Assembly: GCA_026708185.1 (NCBI GenBank) | Contig: JAPOVK010000011.1 | Location: 1 to 64,000 of the forward strand | DNA: 64,000 bases | Reading direction: 5' to 3' | Source: Gammaproteobacteria bacterium | Lineage (GTDB): Bacteria; Pseudomonadota; Gammaproteobacteria; Pseudomonadales; Azotimanducaceae | Part shown: piece by piece, positions 1-64,000 of the stretch | How the letters are laid out: each line of letters opens with the position of its first letter | Numbering within the stretch: position 1 is the first letter of the stretch | The notes under the pieces: model-generated | What the model was told of the DNA's origin: nothing | Seen by the model: the letters and a program-made list of their open reading frames with translations, nothing else | Database searches by the model: none | Made by a program: the position numbers and the translations under genes

Positions 1-557
1 TCGCGCGGGCGGGCTACCGGGCAGGACGACGCTTTGGCGAGGTGCTGTGCGCGGACCTCGATGGTTTCGTCCCGGAACAGGCTATCCCCGATGGCATGGC
101 GGTGCACGACTGCGTCGACGTCGATGAGCACGCACGCGCGCAATGCCATCGCGATGCGTGGAGTTCGCTCGACCACATCGGCCGGCCCGACGCGGTCTCC
201 CAGTTCCATGACCACATCTACCACGCGCTGCGTCGGGCCAAGCGCTACGACCCGGAACTGGACCTGGTGGTCGCCAAGACAGACGGCGAGTTGGCCGCCT
301 GCAGCATCGCTTGGGTGGACGACGTGAGTCGTTTCGGCGTATTCGAGCCGGTTGGCACCTGTCCCGCCTATCGCGGTCTGCGGTTGTCCGCGGTCCTGGT
401 CGAACAGTCGATGCTGCGCCTGCGCGAGCGCGGCATGAGGCACGCCTATGTCATGTCCTCGGAGTCCAACAATCCCACCGCCTATCGGGCGTATCGGCGG
501 TCCTTCGAGCCCATCGGGAAGCAGCGCTTCTACTACAAGGACTTCGCCAACAGGTGA
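1..557 (+). CDS. GNAT-family N-acetyltransferase, 5' end outside window
   Basis: An open frame enters from the window edge and ends with TGA at 555-557; the first in-window start-like codon (GTG, 42) lies inside an already open frame, so the gene is treated as truncated by the window. The C-terminal part fits the GNAT fold: the stretch CPAYRGLRLSAVLVEQSM looks like the acetyl-CoA pyrophosphate-binding loop and helix, and the later NNPTAYRAYRRSFEPIG matches the usual N-x-x-A-x-x-x-Y helix that closes a GNAT domain. The substrate cannot be told. The stop overlaps the GTG start of the sulfatase gene (GTGA), so the two are probably translationally coupled. Confidence 0.7.
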   Translation, partial: ARAGYRAGRRFGEVLCADLDGFVPEQAIPDGMAVHDCVDVDEHARAQCHRDAWSSLDHIGRPDAVSQFHDHIYHALRRAKRYDPELDLVVAKTDGELAACSIAWVDDVSRFGVFEPVGTCPAYRGLRLSAVLVEQSMLRLRERGMRHAYVMSSESNNPTAYRAYRRSFEPIGKQRFYYKDFANR

Positions 558-1948
558 GATCTGGCAAAGCCAACATCCTGTTCGTGTTTTCCGACCAGCA
601 GCGTGCGACTGCGTTGGGCTGTTCTCCTGGTGACGAGGATCTCGTCACGCCGAACTTCGACGCTCTGGCCCGTGAAGGCATGCGCTTGCAGACCGCTGTT
701 TCGAATACCCCGGTTTGCACGCCGTATCGCGCGATGTTGATGACGGGCCTGCATGGCCATCACACGGGTGTGACAACGAACAACTGCTACCCGGATCCAG
801 GTCGTCACACGTACTTGGGAAGGACTCTCCGGGATGCCGGCTATCGATGCGGCTACATCGGGAAATGGCACTTGGGGGAGACCGTTCGCCTGGATTCGGG
901 CGATCCGCGGCGGCTGGGCTTCGACGACGAATGGTTTGTGCCGGTGGTGGGTCGACACAACAATCCCAACCGGGACCATGCGATCGACTCCCGCGTGACC
1001 GAGGTGGGGGAAGGTCTCGATCGCACCGAGGCGGAAACCAACAGGGCCATCGAGTTCGTGAAAGGGCAGGACGGGTCTACACCCTGGTGTCTTCTTGTCT
1101 CCTGGTATCCACCGCACCCGCCCCTGGAATCGCCGGACCGCTACGTCGAACCGTATCTGGGCAGGACTTCAAGGAAGCACCCGACGACGTCGCAGCTCTT
1201 CCACGACGACGAGCTGGCCGCGTTGAATGCCAACTATGCCCACTATTACGGCCTGATCTCGCAACTCGATGCCGAATTCGGGCGGCTGATGCAGGCCCTG
1301 TCGGAAAGCGGTCAGGCCGACAACACGATCGTGGCGTTCACATCGGACCATGGCGAGATGTTGGGCAGTCAAGGCCTGTATTCCAAGCACTGGCCCTTCA
1401 GGGAGTCGTCGCAGGTTCCTTTCCTGATTCGCTGGCCCGGCAAGATCCGCCCCGGCAGCACTCTAGGGATGCCGTTCGGCGCGCCGGACATCTATCCGAC
1501 ACTCTGCGGGCTTGTAGGCATCGACTGTCCTCCGGGATTGGATGGCGTCGATTGCTCTGCAGCGCTCTTGGGCGGAGAGAGGGCGCAGGAGTCCGTGTAC
1601 TTGGCCATGCAGCATGGCTATGTGCCCTGGCCCGGGTGGCGCGGGATCCGCACGGAGCGTTACAACTATGCTCGCACGGAAGAGGGTCCCTGGATCCTGT
1701 CCGATCTGGAAGACGATCCGTTCGAGGAGCGCAATTTGGTGGGTCGGGACGAACGACGCGTTGCGCAGATGGACGGCTTGCTGCTCGACTCCATGTCGAA
1801 GTGCGGCGACTCCTGGCGCGGCGTCAGCCAGCACGTCGGCGACTGGGACCTCTGGGCAGCAAGAACCCAGCGTTCTGCCGGCCGGGGTGCACTGAATGAC
1901 TCGGTGACACGTAAGCCCATACCAAGGGCGTATCGTGTCGTGCCTTAA
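554..1948 (+). CDS. Type I sulfatase (arylsulfatase family)
   Basis: A 464-residue enzyme predicted to hydrolyse sulfate esters. The start is the GTG at 554, which overlaps the upstream stop and puts the first beta strand (NILFVFSDQQR, with metal ligand D14) near the N-terminus; a longer reading from 311 would only add shadow sequence. The sulfatase signature CTPYRAMLMTG starts at Cys55, a C-x-P-x-R site normally converted to formylglycine. D265-H266 (SDHGEMLG) are the expected metal ligands. No signal peptide is visible, so it looks cytoplasmic. No formylglycine-generating enzyme is encoded in the window. A second sulfatase lies at 20185-21843. Confidence 0.88.
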   Translation: MRSGKANILFVFSDQQRATALGCSPGDEDLVTPNFDALAREGMRLQTAVSNTPVCTPYRAMLMTGLHGHHTGVTTNNCYPDPGRHTYLGRTLRDAGYRCGYIGKWHLGETVRLDSGDPRRLGFDDEWFVPVVGRHNNPNRDHAIDSRVTEVGEGLDRTEAETNRAIEFVKGQDGSTPWCLLVSWYPPHPPLESPDRYVEPYLGRTSRKHPTTSQLFHDDELAALNANYAHYYGLISQLDAEFGRLMQALSESGQADNTIVAFTSDHGEMLGSQGLYSKHWPFRESSQVPFLIRWPGKIRPGSTLGMPFGAPDIYPTLCGLVGIDCPPGLDGVDCSAALLGGERAQESVYLAMQHGYVPWPGWRGIRTERYNYARTEEGPWILSDLEDDPFEERNLVGRDERRVAQMDGLLLDSMSKCGDSWRGVSQHVGDWDLWAARTQRSAGRGALNDSVTRKPIPRAYRVVP

Positions 1949-1959
1949 GGTGCGGGGAT

Positions 1960-2700
1960 CTAGTCCCGAGCACGCGCCTGGAGGGCGCGCATCTCCTCGC
2001 GGTCCCCGGGTTCCATCCGTTCGATTGCCCTGGTGTAGGCACTCCGTGCCAGCCGACCGGCATTAGCCTCGAGGTAGGCCCGTATCTCGGCCGGGTAGGC
2101 GCGCCACATCTCGCGCAGCACCCAGCCCACCGCCTTCTGCATGGGGGGCCGCGTGTCCTCGGCGCAGCGGTCCACCATCGGCAGGACCACGTCCGCCGGT
2201 AGGAATACCGCGTTCTTCCCGGTGTAGTGGATCAGCGACACGATTGACACGCGCTTCCGCCAGAGGTCGTCGTCCGTGTTCCACCGCCTAAGCTGGGACA
2301 TGACCGTACCCGGATCGGCCTCGAGCAGGCGGGAGTAGGTCCAACTGAGAACGTCCGAATGCGCCCAGTTGTCGACCCGGTCGATCCAGTGGCGCATGAC
2401 CGGCCAGTAGATCGGCAGCACCTGTCGACGCACCAGGGGCCGGTAGTACTCCTCGGCCGCGAAGAGGACGTCACCCCATTCGCTGCCCATCCACAGGTCG
2501 TCCCAGACGTCGAGCACTTCCTCGGGCTCCCGCTTGAGAAACGTGAAACCTTCCCGGACCCGGCGCCGCAGTGCAGGCACGCGGATGCCTACGTACTTCA
2601 TTGCGGAGCCGCGGTCCCGCGCCATGTGGTGGCCGAAAGACGGCTTGCCGAGCGCCTTCAGGGCGTCGAGCACCTCCGCGTGATACCCGGGGTACTTCAC
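1960..2700 (-). CDS. DNA alkylation repair protein, AlkD-like
   Basis: A 246-residue all-helical protein of the HEAT-like AlkC/AlkD family, DNA glycosylases that excise 3-methyl and 7-methyl purines. Supporting stretches are WIDRVDNWAHSDVLS (residues about 105-120, with Trp and Asp at typical AlkD positions) and WRKRVSIVSLIHYTGK, whose Arg corresponds to the DNA-contacting arginine of the family. Start codon is GTG at 2700. It stands alone, converging on the sulfatase gene and 24 bases downstream of a Rieske gene on the same strand. Family assignment is confident; the lesion range is inference. Confidence 0.8.
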   Translation of the reverse strand: MKYPGYHAEVLDALKALGKPSFGHHMARDRGSAMKYVGIRVPALRRRVREGFTFLKREPEEVLDVWDDLWMGSEWGDVLFAAEEYYRPLVRRQVLPIYWPVMRHWIDRVDNWAHSDVLSWTYSRLLEADPGTVMSQLRRWNTDDDLWRKRVSIVSLIHYTGKNAVFLPADVVLPMVDRCAEDTRPPMQKAVGWVLREMWRAYPAEIRAYLEANAGRLARSAYTRAIERMEPGDREEMRALQARARD

Positions 2701-2724
2701 GATCCTGGCTGACCTGTAATGAAA

Positions 2725-4458
2725 TCAGTAAAGGTCCACCGCCGTCTCACGTCGGGCAAAGCGCCTTGCGGTCCGGGTTGCGGAATCGCTGTTATTGCTG
2801 CGCCGCGCGCCGGTGGTGAAACGGGCGAGCCCGACGATGAGCTGATGCGCAGCCGGGTGCTCGCGGCAGGTTTCGGACTCGTCGTAGACGACGCGTAGGG
2901 TGTCGAGGATGTCCCAGCCGGTGTCGTGCTTTAGGAGCGCCAGCGCGATTTCGTCCAGCAGTTCGCCGGTCGGGTGTCCCGCTGCCAGGTGCTTCCTGAC
3001 CAACGGGCCCACGTCGTTGACGCGGATCGACTCGATAGCGTCGACGATGCCGGCCCGGTCCGCCCCGGCGTCCCCGGCCGTCTCTGCCCTCGGACCCAGT
3101 GTCGCTCTCGACAGCGGGCGATTAGGGATGTTCAGCCACCGGTCGGAGTAGAACTGCCACGCGGCGTGGTAGGCGGCCTTGGCAGCGAGCACGTACCCGG
3201 CGTGCTGGTGAACGCCCCGGATCGCGGAACCGGTCTGAATCTCCGCTCCAAGGTCCCACCAGCCCGGGTTCAGGCTGACAGGCGTGCGCGCCATGCGGTC
3301 GGCGCCAAGCATGACCATGGCGTCGGCGATGCGGTTGACGTGGACGCCCGACCGCAGCGCCGCGGTGACGGCACCGAACGCGGTGCCGAGTTCGCCCGAG
3401 AGCAGGGCTTCGCCGAAGGCGTCGTCGTCGAGGTCGACGGAACCGTCGGGCTCGACGAGCTGGTCGAGGTCGTCTTGGAGCGCGGTGAACGCCTGGATGG
3501 CTTCTCGCCGGACGCCGTCGGGCGTTCCCCTGTGGCGGCCGAGAATCTTGGCGGTCAGGTTGCAGACCAGTTGCTCGGTGACTTCCCATCCGAACTCGCC
3601 GAGCAACTCGGCCAGTCGCACGAGGTGGCGGAGGTGGAAGCCGAAACCGATGAAATGCGGCGCGAGGATGCACTCGAAGGCGAGCGGGACGATGCGGTCG
3701 TCGCAGCCGCCGGTCGCCCGGGCCGTCACCAGGCACTTCTCGATGCCTTCCCAGTCGCGGTCGCGGGAGAACATCCGCACCCAGTCGGCGAGCTTCTCCC
3801 AGGTCACCGCCGGCGGGAGCGGCTGCCGGTCCGGGCGGTCGCCGGCGCGGCCGGATGCACCCTTCGCGGCCATCATCAGGGGAATCAGGCGGTCGTCCGG
3901 CGGCAGGCGCCGGGCGACCTCGATGCCGTTGGCGACCTGCGCCATCCGAAAACTGCCGTTGGCATCGTGCTCCGTCGCGACGTGCTTGCCGAGGTGCGTG
4001 ACCAGCAGGCGGAGGGTCTCGTCTTCGGAGACGCCCTGGGCGAGCATGATCGCCACGGCCTTCGACAGCACCCAGTTGTCGCGCGAGAGCAGCCCTTCCT
4101 TGAGCAGCAGGTAGTGGGCGCCGGTGCGTCGGGACGCGACCCCGGCGACCTTGACGTGGATGTCGTCGCCGCGAACCTCCACCGGGAACGTGTCGAGATC
4201 GTCGCAGCCGCCGGTGAAGCAGCCACCGCCCGCCATGGCGTAGCTCCAGCCGTGCCAATCGCATTGCAGCACGCCGTTCCTGGTACGCCCCCGGATCAGT
4301 GGGTAGCCCATGTGCGGGCACTGGTTGTCGGTGGCGTAGATCGTCCCTTCGTGGTTGAAGAGCGCGACGCTGCGATCCTCGACGCGCACCGCGATCGCCT
4401 TGCCCGGCGGCACATCCGCCATCTCGGCGACGCGGACGAAACTGTCTTGCGTGGTCAT
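2725..4458 (-). CDS. Rieske [2Fe-2S] protein with long helical C-terminal domain (copy 2)
   Basis: A 577-residue protein. Residues about 5-105 are a Rieske domain: ligands C47, H49, C66 and H69 lie in QCPHMG and CDWHG, followed by the usual GGGCF turn. The remaining about 470 residues are mostly helical and belong to no family I can name. Start is ATG 4458, preceded by a GGGGAAG ribosome site and 10 bases after the stop of its tandem paralogue at 4469-6211. Shared C-terminal stretches include YHAAWQFYSDRWLNIPNRPLS and KHDTGWDILDTLR. It does not look like a ring-hydroxylating dioxygenase, because the long domain lacks a clear 2-His-1-carboxylate motif. Function unknown, probably redox. Confidence 0.8.
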   Translation of the reverse strand: MTTQDSFVRVAEMADVPPGKAIAVRVEDRSVALFNHEGTIYATDNQCPHMGYPLIRGRTRNGVLQCDWHGWSYAMAGGGCFTGGCDDLDTFPVEVRGDDIHVKVAGVASRRTGAHYLLLKEGLLSRDNWVLSKAVAIMLAQGVSEDETLRLLVTHLGKHVATEHDANGSFRMAQVANGIEVARRLPPDDRLIPLMMAAKGASGRAGDRPDRQPLPPAVTWEKLADWVRMFSRDRDWEGIEKCLVTARATGGCDDRIVPLAFECILAPHFIGFGFHLRHLVRLAELLGEFGWEVTEQLVCNLTAKILGRHRGTPDGVRREAIQAFTALQDDLDQLVEPDGSVDLDDDAFGEALLSGELGTAFGAVTAALRSGVHVNRIADAMVMLGADRMARTPVSLNPGWWDLGAEIQTGSAIRGVHQHAGYVLAAKAAYHAAWQFYSDRWLNIPNRPLSRATLGPRAETAGDAGADRAGIVDAIESIRVNDVGPLVRKHLAAGHPTGELLDEIALALLKHDTGWDILDTLRVVYDESETCREHPAAHQLIVGLARFTTGARRSNNSDSATRTARRFARRETAVDLY

Positions 4459-4468
4459 CTCGCTTCCC

Positions 4469-6211
4469 CTACTCGAACATCTCGACGGTGGTCCGTCCCT
4501 CCGCGAAACGCATCGCGGTGACCGCCGCAGATCGGCCGTCGGAGTTGGACCGCACATCGGTCGCATGGCGCGCCAGGCCCACCAGCAACTGCGCGCCCGC
4601 AGGATGCCCGGCGCCGAGATCTGCATCGGTCCCGCGGACATTGCTCCACTCGTCGAACACCGTGCGCAGGGTCGGCAGGATCTCGTGGCCGGTGTCGTCC
4701 TGCAGGATGGTACGCCCGAGGTCGTGCAGCAGCCGGTCGCCGGAATAGCCCGCCTGTAGGTAGCCGGCAACGCGGTCGCCTGCGGCTTCGACATCGAGGG
4801 TCTGCATGGCGTCCAGGACGGCCGCGGCTGCCGCATCCTCGTCGTCGCCCGGCGGTGGCTGGGCCGGCAACGGCTCGCTCAACGGCCGGTGGTCGATGTT
4901 GATCCACCGGTCCGCAAAGATGTGCCAAGCGGCATGGAACAATCCTTTCGCCGCGACGCCGGCACCGCCGTGCGTCTTGAGCGCGCGCAGCGATGATGCG
5001 AGGTTCAGTTCCCGGGTCAGGTTCGGCCATCCCGCATCGACGGCTACTGGCGTTCGAGCCATCCGGTCCGCGGCGAGAAGAACGAACGTCGTGATCAGAC
5101 GGTCGGACGAGCCGCCGGCTAGGGCGCTTGCCAAGGCGTCGAACGAGCGGTGGATGTCCACGCTGGTGACCGCCGATGCCAGGGCATCCTCGTCGAAGTC
5201 GTCGCCTGACGCGGCGTCGATGTCTACTCCCAGCTCGCGCATGCGCGCCACGGCGTCGCGACGGAAGCGCTCCGGCTCCTGGCGCGGCTGGCCGATCAGC
5301 TTGGCGCCGAGGTTGAAGATCAGCTCGCCTGCCTGTTCCCAGCCGAAGAGATCCTGGAGTTCCGCCAGGTAGGCGAGCGATACCAGGCTGTCTCCGAAGT
5401 CGAGGAAGTGCGGCTCCACGGCGCATTCGAGCAAGAGCGGCAGAATCTTCTCGCCGTCGCCCTCGGTCCAGGCCGTGTAGAGGCATCGTTCGATGCGGTT
5501 GCCCATGCGGTCGCGGGCGAAGTTGCGCACCCAGCGGGCCGTGCGTTCCCAGTCGTAGGGCGGGGGCATCGGCACGTTCTCGTTGCGCTCGGCCGCCGGT
5601 CCGGCCGCTGAGCGGGCGGCAATGGCCAGTGCGATCAGGCGGTCTTCGCCCTCGTAGCGCTGGCCCACCTTGAGCCCGTTGATGAGCCGCGACACGTCGT
5701 CGCCGGCGTCGAGGTCGTGGGAACTCGCGATGTGCCGGCCGACGTGGCGCATGATGAGTTCGACGATGTCCGCCTCGGGCACGCCGCCGTGGAGGAGCTG
5801 GGCGATCGCCTTCGACATCGTCCACCGGTCGTCGCCCAGCAGGCCTTCCCAGAGCAGACGCAGCCGCGCTTCGCGCCTGTCCTCCGGTTCCGCATCGAAG
5901 CGGATCCAGACCGCGTCGTCGCGAATCTCGGTCGCGAACACGCGGACGTCGTCGCATTGCGAGTGGAAACAGCCGCCGCCCGTCAGGTCGAAGCTGCGGC
6001 CATGCCAGTCGCAGGTCACCATGCCGTTGCGCACCAGGCCCCGCACCAGCGGGAACCCCATGTGCGGGCACTGGTTGTCGGTGGCGTGGTAGGCGCCGTC
6101 GGTGAAGAACAGGGCGATCGTGCGCCCGTCCGGCGCGGGTACCGCCAGTGCCTCGCCGTCGGCCAGGTCGCCGCATGCCGCCGCGCGGATCCAGGTTTCT
6201 CGATCCGTCAT
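4469..6211 (-). CDS. Rieske [2Fe-2S] protein with long helical C-terminal domain (copy 1)
   Basis: A 580-residue paralogue of the next gene downstream, with the same layout: Rieske domain with C48, H50, C67 and H70 (NQCPHMGFPLVRG and CDWHG), then about 470 mostly helical residues. Conserved stretches between the copies include RHVGRHIASSHD versus THLGKHVATEHD and WHIFADRWINIDHRPLSEP versus its counterpart, so the histidine-containing helices may bind metal or cofactor (inference). ATG start at 6211 follows AGGGGGC. An 18-bp palindrome at 6227-6244 lies just upstream, and a disrupted MarR-like gene is divergent. The two copies are surely one operon. Confidence 0.8.
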   Translation of the reverse strand: MTDRETWIRAAACGDLADGEALAVPAPDGRTIALFFTDGAYHATDNQCPHMGFPLVRGLVRNGMVTCDWHGRSFDLTGGGCFHSQCDDVRVFATEIRDDAVWIRFDAEPEDRREARLRLLWEGLLGDDRWTMSKAIAQLLHGGVPEADIVELIMRHVGRHIASSHDLDAGDDVSRLINGLKVGQRYEGEDRLIALAIAARSAAGPAAERNENVPMPPPYDWERTARWVRNFARDRMGNRIERCLYTAWTEGDGEKILPLLLECAVEPHFLDFGDSLVSLAYLAELQDLFGWEQAGELIFNLGAKLIGQPRQEPERFRRDAVARMRELGVDIDAASGDDFDEDALASAVTSVDIHRSFDALASALAGGSSDRLITTFVLLAADRMARTPVAVDAGWPNLTRELNLASSLRALKTHGGAGVAAKGLFHAAWHIFADRWINIDHRPLSEPLPAQPPPGDDEDAAAAAVLDAMQTLDVEAAGDRVAGYLQAGYSGDRLLHDLGRTILQDDTGHEILPTLRTVFDEWSNVRGTDADLGAGHPAGAQLLVGLARHATDVRSNSDGRSAAVTAMRFAEGRTTVEMFE

Positions 6212-6226
6212 TTTCGCTGCCCCCTA

Positions 6227-6244
6227 GTAAGGGTCAATCCTTAC
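6227..6244. promoter_or_regulatory. Palindromic operator upstream of the Rieske operon
   Basis: GTAAGG-N6-CCTTAC is a perfect inverted repeat 16 bases before the ATG of the first Rieske gene. Its size and place fit a MarR-type operator, and a MarR-like gene (disrupted) lies divergently beyond it. The binding protein is inferred. Confidence 0.5.
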
Positions 6245-6417
6245 ACAAAACTACGCGGCCATGTGGCGCACGCGGACGGGTTCGTCGTGACCTGCGTCTT
6301 CGGCGCCGGCGATCTCGGGCGTGCCGCCGCCCTGGCGGTCGGCTTCATCGCTGATCGCGTCGGGGCTCGGCTACGGACGCGGGCACCAAGCGGGTTCGAT
6401 GTTCGGCCACGCAATTC

Positions 6418-7064
6418 GTGCGGTTCCAGCAGATCCTGTACTACGCCTCGGAGTTGCAGGTTGGACGGCGTCCGAAGGCCCGGCTATCCGATGCGCACGG
6501 CCAGGACTGGCCCGTGGTCATCCGCAAACCGGATCGCGTCGCCGCAGGCCTGCCGCTGCCGGCGCTGCTGTCACAGGTTCTCGCGGCGTTCGCCATCGAC
6601 TACGAGCGCGAGCGCCTGGGGCACCTCCAGGACGTGTCGAACTTCCTGCGTTTCGTCGGCGACGAGGGTGTCCCGCTTGGGCGCGCGCAGGTATTGGGCG
6701 GCATCTCCGGCAACGGCAAGACCGCGCACGAGCGGCATGTCGATGTCGTCGTCGAGCCGGGGCGTGTAAGCAATAGGAGCCCTCAGCCGGGGAGCGCCCC
6801 GCCGCGGAGCGGCGGGCAGGGGCAGTACCCCTCGCAAGGAAGGACCGCCGGCTGTACCTGACGCCGAAAGGCCGCCGAATACGCAACGCCTATCCGCACC
6901 TGGTCGCGGAGATCGAGCGGGGCTGGCGCGCCGAATACGGCGATACCGTTGCTGCCATTCGGTCGCTGTTGACGACGATGACCGAGCACTTCCGCGACGA
7001 CCTTCGCGACCTACCGGACTATCCCGACACGAACGGCTGTATCCATCGGCTCTGGTTCGACTGA
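6418..7064 (+). pseudogene. MarR-like winged-helix regulator, disrupted by a palindromic element
   Basis: Two open segments in different frames read as one regulator. The first (6418-6765) has PVVIRKPDRVAAGLPLPALL and a winged-helix region ending in VVVEPGR; the second (6843-7064) resumes with DRRLYLTPKGRRIRNAYPHL, the typical MarR wing and following helix, and stops at TGA 7062. Between them, about 77 bases include a 61-bp palindromic element (6776-6836) that also occurs at 11906-11946 and 17111-17151. Since 77 is not a multiple of three, the frame is broken. It faces the Rieske operon, which it probably once regulated. The 5' end is uncertain: the frame is open upstream of GTG 6418, and 6245-6417 holds no gene I can identify. 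Confidence 0.6.
6776..6836 (+). repeat. Palindromic insertion element, copy 1 (long form)
   Basis: Shares GGAGCCCTCAGCCGGGGAGC and a closing CCCCTCGCA with the copies at 11906-11946 and 17111-17151, but carries about 20 extra bases forming their own hairpin (CCCGCCGCGGAGCGGCGGG). It lies in the plus orientation inside a MarR-like gene and shifts its frame. Confidence 0.75.
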
Positions 7065-7122
7065 GGTGACCCAGCGGACGGTCCATGCGCGAGGGTGGCG
7101 TCGGTAGGCCGAATACGGACGA

Positions 7123-7155
7123 GGACGTGGCGGACCTACCTGGTCCGCGCGCACC
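7123..7155. repeat. Hairpin repeat shared with 47343-47374
   Basis: GGACGTGGCGGACCTACC and GGTCCGCGCGCACC are found here and at 47343-47374 with a 1-base length difference in the loop. The core GCGGACC/GGTCCGC is a perfect 7-bp stem. It lies between the 3' ends of the MarR-like pseudogene and the GST gene, so it may act as a bidirectional terminator, though there is no T tract. Confidence 0.5.
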
Positions 7156-7167
7156 ATTCCCGCTCGC

Positions 7168-7791
7168 TCACCCGAGCGTGGCGGCAAGGGCATCGTCGAG
7201 CTGGTTGGCGCGGGCGAGGGCAGGGCGCTCGCCGAGCAGCCCGAGGTACCTGGCGAAGGCCGGGCGCCCCTCGATGGTGCGCATCATATTCACGCCCCAG
7301 TTGAGGTTCGCGCCGACGTATACGTCGGCGGCCGAGAACGCCTCCCCACCGACGTAGGTGTTGGCTTCGAGCACGCCTTCGAGCGTGTCGAGAACCCGCG
7401 CGAGCGTACCGTAGCCGACCATGCCCTGCTGTTCCGCCGTGACCTCGACGCCGATCATCATGTTGACGGTTGCCGCCTCGAACGGACCCGCGCCGAAGAA
7501 CAGCCAGCGGTAGTAGGCGCCGCGGCTGCTTACGGGTGGCGCCAGGCCGGCATCCGGGAAGGCGTCGGCAAGATAGGCGCAGATGGCGGCAGCCTCGGTG
7601 ACCACGACGTCGCCGTGCCGGATCGCGGGCACCTTCGCCATAGGATTGACCGCGCGGTACGCCGCCGAGCGAATGCTGTCGTCGAAGGTCAGCACCTCCA
7701 CGCCGTACGAGGCGCCCGTCTCTTCGAGCATCCAGCGCGCGATCCGGCCGCGGGACATCGGGTTCGTGTAGAGCGTGAGGTCGTTGGGCAT
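7168..7791 (-). CDS. Glutathione S-transferase family protein
   Basis: A 207-residue cytosolic GST. The N-terminal thioredoxin-like domain begins LTLYTNPMSRGRIARWMLEE, where the SRG region supplies the glutathione-activating residue, and contains NPMAKVPAI with the cis-proline and VVTEAAAICAYLAD with the E-A/S pair that binds the gamma-glutamyl group. The C-terminal helical domain carries FSAADVYVGANLNWG, the usual N-capping S-x-A-D motif. Start ATG 7791. Substrate not predictable; monocistronic between convergent and divergent neighbours. Confidence 0.88.
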   Translation of the reverse strand: MPNDLTLYTNPMSRGRIARWMLEETGASYGVEVLTFDDSIRSAAYRAVNPMAKVPAIRHGDVVVTEAAAICAYLADAFPDAGLAPPVSSRGAYYRWLFFGAGPFEAATVNMMIGVEVTAEQQGMVGYGTLARVLDTLEGVLEANTYVGGEAFSAADVYVGANLNWGVNMMRTIEGRPAFARYLGLLGERPALARANQLDDALAATLG

Positions 7792-7882
7792 GGTTCTCGT
7801 CCGGCGGGGCGATTGCGGAAGCGTAGCAAACGCAGGGGTGGTTTGATGTAGTCTGCGCCTCCGCTGGATCGGAGCTTAAGCG

Positions 7883-8317
7883 ATGACAGAACTAGCCAAG
7901 ACGACCACCGCGACCATCGTCCCCACGCTGCGCTACCGGGACGCGTTTTCTGCGATCGACTGGCTGGAGCGGGCCTTCGGATTCCGTCGACACTTCGTCG
8001 TCGAGGACGGAGAGGGCGGCGTGGCGCACGCCCAGCTCACCTTCGGCAACGGCATGATCATGCTGTCGTCCGCCCACGACGACGAGTTCGGGGACATGCA
8101 GCGGCCTCTTGAGTCCGCAGACGCCCCGGTGTCGCAGAGCCCGTACGTCATCGTCACGGACGTCGACGCGCACCACGCACGCGCGCTCGCCTCCGGCGCG
8201 GTGGTCGTGATGGCGCCGGAAGACAAGGACTACGGCGGTCGCGGCTACGGCTGCCGCGACCCGGAAGGCAACCTGTGGAGCTTCGGCAGCTACGACCCGT
8301 GGCAGGACGACGCCTGA
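7883..8317 (+). CDS. VOC (glyoxalase/bleomycin-resistance fold) protein
   Basis: A 144-residue single-domain VOC protein. It opens with IVPTLRYRDAFSAIDWLERAF, the paired beta-alpha entry of this fold, and ends with YGGRGYGCRDPEGNLWSFG, the typical last strand with a metal-ligand glutamate region. ATG at 7883 follows GGAG by 9 bases. Members range from lyases to antibiotic-binding proteins; the PhnB-like arrangement suggests a small unknown substrate. A perfect hairpin (AACGGC-AAC-GCCGTT, 8359-8373) lies just after the stop. Confidence 0.85.
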   Translation: MTELAKTTTATIVPTLRYRDAFSAIDWLERAFGFRRHFVVEDGEGGVAHAQLTFGNGMIMLSSAHDDEFGDMQRPLESADAPVSQSPYVIVTDVDAHHARALASGAVVVMAPEDKDYGGRGYGCRDPEGNLWSFGSYDPWQDDA

Positions 8318-8412
8318 TCCGCTAAAGACCCCAGGGGGAGCGCCGCGAAGCGACGGACAACGGCAACGCCGTTCGGCGGGCGGCCACGCTAGCTCCCGCT
8401 CGGTGCGGATAT

Positions 8413-8462
8413 CGCCGATCAGTGATGCTTGGTGTGCTAGCATCACGCATCACTGATCGGCG
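8413..8462. promoter_or_regulatory. Palindromic operator of the VapBC operon
   Basis: Two perfect 16-base inverted arms (CGCCGATCAGTGATGC at 8413-8428 and its complement at 8447-8462) are separated by 18 bases, 11 bases upstream of the antitoxin start. The spacer contains TAGCAT, a possible -10 box. Such palindromes are where VapB-VapC complexes autorepress. Confidence 0.7.
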
Positions 8463-8473
8463 GACGGGTGCAC

Positions 8474-8722
8474 GTGAGGACGACACTGAACATCGACGAC
8501 GATCTCCTGATGGCCGTGAGGGAGGTCGCACGCCGCAACTCCCAGTCGATCGGCGCCGTGGCGTCCCGGTTGCTTCGCCAGGCGCTCGCGGGCGAACACA
8601 CCGAACGAGGTGGCGCAGCTGAGGAGCCCGCGGCGGAGTTCGGCTTCCGCCCGTTTCCAAAACGGGGGGGTCTGGTGACCAACGAGCTGATCGATCAACT
8701 GCGCGAGGAGACCGGAGACTGA
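8474..8722 (+). CDS. Ribbon-helix-helix antitoxin (VapB-like)
   Basis: An 82-residue protein starting MRTTLNIDDDLLMAVREVAR, the ribbon strand and first helix of RHH antitoxins, followed by a C-terminal tail (FRPFPKRGGLVTNELIDQLR) of the kind that folds into the toxin active site. GTG 8474 is preferred over GTG 8468 because it gives the canonical N-terminus. The PIN toxin gene starts 3 bases after its stop, and the palindrome at 8413-8462 is its probable operator. Confidence 0.82.
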   Translation: MRTTLNIDDDLLMAVREVARRNSQSIGAVASRLLRQALAGEHTERGGAAEEPAAEFGFRPFPKRGGLVTNELIDQLREETGD

Positions 8723-8725
8723 CGG

Positions 8726-9154
8726 ATGCGGGCGTTGTTCGACGTCAATGTCCTGATCGCCCTGCTGGATGCAGAACACTTGCACCACGAGGCCGCACGA
8801 GCCTGGCTGCGCAGCAACATCGAGCACGGCTGGGCCACCTGCCCGATCACCCAGAACGGGTGCTTAAGGGTTATGGCGCAGCCCGCGTACCCCAACCCGT
8901 TGCCCGTCGCCCGGGTCGCTGAACGTCTCGCAGAGGCGATGGCGACTGCAGACCACGAGTTCTGGCCCGACGATGTGAGCCTCGTCGGTGCAGGCGTCAT
9001 GGACTGGCATCGCGTAATCGGTCCAAGGCAAATCACCGACGTCTACTTGCTGGCAATGGCCGTCCGTCGGCAAGGTCGATTCGTCACCTTCGATGCCCGC
9101 GTCACCCCGAGCGCAGTCGCCCTTGCCCGCGACGAGCACTTGTGCATCGTTTGA
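8726..9154 (+). CDS. PIN-domain ribonuclease toxin (VapC-like)
   Basis: A 142-residue PIN-domain protein predicted to cleave RNA with Mg2+ or Mn2+. Acidic residues of the active site are D6 (LFDVNVLIALLD), D105 (ITDVYLLAMAV) and D123 (RFVTFDARV); the segment TCPITQNGCLRVM is characteristic of the VapC subfamily. Start ATG 8726, 3 bases after the antitoxin stop. Together they form a type II toxin-antitoxin module. The target RNA cannot be predicted. Confidence 0.85.
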   Translation: MRALFDVNVLIALLDAEHLHHEAARAWLRSNIEHGWATCPITQNGCLRVMAQPAYPNPLPVARVAERLAEAMATADHEFWPDDVSLVGAGVMDWHRVIGPRQITDVYLLAMAVRRQGRFVTFDARVTPSAVALARDEHLCIV

Positions 9155-9222
9155 CACGATCAGCTTGCGCCGCAACGGTTCTGTGGCCCAGCGCAGATAC
9201 CGAGTTCAGGAGCCGCCTCCCG

Positions 9223-11265
9223 TCAATCTAGGCTCGCCTCGCCGCCCCGTTCGCGCAGGAAGGCCGCGAAGGTCTCGTTGCCGAGCCGGACGGCGATGTC
9301 GAGCGCGGTCTCGCCCTCGGCCGTTAGCGCGTTGACGTCGGCACCCCGGTCGAGCAGGAAGGTCGCCTGGGCGATGAAGTGTCCATTCCGCTCGGCCTCA
9401 ATCGGGGGTCTCGCGAGATCCTGCAGCGGCGTCCGGCCACCTTCGTTGCGCAGTTCAATGTCGGCACCGTAGCGCAGCAGCACGTCGGCGGCGTCGTAGT
9501 GCCCGGTCGTCACCAGGTGTCCTAACGGTGTCCGCCAGCCGGCGACCTCCGTGTCGACGCCCGCCCGCACCAGGGCGTCCGCGAACGATGCCGATACGTC
9601 CTGCGGGAGCCCGGCTACTGCACCGATCGGCGTTCCCGGAAGGAAGCCGTCCTGGTCGGGCTTGCCGCCGGATGCGAGCAGGAACTCGAGCGCCGCCAAC
9701 TGGTTGGTCGCGACCGCGGCGAACACGGGCAGTCTCCCGGTGACCGGCATGACCCGGTTGACGAATCCCGGATCGGCGCGCACCAACGCTCTCAGTTCGT
9801 CCATCATCCCCAAGCCGATCACGGCTTCGGGCGGCGCTTGTGCCCCGGCGTCGACGAGCATCCGTACGACGGGTGCCTGTCTCGGTCCGGTCACGACGTG
9901 CATCGGCCGTTCTCCGGCCACGTTCTCGGCGTCCACTTCCGCGCCCCGCTCGATCAGCAGTGGCACCAAGGCGTCGCGCCCGGAGGCGATGGCGAGATGC
10001 AGCGGCGTCATGCCGTCGGCGCGACGATGGTTTGCAAGGCCGGGGTTCTCGTCGAGTAGCCGCGCCAGCCGCTCGGCGTCGCCGATAACCGCCGCCTCCA
10101 GGACGCCGACTTCGGCGCCGGCCGCGACGAGGCCATCGCGCATGGTGTCGGCTGCGTCGCCGCGCACGAGCTGAAGCGCCGTGCGCCCGTGGCTGTCCGT
10201 CGCGTTGGGATCGGCTCCGCGCTCGAGGAGGAACGGCACCATCTCTGTCACGCGCTCGTTCACGGCCACATGCAGGAGCGTCCCGGCGTCGCCGTCGAAG
10301 TGGCCCATATCGACGAGTTCGCGGAGCCGATGCGGCTCTTCGTCCAGTACGCTGGCCAAGCGGTCCTTGAGGCCCGCCTGCACCAGGTGGCGCGGTTCCA
10401 CCGGCCAGCCGGCTTCGATGATCGCCTCGACGATGTCGGGATGCCGATGTCCGGCGATTGTGGTGAGCGCGTCGAACCCCCAATCGTCGGTGACGATGGT
10501 CGGATCCGCCCCATGCTGCAGCAGGAATTTGACCATGCGCAGGTTGCCCGCCCAGCCCGCCGCGCCGACCGGGGTTTCGCCGATGATGTCGCCCCGGCCG
10601 CCGGAGGCGTTGACGTCCGCGCCGTGGTCGATGAGTGCCTGCGCCACGGCGATGTGCGCGTCGGTGGTCTGGTCGCGGTTCTCCCAGGGTGCGCTGCGCG
10701 GCGCGTTGGCATCCGCGCGGTGCAGCAGCGTGTCGCCGAGTGGGTTGTCCACGTCCCAGATTCTTGCCGTCGCGAGGTGCGGATAGGCCGCGAGCATCTC
10801 CCGAACTGCGTCCGGCTCTGGTCGTTCGACCGCCGCCACCAGTTCGGCGAGCACGCCTTCCGACGGCAGCGCGCCGCCCGCCGCGATGTGACGCGTCAGG
10901 TGGATCCAGTTGTTGAAGCCGACCTCGCGCGCGACGGCGCGGTTCGAGAACCACTGGGCTGACGCCATCGGGAAGGAGTCGTCGGGGACGAACTGCATGT
11001 CCGGATGCGTGGCCCGGATCCGCGCCATGGCGTCGGCGTCGCCGTTGACCAGGCCGGTCTTCAAGGTAGCAACCCGCTTCCGGGCCAGTTCAAGCTGCGG
11101 CGGTGCCATGGTGACTCCTGGGGTCTGGGTTTGGTCTGTCGGGGTCGTGGCCGGCTTGGCCGCAGCCGCGGTTTCGGCGTGCGGAGCCTCCGTGGACGCG
11201 CACGAGACCGCGAGGCACAGCGGGATCGCCACGGCCAAGCGCCGGCCAGGCTTTGGGGCGCTCAA
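9223..11265 (-). CDS. Ankyrin-repeat lipoprotein
   Basis: A 680-residue protein if started at the TTG at 11265, whose TTGA overlaps the stop of the upstream ankyrin gene. This start gives an N-terminus with RRLAVAIPLCLAVSC, a plausible signal peptide and lipobox, then an Ala/Thr/Gln-rich linker. A later ATG at 11109 (MAPPQLELARKRV) would give a 628-residue cytoplasmic form. An N-terminal helical module with AREVGFNNWIHL precedes about a dozen ankyrin repeats such as GRTALQLVRG, GMTPLHLAIASGRDALVPL and GETALDIAVRLG. Last gene of a four-gene minus-strand operon. Likely surface or periplasmic protein binding; targets unknown. Confidence 0.78.
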   Translation of the reverse strand: MSAPKPGRRLAVAIPLCLAVSCASTEAPHAETAAAAKPATTPTDQTQTPGVTMAPPQLELARKRVATLKTGLVNGDADAMARIRATHPDMQFVPDDSFPMASAQWFSNRAVAREVGFNNWIHLTRHIAAGGALPSEGVLAELVAAVERPEPDAVREMLAAYPHLATARIWDVDNPLGDTLLHRADANAPRSAPWENRDQTTDAHIAVAQALIDHGADVNASGGRGDIIGETPVGAAGWAGNLRMVKFLLQHGADPTIVTDDWGFDALTTIAGHRHPDIVEAIIEAGWPVEPRHLVQAGLKDRLASVLDEEPHRLRELVDMGHFDGDAGTLLHVAVNERVTEMVPFLLERGADPNATDSHGRTALQLVRGDAADTMRDGLVAAGAEVGVLEAAVIGDAERLARLLDENPGLANHRRADGMTPLHLAIASGRDALVPLLIERGAEVDAENVAGERPMHVVTGPRQAPVVRMLVDAGAQAPPEAVIGLGMMDELRALVRADPGFVNRVMPVTGRLPVFAAVATNQLAALEFLLASGGKPDQDGFLPGTPIGAVAGLPQDVSASFADALVRAGVDTEVAGWRTPLGHLVTTGHYDAADVLLRYGADIELRNEGGRTPLQDLARPPIEAERNGHFIAQATFLLDRGADVNALTAEGETALDIAVRLGNETFAAFLRERGGEASLD

Positions 11266-13202
11266 ACGCCACCATGGCGGCGCAGGGCCTCGGCACACTC
11301 GTCGTGTACGGCGACCTGCAACGGCGTATGCCCCGCGTCGTCGAGCGCGTGCACGTCCGCGCCGGAGGCGACGAGGAGGTCGATCATCGCTACCGCGTCT
11401 TCGACCGGAATCTCCGGGCGGTTCGCGACCGTGTGCAGCAGGGAGTCCTGCTGCCAGATGGTGATCTTGTGGTTGACGTCCGCGCCCCTCGCGATCAGGA
11501 GTCGCGCCTTGTCGAGGTCGGCCTCGATCACGGTCGCGTACATCGGCGTTATGCCGCCCCAGGGGGATGCCCAATCCACGTCGGCGCCGGCATCGAGCAG
11601 CATCTCGGCCACCTTGACACGCTCGCCTCGCCTCCGCGTCGTGCCGTGCAGCGGCGTCCACGCCTGCCAGGCCGTACCCGTCGACATCACGTCCGCACCG
11701 CGTGCGATCAAGACCGCCACGGCGTCGGCAGCACCGGCGCGAGCCGCGGAGTAGAGGGGCGAGATGCCGCGGTCCATCTTCGCTTCGATGTCGGCGCCCG
11801 CGTCGAGCAGCAGCCGGATCGCTTCCACCTGGTTGCCGCTCGCGGCTGCGTGCAGCGGGGTGGCGGACGACTGGCTGCGCTCGCCCACCCTGGCCGGGCT
11901 TTTCCTGCGAGGGGCAGGCCCCTCGCGCTCCCCGGCTGAGGGCTCCTCCAGCAGGCCGCGCAGCCGCGACACGTCGCCGGTGAGGGCGGCTTCGTGGATG
12001 GCGCTGCCACCCTTGCGCGCCAGCCAGTGGTTGTGGTCGAAAATCGCGTCGTAGGCGCTTTGTCCCTTGCCCCAGATGTTTTTCCAGTACACGTCGGCAC
12101 CGTTTTCGAGGAGCATCTCCACCGTGTTCTCGTGACGTCCCCAGTACGCCGCGTAGATCAGTGGTGGCATGCCGTGGCGGTCGAAGGCATCGACGTCGGC
12201 GCCGCGCTCAAGGAGCTGACCTGCCGCATCGGCGTGTCCGGCCCACGCGGCGTAGTGCAGGGGCGTCGAGTCGAATCGATTGGTTGCGCGGGCAAGACCC
12301 GTGTCGGCATCGAGGAGGGCCGACAGCGCCTCGTTGTCTCCGAGGGCCGCAGCGGCGAATACGTCCACCTTGGCGCCACGCCGGCGCAGTAGTTCAATCA
12401 CCGCCGCGCGATCCGTCTGGGCGGGCATGTCGTGTCCCGGCGCGAGCCCGGCCAGCGCCAGCGGCGTTTCGCCGAAGTCGTTCTCGTCGTCGATGGCAAG
12501 GCCCCGGTCCAGGAGCAACGAGACCGTCTCGGCACCGCCATACATCGCCGCCCAGTGCAGCGGCGACGCGCCGTAGTGGTCGACCGTGCCAAGCTCGTCG
12601 TCCGAACAGGCCGAGAGCCGCTCCAAGTCGTCGATCACGGCGGCGGTGAACACGTCGAAGACCGCGCCTCGTTCAATGAGGAGCCGGGCCGTCGCCTCGT
12701 AACCGCGCCTGGCAGCCATCTGCAGCGGCGTGAGACCGGCTTCGCGCCCTTCTTCGCCCGGCCCCGTGCGTGCCTCCAGGAATTGATCGGCGCCAAGGTC
12801 CAGCACGAACGCCGTCATCTCGGGACTGGCCAGCGCCATGTGCAGGATCGTCGTGTTGGTGCTTTGGTGGTGATTCGCGACCATCTCCAGGTTCGCCTCA
12901 AAGAAGTCCACATGGTCCCGTGCCCGCTGCAGGTTGCTCCAGGCGGCGAAGCCAGGGCGAAACTCGACGTAGCGCATGAACGCCTGATCCGCCTGCCGTC
13001 GCGCTTCCGGCGGGCTGACAGCGCCGTGGTCAAGGAGCCAAGCCGTGGCTTCTTTGCCCCCAGCGCTGGCAAGCGCGTTCCAACCGCGACGGTCCAGCGC
13101 GTTGACGAGCAGGGGGTGTGCCTTGGAGAGGCTCTCGAGGCCATCGACGTCGTTGGCCCGGGCGGATTGGAGGAACTTGTCGATCAACGTCCAGCGCGGC
13201 AT
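11262..13202 (-). CDS. Ankyrin-repeat protein
   Basis: A 646-residue ankyrin protein with no signal peptide. Repeats include GASPLHWAAMYGGAETVSLL, STPLHYAAWAGHADAAGQLL, ATPLHAAASGNQVEAIRLLL and HTPLQVAVHD, many followed by LLDAGAD or ERGAD turns. Around residue 430 the sequence EEPSAGEREGPAPRR interrupts the repeat array; it is encoded by a palindromic element at 11906-11946 whose near-identical copy sits in an unrelated domain of the 15399-17600 gene. ATG 13202 lies 4 bases after the stop of the previous gene; its own stop overlaps the TTG of the next. Probably a scaffold for protein-protein binding. Confidence 0.85.
   Translation of the reverse strand: MPRWTLIDKFLQSARANDVDGLESLSKAHPLLVNALDRRGWNALASAGGKEATAWLLDHGAVSPPEARRQADQAFMRYVEFRPGFAAWSNLQRARDHVDFFEANLEMVANHHQSTNTTILHMALASPEMTAFVLDLGADQFLEARTGPGEEGREAGLTPLQMAARRGYEATARLLIERGAVFDVFTAAVIDDLERLSACSDDELGTVDHYGASPLHWAAMYGGAETVSLLLDRGLAIDDENDFGETPLALAGLAPGHDMPAQTDRAAVIELLRRRGAKVDVFAAAALGDNEALSALLDADTGLARATNRFDSTPLHYAAWAGHADAAGQLLERGADVDAFDRHGMPPLIYAAYWGRHENTVEMLLENGADVYWKNIWGKGQSAYDAIFDHNHWLARKGGSAIHEAALTGDVSRLRGLLEEPSAGEREGPAPRRKSPARVGERSQSSATPLHAAASGNQVEAIRLLLDAGADIEAKMDRGISPLYSAARAGAADAVAVLIARGADVMSTGTAWQAWTPLHGTTRRRGERVKVAEMLLDAGADVDWASPWGGITPMYATVIEADLDKARLLIARGADVNHKITIWQQDSLLHTVANRPEIPVEDAVAMIDLLVASGADVHALDDAGHTPLQVAVHDECAEALRRHGGV
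11906..11946 (-). repeat. Palindromic insertion element, copy 2 (in frame)
   Basis: A 41-bp unit: on the minus strand GGAGCCCTCAGCCGGGGAGC followed by a GCGAGGGG/CCCCTCGC hairpin. It is translated as part of the ankyrin protein (EPSAGEREGPAPR). It differs from copy 3 at one base. Confidence 0.8.
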
Positions 13203-13206
13203 GGCA

Positions 13207-15402
13207 CTACTCGTCGGTGGGCTCGAGCCCCAACAGTTCTCGCATGGCGTCCGAGCGGTCGGTCGTGACCGCCACCTCCTTCGGCGTCATGCCGTTCGCA
13301 TCCACTAGGTTCGGATCCGCCCCGCGTTCGAGCAGCCACTGGACCACGTCCGGGAAGTCGTCGCGTACCGCCCTGTGCAGCAGGCTCGTCGGCTCGGCGT
13401 CATGCACGGGGAACAGGTCGTTGATCCGGTCGCTCAACTCCTTCTCCAGCCGGTCGAGCAGCTTGAAGTGTGCGAGGTGGAGGAGGTTGTACTCCGCGCC
13501 CCCATCCATCAGTACCGCCGCCGTCGCGGCCACCCGTACGCCCTGACCGGCGCTCCACTCGAGGGGCGGCCTGTCCCTGGCGAGCGCATTGGGGTCCGCG
13601 CCGGCTTCGAGCAACAGCCGGGCGACGCCCACGTTGTCGTGGTTGGCCGCGATATGCAGGGGTCGGCCGCCCGACGACCACGCGTAGCCGCCGAAGCCCT
13701 CGATGTCGGCGCCGCTCTCGATCAGAAGCCGGGCAATCCCTACGTTGTCGGCGCGAAGCTGGGGCGTCCACTGCACCCAGGGATCCATGTTGCGCGTGAG
13801 GAACGAGGCACCGGTGTCTCGCGAGTCTTCAGTGTGATAGCGGACCTTGGCGAGCGCCGGGTTGGCCTCGAGCATCGCCTTCACCGTCGGCAGGTCGACG
13901 CGGTCGATCGCCATCAGGAGCGCCAAACGCTCGGCGACCGTCTCCGCTTGGAACGACTCGTACTCCTCGCCGCCGTCCAGCGTGAACCCGGCGAGCTCGA
14001 CGTTGGCGAGCGCTGCCTTGAGGGTGACCCCGTCGGCACCGTAGGGCGGGTAGTACTCCGCCAGGAACGGCGTGATGGCGAGGTCGCGATACGCCTCGCG
14101 GACGACACGGGTGCGGTCGTGGCCCGCGCCCCGGATCGCGATGTTGGAAATCAGCGCGAGGGGCTCGGTGTAGACGCCGGTGTCGAGGTGGATGGTGTCG
14201 CCTTCATTGGCGATGTCGAGCGCGGCCTGGATCGTCGAGTGTTCCCGGTCCGGTCCGACACGGTGGTCGAAGCCCAAGTCCGCAATGGCGAAGTCGTGAA
14301 CCACGTTGCCGTCGACCGCGATCTCGGCAACTTGCGCCTCGTATCCCTTGCGCGTCACATCCAAGACGTAATCGCCTGGATGCACGCTCGCTGCGTAGCG
14401 GCCGTCCGCGTCGGTGATCACGACGTAAGTGATGCCGTCGCGCTGCAACGCGACGTGGGCGTAGTTGACCGGCGTTCCCGTGTCCGCGTCCGTGACCGTA
14501 CCTGCGAGCCGGCGGATCGGACCCGTTCCGGTGATCGCCGCTTGGCGCGGGACGAGGCTCTCCGGGTTGATGTCGCGCGGGAGCGCGTCGGACTCGATCA
14601 CGAGCGAGCGCAGCCGGCCGGCGCCGGCGTCGAACGGCGTGCCGTCGGCGGATTCCGTCCACAGCGCCATCGCGGTCAGCGTGCGGCTCGGGCCGATGTC
14701 CTTGATGACGTTCGGCTTCACGGCAAGCGTCCCGTTGACGTCCGGGTGCACGGTGCCGTCGGTGCGCTGGCCGGCGGCGGCGATGAAACTGCTGCCCGCC
14801 GACGCCGTGTATAGCTGGAAGACATCGCCACGCCGCACCAGGGTGATCGTCTCCGCTGTTCCCGTGACGTCCCGCAGATCCACGTAGTAGGTCCAGTATC
14901 CCTGGCCGACCAGGGCGAAGGGGCGGTTGCCCGGTTGCGGGTCTCCGATGATGCCGTCGAATCCAACGATGAGATACGCGCCGCCATGCACCTGACCCCG
15001 GTCGAACTGCAGGTAGACGCCGAAACGCTGCCCCGAGCGGTTCGTGTGAGACCGAAGCCGCGCGCTCTCGGGATCGAGCGTAAGCGCCAAGGTGAAGTCG
15101 TTGCCGCCGATGGCCTCGACGATCTCGGGGTGGATGTCGCCGTCGAGTTCCGGGAAGAAGTCGGGCCATGTGTCGCTGTAGCCCGTCGGCCCGATGCTGT
15201 GGTCGGCGAAGTCCTCATACGGGTTGTCGCCGTTGACGATCTGGAAACCGTTGTCGTGGAGGACGATCGTGTCGCGGCGGAACCCCGCGTTGATTGGCTC
15301 CGCGTCGTTCGCGCCGGTGAACACGGCACGACCGGCCTGCGCGCAACTGCACGAGATAGCCAGGCAAAGCGCCGCCGCGACGATTCTTGCGCTGCTGCTC
15401 AT
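13207..15402 (-). CDS. Exported lectin-like / beta-helix / ankyrin protein (paralogue B)
   Basis: A 731-residue protein. Residues 1-22 form a signal peptide (ARIVAAALCLAISCSCAQA). Residues about 25-280 form a beta-rich domain resembling concanavalin-like lectin folds; about 310-370 is a carboxypeptidase-regulatory-like domain (GTVTDADTGTPVNYAHVAL, DADGRYAASVHPGDYVLDV); about 385-470 resembles the start of a pectate-lyase-type right-handed beta-helix (STIQAALDIANEGDTIHLD, IRGAGHDRTRV); the rest is ankyrin repeats (RPLHIAANHDNVGVARLLL, ATSLL-type ends). ATG 15402 overlaps the stop of its tandem paralogue (ATGA). The combination suggests an extracellular glycan-binding protein; no catalytic residues are assigned. 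Confidence 0.8.
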   Translation of the reverse strand: MSSSARIVAAALCLAISCSCAQAGRAVFTGANDAEPINAGFRRDTIVLHDNGFQIVNGDNPYEDFADHSIGPTGYSDTWPDFFPELDGDIHPEIVEAIGGNDFTLALTLDPESARLRSHTNRSGQRFGVYLQFDRGQVHGGAYLIVGFDGIIGDPQPGNRPFALVGQGYWTYYVDLRDVTGTAETITLVRRGDVFQLYTASAGSSFIAAAGQRTDGTVHPDVNGTLAVKPNVIKDIGPSRTLTAMALWTESADGTPFDAGAGRLRSLVIESDALPRDINPESLVPRQAAITGTGPIRRLAGTVTDADTGTPVNYAHVALQRDGITYVVITDADGRYAASVHPGDYVLDVTRKGYEAQVAEIAVDGNVVHDFAIADLGFDHRVGPDREHSTIQAALDIANEGDTIHLDTGVYTEPLALISNIAIRGAGHDRTRVVREAYRDLAITPFLAEYYPPYGADGVTLKAALANVELAGFTLDGGEEYESFQAETVAERLALLMAIDRVDLPTVKAMLEANPALAKVRYHTEDSRDTGASFLTRNMDPWVQWTPQLRADNVGIARLLIESGADIEGFGGYAWSSGGRPLHIAANHDNVGVARLLLEAGADPNALARDRPPLEWSAGQGVRVAATAAVLMDGGAEYNLLHLAHFKLLDRLEKELSDRINDLFPVHDAEPTSLLHRAVRDDFPDVVQWLLERGADPNLVDANGMTPKEVAVTTDRSDAMRELLGLEPTDE

Positions 15403-17600
15403 TCCCACTGTGTCTCCGCTGGGCCGAGCGCCAACAGTTCGCGCACTGCGTCCGACCGGTCCGCCGTGACCGCCACTTGCTTCGGCGTCAGTCCGTTGCC
15501 GTCCACGAGGTTCGGGTCCGCGCCACGTTCGAGCAGCCACGCGACGACGTCCGGGTAGTCGTTGCGCACTGCCATGTGCAGCAGGGTTGTCGGCTCGGCG
15601 TCATGCACGGGGAACAGGTCGTTGATCCGACCGCCCATCTCCTCGGCCAGCCGGTCGAGCAGCTTGAACCGGACGAGATGCAGGAGGTTGTACTCCGCAC
15701 CTCCGTCCATCAGCACGGTCGCCGTCGCGGCCACCCGCACGCCTTGCCCGGCGCTCCACTCCAGCGGCGGCCGGTCCCCGGCCAGCGCATTGGGGTCGGC
15801 GCCGGCTTCCAGCAGAAGGCGGGCCGCCCCCACGTTGTCGTGGTTGGCCGCGAGGTGCAGGGGCCGACCGCCCGAAGACCACGCATAGCCGCCGGGCTCC
15901 TCGATGTCGGCCCCGTTTTCGATCAAGAGCCGCGTGATCTCGACGTTGTCGGCGCGGAGCTCGGGCGTCCACTCCACCCAGGGGTTCATGTTGCGCGTAA
16001 GGAAGGTGGCGCCTTTGCCGGGGGTGTCTTCGGTGTAGTAGCGGACTTTCGCAAGCGCGGGATTGGCCTCGAGCATCGTCTTGACCGTCGTTAGATCGAC
16101 ACGATCGATCGCCATCAGGAGGGCTAGGCGCTCGGAGACCGTCTCCGCCGGCAGGGACTCGTATTCCTCGCCGCCGTCGAGCGTGAATCCCGCGAGTTCG
16201 ACATCCGTAAGCCCCGCCTTGAAGACCGCCTCGCCGCCGTAAGGAGGGTGGTACTCCGCTAGGAACGGTCTGATGGCGAGATCCCGATAGGCCTTGCCAG
16301 CCACGCGGGTTCGGTCGTGGCCGGCGCCCCGGATCGCGATGTTGGATACGAGCGCGAGGGGCTCGGCGTAGACGCCGGGATCGAGGTGGATTCTGTCGCC
16401 GTCGTTGGCTACGGCGAACGCGGCCGCGATTGTCTTGAGTAGGCGGTCCGCCCCGACATGAAGGTCGTGGCCGTAGTCCGCAATGGCGAAGTCCCGCACG
16501 CTGTCCGCATCGACGGCGACTTCGGCAAGGAGCGGCTCGTAGCCCCTGTGCGTCACCTCGAGAACGTAGTCCCCCGGATGCACGTCCGCTGCGTAGCGAC
16601 CGTGCCCGTCGGCGATCACCAGGTAGGTGGCGCCGTCGCGCTGCAGTGCGACCAGGGCGGCGTCGATCCCCGCCCCGGTCTCGGTGTCCGCGACAGTACC
16701 CGCTAGCCGGTGGATCGGGCCCGTCCCGGGCAGGGCCGCCCGACGCGGAACATGGCTCTCCGGGTTGATGTCCCGTGGGAGCGCCTCGGACTCAATGACG
16801 AGCGAGCGCAGGCGGGCGGCGCCGGCATCGAACGGCGTGCCGTCGGCGGACTCCGTCCAGAACGCCATCGCGGTCAGCGTCGCGCCGGGTCCGAACCGGT
16901 TGATGTCGGGATGCACCGTCTCGTCGGCGCGTTGGCCGGCGGCGGCGATGAAGCTGCTTCCCTTCGACGCGGTGTACACCTGGAAGACATCGCCGCGGCG
17001 CACCAGCGTGATCGTCTCCGCCGTACCGGTTAGGTCGCGCGGGTCGATGTGGTAGGTCCAGTATCCGGATCCAACAACCACGAACGGCCGGTTTCCTGCC
17101 TCCCCACGCATGCGAGGGGCAAGCCCCTCGCGCTCCCCGGCTGAGGGCTCCCCGCCAAGGCTGTCGAATCCCACAAGGATGTAGTTGCCGCCAAACACCT
17201 GTTCGTCGAATTGGAGGTAGACGCCGAGACGCTGCCCCGAAGTGTTCGTGTGGGGGTGTAGGCGCGTGCTTTCGGGATCGAGCGTCAGCTCCAGGGTGAA
17301 GTCGTTGGCGCCGATCGCCTCGACGATCTCGGGGTGGATGTCGCCTTCGAGTTCCGGGAAGAAATCGGGCCATGTGCCGGCCCACGGGCGCGTGGCGTGG
17401 TCGGCGTAGTCCCGGTAGGGGTTGTCGCCGTTGACGAGCTGGAAGCCGGTGTCGTAGTGGACGATCGTGTCGCGGCGGAACCCGGCGTTGATCGGCTCGG
17501 CGTCGTTCGCACCGGTGAACACGGCGCGACCGGCCTCCGCGGACATGAACGGGATGGCCAGGCACAGTCCCACTGCGACGGCTCTTGCGTCGGCGCTCAA
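15399..17600 (-). CDS. Exported lectin-like / beta-helix / ankyrin protein (paralogue A)
   Basis: A 733-residue tandem paralogue of the 13207-15402 gene with the same domain order. TTG 17600 is chosen because it gives a signal peptide (ARAVAVGLCLAIPFMSAEA) aligning with paralogue B, followed in both by GRAVFTGANDAEPINAGF. Near residue 150 it carries 14 extra residues (within GEPSAGEREGLAPRMRGEAG) where paralogue B has GDPQPG; these come from a palindromic element at 17111-17151. First gene of the four-gene minus operon; its 88-bp upstream gap is shared with the divergent ankyrin gene at 17689. Confidence 0.8.
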   Translation of the reverse strand: MSADARAVAVGLCLAIPFMSAEAGRAVFTGANDAEPINAGFRRDTIVHYDTGFQLVNGDNPYRDYADHATRPWAGTWPDFFPELEGDIHPEIVEAIGANDFTLELTLDPESTRLHPHTNTSGQRLGVYLQFDEQVFGGNYILVGFDSLGGEPSAGEREGLAPRMRGEAGNRPFVVVGSGYWTYHIDPRDLTGTAETITLVRRGDVFQVYTASKGSSFIAAAGQRADETVHPDINRFGPGATLTAMAFWTESADGTPFDAGAARLRSLVIESEALPRDINPESHVPRRAALPGTGPIHRLAGTVADTETGAGIDAALVALQRDGATYLVIADGHGRYAADVHPGDYVLEVTHRGYEPLLAEVAVDADSVRDFAIADYGHDLHVGADRLLKTIAAAFAVANDGDRIHLDPGVYAEPLALVSNIAIRGAGHDRTRVAGKAYRDLAIRPFLAEYHPPYGGEAVFKAGLTDVELAGFTLDGGEEYESLPAETVSERLALLMAIDRVDLTTVKTMLEANPALAKVRYYTEDTPGKGATFLTRNMNPWVEWTPELRADNVEITRLLIENGADIEEPGGYAWSSGGRPLHLAANHDNVGAARLLLEAGADPNALAGDRPPLEWSAGQGVRVAATATVLMDGGAEYNLLHLVRFKLLDRLAEEMGGRINDLFPVHDAEPTTLLHMAVRNDYPDVVAWLLERGADPNLVDGNGLTPKQVAVTADRSDAVRELLALGPAETQWE
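17111..17151 (-). repeat. Palindromic insertion element, copy 3 (in frame)
   Basis: 41 bp, 40 of 41 identical to copy 2. The insertion is seen directly because paralogue B lacks it: 14 extra residues, 42 bases, keep the frame. The arms GCGAGGGG and CCCCTCGC form a hairpin. Confidence 0.85.
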
Positions 17601-17688
17601 TCCGAACCCGTGTCCGCTATTCTCTTAAACCACTCTCACACATTCGGCACGCGACCGCCAGCCGAGCACCTGCCTAGGAAGTGATCCG

Positions 17689-20178
17689 ATGCCGCGCCCT
17701 TTCTACACCCCGCCCAGTCCGCAGGCCGTCCGCGACGAGGTCAAGCGGATCGCTGCGAGCCAGGACGCCTGGTCCGACGACACCGTCGCGCTGATCCGCA
17801 ACCTCGACGAGTTCTCGGAGAGCTCCGCGAGCCAAATCCGCGAGAGTCGCGTCTCCCGGGCCAGGATCCAGCACGCGTTGGCCCTGGAATACGGGGCGTC
17901 TGACTGGCACGACCTGATCTTCCTGTGCGAGACGATGGAGCACGACGACTTCGCGCAGATCCGCAACCGCGCGAAGTTCCTTCTCGAGGATCACCAGGCT
18001 CGCTACCCCGTCGCGGCGGTGCGGCTCCGGAAGGCGCTGCCGGCGCTCGCGGAGATGGCGGACGACGATATCTTCGATGCGACGATCACGCTTGCGGCGG
18101 CGCAACGGACGATCGCCCGGGAGTACGGGTTCGGCTCGTGGCGAGCATTGCGCGCGTTCGCTAGGAGCCATCCCGCGACCGACGGGTTCCTGAACACGCC
18201 GGGTGCCGTGCCGCCCGACGTTGCTGCGGTGGTCGCGGCCGTCGATGCCGGTGACGCCGCGAAGCTCAAGACGCTGATCGACACCAATCCGTCGCTGGTG
18301 CACGCCCGGGTGGCCAGCGACATCACGTGCGGCGACACGCTGTTGCACCGCGCCGATCCTCGGGCCACCAACGGCTCGCAGATGACGAAAGGCCATCTCG
18401 AGGTCGCGCAACTGCTCATCGACAGCGGCATCGACATCGACGCGATGGGCGGCTGCGGCGACTCCTGCTTCACGCCGCCCATCGACGCCTCGTCGTGGAT
18501 CGGCAATCAGCGCATGGCGGCGCTCTTGCTGGACAACGGCGCCGATCCCAATCGCGCTTACTGGACAATGACGAGGCCGGTGCGAACGGCGGCGAATCAC
18601 AAGGGCAAGGCCATCTTCAGGATGCTGCTGAAGGCCGGGGCGGACTACACCTTGTACGAGACGGTTGCTCTCGGATTCCTGAAGCTGACGCGGGAACTGC
18701 TCGATCAGGGCGCGGACACCGTCAACGTGCTCGCCGACGGCGCCCTGCCGATCGTCCAGGCAGCGCAGGACGTGAAGATGACGCGCCTCCTGCTGCGCTA
18801 CGGCGCCGACCCCAATGGGCAGGACGCGCGGGGCGTGACGGCGCTCATGGCAGCGTCGCAGGCAGGCGCCAAGGACGTCGTCGAAGCGCTGCTCGGGGGC
18901 GGTGCCGAGCCGGACATCTTCTTCGCCATCGCCTCGCGGGATCGGGAAGCGGTCGATCGGATGCTCGAGGCCGACCCGGACTGCCACAAGTCGGAGGCCG
19001 TGACCCCCGTGATCCTGGCGGCGGCCTCCGGGGACCGGGCGGTCGTCGAAAGCCTGCTCAAGGCCGGTGCGGACCCGAACGAGGCACAGCACAGGTGGAT
19101 GCAGGACTCGCCGCTCGTCACAGCCGTGTCCCACCGCCACGAACATCTGGTTCCACTCCTGTTGGACCACGGCGCGGACGTCAACCCGCCTGGCGCGTTC
19201 AAATGGAACATCCCACTGACGGCTGCGGTCCGCTGGGGGAACTACGCCGGCGTGGAGATGCTGCTGGCCGCGGGTGCGGATCCGAGTGTCGCCAGCGACT
19301 CGGGCGGAATCGGCAATCCGCTCGGCTGGACCGCCTACGTCGGGGATCTCCGCTGCGCCAAGATGCTCGTGGACGCGGGTGCGGACAAGGCGGCACGCAG
19401 CCACGCGCTGGTCGGGGCTGCACACCACGGGCGGCTGTCGATCGTCGAGTTGCTCGGGACGCTCGACACCGACCTGCACCATCCGCACCCCGGCGGTGAT
19501 GCGATGCATCGAGCGCGGGCGAATAAGCATGCGGACGCCCTCAAGCTTCTGACTGAACTCGACGAGATCCACCAACTGTCCCCGCGTAGGCGGGACGACA
19601 TCCTTGGCCCGCGGGTCGAGTTCATGCACTTGCTGTGCAGCGACGACGGCAAGGGGCTCGATGCGCTGATCGGAAGGCACCCGGAGTTGGTCGACCGGGA
19701 CCTCGTCCGCAACGAACTGTTCCACCATGCGACGGGTAACCACCAGGGCAAGGTGGACCGGAAGCCGTGGCTCGCCGTGGTGGACGTGCTGGTGAAACAC
19801 GGAGTGCCATGGACGATCCACGCGGCCGTCGCCCGCGACCGCCTCGAAGAGATCGAACGACTGGCGAACGGACCCGGTGCGCTCAAGGCCGGGCTGCACA
19901 CGGCGGCCAAGTTCAACAACGTACGAGCGATGGAGTTCCTGCTCAAGGCGGGTGCAGACATTGACGCCAAGGAGTCGTCGGGCACGGCCCTGCATGAAGC
20001 CGTTCGCAATCGCTCGTTCGAGGCGGCCGAGTGCCTGATCAGACGGGGCGCGGGCGTCAATGCAACCGACCAGTATGGCAACTCGCCGCGGTCGTTTTGC
20101 CGTCCTGGAACGGAACAGAGCGATGCCCTATGCGATCTGCTCGACGCGCATGGCGCGACGACGTTGGGCCATGGCTGA
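17689..20178 (+). CDS. Large ankyrin-repeat protein
   Basis: An 829-residue protein. The first about 180 residues are helical and contain two copies of a module ending ALALEYGASDWHDLIFL and TIAREYGFGSWRALRAF, an N-terminal motif recurring in bacterial ankyrin proteins and also seen in the 9223-11265 product. The rest is roughly 15 ankyrin repeats, for example GVTALMAASQAGAKDVVEAL and GTALHEAVRNRSFEAAECL. No signal peptide. ATG 17689 follows AGGAAGTG. It is divergent from the four-gene ankyrin operon. Cytoplasmic, or secreted by a route not evident from sequence; function unknown. Confidence 0.87.
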   Translation: MPRPFYTPPSPQAVRDEVKRIAASQDAWSDDTVALIRNLDEFSESSASQIRESRVSRARIQHALALEYGASDWHDLIFLCETMEHDDFAQIRNRAKFLLEDHQARYPVAAVRLRKALPALAEMADDDIFDATITLAAAQRTIAREYGFGSWRALRAFARSHPATDGFLNTPGAVPPDVAAVVAAVDAGDAAKLKTLIDTNPSLVHARVASDITCGDTLLHRADPRATNGSQMTKGHLEVAQLLIDSGIDIDAMGGCGDSCFTPPIDASSWIGNQRMAALLLDNGADPNRAYWTMTRPVRTAANHKGKAIFRMLLKAGADYTLYETVALGFLKLTRELLDQGADTVNVLADGALPIVQAAQDVKMTRLLLRYGADPNGQDARGVTALMAASQAGAKDVVEALLGGGAEPDIFFAIASRDREAVDRMLEADPDCHKSEAVTPVILAAASGDRAVVESLLKAGADPNEAQHRWMQDSPLVTAVSHRHEHLVPLLLDHGADVNPPGAFKWNIPLTAAVRWGNYAGVEMLLAAGADPSVASDSGGIGNPLGWTAYVGDLRCAKMLVDAGADKAARSHALVGAAHHGRLSIVELLGTLDTDLHHPHPGGDAMHRARANKHADALKLLTELDEIHQLSPRRRDDILGPRVEFMHLLCSDDGKGLDALIGRHPELVDRDLVRNELFHHATGNHQGKVDRKPWLAVVDVLVKHGVPWTIHAAVARDRLEEIERLANGPGALKAGLHTAAKFNNVRAMEFLLKAGADIDAKESSGTALHEAVRNRSFEAAECLIRRGAGVNATDQYGNSPRSFCRPGTEQSDALCDLLDAHGATTLGHG

Positions 20179-20184
20179 CGAGGG

Positions 20185-21843
20185 TCAGTTGAACCAGTAG
20201 ATGAACTCGTCGTCGGGGGCGTCGGGGTCGAGCAGCGTCTTGTCGATGTTGATGGGCGACGTGATGGCCGACGGCCAGAGCGGCTCCGCCTGTGCGGCGT
20301 TGTGTTCGTCGAGAAGCCGCTGTAGGGAAGCGACGCGCTCGGGCTCGGCATCGGCGAGGTTGCGCTGCTCGGTAGGGTCTTCTTCGAGGTGGAAGAGCCA
20401 GGTCTTGCCACCCGGCTCGTTGGTCTGCAGCTTGTAGCCGTCGGCGATGACGACCTGGTAGTCGCCCGTGCGCCAGAACAGCTTCTCGTGCGGTACGCCC
20501 TCGGCAACGCCTTCGACGTAGGGAACGAGGTCGACGCCGTCGATCGTCCGGTCGCTCGGCAACTCGACGCCCGCCGCCGCCGCGGCGGTGGCGAAGATGT
20601 CGAAGCCGTGCACGGGGGCATCGAAGGTCTGACCTCCCGTTAGGCGCGCCGGCCATTTGAGGAAGAAGGGCACGTGGATGCCGCCCTCGAAGAAGCTGAT
20701 CTTCCACCCGCGGAACGGCGCGTTGACGCGAGGCAGGCCGATGTAGCCCGGGGCGCCGTTGTCCGACGTGAAGAACACGAGCGTGTTTTCCTCGAGGCCG
20801 TTGTCGCGCAGCGCATCGAGTATCCGGCCGACGCTGCGGTCGAGGGAGCGGACCATCGCGGCGTAGACGCGCAGGCGATGCCCTTCGATGTGCGACAGGG
20901 CGTCGTAGTCGGCTTTCAGCGCCTGCAACGGCGTATGCACGGCCCAGTGCGCGAGGTAAAGGAAGAACGGTCGATCCCTGTTGGCCTCGATGACCCGTAT
21001 GGCCTCGTCGGTGTAGTAGTCGGTCAGGTAGCCGCCGGGTGCGAATGGCGGGCCGCCGTTGAACGATGCCGCGAAGTTCATGGCGCGCCACAGGAAGCGG
21101 TCGATGCCGTCGAAGTCCTGTTTCGAGTTGACGACCTCCGGGTGGTCTTCGGGGAGATAGAGGCCGCTTGCCATCAAGAGGGTCTCGTCGAAACCCTGGG
21201 CGCGGGGCCCCATGTCGCCGCTCAGGCCCAGATGCCACTTGCCGATGTGCACGTTGTGGTAGCCCGCCGGTTTCAGCAACTCGGCGAGGGTGACCTCGGA
21301 GGCGGGCATGCCCATGTCGTTGTAGGGGATCGACGGCCCCACGTCGCGTACGATGTTCCTGCGCAGAGTCCCTGGCCTCGTGTCGGCAAGTTGCGGAACC
21401 ATCGTGCTGAAGCCGGCCGGCGTCGGCGTGAACTCGAAGCCGAAGCGCGTGCTGTAGCGACCGGTCATGAGGGCGGCGCGCGACGGCGCACAGGTGCCGT
21501 TGGCCGCGTAGCCGTTCGCGAAGTGAACGCCCTCTTGGGCCAAGGCGTCGATGTGCGGCGTCGGCACGGTGCCGCCGGCGACGCCGCCGCCGAGCCAGCT
21601 CAGGTCGTTCCAGCCGAGATCGTCCGCGAGGATAACGACGATGTTGGGCGGCCGTTGTGCTTCGGTCCGGCCGGCAGGATCTGCACCTGACTGCCACTCG
21701 ATCGCCTGGGGCGGCGCGACGTCCATGCGCCGGCTGATCTCGACCACCTCGAGGAGGATTTCTAGGCGGAAGACCCAGGCGATGCCGACGGCGGCCACGA
21801 CCGCTGCCACGATACCGATGGCCACAACGGCTGCACGGCTCAT
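20185..21843 (-). CDS. Type I sulfatase with N-terminal membrane anchor
   Basis: A 552-residue arylsulfatase-family enzyme. Residues 4-25 form a hydrophobic segment (signal anchor or signal peptide), so catalysis is predicted outside the cytoplasm. Metal site NIVVILADDLGWND (D74, D75), formylglycine motif CAPSRAALMTG at Cys118, a second metal site FFTSDNGAPGYIG, and a basic substrate-binding segment HIGKWHLG. ATG 21843 is preceded by AAGGAGGT, the best ribosome site in the region. It probably removes sulfate from an external ester or polysaccharide; the substrate is not predictable. Convergent with the 829-residue ankyrin gene. Confidence 0.9.
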   Translation of the reverse strand: MSRAAVVAIGIVAAVVAAVGIAWVFRLEILLEVVEISRRMDVAPPQAIEWQSGADPAGRTEAQRPPNIVVILADDLGWNDLSWLGGGVAGGTVPTPHIDALAQEGVHFANGYAANGTCAPSRAALMTGRYSTRFGFEFTPTPAGFSTMVPQLADTRPGTLRRNIVRDVGPSIPYNDMGMPASEVTLAELLKPAGYHNVHIGKWHLGLSGDMGPRAQGFDETLLMASGLYLPEDHPEVVNSKQDFDGIDRFLWRAMNFAASFNGGPPFAPGGYLTDYYTDEAIRVIEANRDRPFFLYLAHWAVHTPLQALKADYDALSHIEGHRLRVYAAMVRSLDRSVGRILDALRDNGLEENTLVFFTSDNGAPGYIGLPRVNAPFRGWKISFFEGGIHVPFFLKWPARLTGGQTFDAPVHGFDIFATAAAAAGVELPSDRTIDGVDLVPYVEGVAEGVPHEKLFWRTGDYQVVIADGYKLQTNEPGGKTWLFHLEEDPTEQRNLADAEPERVASLQRLLDEHNAAQAEPLWPSAITSPINIDKTLLDPDAPDDEFIYWFN

Positions 21844-21876
21844 TGAGACCTCCTTGCGGTTCGGCCCCTAAGGCGC

Positions 21877-22332
21877 TTACAACGGCAGATAGACCCGCGT
21901 TTCGCGCTCCTCCGGCGCCACTTCGCCCGGATCGTTGGTGTACACGTCCCAACCGAATTGGGCGTCGGAGCCGAGTTCGCGGGCCCGTTCCATGACCTGG
22001 CCCCAGACCGCGCCAACGTCTTCGTAGGCACCGACGTGCAGGGCCGTGAGCGCTCGGCCACCCGGCAGGACGTGCTGCTCGATGTCGCCGGCGCCGTCGA
22101 TGGGTTCCAGGACGGGCATGCCGGCGGCGATGTCGCAGGCGACGCCGTCCATGCTGAAGTAGCGCATGAACGGCATGCCGGCTGGCTGCTGCCCGGCGCC
22201 CGCGATGTGCTGGAAGACCCGCGGCAGGATGTCGGCCAATGCTTCGCCGAAATCGGTCAGGGCGACCTTGCGCCGGACGACCAGGGCGGATTGGGGCTCG
22301 AGGTCCACGGTTTCTATGGCGACTTCGGTCAT
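21877..22332 (-). CDS. GyrI-like / effector-binding-domain protein
   Basis: A 151-residue single-domain protein of the SOUL/GyrI-like superfamily (effector-binding domain of AraC and MerR regulators without the DNA-binding part). Typical elements are the start MTEVAIETVDLEP, MPFMRYFSMDG in the centre, GGRALTALHVGAYEDVGAVW and the C-terminal WDVYTNDPGEVAPEERETRVYLPL-type end. ATG 22332 preferred; a GTG at 22341 would add three residues. Such proteins bind small hydrophobic molecules. Its upstream side is the 16-bp tandem array at 22384-22463. Confidence 0.75.
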   Translation of the reverse strand: MTEVAIETVDLEPQSALVVRRKVALTDFGEALADILPRVFQHIAGAGQQPAGMPFMRYFSMDGVACDIAAGMPVLEPIDGAGDIEQHVLPGGRALTALHVGAYEDVGAVWGQVMERARELGSDAQFGWDVYTNDPGEVAPEERETRVYLPL

Positions 22333-22383
22333 GGGGATCACTTGCGCGGGCTGTCAGCGGCGCACCTTGCCGCAGCAGCCAAA

Positions 22384-22463
22384 CGCGCGTCAACCGACAC
22401 GTGCGTCAACCGACACGTGCGTCAACCGACACGCGCGTCAACCGACACGCGCGTCAACCGACG
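22384..22463. repeat. Five tandem copies of a 16-bp repeat
   Basis: CGYGCGTCAACCGACA is repeated five times head to tail without spacers; copies differ only at position 3 (C or T) and the last base of the array. It lies between the 3' end of the Zur-like gene (stop 22467-22469) and the 5' end of the GyrI-like gene, about 50 bases before the latter's ATG. Confidence 0.9.
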
Positions 22464-22466
22464 CGC

Positions 22467-22931
22467 TCAGGCCCGTTGGCAGTTGTCGCACAGCCCCTTG
22501 ATCTCGACGACCGCGTTGTCGGGTCGAAAGCCGTGTTGATCGGCGATCTTGGACAGCAAGGTCTCGAGCCCGCTCGATTCCACCTCGTCCACGTGGCCGC
22601 ACGAGGAGCAGAGCAGGAACTGGCTCTCGTGGGGATGGTCCGGATGGTCGCAAGGCACGTAGGACTGCGCGGATTGCAGGCGGTGAACGAGGCCGACGCG
22701 CATGAGGAAGTCGAGGTGTCGGTAGACGGTCAGCGGCGCGATCTTCCGCTCTTGGCGTTGCTCCAGCAGGGCGATGAGTTCGTAGGCGGAGAGCGGTCGG
22801 TCGCTTTGCAGCATCTCCGCGTAGACGGCCAATCGCGCCGGCGTCAACCGTGCGCCTTTCTCGGCGCAGCGCGCTTCGGCGAGCTTGCGCCACTTCGCCG
22901 CGAGACGCGGTGCCTTGCCCAAGCTAGCCAA
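22467..22931 (-). CDS. zur: Fur-family metalloregulator, Zur-like
   Basis: Fur-type repressor, 154 residues from the TTG at 22931, which overlaps the MerC stop by 8 bases; a start at 23039 would extend into MerC coding sequence. The winged-helix region runs RLTPARLAVYAEMLQSDRPL to APLTVYRHLDFLMRVGLVHRL. Metal-related residues include CDHPDHPHES, and two CxxC pairs (CSSCG, CDNC) form the structural zinc site. Lack of the Fur HHxH pattern, the double CxxC and coupling to a MerC-like gene favour Zur over Fur; this remains inference. Likely represses its own operon from the box at 23433-23453. Confidence 0.78.
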   Translation of the reverse strand: MASLGKAPRLAAKWRKLAEARCAEKGARLTPARLAVYAEMLQSDRPLSAYELIALLEQRQERKIAPLTVYRHLDFLMRVGLVHRLQSAQSYVPCDHPDHPHESQFLLCSSCGHVDEVESSGLETLLSKIADQHGFRPDNAVVEIKGLCDNCQRA

Positions 22932-23391
22932 AGGGACGACGCTGTGGGTCCGGTTGGGGACGATCGCCGCCAGCCGGTTGGTTTGGGATATGGCCCCGGC
23001 CACGTTGCCGCGTCCAGTGCCAAAGGTGCGCAGACCCAAGCAGCACGCCGCCGGTGACGGTAATCGGTTCTTCGTACGCCGATGCGGCCTCGACGAACGC
23101 CCCTACCAGCAGTAGAGCCAAGCCCGTCGCTGCCGCGGCCACGAAAAGCCCACCGCCGCCGGCGGGCAGGGCCTTCCACATGACGCGCAGACTCACGGGA
23201 ACCGCCGTGGCGGCCAGGATGCGATGCAGGATTTCACTCTCGCTCGCTTGGGCAGCCAATGGCAGCAGGCTCACCAGCAGGGGCAGGGCGAGGCAGTGGA
23301 TCAGGCACAGCGTCGAGAGCCCCGCCGCACACAGATCCAGCCGCGCTGTGCCGACGTTCGGCGGATGGAGTTGGCCGCTGGCCTGGTTCAT
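22924..23391 (-). CDS. merC: MerC-domain integral membrane protein
   Basis: A 155-residue protein with four hydrophobic segments. The segment CAAGLSTLCLIHCLALPLL matches the MerC signature with the paired cysteines of the first helix region, followed by helices around residues 60-80, 90-110 and 115-135. MerC transports Hg2+ in mer operons, but no other mer gene is present and the Zur-like gene overlaps its 3' end, so a zinc or other metal role is more likely (inference). ATG 23391. A candidate Zur box lies 42 bases upstream. Confidence 0.75.
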   Translation of the reverse strand: MNQASGQLHPPNVGTARLDLCAAGLSTLCLIHCLALPLLVSLLPLAAQASESEILHRILAATAVPVSLRVMWKALPAGGGGLFVAAAATGLALLLVGAFVEAASAYEEPITVTGGVLLGSAHLWHWTRQRGRGHIPNQPAGGDRPQPDPQRRPFG

Positions 23392-23432
23392 GGATTGGCT
23401 GACCCTTGCGCGTACCCGCGTACCGGTTGAGG

Positions 23433-23453
23433 TTGATATGTTATAACGTACTT
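23433..23453. promoter_or_regulatory. Candidate Zur box
   Basis: An AT-rich site in otherwise GC-rich DNA, TTGATATGTTATAACGTACT, centred on the palindrome GTTATAAC (23440-23447). It resembles the proteobacterial Zur consensus, which carries TGTTATA and TATAACA half-sites. It stands just upstream of the merC-zur pair, as expected for autoregulation. Confidence 0.5.
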
Positions 23454-23777
23454 GCGTCGGACGACAATCGCGGTCGCATGTTGCGGGCCGCTTCGAACGC
23501 CCGAAGTCGGGTGCCCGGAACACGATCCGAGAAGGGGGAACGCCCGAGTTCGGGCGGGGCCGACGGTCCCCATTGGAACTGTACCAACCGGCGCCGGAGT
23601 TGGCCCGCCTGCGAGGCGCCGTCGGGTTCTTCCCGCTCTGAATGCCGCGCGGGTCATGGGCGCAGCTCTTGGGGCGCTGTGGTCGGTCAAGGAGAACCAT
23701 CACCTTGCGCCGGGACAGATGTCAGACTAGAGGTCCGAGTCGAAGTCAACGGTCTTAGGGTGGCGGTAGGCAGCGCG

Positions 23778-24038
23778 GTGCCGATCGATAAGCGGATAGT
23801 CTCTACGGCGATCGCCCGAATGGGGATCGGTGGTCGGCCCGTGATGGCGCATAGCAGCCTGAAGGCGCTCGGCGTGGTCGTCGGTGGCGCGTCGGCCGTG
23901 GTCGGGGCATTGCTGGATCGCCGCCGAACCGTCCTCGTGCCCGCTTTCTCGTCTGGCGGATTGCGTCCGATGCGCGGACGCGGTTGCGGGCGGTCCCGTC
24001 CAGGAACTGCCGGTCCGGCTGCGGGGCCGGCGCACTGA
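23778..24038 (+). pseudogene. Remnant of an AAC(3)-type aminoglycoside acetyltransferase family gene
   Basis: An 87-codon frame begins IDKRIVSTAIARMGI and continues RPVMAHSSLKALGVVVGG, then RRTVLVPAFSSGG: the N-terminal pattern of the AAC(3)/YokD family (HsSl...lG.v.GG...lvlPtf). Family members are about 270 residues; here homology ends after about 60 residues and the frame runs into Gly/Arg-rich noise and a repeat region. The surrounding 980-bp gap (23392-24371) otherwise holds the Zur box, a CGCCCGAGTTCGGGCG hairpin near 23543 and the structured repeat at 24109-24253. Confidence 0.45.
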
Positions 24039-24108
24039 AACCCATATGCAAACCGAGTGATGGTGCGTGGAATTCGTCGGAACGGGCCGTTGCGTGGTTC
24101 CAGAGAGC

Positions 24109-24253
24109 GCCCCATAGCCGTGTCCGGTACCTCGCTTCGCTCGGCACCGGCGCGTGCCGCTTGCGGCACGCCGACTCCGGCCCAAGGCCACTCCGACCGC
24201 GCATGGAACAAACGCCGCCGGTCGCGTACGCTCCCTCTGGCGCTTGTTCCATG
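24109..24253. repeat. Structured 145-bp repeat, copy A
   Basis: About 85 percent identical to 26511-26656. It contains a GCGTGCCG-CTTG-CGGCACGC hairpin (about 24152-24171) and ends with a long stem, CATGGAACAA...TTGTTCCATG. Two further hairpins (GCGACCGC-TTC-GCGGTCGC and GAGAATTCG-CTG-CGCGAATTCTC) follow at 24259-24303 in this copy only. Confidence 0.8.
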
Positions 24254-24371
24254 CGAGACGCGACCGCTTCGCGGTCGCCCCGAGAATTCGCTGCGCGAAT
24301 TCTCCCGGCGGCGAGGCGGCGCCGACCGGCAGGCAACAAGACACGGTTTTGTTACATGGAAGGCGTTGTTA

Positions 24372-25604
24372 ATGTCCGCCGTCTGCGCGACGGGCGTAGC
24401 GGCCGGTTGCGATCCGGTGCAACCACCGGAAGCTGCGGAGGAGCTGACGCCGGACGCATACGCCGAGGACTTCGACGAAGCCTGGGCGTTCATACGCGAC
24501 ACCTACGCTTACTTTGATCAAGAGGCCGTCGACTGGGAGCGGGTACGCGTCGTTTTGCGACCCCGGGCCGCCGAGGTCCCCGACAACGCCGGATTCGTCG
24601 GCCTGCTCGAGCAGCTTCTCGAGCACCTGTGCGACCACCACGCGCACCTGGGCGTTAACACCTCGTCCTCGCCGCGTCTGGTGCCGAGCGGTGCCGATCT
24701 CTGGGCAGCGCATCGGCTGGGAAAGGCGGTGATCACGGCCGTGCGCGCCGGGTCCGGTGCGGAGAGGTCGGGGCTCCGCCCGGGGATGCAGATCCTATCG
24801 ATTGGCGGATCGCCCGTGGCGGCAGCCGTGGACGAACGCTTGCCGCAGGCCGTCAAGCGCGACCATGCCGCCGCGCGCGATTGGGCGCTGCGAACCTTGT
24901 TGGCCGGGCGGCATGGCGCATCGGTCCGCCTAGAGGTCGAGGCCGAGTCGGGACGTGTTGATGCCGCGTTCGAACCGGGACGCACGAATCGGCCGGACGC
25001 GCCGCTGACAGCCAGCCGCCTGGACGGCGAGATCGGGCATATCCGCCTTCATGACAGCCTAGGCCGGGATGCGCTGATCCCGGCCTGGGACGCGGCACTG
25101 GCACGCTTGCAGGACACCGACGGACTCGTCATCGACCTCCGCGACACGCCAGGGGGCGGGGACGCGGTGGTCGCACGCCCGTTGATGGGCCGCCTGGTGT
25201 CCTCCGCGCTGCCGTATCAGCGCCATGTGCAGCCCGATCCGAGGCGACCCGGCGCGACGGAGCGGACATGGACGGAGAAGGTGAATCCGCGCGGCCCCTT
25301 CACGTACGACCGACCGGTGGCCGTGCTGGTCGGCCGCTGGACGGGCAGCATGGGCGAGGGCGTCGCCATCGGCCTGGACGGCATGCAGCGTGCGGACGTC
25401 TTCGGTTCGCCGATGGCCGGACTGCGGGGCGCAATCGAGACGCTCGTCCTCAAGCACACGAAGATTCCGGTGCGCGTGCCGGCGGAGCGGCTGTACCACG
25501 TGGACGGCACCCCGCGTGAAGCGTTCCGTCCGCCGTTCCCCGTCGAGGCGGGGCGGGGCGATGCCGTGCTCGATGCCGCCGTCACGCAGCTGGGGCAGGG
25601 GTAG
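24372..25604 (+). CDS. S41-family peptidase-like lipoprotein with PDZ domain
   Basis: A 410-residue protein. ATG 24372 gives a short N-terminus with VAAGC, a plausible lipobox at Cys13, though the hydrophobic stretch is short; TTG 24366 two codons upstream would lengthen it slightly. Residues about 105-150 form a PDZ-like domain (GKAVITAVRAGSGAERSGLR, GMQILSIGG), then a C-terminal-processing-protease core: GLVIDLRDTPGGGDAVVA and WTGSMGEGVAI, whose Ser is the expected nucleophile, with a Lys in LVLKHTKIPVRVP nearby. S41 enzymes are Ser/Lys proteases. Probably an envelope protease or a peptidase-fold binding protein. Confidence 0.75.
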   Translation: MSAVCATGVAAGCDPVQPPEAAEELTPDAYAEDFDEAWAFIRDTYAYFDQEAVDWERVRVVLRPRAAEVPDNAGFVGLLEQLLEHLCDHHAHLGVNTSSSPRLVPSGADLWAAHRLGKAVITAVRAGSGAERSGLRPGMQILSIGGSPVAAAVDERLPQAVKRDHAAARDWALRTLLAGRHGASVRLEVEAESGRVDAAFEPGRTNRPDAPLTASRLDGEIGHIRLHDSLGRDALIPAWDAALARLQDTDGLVIDLRDTPGGGDAVVARPLMGRLVSSALPYQRHVQPDPRRPGATERTWTEKVNPRGPFTYDRPVAVLVGRWTGSMGEGVAIGLDGMQRADVFGSPMAGLRGAIETLVLKHTKIPVRVPAERLYHVDGTPREAFRPPFPVEAGRGDAVLDAAVTQLGQG

Positions 25605-25618
25605 GCTTTGCGTCGCAG

Positions 25619-26371
25619 TTGTCCGAAAAGGCTGGGGTCCTAGTGGGAGTGATACGGACATCGAAGACCCGCCTCAGTGCGTGCGTGAAAGCCTTCGACA
25701 CCAACGCCGTGGTGGCCGGGATAAAGGCACGGCCCGACCTCTTGCACCACGCCGATGAGCGCGGTCGGAACTGGCTCCACTTGTGCGCGAGTGTTGACGC
25801 CCGCGAGCGTGGCCTGGACCCCGCAGACGCGCTGCCACTCGCACGGGCGCTGCTCGACTTCGGAATCGACGTCAACGCTGCGGCGTTCACGGAAGGTACG
25901 TGGCGGGCGACGCCGTTGTGGTACGCGGTTGCGCGGGGCAACAACATCGACCTCGCACGATACCTGCTGGCCGCGGGGTCAACGCCGGAGCACTGCCTCT
26001 GGGCGGCCGTCTACAACGAGGATCTCGACATGATCGCGCTGCTCACCGAGGCCGGAGCGCGCCTCGACGCGGTCGCGGAACAGGAGACCCCGCTCCTGCA
26101 CGCCGTCAAGTACAGCCGGTTCCGCGGCGCCGAAGCACTGCTCGAGGCGGGCGCCGACCCCGACTACCGCGACGTGCGCGGCATGACTGCCCTGCACTAC
26201 ATGCTGAAGAAAAACAGCGACATCCGGCACTTCGGCATGTTCGCAGCACGCGGTGCCCGGGGCGATCTTCCTGATCGCGACGGCCGGACTGCGGTGGCAA
26301 TCCTCTCCCGCAAGCGCAACCCGGCCTTCCATGCCGTCGCGGCCCGACTCGGCGAAGGCAAGACACGATAG
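25619..26371 (+). CDS. Small ankyrin-repeat protein
   Basis: A 250-residue protein of about five ankyrin repeats (RNWLHLCASVDARE, ATPLWYAVARGNNIDLARYL, ETPLLHAVKYSRFRGAEALL, GMTALHYMLKKNSDI, GRTAVAILSRK). The frame opens at TTG 25619; GTG 25643 or 25649 are shorter alternatives. It begins 14 bases after the S41-like gene and may be cotranscribed with it. Unlike those of the 9-20 kb island it has no signal peptide. Confidence 0.75.
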   Translation: MSEKAGVLVGVIRTSKTRLSACVKAFDTNAVVAGIKARPDLLHHADERGRNWLHLCASVDARERGLDPADALPLARALLDFGIDVNAAAFTEGTWRATPLWYAVARGNNIDLARYLLAAGSTPEHCLWAAVYNEDLDMIALLTEAGARLDAVAEQETPLLHAVKYSRFRGAEALLEAGADPDYRDVRGMTALHYMLKKNSDIRHFGMFAARGARGDLPDRDGRTAVAILSRKRNPAFHAVAARLGEGKTR

Positions 26372-26510
26372 CTTGAGCGCGGTCTGCCACGCCTGTGTGT
26401 GGTCGAGTCCGACTCACGCCGATTGTGGCCAATGCCGCTGCCTGTCACAGTTGGTGACGGAGCGGGCAAGGTGGGGCGATGAACGGTTGGCCTTTGGCGA
26501 TGCCAAGCGA

Positions 26511-26656
26511 CGCCCCATAGCCGTGGCCGGTACCTCGCATTCGCTCGGCACCGGCGCGTGCCGCTTGCGGCACGCCGACTCCGGCCCAAGGCCACGCCGA
26601 CCTTCATGCAACAACCACCGGCGGTCGCTGCGCTTCCCTCTGGTGTTTGTTGCATG
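26511..26656. repeat. Structured 145-bp repeat, copy B
   Basis: Homologue of 24109-24253. The terminal stem here reads CATGCAACAA...TTGTTGCATG: relative to copy A, a G-C pair is replaced by C-G, and CGCC/GGCG by CACC/GGTG, so pairing is kept. The last arm provides the ATG start codon of the YeiH-like gene. The 282-base gap 26372-26653 holds nothing else I recognise. Confidence 0.8.
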
Positions 26657-27571
26657 AAGCGGCAGAAACGCGTATTGCTCCTCGTCGCGTTCGCCGGCGC
26701 GCTCACATTCGGGCACCCCGCTCTGGCGCTCCTCACCGGTGCGGTCGGGAGCCTCGTGCTGGCACCAGCGCTGCCGTCGTACGTCGACCGAGCCGGGAAG
26801 CTGTGCCTGCAGGCGGCGATCGTGCTGCTTGGCTTCACTTTGAACGTCCAGGCGCTTTGGCAGACCAGCCGTGACTACGCGGGGACCATCCTGATCTTCG
26901 TCGTTGCGACGTTGGTTGTCGGGCTCGTGATCGGCCGGCTGGTCAGGGCCGATGAGGACCAGGCGCGGTTGCTGAGCACGGGGACTGCGATCTGCGGGGG
27001 GACCGCGATCGCGACGCTCGCGCCCATCATCCGCGCGCGGCCGGAGTCGGTGGCCATCGCGATCGGTATCGTGTTCCTGCTGAACGCCGTGGCCATCGTG
27101 CTGCTGCCGTGGCTCGGCCACGCCCTTGTAATGACCGAGGAACAGTTCGGCGTCTGGGTGGCGATGGCGATCCACGATACGAGTTCCGTCCTCGGGGCCG
27201 CTGCGATCTTCGGCGACCGTGCGCTCGAGGTCGCGACCACGGTCAAACTCTTGAGGACGCTCCTGCTTGTGCCGATCGCCTTGGTAGCGGGCATCCTGGT
27301 GCGCCAGAGCCAGGCCAAGCTTCGAATCCCCGCCTTCCTCGTGCTTTTCGTGGCGGCTTCCGTGATCGGGAGCGTCCTCGAACCACCGGTCGCGCTCACG
27401 TCCGTGGTGAAGGCGGCGAGCCACTTCCTGCTCGTGGCCGCGTTGTTCGGCATCGGGATGGAGATTCGGCGGACGACCATGGCATCCCTGAACGGCCGAG
27501 CGATCCTGCTGGGCATCGTGCTGTGCCTCCTCGTGTTGCCGATCACGTGGCTCGCCGCGATGTCCTGGTGA
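26654..27571 (+). CDS. YeiH-family putative sulfate exporter, integral membrane protein
   Basis: A 305-residue polytopic protein (about 9-10 hydrophobic helices) of the UPF0324/YeiH family. The family hallmark LLSTGTAICGGTAIATLAPII is present (residues about 100-120), as are HDTSSVLGAAAIFGDRALEVATTVKL-type residues in the second half. Members are annotated as putative sulfate exporters in taurine/sulfonate users; transport substrate is not proven. ATG 26654 lies within the last arm of a structured repeat, with no clear Shine-Dalgarno sequence. Confidence 0.85.
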   Translation: MKRQKRVLLLVAFAGALTFGHPALALLTGAVGSLVLAPALPSYVDRAGKLCLQAAIVLLGFTLNVQALWQTSRDYAGTILIFVVATLVVGLVIGRLVRADEDQARLLSTGTAICGGTAIATLAPIIRARPESVAIAIGIVFLLNAVAIVLLPWLGHALVMTEEQFGVWVAMAIHDTSSVLGAAAIFGDRALEVATTVKLLRTLLLVPIALVAGILVRQSQAKLRIPAFLVLFVAASVIGSVLEPPVALTSVVKAASHFLLVAALFGIGMEIRRTTMASLNGRAILLGIVLCLLVLPITWLAAMSW

Positions 27572-27634
27572 ACGGAATATCGGTATACGAAACGGTTATT
27601 TTGTCGGCGGAGACCGTTCCGGTAGGGTCGCGAA

Positions 27635-27724
27635 ATGGCTGTCGGAACCGTGTCCCTGGACTGGAAAAGCGTTGCCACGCTCGCGGTAGTGGCGGGCTTC
27701 TTCGTTCTGGCGATCGCCCTCTAA
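27635..27724 (+). CDS. Possible 29-residue membrane peptide
   Basis: ATG 27635 to TAA 27722-27724 encodes MAVGTVSLDWK followed by SVATLAVVAGFFVLAIAL, a single strong hydrophobic segment ending exactly at the C-terminus. AGGG stands about 10 bases before the ATG. Located 63 bases after the YeiH-like gene, it could be a small accessory membrane protein or chance; codon composition fits the genome. Confidence is limited by length. Confidence 0.4.
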   Translation: MAVGTVSLDWKSVATLAVVAGFFVLAIAL

Positions 27725-27791
27725 CCCGCCAATCCCCGCCTTCGTCCGGGAATCTCAATCGGGCTGACGCCGCCCGAAGCGTTCCTTTGTG

Positions 27792-30023
27792 TCAAGGGGC
27801 GATGATCTCGGCGAGCCGGCGCCGATAGGTCTGGGCTTCGAACGAGCCGGGATCGGTGTAGGCGATGAGCGCGCGCAACAGGTCGGGGTCCCACGGCCAG
27901 CGGCCCAGGCCCGCGCGCAACGTCTCGAGGGCGGCATCATGTTGGCCCAGCGAGTATTGGGCGACGCCGTAGGTGTAGACGAAGTACGCGGTCGTATCCG
28001 CCACCGTGGCGGCCCGTTCAAGTGGAGTTAGCGCCTCGGCATGGCGTCCGCGGCGGACCAGGTGCAGGCCGAACGCCGCGTTGGCCACCGCACTGTCCGG
28101 TGCGACGACCAGCGCTCGCTTAAGCAGCGAGGCGGTTTGCGACTCGTCGCCGGCGCGGCGAAGGAAGTCGGCATAGTCGACCAACGCGGGCACGAACCCG
28201 GGCTCGATGTCGAGCGCACGGCGGTAGGCGCGCCCGGCTGCTTCGGGTCGCGCCAGCGAGTCCTCGAAGCGGGCCAGCGCGTTTTGCGTGGCCGCGAGGT
28301 CGGCGCTTGCGCCAAGGAATCGCCGGTGCTCCGCGAAGAGCGAGGCAACCCCAGTTTGCGCGGCGCGTGGCAGCGCGCTAGCCACCTCGGAAAGCGCGAG
28401 GCCCATCTCGAAGCGAACGCTCGCCGCCGGGTCGTCCAACCGGGTTCGCAGGAGGCTCCAGCGTTCCGCGGGCGGCTGGCCGCGCGTTCCGGCGACGGCG
28501 CCGTGACGCACCAGCGGATGGGGATCGTCTAGGGCGCGAGCAAGTAGGGTGCGCACGGTATGCGCCGGCAATGCGGCCGACTCGGCGAGCAGAGTCGCCT
28601 TGACCATCACCGGCGCGTCGCCACCGACCAAAGCAACCAGCGCCGCGACCGAACCGGGGTCGCGGCGCAACAGGCGATCGTGGACTCGCGCCCAGTGGTC
28701 CTGTTCGGGCACACCCCACGCTGCGAGCCGTTCTCCGGCCCAGGCGTTCGACCGCTCCGCGTGACAGCCCGTGCAGGCGTTGGGGACGCCGAGTTCCGCG
28801 GACAGCGCGGGCCGCGGGATCGTGAAGGCGTGGTCGCGGCGGTCGTCGACGCCCATATAAGTCCGGGCGGGCATATGGCAGTCCACGCATGCGCTGCCCG
28901 GCTCGCCGGGACGGTGGCGATGGTGGGCCGCTACGTCGTACGCGCCGGGTTGATGGCAGCGTGCGCAGACCGCGTTGCCTTGTGCGAGTGGGGCGCCGCT
29001 GTGGGGGTCATGGCAGTCGCCGCAGGTGACGCCGCGGGCGTGCATGCGGCTCTGCAGGAACGAGCCGAGGACGAAGGTCTCTTCACGGATCTGGCCGTCG
29101 ACGAAGTAGAGGCCATCGCGAGCCAGTTCGAGCCGGTAGGCGTCGTGGAAGCCGTGGCCCATCGGCTTGTCGGTGAGCGCCGTTCGCAGGGCATGGCAAC
29201 CGCCGCACATGTCGGTTTCTCGCGCGGTGCCTCGGCGGTCGGGAACCGCGATCTGCTCGTCTGGCAGAAAACGCCAAGCGACGCGCTGGGTTGGCCCGTT
29301 CGGAAAGCCGGCGTGTGGCTGTGTGTCGGGCGAGCCTTCGCGAATGAATCGGACGTGGCCGCCGCCCGCGCCGTGGCACGCTTCGCAGGCCACGTTGATT
29401 TCGCTGTAGGTGGCGGTGGCGCCGTCGGCGCCTGCCTTCGTCACTACGTTGGTCGAGTGGCATGCAGCGCATTGGCTTGCCCAGTTGAGGGCGTGGCCGG
29501 TCCAGTGGAACGGATGGTCCGGCTCGATGTCCTCGTCCGGTTGCAGGTGGAACCAGCGTTGCCCGCCTTGGTCCGCGGGCCGCGCATCCCACGCGATGCC
29601 GAACGCCTGCAACCGTCCGTGGCCGGCGTCGACCAGGTACTGCTGCAACGGTCGATGGCCGAACGTATAGCGAACGGGGAATCGGTCGCGCTCCCCGGAA
29701 CCGCCGATGGTGTCGACGTGGAAGGGGCCGGTGTCGGATTCCTGGAAGCGCGTCTCGACGTCGTGGAAGGTGACGGCTGCGCCCGAAAAGTCACCGAGGA
29801 CCGTCGCATCGGTCGCGATGCGCATCGACCGGTAGTGGTCGGACTGCGTCCAGAGCGCGTACTCATCGGGGTGGCACGAGCGACATGCGCCCGATCCGAC
29901 GAACGCGTCCGCGGGGGTCTCAGACGGCGCTGCCAGCGAGCCGCAGGCCAGGTTGACGGCCACGGTGACGGTCCATACGCGTGGGAAGGCCTGTGCGTGC
30001 CCGCGCTTCGCCGCGGCGCACAT
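27792..30023 (-). CDS. Octaheme c-type cytochrome with TPR-like C-terminus
   Basis: A 743-residue exported protein. Signal peptide about residues 14-31 (VWTVTVAVNLACGSLAA). Eight CxxCH haem sites are visible: CRSCH, CAACH, CEACH, CGGCH, CGDCH, CARCH, CVDCH and CTGCH, all in the first about 420 residues. The rest is helical, with HEAT-like stretches and TPRs (residues about 600-740). This class is usually annotated as multihaem cytochrome or doubled-CxxCH/TPR protein in periplasmic electron transfer. ATG 30023 abuts the stop of the ABC exporter gene (TAG-ATG), so the two are coupled. Confidence 0.85.
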   Translation of the reverse strand: MCAAAKRGHAQAFPRVWTVTVAVNLACGSLAAPSETPADAFVGSGACRSCHPDEYALWTQSDHYRSMRIATDATVLGDFSGAAVTFHDVETRFQESDTGPFHVDTIGGSGERDRFPVRYTFGHRPLQQYLVDAGHGRLQAFGIAWDARPADQGGQRWFHLQPDEDIEPDHPFHWTGHALNWASQCAACHSTNVVTKAGADGATATYSEINVACEACHGAGGGHVRFIREGSPDTQPHAGFPNGPTQRVAWRFLPDEQIAVPDRRGTARETDMCGGCHALRTALTDKPMGHGFHDAYRLELARDGLYFVDGQIREETFVLGSFLQSRMHARGVTCGDCHDPHSGAPLAQGNAVCARCHQPGAYDVAAHHRHRPGEPGSACVDCHMPARTYMGVDDRRDHAFTIPRPALSAELGVPNACTGCHAERSNAWAGERLAAWGVPEQDHWARVHDRLLRRDPGSVAALVALVGGDAPVMVKATLLAESAALPAHTVRTLLARALDDPHPLVRHGAVAGTRGQPPAERWSLLRTRLDDPAASVRFEMGLALSEVASALPRAAQTGVASLFAEHRRFLGASADLAATQNALARFEDSLARPEAAGRAYRRALDIEPGFVPALVDYADFLRRAGDESQTASLLKRALVVAPDSAVANAAFGLHLVRRGRHAEALTPLERAATVADTTAYFVYTYGVAQYSLGQHDAALETLRAGLGRWPWDPDLLRALIAYTDPGSFEAQTYRRRLAEIIAP

Positions 30024-33000
30024 CTACACCGCCATCTGCCGTCCGACGAGGCGACTGTAGAGGCCGCCGCGGGCGAGCAACTCGTCGTGGTTGCCGATTT
30101 CCGTCGTGCGGCCGGCGTCGAGCACGACGATGCGATCGGCGTTGCGCACCGTGGAGAGCCGGTGCGCGATGACGATGGTCGTGCGTTCGGTCATCAGCTC
30201 TTCGAGAGCGCGGCGTACGGCCTGTTCGTTGACCGCGTCGAGATGCGAGGTCGCCTCGTCGAGGATGAGCACCTGGGCATCCTTCAGGAACGCCCGCGCG
30301 ATGGCGACCCGTTGTCGCTGCCCGCCGGAAAGCCGAACGCCCCGCTCGCCGACACGGGTCTCGAGGCCGTCCGGGAGGGCCTCGACGAACGGGCCCAGCG
30401 AGGCCCGGCGCACCGCCTCGTCGAGTTGCGCGGTGGTCGCCTCCGGTTTCGCGATGAGGATGTTGGCCCGCAGTGTCTCGTTGAAGAGGTACGTGTCCTG
30501 CGTGACCAGCGCCACCCGATCGCGCAGTTCGTCGAGCCGGTACTCGCCGAGGTCGTGGCCATCGAAGCGGATGACGCCCGACCCGGGATCCCAGAACCGC
30601 ATCAAGAGATGCGCCGCGGTGGTCTTGCCGGCCCCCGAAGGGCCGACCAGCGCCAACGTCTTGCCTGCCGGCACGGTGAAGGTCGCCCCGTCGAGGGCAA
30701 GGCGGCGGTTGCCGAGATAGGAGAAGCTGACGTCGCGGACCTCGATCTCGACTCCTCCCGACCGCGCGGGCGCGCCCACCCCAGGCCCGTCGCTCACCGC
30801 TTCGACCTCGTTGTGGACCGCGTACAGCCGCCGCGTCGCACCGAGGGTGTCGGCGAGTTGGCGCCCGATGTGGGCGATCTCGGACACGGGTAGAAACGCA
30901 GCCATCGCGAGGAGGGTCAGCATGGGCAGGATCGCGGGGTCCAGGGCATCGGTGCCCACCAGGTGCGTGCCGGTCGCCACCACGACCAGTCCCCCGAGAC
31001 CGGTGACGGCCTCCAGGATCGCCGTCTGCCTCGTCAGGTCGGCGTAGAACGGAAGTCGCAGCGCCGTGTGCCGTTCGATGCGCGCGACGAACTCCTCGCC
31101 GCGAGCCTTCGTGCGCTGGAACGCGAGGATCTCCGCGAGCCCCTGGATGGTGTCGACAGCGTGGGCGTTCATGTCGCCGAAGGCCTCCCGCGCCCGTGAG
31201 CCCAGCGCGTCGATGCGCCGCCTTGCCAGAACCGGGCTGATCGCCACTATGGCGAGGAACGGCGCAAGAGCGAGCGCCATGGGCCAGCCGAACCAGGCGA
31301 GAGTTCCGACGACGGCTGCGGGCACCAGCACGGCGACGAGGAACGGCGCCACGGTGTGCGCGAAGAAGTACTCGACGAGTTCGACGTCGTGGGTCGCCAT
31401 GCCCACCAGGTCGCCGGTTCGACGGCGGACCAGGTAGGCCGGCGCGAGCCGGTCGAGTTTTTCATACAAGGCGATGCGCATCTCCGCGAGCATGCGGAAG
31501 GCCATATCGTGCGCGAACCACGACTCGAGCCAGTGCAGCGCGCCGCTCAGGGGCGCGACGATCGCGAGGACACCCAGGTACGGCATGAACGGCTCACCGC
31601 GCTTCACCGCGGCGACGGCGAGCGCGCTGGCAACGCCCACGCCGATCAGGGACGCGACCCGCGCGATCCCCAAGGTCAAGACGAGCGAGAACTTCCCCTT
31701 CCACGGCACGACCTGGCGCAACAGTTCGCGGAAGACGCCGGTCCAGCCCATGCCTTCGGCACGCAGGATCGCATCGGTGGGTTCGGCGTGGGCGCGGGCG
31801 TCGTCGACAAGAACATCCTCGAGTGGAACCTCCTGCGGCTTCCCGTGGCCGTCGGTCGAGACCAGGGATGGGCCGGGGCGTGCACCTTCCTCGGCCTGAG
31901 CTTCCATGAGCCGGAAGTACGCGCCCCCGGCACGCATCAGCGAGTCGTGGTCGCCCACCTCCACGATCGCGCCCTGGTCGAGCACCAGGATGCGGTCCGC
32001 GGCAATCACGCTCGACAGGCGGTGCGCGAAGATGAGCGTCGTGCGGCCCCGCATGAGTCGATCGAGCGCGGAATGGATCACCGCCTCGTTCTCCGCGTCC
32101 ACCGCGGAGAGTGCCTCGTCGAGTATCAGGATCGGCGCGTCGCGCAGCAGGGCGCGGGCGATCGCGAGGCGTTGCCGCTGCCCGCCGGAGAGCTTGATGC
32201 CGCGCTCGCCAACAACGGTGGCGTAGCCATCTGGAAGCCGCGTGACAAACTCGTGCGCATTCGCCGCGCGTGCGGCGGCCTCGATCTCTTCGGCCGTCGC
32301 GTCGGGTTTGCCGAAACGTACGTTGTCCTCGACGGTGCCGTGGAAGAGATAGGTGTCCTGGTTCACCACGGCGACGTTGGGGTAGACGTCGTCGATGCTG
32401 AGGTCGCGCAGATCGTGCCCGCCGATCCGGACGACCCCGGCATCGGGGTCGTAGAAACGCAACAGCAAGCGCACGATGGTGGACTTTCCCGCGCCGCTCT
32501 CGCCTACGAAGCCGACCCGTTCGCCGGCTTCGACGCGAAACGAGAGCCCCCGATGCGCTGCGCGCCGTCCGCCCGGGTAGGCGAACGAGACGTCGTCGAA
32601 CGCAACGACCGGAGCGATCGGGCCGTCGACGGCCACGGGCGTCAACGGTGGTTCGACTCGCGGTCGCGCATCGAGCAGCGTGAAGATGTCCCGAGCCGCG
32701 GCCCGGCTCATCATGCCGTTGTGCAGGAGCGCGCGAAGATCGCGCTGTGGCCGGAACACCTCGATGCCCATCATCAGCACGACGAGGAGGATCTCGAGAC
32801 TCATCTGCCCTTGGGAGACGCGCCAAGCGCCGAGCCCGAGCACCGCGGCCGTGCCGACGGCGACGCCCAAGTCGGTGAGCCCGCGGTTGCCCGCGTTGGT
32901 CGCGAGCACCCACATCGTGCTGCGGAACACCTCGTGAGCCTTTTGGGCAAGGAGTCGCCCACGGGCCGCGCTCTGACCGAAGGCCTTGAGGGTGGCAAGC

Positions 33001-33611
33001 CCCTGGATGGCATCGAGGAACTCCGCCGCGAAGGCGCGGTAGGCCTGGGAGCGGCGCATGCTGCTCTTCGCCTCGAAGCGCTGGAACGAAGCCGGCACGA
33101 ACAGGGTGAACATGGCGAAGCCGAACATCAGCGCGGCCACCGGCAGGTCGTAGAACGCCAGTAGCGCGAAGACCACCATAGGCGTGATCACGGAGACCAG
33201 CAGTTGCGGCAGGTACTGGCCGAAGTAGGTCTCGAGCTGCTCGACCCCGTCGATCATCGAGATCATCACCGCGCCGGTCCGCTCAAGGCCGAAGTGGGCC
33301 GGGCCCAGGGCGACCGCCTTGTCGTACAACTGCTTGCGAAGGGCCAACTGCACGCGGATCGCCGTACGATGCGCGACCATCGCGCGCGTATGCTCGATCC
33401 AACCGCGCAGCACCATGACCGCGGCCACGGCGGCCAACGGGGCGACCAGGTCGGCGAACGTCGCACCTCCGAAGACGCGCGCGAGAAGCCATCCGAGCAG
33501 CCCGAGTCGGCCAATCCCGACCAGCGACGAGGCGATGCCCATGCCGACGGTTGCCGCTATGCGCAAGCGCACACCGCGCGTGAACTGCCAAAGACGGGTG
33601 TCGAAGAGCAT
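30024..33611 (-). CDS. Fused double ABC exporter (CydDC-like)
   Basis: About 1195 residues: two complete ABC exporter halves in one chain, each with six membrane helices and a nucleotide-binding domain. Half 1 has Walker A GESGAGKST and signature LSGGQRQRLAIARALL; half 2 has GPSGAGKTT and LSGGQRQRVAIARAFL; both have H-loop AHRLS. The layout resembles CydDC thiol exporters needed for cytochrome assembly, which would suit the adjacent octahaem cytochrome, but cydAB is absent and other lipid or drug exporters share this fold. The start is probably ATG 33611 (AAGGGG upstream); ATG 33638 adds nine residues. Confidence 0.82.
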   Translation of the reverse strand: MLFDTRLWQFTRGVRLRIAATVGMGIASSLVGIGRLGLLGWLLARVFGGATFADLVAPLAAVAAVMVLRGWIEHTRAMVAHRTAIRVQLALRKQLYDKAVALGPAHFGLERTGAVMISMIDGVEQLETYFGQYLPQLLVSVITPMVVFALLAFYDLPVAALMFGFAMFTLFVPASFQRFEAKSSMRRSQAYRAFAAEFLDAIQGLATLKAFGQSAARGRLLAQKAHEVFRSTMWVLATNAGNRGLTDLGVAVGTAAVLGLGAWRVSQGQMSLEILLVVLMMGIEVFRPQRDLRALLHNGMMSRAAARDIFTLLDARPRVEPPLTPVAVDGPIAPVVAFDDVSFAYPGGRRAAHRGLSFRVEAGERVGFVGESGAGKSTIVRLLLRFYDPDAGVVRIGGHDLRDLSIDDVYPNVAVVNQDTYLFHGTVEDNVRFGKPDATAEEIEAAARAANAHEFVTRLPDGYATVVGERGIKLSGGQRQRLAIARALLRDAPILILDEALSAVDAENEAVIHSALDRLMRGRTTLIFAHRLSSVIAADRILVLDQGAIVEVGDHDSLMRAGGAYFRLMEAQAEEGARPGPSLVSTDGHGKPQEVPLEDVLVDDARAHAEPTDAILRAEGMGWTGVFRELLRQVVPWKGKFSLVLTLGIARVASLIGVGVASALAVAAVKRGEPFMPYLGVLAIVAPLSGALHWLESWFAHDMAFRMLAEMRIALYEKLDRLAPAYLVRRRTGDLVGMATHDVELVEYFFAHTVAPFLVAVLVPAAVVGTLAWFGWPMALALAPFLAIVAISPVLARRRIDALGSRAREAFGDMNAHAVDTIQGLAEILAFQRTKARGEEFVARIERHTALRLPFYADLTRQTAILEAVTGLGGLVVVATGTHLVGTDALDPAILPMLTLLAMAAFLPVSEIAHIGRQLADTLGATRRLYAVHNEVEAVSDGPGVGAPARSGGVEIEVRDVSFSYLGNRRLALDGATFTVPAGKTLALVGPSGAGKTTAAHLLMRFWDPGSGVIRFDGHDLGEYRLDELRDRVALVTQDTYLFNETLRANILIAKPEATTAQLDEAVRRASLGPFVEALPDGLETRVGERGVRLSGGQRQRVAIARAFLKDAQVLILDEATSHLDAVNEQAVRRALEELMTERTTIVIAHRLSTVRNADRIVVLDAGRTTEIGNHDELLARGGLYSRLVGRQMAV

Positions 33612-33717
33612 GAAGCGGCGCGCGCCCCTTAAGCGCATCGTTACCGCGTCAAATAGTAGCGGCTTGGACTTCGGAGCGAACGCGGCATGTGCCAGACTGT
33701 GGAACCGACGTGGCCGA

Positions 33718-35061
33718 ATGGTTATTACGATGGTGCTTCCCGCGCACCACAACGGCAGCTTCTGGTTCGACTCGCTGGACGATCTTCCCGAGCCCAGAGC
33801 GCCCGCTGCGCTGCCGTCGCGAACGGATGTCGCCATCGTCGGCGGCGGCTTCACCGGGCTGTGGACCGCCTACTACCTCCGCCGTCATCGGCCGGACCTG
33901 GGCATCACGGTGTTCGAAGCCGAGACCGTCGGCTTCGGGGCGAGCGGGCGCAACGGCGGTTGGTGCATGGGCATGGCCATGGGGATCGACGAGCGTCTCG
34001 CGGCCCCCGACCCATCGGCGGGCCTCGCCCTGCTGCACGCCATGCACGACACGGTGGACGAAGTCGGCCGGGTCTGCCAGGCGGAGAACATCGACTGCCA
34101 CTTCGCCAAGGGCGGCACGTTGACCGTTGCGACGACAGTCAAACAAGCGGATGCGCTTCGCAAGCATGTGGCGAGGCGGCATGCGCTGGGGTTCACGGAG
34201 GACGACTTCCGGTGGCTTCCGCCTGGCGAGTCGGCGACCCGCATCGGCATGCAGCCCAATCTCGGGGCCGCCTACACGAGCCACTGCGCTGCGATCCACC
34301 CGGCGCGCCTCGTGCGCGGACTGGCGGAGACCGTGCGCCGCGCCGGGGTCGCCGTCCATGAGCGCACCCCGGTGCTCGCGATCGACGCCGGGCGGATCGA
34401 GACTCCGCGGGGCGAGGTGCGAGCGCCGGTCATCCTGCGCGCTACCGAGGCGTATACCGGCACGATCCGCGGCCACGCGCGAGACCTCCTACCCCTCTAC
34501 AGCATGATGGTCGCGACGGAGCCGTTGTCCGAGGCGACCTGGCGCGAGGTCGGCCTTGCGAACCGCGAGACCTTCGGCGATGCCCGGCGCGTCACCACCT
34601 ACGGCCAGCGCACCATCGATGGGCGCCTGGCCTTCGGCTGCCGGGTCGGCTACCGGTACGGGTCACGGATCCTGCGCCGCATCGAGACTCCGGATCGCGC
34701 CCTTGCCGCGGTCGAAGCGACGCTGCGCACCTTGCTGCCGGCGATCGGCGATGCGCGCGTCACCCACCGTTGGGGCGGCGTGCTGGGCGCTCCGCGCCAT
34801 GGCCGGCCGTTCGTCACGTTCAACCGCGACAGCGGACTCGGGGCGGCGGGCGGCTACACCGGCGAAGGCGTCGCTGCGTCCAACCTCGCCGGCCGGATCC
34901 TCGCCGACCTGGTACTTGAGCGCTCGACGCCGCTTGTTCAACTCGCCTGGGTCGACGACGAGGTGCCGCGAAAGTGGCCCGTGGAGCCGTTACGCTGGCT
35001 GGGCACGAAGACGATGTTCGCCCTCGCGCGGCTGGCCGATCATCGGGAGATGTCGCGATGA
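33718..35061 (+). CDS. FAD-dependent oxidoreductase (DAO / PuuB-like)
   Basis: A 447-residue flavoprotein of the D-amino-acid oxidase superfamily, closest in layout to gamma-glutamylputrescine oxidases. FAD dinucleotide fold: DVAIVGGGFTGLWTAYYL (about residues 38-55), then GASGRNGGWCMGMAM; the C-terminal flavin contact is GLGAAGGYTGEGVAASNLAG. It should oxidise an amine with O2 as acceptor. ATG 33718 or 33730 are both possible. First gene of a five-gene plus operon, overlapping the next by ATGA; divergent from the ABC exporter. Confidence 0.83.
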   Translation: MVITMVLPAHHNGSFWFDSLDDLPEPRAPAALPSRTDVAIVGGGFTGLWTAYYLRRHRPDLGITVFEAETVGFGASGRNGGWCMGMAMGIDERLAAPDPSAGLALLHAMHDTVDEVGRVCQAENIDCHFAKGGTLTVATTVKQADALRKHVARRHALGFTEDDFRWLPPGESATRIGMQPNLGAAYTSHCAAIHPARLVRGLAETVRRAGVAVHERTPVLAIDAGRIETPRGEVRAPVILRATEAYTGTIRGHARDLLPLYSMMVATEPLSEATWREVGLANRETFGDARRVTTYGQRTIDGRLAFGCRVGYRYGSRILRRIETPDRALAAVEATLRTLLPAIGDARVTHRWGGVLGAPRHGRPFVTFNRDSGLGAAGGYTGEGVAASNLAGRILADLVLERSTPLVQLAWVDDEVPRKWPVEPLRWLGTKTMFALARLADHREMSR

Positions 35062-35255
35062 CACCGTTCACCTGGACGCGCGACAGCATTCTCGGTCATC
35101 TGCATTCGACCTCCCGATTCTCCTTGGCGGCGTTGGGGGATGAACGCGAGGACTTCGACAACGTCGTCCTCGCGGCCCTGGGTCCGGACGCTTCCGACCG
35201 TTTTCCGCAAGAGGTGTCGTGTGGCTACACGATCGGTTGGAATGGTGGCGGATGA
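35058..35255 (+). CDS. Small hypothetical protein
   Basis: A 65-residue protein (starting MTPFTWTRDSILGHLHSTS) supported by ATGA overlaps at both ends with the oxidoreductase and the methyltransferase genes. No recognised domain, signal or membrane segment. The two overlaps make translation likely even though composition is unremarkable. Confidence 0.55.
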   Translation: MTPFTWTRDSILGHLHSTSRFSLAALGDEREDFDNVVLAALGPDASDRFPQEVSCGYTIGWNGGG

Positions 35256-36004
35256 CCTCGATGGATGCCTCGGCTGACTACGACCCCTTCGCCCGGGTGT
35301 ACAACCTGCATTGGGGCTCCTATGCCAGGCTGGTGGTCCCGATTCTTGAGCACCTCGTCTTGCAGCATCTCCCGCGCCGCGCGCCTGTGCTGGACCTGTG
35401 TTGCGGCACCGGTCAATTGGCGGCGCGCCTTACCGAGGACGGCTACAAGGTCACCGGGGTCGACATCTCAGGGTCGATGATCGAAATCGCCCGGGCGGCT
35501 GCGGCCGGCGCGGACTTCCATGTCCAAGACGTTCGTCACCCACTGCCGGTAGGCGGCTTCGCAGCCGCGCTGTCGACGTTCGACAGTCTCAACCACATGA
35601 TGACGCTCGAGGATCTGACGCGCGTGTTCCAAAACGTCCGCGATGTGCTCGGCACGAACGGGCACTTCGCCTTCGATCTCAACATGGCTGCGGCCTACGA
35701 GGCGCGATGGCGGGGAACCTTCGCCTACGTCGAGGACGACCACGTGTGCGCCCTGCGGTCGTCCCACGATCTGGCGGCGCGAACAGGCCGGATGGACCTG
35801 ACCATCTTCGAGTTGGCCCGGGGCGCGTGGACGCGGGCGGACTTGAGCCTGATGCAGCGATGGTATGCCAAAGACGAGGTCCTCGCCGCGCTCCGAGCCG
35901 CAGGTTTCACGGACAGCCGTTCGTTCTCGGCCGACGAACCGATTGCCGTAGGATGTCCAGCATTGCCTGGCCGCATGTTCTTTGTCGCCAGGGCGCCGCG
36001 TTGA
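35252..36004 (+). CDS. Class I SAM-dependent methyltransferase
   Basis: A 250-residue methyltransferase. Motif I is VLDLCCGTGQLAARL (residues about 45-60), motif II VTGVDISGSMIEIAR, and FAAALSTFDSLNHMM fits the motif IV region. ATG 35252 overlaps the previous stop (ATGA), and its own TGA overlaps the TTG of the GrpB-like gene. Substrate unknown. Confidence 0.85.
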   Translation: MTSMDASADYDPFARVYNLHWGSYARLVVPILEHLVLQHLPRRAPVLDLCCGTGQLAARLTEDGYKVTGVDISGSMIEIARAAAAGADFHVQDVRHPLPVGGFAAALSTFDSLNHMMTLEDLTRVFQNVRDVLGTNGHFAFDLNMAAAYEARWRGTFAYVEDDHVCALRSSHDLAARTGRMDLTIFELARGAWTRADLSLMQRWYAKDEVLAALRAAGFTDSRSFSADEPIAVGCPALPGRMFFVARAPR

Positions 36005-36519
36005 GACACATCCGGGAATACTGCAAGGATTGGCAGAAGGACTTCGCCGAGATCGCTCGATACTTGGGAACGTACCTTCCGGGCGAATGTCGGATCCACC
36101 ACGTCGGCAGCACCGCCATTCCCAACATGCCCGCGAAGGACGTCATTGATGTCGACATCGAATGCCCGCAAGGGTCGATGGGTCGAGTCGTTGAAGGGTT
36201 GTCGGATGCCGGCTACGAGCACTTGGGAGATCGCGGAATACCGACGCGGGAGGCCTTCCGCCCGCAGGAGGGCTCCCGTGCCCTGCTCCTGCACGCGCAC
36301 CACCTCTACGCCTGCGAGTCGGGCTCGGTCGAATTGCGTCGCCACCTCGCGTTCCGCGACTACCTCTCTTCCCGCCCGGCGCGCGCCCGTTGGTTGGCGG
36401 CTGCGAAGCGGCGTGCCGCCGATGACGCCCGGACGCGCCAGGCCTACATCGAGGCCAAGGACGCCGCGTACAAGGCCATCGTCGCCGAAGCGACCGAGTG
36501 GGGCGTGACGCGATGCTGA
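36001..36519 (+). CDS. GrpB-family (UPF0157) protein
   Basis: A 172-residue protein of the GrpB/UPF0157 family, a nucleotidyltransferase-like fold. Signature IHHVGSTAIPNMPAKDVIDVDIE (about residues 32-54) contains the G-S-T-A-I-P-x-x-x-A-K-x-x-I-D pattern. The TTG start at 36001 forms a TTGA overlap with the methyltransferase stop. The biochemical role of the family is unclear. Confidence 0.82.
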   Translation: MRHIREYCKDWQKDFAEIARYLGTYLPGECRIHHVGSTAIPNMPAKDVIDVDIECPQGSMGRVVEGLSDAGYEHLGDRGIPTREAFRPQEGSRALLLHAHHLYACESGSVELRRHLAFRDYLSSRPARARWLAAAKRRAADDARTRQAYIEAKDAAYKAIVAEATEWGVTRC

Positions 36520-37367
36520 CTGGGAGTTGCCTGTGCGGAGCCATCGCGTTCGCGGTAAACGGGCCGGTGGGGTCGGTCGGCCACTGCCATTGCTCCATGT
36601 GCCGCAAGTCGCATGGCAGCACGTTTGCCACCTTCGCGACGGTATCGACCGACGACTTCCGATGGGTGCGCGGCGAGGAGCGGGTCGTGACGTACCGTTC
36701 GTCGGCCCTGCGCTCACGGCGCTTCTGCGTGCGTTGCGGGTCGGCCGTCCTTGTCGACGGCGACGGCGAGCGGGACGTGCTGGTGCCGTTGGGCAATGTC
36801 GCCGGGGACCCCGGAGTACGGCCGCGCCGGCATGCCTTCACGGCCTCAATGGCGCCTTGGCACGCCATCGTCGACGACCTTCCGCGGCATGATGCGCATC
36901 CGCAGGCACTCGGGGGGCCGGTCGTCGATCGCCCGACGCATCCGCCGAAGACGCCCGGCGCCGTCGGTGGAAGCTGCCTGTGCGGGGCGGTCGCATACGA
37001 GTTCGACCGGCCGCCACTGCGGATGTACAACTGCCACTGCTCGCGGTGCCGGCGTGCCGTGAGCGCCGCTTATCAGACCGTCCTGCGCGTCCGGCGCAGC
37101 GGATTCCGCTGGCTTGCCGGTGCCGACAGCGTCGCTGGGTACCGCTTGCCGCGAACCCGGTTCCAGTGCGCCTTCTGCCGGGTCTGCGGTTCGCGAACCC
37201 CATGGGAGCGCGAAGCGCAGGTTTGCGTCCCCGCCGGATCCCTTGACGGTGATCCGGGCGAGCGACCCCGCTGCAACATCTACACCGACTCCCGCGCGGT
37301 CTGGGGCGCGCTTGACGAGAGACTCGAGAGCTGGCCCGCCGGGCTGACCCCTGACCCGGACCCCTAG
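36513..37367 (+). CDS. Double GFA/CENP-V-domain protein
   Basis: A 284-residue protein with two tandem GFA-type zinc-binding domains. Domain 1 has GSCLCGAIAFAV, GHCHCSMCRK and FCVRCGS; domain 2 has GSCLCGAVAYEF, NCHCSRCRRA and FCRVCGS. Single GFA domains are about 130 residues, so this is a fusion or tandem duplication. The family is named for glutathione-dependent formaldehyde activation, but most members have unknown substrates. ATG 36513 overlaps the previous stop by seven bases. Last gene of the operon. Confidence 0.85.
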   Translation: MLTGSCLCGAIAFAVNGPVGSVGHCHCSMCRKSHGSTFATFATVSTDDFRWVRGEERVVTYRSSALRSRRFCVRCGSAVLVDGDGERDVLVPLGNVAGDPGVRPRRHAFTASMAPWHAIVDDLPRHDAHPQALGGPVVDRPTHPPKTPGAVGGSCLCGAVAYEFDRPPLRMYNCHCSRCRRAVSAAYQTVLRVRRSGFRWLAGADSVAGYRLPRTRFQCAFCRVCGSRTPWEREAQVCVPAGSLDGDPGERPRCNIYTDSRAVWGALDERLESWPAGLTPDPDP

Positions 37368-37385
37368 GTTCCACCGGCCGCGCCG

Positions 37386-38399
37386 TCACCCGCGCGGCTT
37401 CATTCCGGTGACCCTGACCAGGATGCCGGGAATGAAGTCATTGACTTCGACCTCGACGAACCCGGCGTTCTCGAAGTAGGACGCGCATTCGGCACGTGTG
37501 TGGGCCATGCCGGTGCTGTTGGCGAAGACCTCGTATAGCCCCCAGATCGCAGCGTCCAAGGGACCGGCGCGATCGTCGTCGAGCATTTCGCCGATCAGGT
37601 GCATCTCGCCGCCGGGTTCGAGTGCCTGGAACGCCTTGGAGACGACGGCTTGGACGATTTCACGATTGTACTGGGGCAGGTTGCTGGCCATGACGGCGAC
37701 GTCGCAACCTTTGGGTAGGTCGTCCTTCGTGAAGTCCCCGCCCATGGTGGACACTCTGTCGCCGACGCCGTGCTTGGCGATGAACTCCTGGGTGACTTCC
37801 ACCACGGGCGGAAGATCGAAGACAACGGCCGTCAGGCCGGGATTCTCCTGTACCGCGACGATCGAATAGGCGCCCGAACCACCGCCGAGATCCATGATCT
37901 TCGTACGGTTGGCGAGATCGACGTGCCTCGAAAACCGGCGTCCGGACCCGAAGCCGACGCTCGCGGTGGCCTCGTGGTACCGACGCGCCGACTCCACTGT
38001 CATCGCAGCATCGAAGCGGCCGATGACCGTCGGCGGCTCCTGGCGGCCGAGGCTCTCGGTCAACTCGCCCCAGCGTTTCCACGCGGGCCGCACAAAGGTC
38101 ATCCAGGGGCCCGCGTAGCTCGCCTTGCCTTTCACCAGGTAGCGATCGACGTCTTCGGCGTTCTCGACGTGATCGCCACGGTAGCGGATCAGGCCCGCTG
38201 CCGCACACATGGCCATCAGGCGGTCGGCGTTGACTTCGGCGATGCCGGCCCGTTTGGCGAACCGTTGGATCGTGTTGTCGCCCGCGGCAATCGCCGTGAA
38301 CAGTTCGAGGTCGATTGCCGCAAAGAGGCTGGCGGACGTGATGAATGCCCGGGAGAGGCCTTGCAGCCGGACCGTATCGACTTTTCTTGAGTTGCTCAT
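37386..38399 (-). CDS. O-methyltransferase (acetylserotonin/HIOMT-like)
   Basis: A 337-residue SAM-dependent O-methyltransferase. The N-terminal dimerisation winged helix (about 10-95) is followed by motif I KIMDLGGGSGAYSIVAV, AVVFDLPPVVE and GGDFTKDDLPKGCDV, all typical for this class acting on small-molecule hydroxyls. ATG 38399 is chosen over an upstream start because AAGGAGAAGG stands ideally before it. Convergent with the GFA operon. Substrate unknown. Confidence 0.85.
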   Translation of the reverse strand: MSNSRKVDTVRLQGLSRAFITSASLFAAIDLELFTAIAAGDNTIQRFAKRAGIAEVNADRLMAMCAAAGLIRYRGDHVENAEDVDRYLVKGKASYAGPWMTFVRPAWKRWGELTESLGRQEPPTVIGRFDAAMTVESARRYHEATASVGFGSGRRFSRHVDLANRTKIMDLGGGSGAYSIVAVQENPGLTAVVFDLPPVVEVTQEFIAKHGVGDRVSTMGGDFTKDDLPKGCDVAVMASNLPQYNREIVQAVVSKAFQALEPGGEMHLIGEMLDDDRAGPLDAAIWGLYEVFANSTGMAHTRAECASYFENAGFVEVEVNDFIPGILVRVTGMKPRG

Positions 38400-38425
38400 C
38401 GTCCTTCTCCTTGGCAAATGTCGGT

Positions 38426-40168
38426 CTACGACGCGCCTTGGTGATCCACGCGTATCGTGACGATCTCCGTGTCGTGGTATTGCTGATGTTGTACGGACGT
38501 GGCGTAGTGGCGCAGCAGCCGCAGGGGTGTCTCCGCTTCGTTCGGCATCTCGGTCACGCCGTCGCTCAGCATGGCGAGCTGGTCCTCGAGGTTGAGGTCC
38601 TTGACGCTTGCGATGAACTCGATTCCCGTTGATCGACTTTCCGGCCGTGCGACGACGAGCAGTTCGCGATCCACATCCGGCGATCCCTTCGCCTCGGAGC
38701 CGAGCAGCGCGTGCACGGTTTCCTCCGCCACGGCGCGCAGCCGCTCGGTTAGCGGCTCATCGTAGCCCTTGGCCTTGGCGAAGCCGCGCAGGAAGGTGTC
38801 GATCTCGGCCAGCGCGTCGATGGCCAGCGCGGTGCGCAGTCGCTTCGGTCTGCTCGCGGTGAGGTCGAGGAAGGCCGAGAGCAGGATCACGGTGATCCCG
38901 CCCGCGGTCATGCCGTTGCCGAGAAACTGGCCCCAGGCACCCTCGCGGAGCATCGGATAGACGAGGTCGAACTGGAACGCTAGGCCGACCCAGAACGCGA
39001 AGCCCACGATCAGGCTCTTGCGATAGTCGAGACCATCGTTGGTCAGGATCTTCACGCCGAAGACGAACAGCAGGCCTACGATCACCGCCAGATAGCCACC
39101 GGCGACCGGGCCGGGCAGTGCGACGATCATGGCGACGAGCTTGGGGAAGAACGCTAGCGAAATGAAGAGGATGCCTACACAGACGCCAACCGATCGCGCG
39201 CAGACGCCGGTGAGTTCAGCGATCGCGACGCCGCTGCCGTAGGTGGTATTGGGCACGGTTCCACCCACACCCGAGAGCAGGTTGCCGAGCCCGTCGGCGT
39301 TGATCGCGCCCTGGATGGAGCGGAAGTCGATGGCCCGCGGCTTGCGCCACGATGCCCGCTGAATGGCGATGGCATCGCCGAGCGTGTCCATGGCACCGAC
39401 CAGGGTGACGATGAGGAAGCCGGGCAAGAGTGCCCAGAAGGTGTTGTCGAAGCTCAAGTCCAGGCCGGGATAGCCGGCGATGTCGGGCAGCCCGATCCAA
39501 GGGGCGGCAGCCACGCGCTCGATGTCGTAGATGCCGAAGCCGAGCCCGGCGATGGCGCCAGCGGCGAGGCCGATGCCGGGCGCCCAGACGCGCCACGCCC
39601 CGGAGAGCCGCAGGGCCACGAGAACGGTTGCGCCAAGCGTCACCAGCGCCGTGATCGGCGCGGCGGCCTCTTGCGTCCCCTCGGGCACGGCCGTGAGCTG
39701 CCGGAAGATGATCGGTGCGACGCTCACGGGAATGAGCATAAGCACAGTCCCCGCGACGGTGGGCGTGAACACGCGGCGCAGCAAGGCCATCTTCGCGCCG
39801 AGGACGAACTGGGCCATGGACGACATCACGATCAGGGTTGCCAGCAGCCCCGGGCCGCCCTCGGCGAGCGCTGTCACGCTCATGGGGAGAAACGCGGCCG
39901 TGCTGCCCATCACGAGGATGTAGCCTGCGCCGAGCCGGCCGATGCGGACCGCCTGGACGACGGTGGCCACGCCGCTTACGGCGAGCGCCGCGAACACCGC
40001 CCAGTTCAGGTACGCCTCGGTGCCGCCGGCCGTGCTGATGAGGATCGCCGGCGTCAGCACGACGGTGGCGACCGCGAGAACGGTGTACTGGATGCCGAGA
40101 CCGAGGGTCAGGGCCGGCGGCGGACGTTCGTCGGCCTCGTAACGTACGTCGTGGTTGGTCTGCGGCAT
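38426..40168 (-). CDS. NCS2 xanthine/uracil permease with C-terminal ATPase-like domain
   Basis: A 580-residue protein. Residues about 15-440 form 12-14 membrane helices with nucleobase/ascorbate-transporter motifs (LPGFLIVTLVGAMDTLGDA with the conserved acidic residue, GLGNLLSGVGGTVPNTTYG). Unlike usual permeases (about 450 residues) it continues with about 140 soluble residues (RLRAVAEETVHALLG, LRLLRHYATSVQHQQYHD), which resemble a GHKL/anti-sigma-type ATP-binding domain lacking its clear G-boxes. ATG 40168 follows GGAAGG. Probably a proton symporter for purines or pyrimidines; the tail may be regulatory. Confidence 0.8.
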   Translation of the reverse strand: MPQTNHDVRYEADERPPPALTLGLGIQYTVLAVATVVLTPAILISTAGGTEAYLNWAVFAALAVSGVATVVQAVRIGRLGAGYILVMGSTAAFLPMSVTALAEGGPGLLATLIVMSSMAQFVLGAKMALLRRVFTPTVAGTVLMLIPVSVAPIIFRQLTAVPEGTQEAAAPITALVTLGATVLVALRLSGAWRVWAPGIGLAAGAIAGLGFGIYDIERVAAAPWIGLPDIAGYPGLDLSFDNTFWALLPGFLIVTLVGAMDTLGDAIAIQRASWRKPRAIDFRSIQGAINADGLGNLLSGVGGTVPNTTYGSGVAIAELTGVCARSVGVCVGILFISLAFFPKLVAMIVALPGPVAGGYLAVIVGLLFVFGVKILTNDGLDYRKSLIVGFAFWVGLAFQFDLVYPMLREGAWGQFLGNGMTAGGITVILLSAFLDLTASRPKRLRTALAIDALAEIDTFLRGFAKAKGYDEPLTERLRAVAEETVHALLGSEAKGSPDVDRELLVVARPESRSTGIEFIASVKDLNLEDQLAMLSDGVTEMPNEAETPLRLLRHYATSVQHQQYHDTEIVTIRVDHQGAS

Positions 40169-40228
40169 TGCCTTCCCGGGCGCATTCGTGAGGCGCGGAG
40201 TCTAAGCACCTTGCCGGTATGCGGCCAA

Positions 40229-41656
40229 TCAGCCCGTACGCTTACCTGGTGACGATCCGGGCCGCGGCCAGTGCGGATGATGGTCGTCGATCACGAAGCG
40301 GTGGGCGTGACGCATGGGGCGATGGCGGTGCGGATGGCTGTGCGGTTCGTCGCCTGCCGCGGGTTCCTGATCGTGGTGGTGGTCGTCCGGTCCGTGACCG
40401 TGCACGTGGTCGTGGACTAGCTCGGCGTGGGTGTGTGGCAGGATCTCCGGGTCGTGCTTCGGCCACAGCCGAGCTGCGAGCGCCGCGAAAACCAGGACGC
40501 CGAAGCCGAGCGCGAGCGCCGTGGCTGGCACGCCGAGATGGGTGCCGAGCAGGCCCGCCACCGGGTAGAAGACGAGCCAGCACGCGTGCGACAGGGCGAA
40601 TTGGGCCGAGAAGTACGAGGGGCGGTCCGCCGGCGCGGACGACCTATTCACCACGCGGCCCGCGGGCGTCTGCACCAGGGACCAGCCGAATCCGATGAGG
40701 AACCAGACGGGCCACACCCAGGGGTGTGCGGGACCGGTGGCCAGCAAGCCGAGGCCGGCGGCCATGACCAGGGCGCCAGACAGCATCACGGACCGGTCCT
40801 CGATGCGGTCCAGCACCCTCGGCAAACCGATCGCTGCAACCATCGAACCGCCACCTGATGCGGCTAAGGCGATGGCGACGTCGGACTCGCTGCCGCCTAG
40901 GTAGTCGCGCACGTAGATGACGGTGTTGACGATGATCATCGCACTTGCGCTGGCGACACCCATGTACAGGGCGAGGAGGCCGCGCAGCCGTGGCGTCTTC
41001 AGGTATGAGCGAATGCCGAAACTGATCTCGTCGGCGATGGCGCCCGGTCTCGAAACCGGCCGCGTGGTTGGCAGCAGCGTCGCGAGAATCAGTGCGGCGG
41101 ACACGAGGAACGCCACCGCGTTGCCAACGAAAAGGCCCGTGTAGCTCACGTAGAGGAGGGCAATCGCTGCGAACGTGGGGCTAAGCACGTTCTCGAGGTC
41201 GTAGGCCAGGCGGGACATGGCAAGCGCCCGGGTGTAGCGGCGCTCTTCGGGGAGGATGTCCGGGATGGTCGCCGCGTAGACGGGCTTGAAGCCCGCCGAA
41301 AACACGCTCAGCAGGAAGATCAGCAGGTAGAGGTGCCAGGCTTCGCTCGCGAAGGGCATAGCCAGTACCAGCGCCGCCCGAACCAGGTCCATGGCGACGA
41401 GGAACCCCTTGCGTCGAAAGCGGTGGGAAAGCCCGCCGGCGATGGGCGCGAACACGACATAGGCGACCATCTTGCAGGCCAGCGCGGTCCCCAGCACCGC
41501 GGCGGCGTTGCCGCCGGCCAGATCGTAGGCCAGCAAGGTCATCGCCACGGTGGCGAGCCCGGAACCGATCAGTGCCACGACTTGTGCCGCAAACAGCTTG
41601 CGGAAGCTTGCGTCGCGCAATGGACCGAGCCGTTCCACCCGCTGATTATCGTGCAA
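40229..41656 (-). CDS. MFS exporter with histidine-rich cytoplasmic tail
   Basis: A 475-residue 12-helix MFS protein (motif A region GGLSHRFRRKG). The last about 75 residues contain 19 histidines, in clusters such as HDHVHGHGPDDHHHDQ and HSHPHRHRPMRHAHR. NreB-type nickel exporters have this arrangement, so a Ni/Co or Zn export role is suggested (inference). The frame opens at TTG 41656; GTG 41638 (MERLGPLRDASF) is an equally good start. Confidence 0.8.
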   Translation of the reverse strand: MHDNQRVERLGPLRDASFRKLFAAQVVALIGSGLATVAMTLLAYDLAGGNAAAVLGTALACKMVAYVVFAPIAGGLSHRFRRKGFLVAMDLVRAALVLAMPFASEAWHLYLLIFLLSVFSAGFKPVYAATIPDILPEERRYTRALAMSRLAYDLENVLSPTFAAIALLYVSYTGLFVGNAVAFLVSAALILATLLPTTRPVSRPGAIADEISFGIRSYLKTPRLRGLLALYMGVASASAMIIVNTVIYVRDYLGGSESDVAIALAASGGGSMVAAIGLPRVLDRIEDRSVMLSGALVMAAGLGLLATGPAHPWVWPVWFLIGFGWSLVQTPAGRVVNRSSAPADRPSYFSAQFALSHACWLVFYPVAGLLGTHLGVPATALALGFGVLVFAALAARLWPKHDPEILPHTHAELVHDHVHGHGPDDHHHDQEPAAGDEPHSHPHRHRPMRHAHRFVIDDHHPHWPRPGSSPGKRTG

Positions 41657-41747
41657 AGCAAGCCCGGTCGCCCGTCCCTTGTCGTTGTTGGCGTCGGGTA
41701 CCTGGCCCGATTTGACGAAACTGCCACAAGCTCCTACTTTGGGTCGG

Positions 41748-42812
41748 ATGCGATCCGTCGTCAGCCTGACGTTTGCCGCGTTGCTCGCTTGCCCCGTCCA
41801 AGCCGACGAGGTGCGGCCGGGCGTACTTCGGACGCCGGATTCGCGATTTGCGGATCTCGAGGATTTCCCCTATGCGCCGAACTACCTGCAAGTCGGCGAC
41901 ATCCGTCTGCACTACGTGGACGAAGGCCCGCGCGACGGCCAGACCCTGCTCCTGATCCACGGCGAGCCGACCTGGAGCTACCTGTTCCGCAAGATGATCC
42001 CCGTGTTCACAGACGCCGGCTACCGGGTGGTGGCACCGGACCTCGTCGGCTTCGGCCGCTCGGACAAGTTCGTGGACGAAGAGGCCTACAGCTACCCCAT
42101 GCAGGTCGAGTACATGCAGGCGCTGGTAGGCGCCCTCGACCTGTCGGACGTGACGTTCTTCGGCCAGGACTGGGGCGGTCTGATCGGGTTGCGCGTGGTC
42201 GCCGCGGAGCCCGAGCGCTTCGCGCGCGTGGTCGTTTCCAACACCGGGCTCCCCGCCGCAGACGGCGTCCGGGGCTGGCTCGGCTATACGATGTTCAAGC
42301 TCGCTGTCTGGTGGGAGGGCGCGCTGACGCTGGACGAACTCCAGTCCGAGGTCACCTTCCCGCGCTGGGTGGCGTACAGCTACCACGTCGACGATCTGCC
42401 CATCGGCCGCCTCATGTCCTTCATGGGCGGAAGCGAGGGCGTGGTCGCCGCCTACGAGGCGCCGTTCCCGGACGCCTCCTACAAGGCGGCCGCGCAGATC
42501 ATGCCCTACCTGGTGCCGTCCCAACTGCGCGAGAACGAGGCCGCCTGGGCGGTGTTCGAGAACTGGGACAAGCCCTTCCTCGTCGCCTTCACGGACTCCG
42601 ATCCCATCACCCGCGGCGGCGAGGCCGCCTTCCTGTCGCGCGTCGCCGTGGCACAGAACGTCACGATCCGAGGTGCCGGGCATTTCGTCCAAGAGGACGC
42701 CGGCCGGGCGCTCGCGGAGCTCATGGTCGACTTCATGGAGGGACGCGAACTGCCAGCCGAGATCCTCTCCGATAGCCCGGCACCCGACGAAGCCGGGTCA
42801 CCGGACGGCTGA
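41748..42812 (+). CDS. Haloalkane dehalogenase-like alpha/beta hydrolase with signal peptide
   Basis: A 354-residue protein. ATG 41748 gives a signal peptide MRSVVSLTFAALLACPVQA. Dehalogenase features: oxyanion/halide segment LLLIHGEPTWSYLFRKMIP (E73, W76), nucleophile D141 in FFGQDWGGLIGLR, where most hydrolases have Ser, and catalytic His in IRGAGHFVQED. Such enzymes replace a carbon-bound halide with hydroxyl. Export is unusual for this family. It is divergent from the His-rich MFS gene with about 90 bases between, in which I see no certain promoter. Confidence 0.83.
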   Translation: MRSVVSLTFAALLACPVQADEVRPGVLRTPDSRFADLEDFPYAPNYLQVGDIRLHYVDEGPRDGQTLLLIHGEPTWSYLFRKMIPVFTDAGYRVVAPDLVGFGRSDKFVDEEAYSYPMQVEYMQALVGALDLSDVTFFGQDWGGLIGLRVVAAEPERFARVVVSNTGLPAADGVRGWLGYTMFKLAVWWEGALTLDELQSEVTFPRWVAYSYHVDDLPIGRLMSFMGGSEGVVAAYEAPFPDASYKAAAQIMPYLVPSQLRENEAAWAVFENWDKPFLVAFTDSDPITRGGEAAFLSRVAVAQNVTIRGAGHFVQEDAGRALAELMVDFMEGRELPAEILSDSPAPDEAGSPDG

Positions 42813-42823
42813 TGGAACTGCGC

Positions 42824-43267
42824 TCAGGCGTCGGGTTTCTTAAGCCGGACCGCCAGCACGTCGAAAGCCTCGTCGTGCAGCACCGCATTCGACGTCGAGC
42901 CCATGAAGAACTCGAGGCCGCGTCGCCGATGCGTCCCGATCACCACGAGGTCGACGGCGAGGTCCTTGGCGAGCCGGCGGATCTCTGACGAAGCCGAACC
43001 GCCCCCGAGGTGGCAGTTCGTGTCCGGGACGTCGTAGGCCCGCGTGGCTTCCTTGAGACGCGTCCGCGCCTGGTCCTGGAGGCTGGTCTGGATTTCCCGC
43101 ACCGCGCTCGGGAACTCGCCGCCGTAAGCGAGTGGCAGCGGCTCGACAATGTGCACAACGTGCAACTCAGCGCCCAACGCGCTCGCGAGCGTCGCCGCGT
43201 AGTCGACGACCCGCCCACCGTCCTCGCGAAGGTCTGCCGCGGCCAGTATCCGCGTGTAGATCGGCAT
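42824..43267 (-). CDS. Universal stress protein (UspA family)
   Basis: A 147-residue single Usp domain. It starts PIYTRILAAADL and ends with VIGTHRRRGLEFFMGSTSNAVLHD, near the ATP-binding G-x2-G-x9-G-[ST] motif, so it probably binds ATP. Start ATG 43267 after AGGA. Role in stress survival; no specific partner seen. Confidence 0.87.
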   Translation of the reverse strand: MPIYTRILAAADLREDGGRVVDYAATLASALGAELHVVHIVEPLPLAYGGEFPSAVREIQTSLQDQARTRLKEATRAYDVPDTNCHLGGGSASSEIRRLAKDLAVDLVVIGTHRRRGLEFFMGSTSNAVLHDEAFDVLAVRLKKPDA

Positions 43268-43338
43268 GGGTCCTGTCCTAACGCCCCAGTTGGTGGGATT
43301 ACATCACAGGGAAAAGGCGCCCAAGGGAGCGATATCCG

Positions 43339-44742
43339 TCAGCGCCAGCCCTGCCGCCACGCCTGGTATTCGGCCTGCCGCAGACGATAGCGCGCGATGT
43401 TGCCTTCGTGGAGGCTCATGATCTCGGTCTCTACGACTTCGATGAACCGCGCCTGGTCCGCCGGCGAAACCTGCTCCGCCGCACGTTGCCGCGTCAATGC
43501 AATCGCGGCGTTCTTGTCCATTCCCGTGCGCACCACCGCGGCGACCAACTCGACGACCAGCGCCCGGTAGCGCAGGCGGAACGGGTCCGGTTCACCCAAC
43601 GACTGGCGCACTGCCGAGTAACGCGCGCTGGAGCGCTCGTAGGCCCAGACGAACACGTCACGCAGGAGCTCCACGCGATTCAGCTCGTAGATGGCCAAGA
43701 CGCCGTCGATGTATGCCCGCTCCGGCACGTCCACGAAGGACAGGGGGCAGAGATTGCCGCGGATCAGCGGGATATTCGCGGCGAGGCGGGAGACCCGTTT
43801 GTTGACGTCCTCGAAACCCTGCAGATAGGCGAGGTGCACGAGGGCGAAGAACGCCTGCTCGAAGGGGTCCGTAATCGCGGTCGCGGTGTCCAGAATCTGA
43901 TCGAAGCATTCCTCGATGAGCTGCGGCACTTCGAGCGGATGGTAGACCGTGCCGTCGACGCCGACCGGGATGTGCCGCAGGCGGCCGGTGGCCTGCGGGT
44001 CGGCAAGCAGGTTGTCCGCGAGCAGCGCGTGCAGATTCAGGATGGTGTACCGATTGAAGCCGACTTCGTCGGCCTGGTCGACGAGCAGTTCGATGGCCGC
44101 CTTGTGGTTGAGGATCATCTGCGCTTCGCGCGCATCCTTGCCTTCGGCGGCCTCGCCCAGCTCAAGCAGACGCTCGGTTTCCAGCAAGGAGTAGGTATTG
44201 CCTTCCAGACGGCTGGAGTTCCAGGACAGATCGATCAGCAGGCGGCCGTAGATCGTCCGGGCGTAGGTTCCCGCCGGACGCCCGCCGCCGGGCGGGCGAC
44301 CAATGTCCAGTAGGCGTTGGCGCGCTTCGGCCGGCAAGTAGTAGGTGACGTTGGGCTGGTAGCCATCGAGGAAGGAACGCCGGTAGCCCACGGGCTGCCG
44401 CCTATGGATCGGCGCGCGAATCGCCTGCTTGATCGCCTCCGCCTCGAGCGAGGTCGGCACATAGACCTCGCCACGCGCCGCGGCGCACGCGGTACCTGCG
44501 ACCGAACTACCTTGGCCTGCGTTGGTGATGGGGCGATAGCGACGGCCCTTGCGTTGCCCTTCGGCGATCAGCCGCTTCTGTTCCACCAGCAAGGCGAGGC
44601 GGCGCTGCAGCATGCGTGGCGGCAGCTCGTAGGGCAGTCCCGCGCGGATGGCGCTGACCTGCACGCCTTCCGGGTGGGCCGCCACGACGGTGAGAATGGC
44701 ATCAAGCTCTTGTTCGGGAATCCGCTTCGGCATAAGGCGCAT
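43339..44742 (-). CDS. Fic-domain protein with N-terminal winged helix and altered active site
   Basis: A 467-residue protein. Residues 11-72 form a winged-helix domain. The inhibitory helix motif SSRLEGN (S176, E180, G181) matches class II Fic proteins, where the Glu blocks ATP. The catalytic loop reads QGFEDVNKRVSR (308-319): the canonical HPFxDGNGRxxR His is replaced by Gln. AMPylation may thus be lost or altered; I believe one Fic subfamily shares this NKR-type loop. ATG 44742 (or 44733) faces an AT-rich operator region at 44762-44815, so the winged helix may autoregulate. Confidence 0.8.
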   Translation of the reverse strand: MRLMPKRIPEQELDAILTVVAAHPEGVQVSAIRAGLPYELPPRMLQRRLALLVEQKRLIAEGQRKGRRYRPITNAGQGSSVAGTACAAARGEVYVPTSLEAEAIKQAIRAPIHRRQPVGYRRSFLDGYQPNVTYYLPAEARQRLLDIGRPPGGGRPAGTYARTIYGRLLIDLSWNSSRLEGNTYSLLETERLLELGEAAEGKDAREAQMILNHKAAIELLVDQADEVGFNRYTILNLHALLADNLLADPQATGRLRHIPVGVDGTVYHPLEVPQLIEECFDQILDTATAITDPFEQAFFALVHLAYLQGFEDVNKRVSRLAANIPLIRGNLCPLSFVDVPERAYIDGVLAIYELNRVELLRDVFVWAYERSSARYSAVRQSLGEPDPFRLRYRALVVELVAAVVRTGMDKNAAIALTRQRAAEQVSPADQARFIEVVETEIMSLHEGNIARYRLRQAEYQAWRQGWR

Positions 44743-44761
44743 TATAGGTCGTTAAAGGCTC

Positions 44762-44815
44762 TTATACGACGAATAAACCCAAAATATTGACGTAAAATAC
44801 GTTGTTGTCGTATAA
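44762..44815. promoter_or_regulatory. Inverted repeat between Fic and hydrolase genes
   Basis: TTATACGAC (44762-44770) and GTCGTATAA (44807-44815) are perfect complements 36 bases apart in AT-rich DNA 20 bases upstream of the Fic gene. A further TTATAGGTCG-like stretch lies nearby. Good candidate binding site for the Fic protein's winged helix. Confidence 0.5.
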
Positions 44816-44816
44816 A
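44787..44816 (+). promoter_or_regulatory. Sigma-70-type promoter for the alpha/beta hydrolase
   Basis: TTGACG (44787-44792) and TATAAA (44811-44816) are spaced 18 bases apart on the plus strand and read toward the gene at 44976. The -10 box overlaps one operator arm. Confidence 0.55.
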
Positions 44817-44975
44817 TCCGTCTTATCGTCGCAAATGCACCTCTTGCGGAAGGCGTGCCTAAGGGCACGCGACGACACCGCGTGGACACGCCTGCAGTCG
44901 CGACTAGTCTGCACCGAATCGTCGCGGCCCGGCCAAAGGCTGGGCGCCGCACACCGCTCGACTGAGCAGAATGAC

Positions 44976-45923
44976 ATGACCGACAACGTCGATCCCGCCG
45001 CCATCACCGCGAAGGGCACCCGCTCGGTGCGTACGGAGGACGGACGCATCGTCGAGTACTCCGTCACGGGCAGCACGCGCGCAGACGCGCGGACGGTGGT
45101 GGCCGGGTATTTCGCTGTCACGGAAGAGCCCGCCTCCTGGACCGAGGCGTACCGGTCGCTGAACGTGCGCATGATCAACGTGTCGCTCCCGGGCCTCGGG
45201 ATGAGTTCCCTGCACCCAGGCCGCAGGGTCGCGGACTGGCCGAGAACCGACTTGGCCCCCGTGCTCGAGGCGGAGGGAGTCGAGGACTACCACGTCTACG
45301 GGGTCAGCTACGGGACGATTCACGCGATGGCCGTGGCCCAGCACTACGGCCCGGACCGCGTGCGGACGATGGGGCTGCGCGTACCCTACTTCGGCCTGCC
45401 GCTCTCCGGGGAACTCGGTCTGCCGGACGGTCAGCCGAGGCTGCCCGTGACCGCGGAGGTGCAACGCAACACCCTCGAGGCACGGCGCTGGCGGGTCGCG
45501 TTCGGCCGGTCGATGGGCCTGCCCGTCGACGAGCGTGACCAGAGCCTGGCCCCCCCGGAGGCATTCGAAGCGTCGCAGGAAGCCATGGCGGAGCGCGCCG
45601 CTCGTAGCTTCGCCGCGATGAGCCGCGACTATCCCGAAGAACTGGGGGCGTTGACCGGCAGCACGATCCCGCTGGAGTCCTTGATGTACATGATGGCCCG
45701 CGACGTGGCCCTCGACCTGCCCGGCCTCGATCCGCGCAACGTCACGCTATCGGGCGACCGGGTGGTGGTCTGGTACGCGGCGGACGACGAGGACTGTCCG
45801 CCGTCGCACGGGAAGTGGCTCGCGGAGCACTTCGGCGCGAGGACGCGGGTCTTCGAGGGGTACGGGCACCTCGGCGGCGCCCTGATCGACCACCCGGGGT
45901 TCCTTCGCGAGCTTACGTATTGA
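44976..45923 (+). CDS. Alpha/beta hydrolase
   Basis: A 315-residue hydrolase. The nucleophile elbow VYGVSYGTIHAMAV has Ser111; the acid is likely in VVWYAADDEDCPPSHG and the His in FEGYGHLGGAL. ATG 44976 begins MTDNVDPAAITAKG; an extension to 44802 would only cover leader DNA. Downstream of the promoter at 44787-44816. Substrate unknown. Confidence 0.8.
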   Translation: MTDNVDPAAITAKGTRSVRTEDGRIVEYSVTGSTRADARTVVAGYFAVTEEPASWTEAYRSLNVRMINVSLPGLGMSSLHPGRRVADWPRTDLAPVLEAEGVEDYHVYGVSYGTIHAMAVAQHYGPDRVRTMGLRVPYFGLPLSGELGLPDGQPRLPVTAEVQRNTLEARRWRVAFGRSMGLPVDERDQSLAPPEAFEASQEAMAERAARSFAAMSRDYPEELGALTGSTIPLESLMYMMARDVALDLPGLDPRNVTLSGDRVVVWYAADDEDCPPSHGKWLAEHFGARTRVFEGYGHLGGALIDHPGFLRELTY

Positions 45924-45932
45924 GCGACGCGC

Positions 45933-46519
<587 letters not shown>

Positions 46520-46899
46520 TTACGTTTACTGAAACCGCCGGTCTTGGTTCGGCCATGCATGCGATGACGTGATTGTCCCGGTCAGCATCACCGAGCGAGA
46601 GTGGTTGCACGCGGTCACCGTCGCGCACAGCGGCGTGACCGTGTTTCCGGAGCTGGTTTCCACGGCGAACGCATCTGGCGAGACTGTGTCGACATCTATC
46701 TGGGCCGAAAAGACAACGGGCATTCCGTCCTACCGCCGACAGCCCGTCCACAGATGAGCGCCAGGGCGCTGGCAGGTTCGGGTAGGTGATCGAGTCCGTG
46801 GTAGGCGGACCGAATGCGTGCCTCGACCTGGCTTTCCTGTGCGTTGACACGCCCGAGGTGGCGGTTACTCTGCACCGAGTCGTTGCGACGGAGATTCCT

Positions 46900-47250
46900 A
46901 TGGACCGCATAAAGCTCTACCACAACCCCGGGTGAGGGAAATCGCGCGGCGCGCTGGACATCCTGCGCGAGCGAGACGTCGAGTTCGATGTCATTGCCTA
47001 TCTCAAGAACCCGCTGGATGAGGACGGTCTCCGGGAGATCGCCGCCATGGTCGACGTGGCGCCGGCCGCCCTGGTCCGCAAGGACAAGCACTTCAAGGAT
47101 CTCGGCCTTGATGCTAAGGACTACACGACCGTGGACGCGGTGGTGAAGCTGCTTGCGAAGCATCCGCGGTTGATGCAGCGCCCGATCGCCGTGCGCGGCG
47201 GGCGAGCGGTCGTCGGGCGGCCGTCGGAGAAGGTCGAGGAGTTGCTCTAG
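46900..47250 (+). CDS. arsC: ArsC-family reductase with in-frame TGA at the catalytic Cys (probable selenoprotein)
   Basis: Reads as a 116-residue ArsC/Spx-family protein if TGA 46933-46935 (codon 12) is decoded. MDRIKLYHNPG precedes it and GKSRGALDILRERDVEFDV follows, so the TGA replaces the catalytic Cys12 of the NPxC motif of glutaredoxin-type arsenate reductases. The rest is intact, including KHPRLMQRPIAVRGGRAVVG. A hairpin, CGCGC-U-GG-ACAU-CC-U-GCGCG, lies at 46950-46969, with the loop about 22 bases after the TGA, where bacterial SECIS elements lie. Selenocysteine is the best explanation; a nonsense pseudogene or sequencing error is the alternative. No sel genes are in the window. Confidence 0.75.
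46950..46969 (+). promoter_or_regulatory. Candidate bacterial SECIS hairpin
   Basis: Within arsC, directly after the in-frame TGA: five G-C pairs, a U-U mismatch, two G-C pairs and an ACAU tetraloop. Position and size fit bSECIS elements that recruit SelB; the loop sequence is not decisive. Confidence 0.5.
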
Positions 47251-47268
47251 CGAGACTACTCGAGGTGC

Positions 47269-47374
47269 GCGGGCCTCCCGGCCCGCAACTAAGGCTCTGT
47301 ACCAAGCCGGAATGGCGAACGCGAACGGGAGTACCCGTTCGGGGACGTGGCGGACCTACCGGTCCGCGCGCACC
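47269..47374. terminator. Three consecutive hairpins downstream of arsC
   Basis: Perfect stems at 47269-47286 (GCGGGCC-TCCC-GGCCCGC), 47322-47341 (CGAACGGG-AGTA-CCCGTTCG) and within 47343-47374 (GCGGACC-TACC-GGTCCGC, repeated at 7123-7155). No T tract follows, so factor-independent termination is uncertain. They fill the gap before the ferritin-like gene. Confidence 0.45.
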
Positions 47375-47458
47375 GTCGCGGCTGGCCAACTCGGCTGCGC
47401 TCTCCTGGCGTCGCTGTGAACGGTATGCTTGGCGCGCAGCCAGAACGAGGGATTGGGA

Positions 47459-47932
47459 GTGGGCACGACATCCGACGCGTACCGGGACGGCATCCGGCAG
47501 GCATGGCAGGGGGAGCGATGGGGCAAGGCCTTCTTCGAACGGCTAGCCGCCGCGACGGAGGATGCCGGCCAGCGGTCGAAATGGCAGGTTCTCGCGGAGC
47601 TCGAGGAGGTGACCGGAAACCGGCTGGCGCCGTTAGTCGCCGATGCCGAGGAATCGCCCTCGGCCGACGCCTACCGGCCGCTGGAGTCTGCGGTGTCGGC
47701 CTACGCGGCGCTTCCCTGGGGCGTGGCGATGGAGCGGATGATGACCATTCTGGATCCTGCCATCGAGCGCTTTCGGGAACTGCTGGCCCAAGCGCCGGCG
47801 CAGGAGCGCGACACGGTGCAGATCCTTCTCGATCACGAGATCGCCCTGAAGCGGTTCGCGGAACGGGAACTGTCGGGAGACGCCGATGCATCCCTTGAAC
47901 CCGTCCGGGCCGTGATTGAGAGAGCCCGATAA
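47459..47932 (+). CDS. Ferritin-like (rubrerythrin-type) helical protein
   Basis: A 157-residue four-helix protein. Acidic residues spaced as in di-iron ferritin-like folds: FFERLAAATED, VLAELEEVTG and, at the end, LLDHEIALKRFAERE. GTG 47459 follows GAGG by about 10 bases; a longer reading from 47429 is possible. It precedes a PPOX-type gene by 9 bases and could share its transcript. Iron binding is inferred. Confidence 0.6.
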   Translation: MGTTSDAYRDGIRQAWQGERWGKAFFERLAAATEDAGQRSKWQVLAELEEVTGNRLAPLVADAEESPSADAYRPLESAVSAYAALPWGVAMERMMTILDPAIERFRELLAQAPAQERDTVQILLDHEIALKRFAERELSGDADASLEPVRAVIERAR

Positions 47933-47941
47933 GGAGTCGCC

Positions 47942-48361
47942 ATGACGACCATGACCCAACCCGAAAAGGAGACATTCCTGGCCGGCCTGCACGTCGGTGT
48001 CTTGTCGATCGCCCGCGAGGGGCGGGGGCCGCTCACGGCGCCGATCTGGTACGGGTACGCCCCTGGCGGGGACATCCGGGTGATGATCGGCCGCAACTCC
48101 CGAAAGGCCCGGCTGCTCGCGTTGGGAACCCGGGTGTCGCTGTGTGCACAGCGGGAGTCGGCACCCTACGCCTATGTCACGGCCGAGGGTCCGGTCGTGA
48201 AGATCGAAGATGGCACGGGCGATGACATCCTCGAATTGGCGACCCGCTACCTTGGACCGGACGAAGGCAGGGCCTACGCCGACAGCATGCCGACCGGATC
48301 GAGCCTGACCGTAACGGTGCGTCCGGAGACCTGGCTCGCGGTGGACTACACGAGCGCGTAA
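47942..48361 (+). CDS. PPOX-class (FMN/F420-type split-barrel) protein
   Basis: A 139-residue flavin-binding split barrel of the pyridoxamine-5'-phosphate oxidase superfamily: GVLSIAREGRGPLTAPIWYGY, then NSRKARLLALGTRVSLCAQR and YVTAEGPVVKI. ATG 47942 follows AAGGAG. Could be a general flavin oxidoreductase; substrate unknown. Next gene starts 7 bases downstream. Confidence 0.8.
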   Translation: MTTMTQPEKETFLAGLHVGVLSIAREGRGPLTAPIWYGYAPGGDIRVMIGRNSRKARLLALGTRVSLCAQRESAPYAYVTAEGPVVKIEDGTGDDILELATRYLGPDEGRAYADSMPTGSSLTVTVRPETWLAVDYTSA

Positions 48362-48368
48362 GGCCGCG

Positions 48369-49268
48369 GTGACCGTCCGGGCCAATCTCGATGCGGATTG
48401 CGTGGCGCGCGCCCACGACTTCATCCTGGGCAACGCACGCGTTCTCGACAGGCACCTGTTTGCCTATTTGTTCGACGAGTCGGCGTCGCAACCGGTGCTG
48501 GATGCACTGCGTGCCTATCGCAATCCCGACGGCGGCTTCGGCCACGCCCTGGAGCCGGATAAGCGCTGTCCCGACAGCCAGCCGGTCGATGTCGAGGTCG
48601 CGCTGGGCATCCTGGACCTGATTGGTGCCACCGACGACCCCATCGTCGCGGCAGCGTGTGATTGGCTGGACAGCATCGCCGATGCATCCGGCGGCTTGCC
48701 ATTCGCCCTCCCCAGCGCGAACGCGTACCCGCACGCGCCGTGGTGGCGGACGGACGCGGAGCCGAGACCCTGGATCAACCCCACCGGCTCGATCGTCGGC
48801 CTGTTGACCAAGTGGGGGATCGACCACCCGTGGGTGGCTCGCGGAACGGCGTTCTGCTGGCACGTCCTGGAAACGGTGCCGCCGACGGGATTCCACGACC
48901 TGCGCTGCGCCTTGGCGTTCCTGGAACAGGCCCGCGACCGGGAACGCGCCGTGGCGTTTCTGGACCGGGCCCGTAGCTACCTCTTGTCATCCACGGAGAT
49001 CGAGTTCGACCTCGACGCCGCCGGGTACGTCCATCCGCCCATCGACTGGGCGCCCTTGCCGACCGGTTTCGCCTACGGGCTCTTCGAGCGTGCGGACCTG
49101 GCGGCCGGCCTGGCCGCATTGGCAGGCGCGCAACGGGAGGACGGCGGATGGCCCATCACCTGGCAAGCCATCAGTCCAGGCGTCGAACTCGAATGGCGGG
49201 GCCGAAAGACCATCGACGCGTTGCTCACGTTGAGCGCGTATGCGAGGGCGGGCCATGCCGTGACGTGA
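48369..49268 (+). CDS. Alpha/alpha-toroid (prenyltransferase/squalene-cyclase-like) protein
   Basis: A 299-residue protein with cyclase-like helical repeats: AYRNPDGGFGHALEPDKRCP and AGAQREDGGWPITWQ resemble QW motifs, and WINPTGSIVGLL fits between them. It is half the size of true squalene-hopene cyclases and lacks a clear DxDD motif, so enzyme activity is doubtful. GTG 48369 lies 7 bases after the PPOX gene. Confidence 0.65.
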   Translation: MTVRANLDADCVARAHDFILGNARVLDRHLFAYLFDESASQPVLDALRAYRNPDGGFGHALEPDKRCPDSQPVDVEVALGILDLIGATDDPIVAAACDWLDSIADASGGLPFALPSANAYPHAPWWRTDAEPRPWINPTGSIVGLLTKWGIDHPWVARGTAFCWHVLETVPPTGFHDLRCALAFLEQARDRERAVAFLDRARSYLLSSTEIEFDLDAAGYVHPPIDWAPLPTGFAYGLFERADLAAGLAALAGAQREDGGWPITWQAISPGVELEWRGRKTIDALLTLSAYARAGHAVT

Positions 49269-49293
49269 GGCGGCGCGAGCCGCGGCGCGTTGA

Positions 49294-50964
<1,671 letters not shown>

Positions 50965-50971
50965 CGTTCGC

Positions 50972-52444
50972 CTACGCCACCTCGATCAACTCGACCGTGC
51001 CGTCGTCGCGGACCTCGGCCATACGTCCCCGAGGCTCCTCCATGAAGAATAGGGTGAGGAAGCCGACCACCGCCGAAGCGCCGATGATCGCGAAGAAGGC
51101 TTCATAGCCGACCATCGAGAAGATCGTCAGGTAGCACACGGCGCCGATGTTGCCATAGGCGCCCGTCATGCCGGCGATCTGGCCGGTCAGCCGGCGCTTG
51201 ATCAGGGGTACGACGGCGAACACGGCACCCTCGCCGGCCTGCACGAAGAAGGAACAGGCCATCGCCGTGATCACGGCGAGGACCAGCGGCCAGGACGAGT
51301 CCACCAGGGCGAACGTGAAGTAGCCGATCGCGAGGCCCGCGATCAGGATCAGCAGCGTCGGCCGCCGGCCGAAGATGTCGCTGATGAGGCCACCCGCCGG
51401 ACGCGACATGAGGTTCATGAATGCGTAGGACGACGCCAGCAGCCCGGCCTGCACCATGCTGAGGCCGAAGACGTCGCTGAAGAACAGCGGCAGCATGGAC
51501 ACGACCGCGAGTTCGGAGCCGAAGGTGGCGAAGTACAGGACGTTCAGCACCGCGACCTGCTTGAACTTGTAGCGGTGGAGCGCCGGGACGGGCTTCTCGA
51601 AGACGCCCTTGTTGACCCGCCATGCCTGCCAGGCGTCGTAGAGGTAGCCGATGAGCAAGGCCGCGTAGACCGCATTCGCGCCCGTCGACGAGAGCAACCC
51701 GACGCCGCTCGGCGACAGTTTCCAGGCGAGAAGGGCCAGAGCAAGGAAGATCGGCGCCTTCATGACCAGGAGCAGGACGAAGTCGCCTTTGCTGGTTACT
51801 TCGATGGCGCCCAGGTTCTTCGGCTTGAAGTACGTGGAGCCCTTGGGGGTGTCGGAGACGTTGAAGTAGTAGAGCACGCCGAAGACGATCGCTAGCACGC
51901 CCGTCGTGCCGATGGCGTAGCGCCAGCCCTCGTCGCCGCCGAACAGCAGGGCGAGCGTCGGCAACGCCATCGCCGCGGCGGCCGAGCCGAAGTTCCCCCA
52001 GCCGCCGTAGATGCCCTCAGCTCGGCCGAGTTCGTTGGCCGGGAACCACTCGCTCACCATGCGGATGCCGACCACGAAACCGGCGCCCATGAAGCCGAGC
52101 AGGAACCGCGCGATCGCCGCTTGGACGAACGAGTCCGCCAAGGCGAACGCGAAGCAGGGCAGGCTGCACACCACGAGCAGGATGGAATAGACGAGCCGCG
52201 GGCCGAACTTGTCGGTGAGCATGCCGATGATGATTCGCGCGGGGATCGCAAGGGCCACGTTCAGCGTGAGGAGCGTGGACACCTCCGCCTTGCTCAAGCC
52301 CAGCGTGCCTTGGATCGCCGCCATGAGCGGGGCGTGGTTGAACCAGACCACGAAGGTGACGAAGAACGCCATCCAACTCATGTGCAGCACTTTCATCTTG
52401 CCGCGGAAGGCCAGCAGGTTGAAACCGCGAACGTCGTTCGTCAC
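50972..52444 (-). CDS. narK: Nitrate/nitrite MFS transporter (NarK/NasA type)
   Basis: A 490-residue MFS protein with 12 or more helices of the nitrate/nitrite porter family: [18 protein letters not shown] with the family's N-terminal pattern, [20 protein letters not shown] and the nitrate signature [15 protein letters not shown]. It should bring nitrate into the cell for the reductases upstream in the operon. GTG 52444 is 20 bases past the previous stop. Confidence 0.9.
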
Positions 52445-52464
52445 GAATGGTCCCTGCTTGTGTG

Positions 52465-54183
52465 TCAGTGTCCGTTCGGCGCGACGCCGACGGCCGGGTT
52501 GTCGGCCAGCCCGATGTCCCGGGCGTGTTCCTCGAAACCCTTGTTCTTCCAGAAAAACGCCCCGGGCATCGTGGTCGGCACGACAACGACGTAGAACAGC
52601 GCCCGGCCCACCGTCCCTGTCGCGACCACCGCGAGCGCGGCCGCAAGCCAGGGAAGCGGCTGGGTTACGCCGACGAGCGCGAGATCGGTGACGAGGATCA
52701 GGCTGCCGCCCAGAAGCGCATTGCGCAGCCGGTAGACGTAGCCGAACGTGGTCGTCTGCACGTAGTGCGAGACCGCGCCCTCATGCGCGGCGTCGCGCAT
52801 GTCCCTGGCATGCCCCATGAGGCCGACGGCTTCGAGTCCCAGCCCCGCAAGGACCGCGGCGACCAGCGTCGGCGGCCAGCCGGGGACCAGGGCCAAGCCG
52901 ATCCAGCCGCCGAGGGCGAGCGACGCGCCGACGAACGATGCAGCGGTGTGCCAGTGGTTCCAGAAAGGTCGTGCCGGGATGAGGTAGCAGCGCACCATGG
53001 TGTAGAGCGTGGCGAGGCCGGCGACGACGGCAGCCGCCCCGGAGCCGAGCGCGACCCGCGGCCAGCCGGCGAAGTCGGCGATGGCATAGATGCCGGCCGC
53101 CACGCCGAAGCCGACCGTGGCGAGGGCCTCGCGGGTCAAGTTGGAATGCCGCAGGTTGTTGAAGCCGCGGTAGAAGCGCAGCGTCTTGCCGAGGTGCGCG
53201 GTGGACGCGGCCATGCCGAGGCCGGTGAGGACGAGTGCGACGACGGCGATCAGGCTGTTGCCGAGGCCGGCCAGGAACGTTGTCGCGAACGCGCCGACGG
53301 CGGCTTGCACGGCGAGGGTGAACGCCACCAGCGGGTTCTCGCGCGACGACAGCCGCCGCCAATTCCATTGGCGGTCGACGCCGTCCTTGGCATCGACCAC
53401 CGGTCGGAACGCGGCGTCGTGCTGTCGGCGGTATTTGACCGGCGCGGAATCGGGCCGGGTGACCTCGAGCGGCGTGGTCTTCAGGTGCTGGAAACGGATG
53501 TTCGCCTTGGTGATGTCGGGGTCGGGGAAACCGGGGATTCGGGTGGTCGCGGCTTCGCGTCGTTCCGGGACGTTCTCGACGACGCCGAAGTCGAGGGCGT
53601 TGCCGACGCATGCGGAGACGCAAGCAGGCTTAAGCCCCACCTCAAGCCGATCGACGCACATGTTGCACTTCTCGACCTGGCCCGCCACGGGGTCGAGTTG
53701 CGGCGCGTTGTAGGGACACACCCAGGTGCAGTAGCCGCAACCGAAGCAGATGTCCGGATCCTGGAGCACGGCGCCGTACTCCGGATGCTTGGTGTAGGCG
53801 CGCGTCGGGCAACCCTTGAGGCAGACCGGATCGTCGCAGTGGTTGCACGCCATCGAGATGTTGATGCGCGTGTAGTCGGGGTAGGTGCCGCCCTCGACGT
53901 AGCCGACCGAGCGGAAGCTTAAACGCGGCGGCAGGTCGTTCTTCTCGCTGCACGCGGCTTCGCAGGCGTGGCAGCCGATGCAGTTGTCGGCGGTGAAGTG
54001 GAAGGCGTGCTGGCGGGTTCGGTTCGGGTTGTCGCCGATTCCCGCGTCGCCGTTGATGGAAAGGCTCGTCCCGTTGTCGCCGTCGGGCAGCAACTGGATC
54101 GGATTGCCGTACTGGTTGAGCGTCTCCGCGGTCCGGTCGGCGAGCTTCGCGTACTCCGGTTCGTCGGCGCGCAGCGGAATCAC
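52465..54183 (-). CDS. Fused iron-sulfur and membrane-anchor subunit (DmsB-DmsC-like)
   Basis: A 572-residue fusion. The N-terminal about 230 residues resemble DmsB/NrfC-type ferredoxins with four [4Fe-4S] cluster groups: [37 protein letters not shown] and CNMCVDR/CVSAC. The rest contains about eight membrane helices of the DmsC anchor type, which bind quinol. GTG 54183 directly follows the stop of the molybdenum subunit gene. It probably carries quinol electrons to the nitrate reductase, a membrane-linked alternative to NADH or ferredoxin subunits. Confidence 0.85.
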
Positions 54184-56367
54184 CTAGAAGGCCCTCATGG
54201 AAGCGTCCCACTGCGCGGCGGTGGGCTGGTCGACGGATTCGATGCGCACGGCGCACTGCTTGAACGCGGGCTGCCGGGAGTGGGGATCGAGCAGGCCCAG
54301 CGTCAGCCTGTTGACGCAGTCGTGGAAGTGGAACGGAATGAACACCATGTTGTTCGGCACGCGCTGCGTGCGCTGCACCATCACCACGGCATCGCCGCGC
54401 CGCGACACCAGGCGCGCATAGCCCATGTGGTCGACGCCGAGCCGATCCGCCGCGTCGGGGTTCATCTCCATGTACGGCATCGGCGAGTGCTTATTGCAGT
54501 CGCCGACCTTGCCGGTCTTGGTGCGGGTGTGGAAATGCTCGACCACGCGGCCGCTGTTGAGCCAGAACGGGAACTCGTCGTCGGGCCGCTCGTTGTTCTC
54601 GTTGTAAGGCAGGGCGAGCAGCTTGGCCTTGCCGTTGGGGTGGGCGAAGGTGCCATCGGCGTAGAGTCGCGACGAACCACGCTCGTCACCCTCCCGCATG
54701 GGCCATTGGATGCCGCGGGCGGCCTCGATCTTGGCGTAGGTCATGCCCGAGATGTCGAGATTCCGTCCGCGACCCTTGGAGAGCTCTTTCATCTCCTCGA
54801 ACGTGGCTTCCGGCGTTGCCGGCCAGTTCATCGCGCGTGCTTGTGCAAAGCGCTTCGCCAGGGACGTGAAGATCCAGTGGTCGGGCTTGGAGTCCGCGAA
54901 AGGGGTCGTCACGGCGCGTGTCAGGTTGACGCGACGCTCGGTGTTGGTGAAGCAACCCTCCTTCTCGGCCCACACCGCTGCTGGCAGGTAGACATGGGCG
55001 TAGTTCGCGGTCTCCACATCGTCATAGGCGTCTTGGACGACGCAGAACTCGAGCTTCTCGAGCGTTTTGCGGATGCGCGGGGTGTTCGGCATGGACGTCA
55101 TGGGATTGGTGCCGATCACCCACAGCGCCTTGATCTGGCCGGTCTCGATGGCCGGGAAGATATCGGTCTGGAACAGGCCGCGCGCCTTCGGGAAGAACGC
55201 CGGGTCGATGTTCCAGAACTTCGCGATCTCCTCCCGGTGCGCCGGGTTCTCGAGCTGCCGATAGCCCGGCAGACCGGAGCACGAGGACCATTCGCGCGTA
55301 CCCATGGCGTTGCACTGCCCCGTAATCGAGAGGCTTGTGCCGCCCGGTTTGCCGATGTTGCCGGTGACGAGGTTCAAGTTGTTGATCGCGCACACGCCGT
55401 CGCTGCCGTGGGTGGACTGGTTGATGCCCATGGTCCAGATCGCCATCGCCGCGTCGGCCTTGCCGTAGAGGCGCGCCACCGTGCGTATCGTGTCCTCGTC
55501 GATGCCGCAGATCCGCGCCGCCGTTCTGGGGTGGTAGTTGGCGACCGTGTCGGCGAAGGCCTCGAAACCGTCGGTGTGCGCCCGGATATAGGCCTCGTCG
55601 TGGAGGCCGTCCTCGAGGATGACGTGGCAGAGGCTGTTCAGCAGCACGAGGTCGGTGCCCGGCGTGACGGGCAGATGGATGTCCGCGAACTGGGCGAACA
55701 TCGTCACCCGGGGGTCGACCACGACGACCGGGAACTTGCGCTTCTCGAGGGCTTCCTTGAGTCGCCAGTAGATGATCGGATGCTGCTCCGGGAGGTTCGA
55801 GCCGAACGCCAGCAGGCATTCGGTGTGGTCGAAGTCGGCGTAGCAGCCGGGCGGGCCATCGGAACCGAAGGACCGCTTGTAGCCGGCTACCGCCGATGCC
55901 ATGCACAGGGTGGTGTTGCCGTCGTAGTTGTTGGTGCCGATGACGCCGCGGACGAGCTTGCCGAGGGTGTAGAACTCCTCGGTCATGACCTGGCCGGTGG
56001 ACAGGACAGCCACCGCGTCGCACCCGTGCTTGGCCTGGATGCTCTTGAACGTTCCCGCGACGCGGTCCAGCGCCGAATCCCAGTCGGCGTGTTGCCAGTC
56101 CTCGAATGTGCGATCGCGCACCTTGGGCGCGCTGCCCCGGCCGGGCGCCGCGAAGATCTGGGCCTGGGTCAATCCCTTGATGCACAGCTTGCCGCGGTTG
56201 ACGTCGGCACCGCCCACGCCGCGGGTGGTGACCGGCTTGCCGGCCGTGTCGACCCCCACCTCGATGGAGCAGCCGACGGAGCAGTAGCCGCATGTGGCGT
56301 ACTTCCACTCGGCAACGGGCTTGGTGGCGATGCGTACCGGATTCTTGTGGCGCCGTCCGAACAACAC
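54184..56367 (-). CDS. narB: Assimilatory nitrate reductase catalytic subunit (molybdopterin, [4Fe-4S])
   Basis: A 727-residue molybdenum bis-MGD enzyme, the size of NarB. The [4Fe-4S] site is C26, C29, C33 and C62 (TCGYCSVGCSIEV, GKLCIKG). Family stretches TGQVMTEEFYTLGKLVRG, DPRVTMFAQFADIHLPV, WTMGINQSTHG and NLVTGNIGKPGG follow. No Tat signal is visible, so it is cytoplasmic. Reduces nitrate to nitrite, which NirBD then converts. GTG 56367; 4 bases after NirD. The C-terminal [2Fe-2S] domain of longer NasA enzymes is absent. Confidence 0.88.
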   Translation of the reverse strand: MLFGRRHKNPVRIATKPVAEWKYATCGYCSVGCSIEVGVDTAGKPVTTRGVGGADVNRGKLCIKGLTQAQIFAAPGRGSAPKVRDRTFEDWQHADWDSALDRVAGTFKSIQAKHGCDAVAVLSTGQVMTEEFYTLGKLVRGVIGTNNYDGNTTLCMASAVAGYKRSFGSDGPPGCYADFDHTECLLAFGSNLPEQHPIIYWRLKEALEKRKFPVVVVDPRVTMFAQFADIHLPVTPGTDLVLLNSLCHVILEDGLHDEAYIRAHTDGFEAFADTVANYHPRTAARICGIDEDTIRTVARLYGKADAAMAIWTMGINQSTHGSDGVCAINNLNLVTGNIGKPGGTSLSITGQCNAMGTREWSSCSGLPGYRQLENPAHREEIAKFWNIDPAFFPKARGLFQTDIFPAIETGQIKALWVIGTNPMTSMPNTPRIRKTLEKLEFCVVQDAYDDVETANYAHVYLPAAVWAEKEGCFTNTERRVNLTRAVTTPFADSKPDHWIFTSLAKRFAQARAMNWPATPEATFEEMKELSKGRGRNLDISGMTYAKIEAARGIQWPMREGDERGSSRLYADGTFAHPNGKAKLLALPYNENNERPDDEFPFWLNSGRVVEHFHTRTKTGKVGDCNKHSPMPYMEMNPDAADRLGVDHMGYARLVSRRGDAVVMVQRTQRVPNNMVFIPFHFHDCVNRLTLGLLDPHSRQPAFKQCAVRIESVDQPTAAQWDASMRAF

Positions 56368-56371
56368 GGTG

Positions 56372-56737
56372 TTAAGCCTTCACCGGGCGGCGGGATCCCG
56401 CGCGAGACTGATGCCGAACCTGGACGCGGCCGTCGACCACCCGCACGGGGAACGTGCGCACGACGACCGTTCCGTCCTCCAGGCACCTACCGGTTCGGAG
56501 ATCGAAGTGCTGTTTGTAGATCGGGGAGGCGACGACGAGTTGACCCTTGACGTCGCCGACGATGCCCCGCGACAGCACGGGCGCGTCGCTGAATGGGTCG
56601 AAGGCATCGATCGCGAAGACGCCGGCCGGCCGCGAGAGGCGAAACACCGCCACCTGGTCATCGCCGACGAGCGCCCGGACACCCACATCGGGCAGGAGGG
56701 CGTCGAACTCGCATACGGTGGTCCAGGCGGCTTGCAA
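56372..56737 (-). CDS. nirD: Nitrite reductase small subunit
   Basis: A 121-residue Rieske-fold protein without the Cys/His ligands, as in NirD. WTTVCEFDALLPDVGVRALV, VAVFRL and the hallmark VLSRGIVGDVKGQLVVASPI followed by YKQHFDLRTGRCLED are typical. TTG 56737 lies 5 bases past nirB. Partner of NirB in ammonium-forming nitrite reduction. Confidence 0.88.
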   Translation of the reverse strand: MQAAWTTVCEFDALLPDVGVRALVGDDQVAVFRLSRPAGVFAIDAFDPFSDAPVLSRGIVGDVKGQLVVASPIYKQHFDLRTGRCLEDGTVVVRTFPVRVVDGRVQVRHQSRAGSRRPVKA

Positions 56738-56742
56738 GGTCG

Positions 56743-59280
56743 CTAGGCCACTTCGGAAGCGCGCGCAGGCCGCCGTTGGCCGCGCTCACGGACGAAGGCG
56801 AGGGAGTCGTCCGCCTGGTCGCTGTTGACGAACGTCCGGAAGCGCTTGAGCTTTCCCGGATCCTCGATAGTCGTCTTCCATTCGCACTCGTAGGTGCTGA
56901 CGACGTGCGCCATTTCGGACTCGAGGTCGGCGCCGAGCCCTAGGCTGTCGTCGATGATCACGGACTTCAGGTAGTCGAGGCCGCCTTCGAGGTTCTCCAT
57001 CCACACCGACGTGCGCTGCAACCGATCCGCCGTGCGGATGTAGAACATCAGGAACCGGTCGATCAGCTTGAGGAGCGTGGCGTCGTCGAGGCCGGTGGCG
57101 AAGAGGTCGGCATGGCGCGGCCGCATGCCGCCATTGCCGCAGACGTAGAGATTCCAGCCGATCTCGGTGGCGATGACGCCGACGTCCTTGCTTTGGGCCT
57201 CCGCGCACTCGCGGGTGCAGCCGGACACGGCGAACTTGAGCTTATGCGGCGCCCGCAATCCCTTGTAGCGGTTCTCGATGGCGATGGCCATGCCGACGCT
57301 GTCGAGCACGCCGTAGCGGCACCAGGTGCTGCCGACGCACGATTTCACGGTGCGCACGGCCTTGCCGTAGGCATGGCCGGTCTCGAAGCCGGCGTCGATG
57401 AGTTCGCGCCAGATGAGGGGCAACTCGTGGACTTGCGCGCCGAAAAGGTCGATGCGCTGGCCGCCGGTGACCTTCGTGTATAGGTCGTACTTCTTGGCGA
57501 CTTCGCCCAAGGCGATCAGTTTCTCCGGCGTGATCTCGCCAGCCGGCACGCGCGGCACGATCGAATACGTGCCGTCCTTCTGCATGTTGGCCAGGAAGTG
57601 GTCGTTGGTGTCCTGGAGGGGGGCGTGCCGGGCGGTGAGGACGTGGTCGTTCCAGCACGCCGCGAGGATCGAGGCGACGGCCGGCTTGCAGATGTCGCAG
57701 CCCCGGCCGCGGCCGTGCTTCTCGATCAGCGCATCGAACGATTTGATGCCGAGAGCGCGCACGAGGTGGTAGAGCTCCTGGCGGGTGTGAGCGAAGTGCT
57801 CGCAGAGATCGGTGTTGATCGCAACACCGCGCGCCTCGAGCTCCGCGTTCAGCAACTGCGTGACCAGTGGTCCGCAGCCGCCGCACCCGGTGCTGGCCTT
57901 GGTGCAGCCGCGCACGGCGCCGAGGGTGGTGGCGCCGTCGGCGACTGCGGCCACGATGGCGCCTTTCGAGACGTCGTGACACGAGCAGATCTGTGCGCTG
58001 TCGGGCAAGGCGGCAACGGCCCCGGCGGGCATGCCCCCGCCGTCTCGGCGCGACAGGATGTCGCGTTGCGGGAGGATCAAGGTGTCCGGGTGCTTGGGCA
58101 GAGTCAGTTCGCTGCGCATGGTCTGCAGCAACATGCCGTAGTCGGCGGTGTCGCCGACCAGGACCGCACCCAGCAGTTTCTTTCCGGTCTTGTTCACGAC
58201 GATGCGTTTGTAGACGCGCATCCCCTGGTCGATGTACGTGTAGGTGCTGGCACCCCGGCTCCGGCCGTGGGCGTCGCCGATGCTGGCGACGTCCACGCCG
58301 AGCAGCTTCAACCGGGTGCTCATGTCGGCACCGCGGAACGCCGCATCGTTCCCGGCCAGGACATCGGCCGCCACCTTGGCCATCTCGTATCCGGGCGCGA
58401 CCAGCCCGAAGATCCGGCCGTCGTAGAGCGCGCACTCGCCGACGGCGAGGATGTCTCGATCCGACGTCCTGCAGCGTTCGTCGATGACGATGCCCCCGCG
58501 CTCGCCAACGGTAAGTCCGCAGTCGCGGGCCAGTTCGTCGCGCGGACGGATGCCTGCCGAGAACACCACGAGGTCGGTTTCCAGGCTGTCGCCGTCGGCG
58601 AACTCAAGGCGGTGGCGGGCGGCCTCGCCGGCGACGATGCGCAAGGTGTTCTTGCCCGTATGCACAGCGACGCCCAGGTCCTCGATCAGGCCGCGCAGCA
58701 TGGTGCCGCCGCCGTCGTCCAGCTGCGTACCCATGAGGCCCGGCGCGAACTCCACCACGTGGGTGGCGAGCGCCATGTTCTTGAGGGCATTGGCGGCTTC
58801 GAGGCCGAGTAGGCCACCGCCGATGACGACGCCGGTTTTAGCTCCGGTACCGGACGCGCGAATCGCGTCGAGGTCTTCGATGGTGCGATAGACGTGGCAG
58901 TGCGGCCGGTCGCGACCGTCGATCGGCGGCACGAACGGATAGGACCCGGTGGCGAGGACAAGCGTGTCGTAGCCGACTCGCCGACCGGCGTCGGTTCGCA
59001 CCGTTCGCGACTCACGGTCGATGCCGGTCACTCGCTCGCCGACGTGAACCGTTGCCGTCGGCGGTGCCGCGCGCAGCGCGAGGTCGCCGGCGCTGATGTC
59101 GGTGAAGTAGTCGCTCAGGTGAACGCGGTCGTAGGCCGTGCGCGGTTCCTCGCCGAGCACGGTGACCGTCACGCCGGGAATGGCTGCGGCGAGTTCCACG
59201 AAGCGGTGGCCCACCATGCCGTTGCCGACGACGAGGATTTGCCTGTCCGGAACGGCACGCATGTGAGGGGTCGCGGTCAT
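56743..59280 (-). CDS. nirB: NAD(P)H nitrite reductase large subunit
   Basis: An 845-residue sirohaem nitrite reductase, the usual length. FAD site ILVVGNGMVGHRF; NAD site TGVVIGGGLLGLEAANAL; BFD-like [2Fe-2S] region CSCHD and CTKASTGCGGCG; sirohaem/[4Fe-4S] motifs CVGSTWCRYG and SGCTRECAEAQ. ATG 59280 is preferred; a longer frame to 59529 reads through promoter DNA, and the internal ATG 59262 is an alternative. Reduces nitrite to ammonium in the cytoplasm. First gene of the operon. Confidence 0.92.
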   Translation of the reverse strand: MTATPHMRAVPDRQILVVGNGMVGHRFVELAAAIPGVTVTVLGEEPRTAYDRVHLSDYFTDISAGDLALRAAPPTATVHVGERVTGIDRESRTVRTDAGRRVGYDTLVLATGSYPFVPPIDGRDRPHCHVYRTIEDLDAIRASGTGAKTGVVIGGGLLGLEAANALKNMALATHVVEFAPGLMGTQLDDGGGTMLRGLIEDLGVAVHTGKNTLRIVAGEAARHRLEFADGDSLETDLVVFSAGIRPRDELARDCGLTVGERGGIVIDERCRTSDRDILAVGECALYDGRIFGLVAPGYEMAKVAADVLAGNDAAFRGADMSTRLKLLGVDVASIGDAHGRSRGASTYTYIDQGMRVYKRIVVNKTGKKLLGAVLVGDTADYGMLLQTMRSELTLPKHPDTLILPQRDILSRRDGGGMPAGAVAALPDSAQICSCHDVSKGAIVAAVADGATTLGAVRGCTKASTGCGGCGPLVTQLLNAELEARGVAINTDLCEHFAHTRQELYHLVRALGIKSFDALIEKHGRGRGCDICKPAVASILAACWNDHVLTARHAPLQDTNDHFLANMQKDGTYSIVPRVPAGEITPEKLIALGEVAKKYDLYTKVTGGQRIDLFGAQVHELPLIWRELIDAGFETGHAYGKAVRTVKSCVGSTWCRYGVLDSVGMAIAIENRYKGLRAPHKLKFAVSGCTRECAEAQSKDVGVIATEIGWNLYVCGNGGMRPRHADLFATGLDDATLLKLIDRFLMFYIRTADRLQRTSVWMENLEGGLDYLKSVIIDDSLGLGADLESEMAHVVSTYECEWKTTIEDPGKLKRFRTFVNSDQADDSLAFVRERGQRRPARASEVA

Positions 59281-59292
59281 GCCGGGCGCAGG

Positions 59293-59307
59293 GCAACATC
59301 CGTGCCA
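59293..59307 (-). promoter_or_regulatory. Candidate sigma-54 promoter of the nitrate operon
   Basis: On the minus strand TGGCACGGATGTTGC matches the -24/-12 consensus with GG-N10-GC. It lies just upstream of nirB. Predicted transcription would begin about 59281, almost at ATG 59280, implying a leaderless message or use of ATG 59262; that tempers confidence. Confidence 0.4.
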
Positions 59308-59495
59308 GTTGACAAAAATAAGTTGAATCAGGGATTTATAAACTTCCTTCCGGGAAGAACTGGTGCAACTTCCGCTTGTTGCCGCCCTGCGATGGCGCAC
59401 GGAGAACGGCGGGTCGCCAGTCTCTAGGGGCTGTGATAGGTTGCCGAACCCCGCTCGTGGAGGAGGACAGGCATGGTCCGCCCGTCGCCAATCTC

Positions 59496-61343
59496 TTGAA
59501 CCGGTTGGGCGCCTTCGTGCTGCTGGCACTGACCGCCGTGCCCTCGCCAGTCGTGGCCGACGAGCGCTGGCAACACGGCGTATCGACCTTCGACGAGTTC
59601 AAATACCGGGCGGACTTCGAACACTTCGACTACGCCGACCCCGTCGCGCCGAAAGGCGGAGCCCTGGTGCTCTCCACGGCCATCGACTACACGAACTTCA
59701 CCCCGTTCCTGCCGTTTGGGACGCCGGCAGTCGGCATGATTGCGCCTGGAATGCTGTACGACGGCCTGTTCGTTCGTGCCAACGACGAAGCCTATAGCGT
59801 CTACGGCAATCTCGCGAAACGGGTGCGCTTCGCCGACGACTTGAGCGAAGTCACCGTGCAACTCCAAGGCGACGCCTATTGGCACGACGGCGAGCCGATC
59901 ACTGCCAGGGACGTGAAGTTCACGTTCGATCACGTCTTGACCAAAGCGCACCCCGGGATACGCGCCGCGCTGTCGATCATCGACTCGGTGGACATCCTCG
60001 GCGAACTCACGATCGTGTTTCGATTCAAGCCCGTCGGCGGACTCAACAAGAACTCGTTCGCGAGTCCGGCGACCTACGTGGCCATCCTGCCCGAACACTA
60101 TTGGCGAACGCGGGACTTGAGCGCGGTTTCCCTGGACGTACCGCTCGGCAGTGGCCCCTATCGAATTCGCGATTTCGAGCAGGGACAGTTCATGCTGTGG
60201 GAGCGCGTGGCTGACTACTGGGGTCGCGATCTTGCCGTGCATCGCGGTCGGCACAACTTCGAGACCATCCGCTACGAGCTCTACCGCGACGCGACGGTGG
60301 CCCGGGAAGCCTTGCGCAAAGGACTGATCGACTACTGGATCGAGGCCGACCCCTATCAGTGGCGCACCGGTTACGACGTACCAGCGAAGGCGAGGGGATG
60401 GTTGGTCAAACGCCAGAACAACGCCAAGGTCCAGTCCGGCTTTCAAACGGCCCTGATATTCAACACCCGGCGCGCCAAGCTGGCTGACGTCCGGGTGCGC
60501 GAAGCCCTGACCCTTGCCTTCGACTTCGCGTGGACGAATCGCGCGATCTACGACGGCTTCTACGCCCGCGCCGACAGCTATTTCTCGGGCACCGAACTCG
60601 CCGCCCGGGGTCTGCCTCGCGGGGCCGAGTTGGCGCTTCTTACGCCTTTTCGCAAACAGTTGCCGGAGCGTGTTTTCAACGAACCGTTCGCGTTCCCGGA
60701 AGCCACCGGCGCTGACGACCACCGCGACAATCTCCTCAAGGCGCGGGAGCTTTTGGCCCAAGCCGGCTGGACCGCTCGCGGGGGCGAGATGGTCGATGCC
60801 GAGGGGCGCCAGTTCGAGATCGAGTTCCTGACCAATACGGCCACCGACAACAGAACGCTGTTGCCTTACATGGACAATCTCGCGCGCCTAGGTGTCGCCT
60901 CGAACATTCGCCTCGTCGAGTCCGCGCAGTACATGCATCGATTGCTTGAGTCGGACTACGACGCGTTGCTGCGCAGCCTTCCCTACGGCTTTCCGCCGGG
61001 CGTCGAAATCCGCGCGTACTTCAACTCGACCACCGCGAGTGCGCCGAACAGCGCGAACGTGGCCGGCATCAACAGCCCCGTCGTCGATGCGCTGGTCAGC
61101 GAAGTGCTCGGCGCACGGCGAAGCGACGAGTTGATCGCCGCCAGTCGTGCGCTCGATCGGACGCTCCTTTGGGGCTACTACCTGATCCCGATCATCGGCA
61201 GGCCCGAACCCCGGGCCGTGCACTGGGACAAGTTCGGTCGGCCCCAAATCGAAGCCGAGTACATCACCAGCTTCCCTGACACCTGGTGGTGGGACGAGGA
61301 GCGCGCATCCCGGATCGGTCCCGCGGGCGATGGGCGGCAATGA
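59496..61343 (+). CDS. Peptide-type ABC transporter substrate-binding protein
   Basis: A 615-residue periplasmic protein of the SBP_bac_5 family, closest to YejA-like long forms. TTG 59496 gives the signal peptide LGAFVLLALTAVPSPVVA. Typical are YWHDGEPITARDVKFTFDHV and GPYRIRDFEQGQFMLWERV. A tiny frame ATG 59473 to TGA 59497-59499 with a GGAGGAGGACAGG site overlaps the TTG. No permease or ATPase genes follow, so it is an orphan binding protein here. Confidence 0.83.
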   Translation: MNRLGAFVLLALTAVPSPVVADERWQHGVSTFDEFKYRADFEHFDYADPVAPKGGALVLSTAIDYTNFTPFLPFGTPAVGMIAPGMLYDGLFVRANDEAYSVYGNLAKRVRFADDLSEVTVQLQGDAYWHDGEPITARDVKFTFDHVLTKAHPGIRAALSIIDSVDILGELTIVFRFKPVGGLNKNSFASPATYVAILPEHYWRTRDLSAVSLDVPLGSGPYRIRDFEQGQFMLWERVADYWGRDLAVHRGRHNFETIRYELYRDATVAREALRKGLIDYWIEADPYQWRTGYDVPAKARGWLVKRQNNAKVQSGFQTALIFNTRRAKLADVRVREALTLAFDFAWTNRAIYDGFYARADSYFSGTELAARGLPRGAELALLTPFRKQLPERVFNEPFAFPEATGADDHRDNLLKARELLAQAGWTARGGEMVDAEGRQFEIEFLTNTATDNRTLLPYMDNLARLGVASNIRLVESAQYMHRLLESDYDALLRSLPYGFPPGVEIRAYFNSTTASAPNSANVAGINSPVVDALVSEVLGARRSDELIAASRALDRTLLWGYYLIPIIGRPEPRAVHWDKFGRPQIEAEYITSFPDTWWWDEERASRIGPAGDGRQ

Positions 61344-61349
61344 CGTCGC

Positions 61350-62216
61350 TTAGGTCTTCGCCCAGTTCATCGTCCGCGCGATCTTGTCCATATGGGCCAT
61401 GGTGCCTTCCTTGTTGAGGAAGTCTTCCCGGCCGAGCATGACGCGCATCTCGTAGGGCTTGTCTTCGAGCCAGTCGTCGCCGAGGAAATCGTAGTTCTCG
61501 ACCGGGCGCATCGCCAGCCGGCTGAAGGTGATGTGCAGCACGACGCGCTCGCCGTCGATGGTCCGCGTGCCGCCGCTGTGCCAGATGGAGCCGTTCCAGA
61601 ACACGATGGTGCCCGCCGGACAGACCGTGGAGATGATGCCGTCCTCAGCCGCGACTTCCTCCGCGGTGGGGTGCCTGCGAAGCTTGTGGGAGTTGGGAAC
61701 GACCCTGGTGGAGCCGCCTTCCGGCGTGTACTCGTCGCAGGCCCAGCAGAACGTGGCGGTCTGGTTGTGCACCGGGAACGGCGCCGGCGTCCAGGTCTGA
61801 TCGGCATGCAGCCCGCCCTTGCGCGGTGCGTCCGCCTGCTTCGGTATCACGGTGGACGTCAACTGGGATAGGAGGGCACCTTTCCCGCACAGGATTTCCA
61901 CCATCGCGAGAATCTTGGGATTCAGGACCACTTCGGCAAAGACGGGGTCCTTGTCCAACAGCATGTTCATGCCCCGGGGGCCTTCGGCCCCCTGGGCCGT
62001 GTGCAGAATCGCCTCGCGCAGCCGTTGGGTGAATGCGATCGGTGCCGGCTCGTAGATGTAGCCGTAGCCCTCCGCCTTGGCGTGCTCGACACTCTCGGCT
62101 AGATCAAGGGCATCCACCTTGGCCTGCAGTTCATCCGAGAGGTCGAACGGTTGACGCGTCTCGTGGACAAGCGACTGAGCCGTCGGCGACTGGTTCTCGG
62201 CGGTTTCTTCACTCAT
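61350..62216 (-). CDS. Phytanoyl-CoA dioxygenase family protein
   Basis: A 288-residue Fe(II)/2-oxoglutarate oxygenase-like protein. KGGLHADQTWTPAP supplies the H-x-D pair; WHSGGTRTIDGERVVLHITF contains the distal His and a following basic residue for 2-oxoglutarate; TVCPAGTIVFWNGSIWHS is the characteristic PhyH strand. ATG 62216 (MSEETAENQ); a longer frame upstream is noncoding. Substrate unknown; such enzymes are abundant in marine bacteria. Confidence 0.83.
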   Translation of the reverse strand: MSEETAENQSPTAQSLVHETRQPFDLSDELQAKVDALDLAESVEHAKAEGYGYIYEPAPIAFTQRLREAILHTAQGAEGPRGMNMLLDKDPVFAEVVLNPKILAMVEILCGKGALLSQLTSTVIPKQADAPRKGGLHADQTWTPAPFPVHNQTATFCWACDEYTPEGGSTRVVPNSHKLRRHPTAEEVAAEDGIISTVCPAGTIVFWNGSIWHSGGTRTIDGERVVLHITFSRLAMRPVENYDFLGDDWLEDKPYEMRVMLGREDFLNKEGTMAHMDKIARTMNWAKT

Positions 62217-62452
62217 GCGCGTTCTCGGTGGCTTCGATGGGAGCAGACCAGAAAATACATCACTCGAAGGCGGCTCACCAACGAAGGCGACTCGGTCGGG
62301 AGCCCAGGTTTGGATGGTGCATGGGCGCCGTCGGCAGCATGCCGGCCGGGTTCGCGGTCGGCCTCGCGGGCCTCGATCCGAACTCGACACCCGACGAGGT
62401 GCCGGGCAGCGTGGCGACGGGCGCGCAACAGACCCGTGGGCCTCCCCCGACC

Positions 62453-62596
62453 GAACATCGCCCGTTTCAAAAGTGCCCCTGGACCGTCGCCGTCCGCCTG
62501 CCCGACGCCCTGCCTGGTGGCCGGGCATCCGCGGGCGCGGTGTGGCGACGGAGTCGCGGTGAGAATCCGGGCCGCAGTTTGAAAAGAGCGATGTTC
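62453..62596. repeat. Imperfect inverted repeat, about 144 bp
   Basis: GAACATCGCCCGTTTCAAAA (62453-62472) and, on the other strand, GAACATCGCTCTTTTCAAAC (from 62596) enclose about 100 bases rich in further GC hairpins. It occupies the gap upstream of the PhyH gene; together with the UnbV remnant it accounts for most of 62217-62832. Confidence 0.55.
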
Positions 62597-62616
62597 TCCT
62601 GCATGGGTGAGCGTTG

Positions 62617-62825
62617 AACACCCGCGCACCGCACCCGGTGACCGCAGACGAAGGCACGCAGCTGCGCCAACTTGGCGGCGGCAACAACCACGCGTCGCAC
62701 AACCCGTTGCGCATTTCGGGCTGGGCGGTGCCGAACGTGTCGAGTCCGAGGTGCGCTGGCCCGACGGACGTGTGAGCGTCGACCGTGGCTCGGCGGTGGA
62801 CCGCGTGATCACGATCTCGGACTGA
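62617..62825 (+). pseudogene. Remnant of a CRTAC1/UnbV (ASPIC) domain gene
   Basis: QLRQLGGGNNHASHNPLR in one frame and, after a one-base shift, HFGLGGAERVESEVRWPDGR then VITISD and a TGA in another, match the C-terminal UnbV/ASPIC domain of FG-GAP proteins. Only the final about 60 residues survive. A decayed fragment. Confidence 0.5.
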
Positions 62826-62832
62826 GCGTCGT

Positions 62833-64000
62833 CTAGACACCGCTAGCGCGCGGACGGACAGCGATCCTGGCAAGTCGCCACGCGGCCATGGCACCGACGA
62901 TGCCGAAGCCGGCGATGGCGAGGAAGTAGATGCCGTAGCCCCAGCGGCCGGGAATGCCGTCCACGAGGGCTCCGCGAATCAACGGCAGGTAGACGTCGGG
63001 TGCATAGCCGATCAGCGAGATGCCACCGATGGCGAGTCCCTTGACCGCATCCGGCACGTCGCAACGCTCGAGCGTCGCCCAGTAGACGCCCCGCACCGCG
63101 TAAGTGACGAGTCCGACGACGAGTACGATCGCGAGCAGGATCGCAACCGGGGCACCCAAGGGGAGTAGCGCGAGCCCCGCGAGCAGTACGGAGCCCAACA
63201 CCAGCAGCCCGCCCAGCACTTTTTCGCGATCCAGGTAGTCGCCGACGAACCCGGCCCCGACCGCACCGATCGGGCGCATCCACAGCTTGGCGACGGTTAT
63301 CGCACCGACGGCCACCGCGGTCAGGCCGAAGTTCTGCTGCATGTAGGCCGAGAAGGCGTAGGTGGCGAAGAACAACTGGTAGCCGGCCATGATGCACAGC
63401 GCCGCCAGCCACACTTCCCGCTTGGCGAAGACCAGTTTGAATCCGTCTAGCGTGCCGGTTAGCGAGGCCGACTGGTGGCGGTCGCCACGCGACCGGCTGT
63501 CGTCGACCACGAGGAGCACGATTGGCGCGAGGACGAGCATGGTGCCGACATAGAGCCAGACGACTCGGCTCAAAGCGGCGTCGGTCGGCTGGCCCGCGGC
63601 CAACCAGAATGCGAACGCGGCCACCGCCAACGTGGCGAGCAGCGCCTCGAAGAGCCCCCGGCCCCCATCGAGGATGCCGAAGAACCGGCCTTGCTCGTCG
63701 TCCCGGGCGAAAACGGCCACCGCCTTGATGTGGGCCGACCAGAACGTGAGTCCGGTCGCGACGCCCCAGCCGGCATAGATCAACAGCAACTCGGCGAACG
63801 AGGGTCCGGCGGAGAACCACGCGCCGAGCAGACCCGCGCACAGCAGCGACATCGACATTAGGTGCCGGGGCGCGACCCGGTCGGCGAGCCAGCCGCTCGG
63901 CAGGTAGGTGACGACGAACATCACGCCGAGGATGGCGTTGCACTGGCCGAGTTGCGTCGCGGTGATCTCGAAGGTCTCGAGCATCGAGACCTCGAAGTTC
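62833..64000 (-). CDS. MFS transporter, 5' end outside window
   Basis: At least 383 residues from the last in-window Met (63984), but the frame remains open to the window edge. About 11 membrane helices; motif A-like GWLADRVAPRHLMSMSL, and a second-half GFVGDYLDREKVLGG. No substrate clue. TAG stop near 62833. Confidence 0.82.
   Translation of the reverse strand, partial: NFEVSMLETFEITATQLGQCNAILGVMFVVTYLPSGWLADRVAPRHLMSMSLLCAGLLGAWFSAGPSFAELLLIYAGWGVATGLTFWSAHIKAVAVFARDDEQGRFFGILDGGRGLFEALLATLAVAAFAFWLAAGQPTDAALSRVVWLYVGTMLVLAPIVLLVVDDSRSRGDRHQSASLTGTLDGFKLVFAKREVWLAALCIMAGYQLFFATYAFSAYMQQNFGLTAVAVGAITVAKLWMRPIGAVGAGFVGDYLDREKVLGGLLVLGSVLLAGLALLPLGAPVAILLAIVLVVGLVTYAVRGVYWATLERCDVPDAVKGLAIGGISLIGYAPDVYLPLIRGALVDGIPGRWGYGIYFLAIAGFGIVGAMAAWRLARIAVRPRASGV

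Follow-up and report, generated by a model that had tools for sequence, protein, structure and literature searches.

The window analysed here is the whole stretch of 64,000 nucleotides from contig JAPOVK010000011.1 of a gammaproteobacterial assembly (Azotimanducaceae). Its plus strand carries an ArsC-like reading frame with an internal TGA, followed by two predicted RNA hairpins, which are considered together with a SelW-like gene from elsewhere in the same genome:

46900–47250, plus strand: arsC coding region, from the ATG at 46900 to the TAG stop at 47248–47250; 116 residues, with putative selenocysteine (Sec) at position 12
46933–46935, plus strand: in-frame TGA, the putative Sec codon, at the catalytic position in the motif HNPGUGKSR; TGA in 30 and Cys in 32 of 62 loci
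46945–46973, plus strand: hairpin 1, which contains 46950–46969; base about 9 nt after the UGA, register variable between lineages; proposed to act in the SECIS as a spacer or structural part
46975–46992, plus strand: hairpin 2, with the stem GACGUCG/CGAUGUC and the apical loop AGUU (46982–46985), 46 nt after the UGA; proposed to be the part of the SECIS that SelB binds
G000:C42:105022–105228, minus strand: L131, SelW-like gene of the same genome; one in-frame TGA, with a conserved hairpin 21–22 nt after it

The frame at 46900–47250 contains a single internal stop, the TGA at 46933–46935, which is codon 12 counting the Met. When this TGA is read as a residue, the product matches Pfam ArsC at 5.5e-15 and TIGR00014 (arsC), by far its best family, at 1.8e-30, with 105.8 bits against a cut-off of 106.05. 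All 26 aligned members match TIGR00014 at the search threshold. The frame and these matches confirm the starting point of an earlier sequence-only reading, in which the sole in-frame stop of an ArsC-like frame falls on the catalytic Cys of ArsC. The downstream codons, described there as intact, are indeed open as far as the TAG at 47248–47250 and are under purifying selection. Among sequences of solved structures, the window protein matched 16 ArsC or Spx entries at E values up to 0.001, including E. coli ArsC. The nearest relative of the gene, L022, is 91% identical over 414 bases (46839–47252).

No ars genes were recognised among the eight neighbouring ORFs scanned (42827–50964). Four of these neighbours have matches, to a universal stress protein, a Fic protein, an alpha/beta hydrolase and a kinase-phosphatase fusion; two others have matches under the cut-off (a carboxylesterase remnant and PNPOx), and two encode proteins without a Pfam match. 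In the fusion (49297–50964, minus strand), a single open frame carries domains of a PP2C-type phosphatase and a protein kinase. The carboxylesterase remnant (about 46134–46560, minus strand) lies just upstream of arsC, where Pfam COesterase aligns over 28 residues and the frames are apparently broken. Ten of 31 loci (L036 and L038 to L046) have an APH-family phosphotransferase ORF close to arsC (for example, L039:3472–4587, minus strand), beside Sec and Cys forms alike and on either side of the gene; three of these ten ORFs were scanned by Pfam. The second- and third-largest ORF clusters around arsC in the 31 loci overlap arsC itself on other frames.

The residues H8, N9, U/C12, R16, R60, R94 and R107 are invariant in all 26 aligned proteins, and we take R94 and R107 to be the further catalytic, oxyanion-binding arginines of E. 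coli ArsC. The predicted structure has a pLDDT of 95.4, and its nearest neighbours are ArsC structures, with TM-scores to the query of 0.85–0.90 for the first eleven matches. The glutaredoxin-dependent ArsC of E. coli (PDB 1i9d and 1jzw) shares 36–37% identity and the fold over the whole length (TM about 0.87). Its Cys12 and Arg60, as given in the titles of the mutant structures (C12S, R60), carry the same numbers as their counterparts in the window protein, which has Sec in place of Cys12. Around this position, 21 of the 26 Sec forms read HNPGUGKSR, with Gly after Sec in 26 and before Sec in 24, whereas 25 of the 28 Cys forms read HNP(A/R)CSKSR. As judged from the alignment and the predicted model, the catalytic residues and the fold are those of a glutaredoxin-dependent arsenate reductase. 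The enzyme would then be an ArsC with Sec as the catalytic nucleophile, its UGA-12 decoded by the genome's own SelA, SelB, tRNA-Sec and SelD, and it would reduce arsenate, the presumed substrate, to arsenite via a selenium-arsenate intermediate. If this is true, uncultured bacteria would possess in Sec-ArsC a selenium-dependent enzyme for arsenic detoxification.

Comparison of Sec-12 ArsC homologues, proposed as a check in the sequence-only reading, showed TGA at this codon in 30 of the 62 loci scanned (26 distinct sequences) and Cys at the site in all 32 others. The TGA genes come from Gammaproteobacteria, with the addition of two from Acidimicrobiales, which belong to another phylum. A pattern consisting of HN-P/Q-x-(stop or C) with S/C-R after it kept 58 of the 62 loci, of which 28 are Cys forms with TGC (18) or TGT (10). 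The four loci outside the pattern (L057, L058, L059 and L062) were read separately and also have Cys; they are absent from the Cys counts in the dN/dS and hairpin scans. Of the 31 loci obtained by scanning GTDB species genomes, 27 have TGA at the codon and 4 have TGC. Within the order of the window genome, homologues occur in 346 of 390 genomes, and among the matches listed at least three carry a single internal TGA (the window's own, G076 and G315). In a sample of the class, matches of 1e-24 or better were obtained in 21 of 369 genomes, with TGA in the window's own only.

A pseudogene, or a Cys codon misread as TGA by sequencing error, would be a trivial explanation of the internal stop, and the broken carboxylesterase remnant just upstream and the intact Cys paralogue at G000:C51:92848–93192 could be taken in its favour. 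However, TGA recurs in independent assemblies, and no other in-frame stop is present in any of the 26 distinct TGA genes; random nonsense codons in relatives, which the sequence-only reading had named as a sign against its view, were thus not seen. The dN/dS values after the TGA, each against the window gene, are 0.12–0.43 in 23 of 25 comparisons, well below 1, with dS saturated in the other two. Because the TGA is common to 30 of the 62 loci and the later codons are under purifying selection, we conclude that the window gene is neither an error nor a pseudogene, an explanation that retains almost no probability and is refuted in practice. Decoding of UGA-12 by other means (ordinary read-through, a tRNA-Trp or a reassigned code) would account for the open frame and for nothing further. 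Against such decoding, Cys occupies the site in the 32 non-TGA loci (28 of them selected by a pattern that admits only a stop or Cys there, and four read separately), and TGA terminates 22 of the 38 long ORFs kept in the window, although these are mechanical ORFs and some are probably on the wrong strand. The genome also has the Sec machinery described below, and we consider these other means of decoding very improbable.

In a tree of 74 proteins, the Sec and Cys labels need three changes; the well-supported (starred) branches force at least two, and bootstrap trees give two to three. Close Cys forms, including the window genome's own paralogue, are placed among the Sec forms. A late replacement of Sec by Cys in some lineages is possible from this topology, in a tree that is poorly resolved and in which the long row L102 was kept. 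The paralogue, L002 (G000:C51:92848–93192, minus strand), is a Cys-type ArsC in the same genome and is 63% identical to the Sec copy.

Searching the genome for sel genes, another check proposed at the outset, recovered the complete set. On contig 3, selB (385 bits) adjoins selA (545 bits) and tRNA-Sec (68.8 bits), and selD (250 bits) is found on the same contig, all over their cut-offs. Of the 47 genomes searched (two of which appear twice by coordinates), 45 have a selA gene over the cut-off; in the genome of L026 the match is fragmentary, and in G412 there is no match. Because Cys-only relatives carry selA too, the sel genes are consistent with Sec decoding but do not discriminate. G412 is a single assembly with two Sec-ArsC contigs (L044 and L045) and no detectable selA, and it is probably mixed or incomplete. 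Of 30 genomes searched for SelW, 29, among them the window's own, have the gene with one TGA (the sample comprised the own genome, G383 and 28 of the 30 genomes from the GTDB arsC scan, two being omitted), which suggests that Sec decoding is probably in use in the window genome.

Hairpin 1 is the structure closest to the UGA. The sequence-only reading had pointed to a strong hairpin at 46950–46969, at the distance of a bacterial SECIS (bSECIS); this hairpin is present as the core of 46945–46973, but by our strict scan it does not conform to the published bSECIS model. In the window gene it spans 29 nt, and its loop is the G-less tetranucleotide ACAU, which widens to 10 nt when the inner two pairs are ignored. 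In comparison with synonymous-codon shuffles, hairpin 1 is more stable in all 26 Sec genes (mean z −1.84); the same test gave 15/26 and 18/26 in two control regions of the Sec genes, and the hairpin 1 region is below the shuffles in two of the seven close Cys genes. Folding of 46930–46990 was no better than that of dinucleotide shuffles (z −0.01), and the signal appeared only with the synonymous-codon shuffles. Formal covariation is weak: hairpin 1 shows a single double-change pair in each of the two registers, which does not exceed the shuffles. A further C-G to U-A change at columns 24/34 (L051 versus L052) was read by eye.

Hairpin 2 had gone unremarked in the sequence-only reading, and it represents the strongest RNA-level constraint in the gene. 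Across the 26 Sec genes, synonymous sites in its sequence, 46975–46992 (GACGTCGAGTTCGATGTC), hardly vary. At codons 15–19 after Sec, 23 of 1380 comparisons show a third-position difference, versus 6585 of 13084 at codons 20–100 and 1078 of 3175 at codons 1–14; the counts are of pairs among 24 of the 26 Sec genes with the same amino acid and first two bases, L047 and L052 being omitted for ambiguous bases. The two Val codons of hairpin 2 are GTC in 52 of 52 cases, compared with 37% of 205 valines elsewhere, and Asp-18 is encoded by GAT, which gives a G-U pair in the stem, in 24 of 26 genes, compared with 28% of 214 elsewhere. In L039 and L042, GTC occurs twice in hairpin 2 but nowhere else in the gene.

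The window hairpin 2 has seven pairs and an energy of −8.1 kcal/mol, and the scan also listed it with an 8-nt loop (CGAGUUCG) at 44 nt. The loop is kept in 26 of 26 rows. Among the 23 distinct rows, pairing is maintained in 100% of the cells, and three pairs vary on one side and stay paired; no compensatory (double) changes were found among these rows. The energy of hairpin 2 is below that of shuffles in all 26 Sec genes, with a mean z of −1.02 as against −1.84 for hairpin 1. Because five of the seven close Cys genes are also below their shuffles, the case for hairpin 2 rests on its kept letters more than on its stability. When hairpins 1 and 2 were scored jointly for covariation with hairpin 1 in its second register, 0 of 500 shuffles reached the score of the 26 genes and 14 of 500 that of nine genes, a measure that relatedness alone can raise. 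A G-loop hairpin of −7.5 kcal/mol or lower at 38–59 nt was found in 25 of 26 Sec genes and in none of 28 Cys genes, and in 28% of synonymous shuffles. No Rfam family matched in the window at gathering scores. In the window genome, the letters of hairpin 2 are far from rare, occurring at 437 places with up to three mismatches, versus 22 for the reversed pattern, and their only other zero-mismatch copy lies in contig C62, in a frame without a stop in the preceding 60 codons.

The letters of 46975–46992 might instead be kept by a protein-level or codon-usage constraint on VEFDV, the residues encoded there. Among the Sec genes these residues are well conserved, and the GC-rich members commonly use the codons GTC, GAG and TTC. 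Such a constraint does not explain, however, why L039 and L042 use GTC twice here and not elsewhere, or why the disfavoured GAT encodes Asp-18 in 24 of 26 genes. Furthermore, the VEFDV codons show no comparable excess of codon identity in the seven close Cys homologues (seven of the 28 Cys genes were used in all close-Cys comparisons). A constraint of this kind is therefore an improbable explanation of the conservation.

The sequence-only reading of the gene as a probable selenoprotein has thus gained support from the conserved TGA, the selection on the later codons, the set of sel genes, the presence of SelW and an RNA signal that is found in the Sec genes but not in the Cys genes. Taken together, these comparative data make it nearly certain that the window gene encodes a selenoprotein, a Sec-containing ArsC. 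It shares the family (TIGR00014/COG1393) and the motif (U12, S15) of the UxxS-type Sec-ArsC, and it is a new member of that published family, which was described with 14 sequences from the Sargasso Sea (PMC1088965) and with 77 sequences, as 'ArsC 1', in the GOS data (PMC2398784). According to the accessible parts of two reviews, of 2022 (PMC9312934) and 2026 (PMC13188914), arsenate reductase is listed among the selenoproteins, and the latter counts it among those whose functions are largely uncharacterised. A Sec-ArsC is thus less notable than the sequence-only reading expected, because the family had already been published.

The SelW genes of the same genomes offer a comparison for the insertion signal. 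Among 29 parsed SelW rows, one (L125) was dropped because of a wrong frame, and the other 28 comprise 24 distinct sequences, 22 of which have a hairpin of seven pairs with the apex A-GUY-U, 21–22 nt after the UGA. Its third pair is made by several pair types, and its energy is only −7.1 kcal/mol in 17 of the 24 sequences, short of the limit of the bSECIS model. The SelW hairpin of L131 and its relatives resembles ArsC hairpin 2 in its apex (A-GUY-U compared with AGUU), its 7-pair stem and the GUC in the 5' arm. In contrast, the SelW apex, at 21–22 nt, lies too close to the UGA for a hairpin as large as hairpin 1 to fit between them, whereas the apex of ArsC hairpin 2 is at 46 nt. The published bSECIS model, as given in the accessible text of PMC13188914, places the apical loop 16–37 nt from the UGA. 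Hairpin 2 is within this model for its AGUU loop (G second), its 7-pair stem and its energy, but outside it for the distance (46 nt, or 44 nt with the loop CGAGUUCG), and another hairpin lies between.

Because the SelW-like apex sits at 46 nt, and would sit at about 17 nt without hairpin 1, we propose an insertion signal composed of two successive hairpins within the coding sequence. Hairpin 1 would start about 9 nt after the UGA and take up about 29 nt, its structure being kept while its sequence and register drift. Hairpin 2 would follow about one nucleotide later and present the AGUU loop to SelB. With hairpin 1 folded, the loop would come to an effective distance near that of an ordinary bacterial SECIS. 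On the available comparisons, a two-hairpin bacterial SECIS, with the SelB-bound apex at 46 nt and hairpin 1 restoring the working distance, appears moderately probable. The same moderate confidence attaches to the part of this reading by which the element and its spacing would be kept across the Sec-ArsC genes found in Gammaproteobacteria and Acidimicrobiales. As a whole, Sec-ArsC with a tandem-hairpin signal is the best explanation of the locus, and we regard it as likely.

The main alternative accepts the selenoprotein but takes hairpin 1 as the SelB-binding SECIS at ordinary distance, with hairpin 2 as an accessory or stabilising element. Hairpin 1 is at the usual place after the UGA and surpasses the synonymous shuffles in 26 of 26 genes, and the new families of the Sargasso Sea study, ArsC included, are assigned a common-type bacterial SECIS in the accessible text of that paper (PMC1088965). 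A conforming hairpin at 16–37 nt was found in 7 of the 26 Sec genes and 1 of the 28 Cys genes, versus 12% of synonymous shuffles. The remaining 19 Sec genes, the window's own included, have no such hairpin under our scan rule (a G-containing loop of 3–9 nt, a perfect stem of at least four pairs and −7.5 kcal/mol or lower), which is stricter than the published program. In addition, the register of hairpin 1 differs between lineages, whereas hairpin 2, which resembles the SelW hairpin, has its loop preserved in every one of the 26 rows. We therefore consider binding of SelB to hairpin 1 rather unlikely, though clearly the strongest of the alternatives.

With regard to the preferred two-hairpin signal, the accessible text of PMC1088965 states common bacterial features for the Sec-ArsC SECIS and does not mention a second hairpin at 46 nt, which the window gene has; Figure 3 of that paper, which depicts an ArsC SECIS, may already show hairpin 2. 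We found no description of a two-hairpin or differently spaced bacterial SECIS in a search mostly of literature outside subscription, including the accessible parts of PMC8659212, PMC1794560 and PMC13188914. The last of these notes bSECIS elements that do not fit the model and point to distinct classes. SECIS finders seek the apex 16–37 nt after the UGA, and genes like the window arsC would be missed by them or given the wrong hairpin. If it is true that SelB binds hairpin 2, the spacing rule would be one of folded geometry and not of nucleotide count.

Other selenoprotein families were also searched for. In the window genome, the FdhA matches contain no internal TGA or other stop, and none of the three CMD matches has an internal TGA. 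In the genomes of two relatives, CMD-family matches with one in-frame TGA each were observed (L161, G418:C233:12605–12820, and L162, G410:C38:554–694), which are possible AhpD-type selenoproteins.
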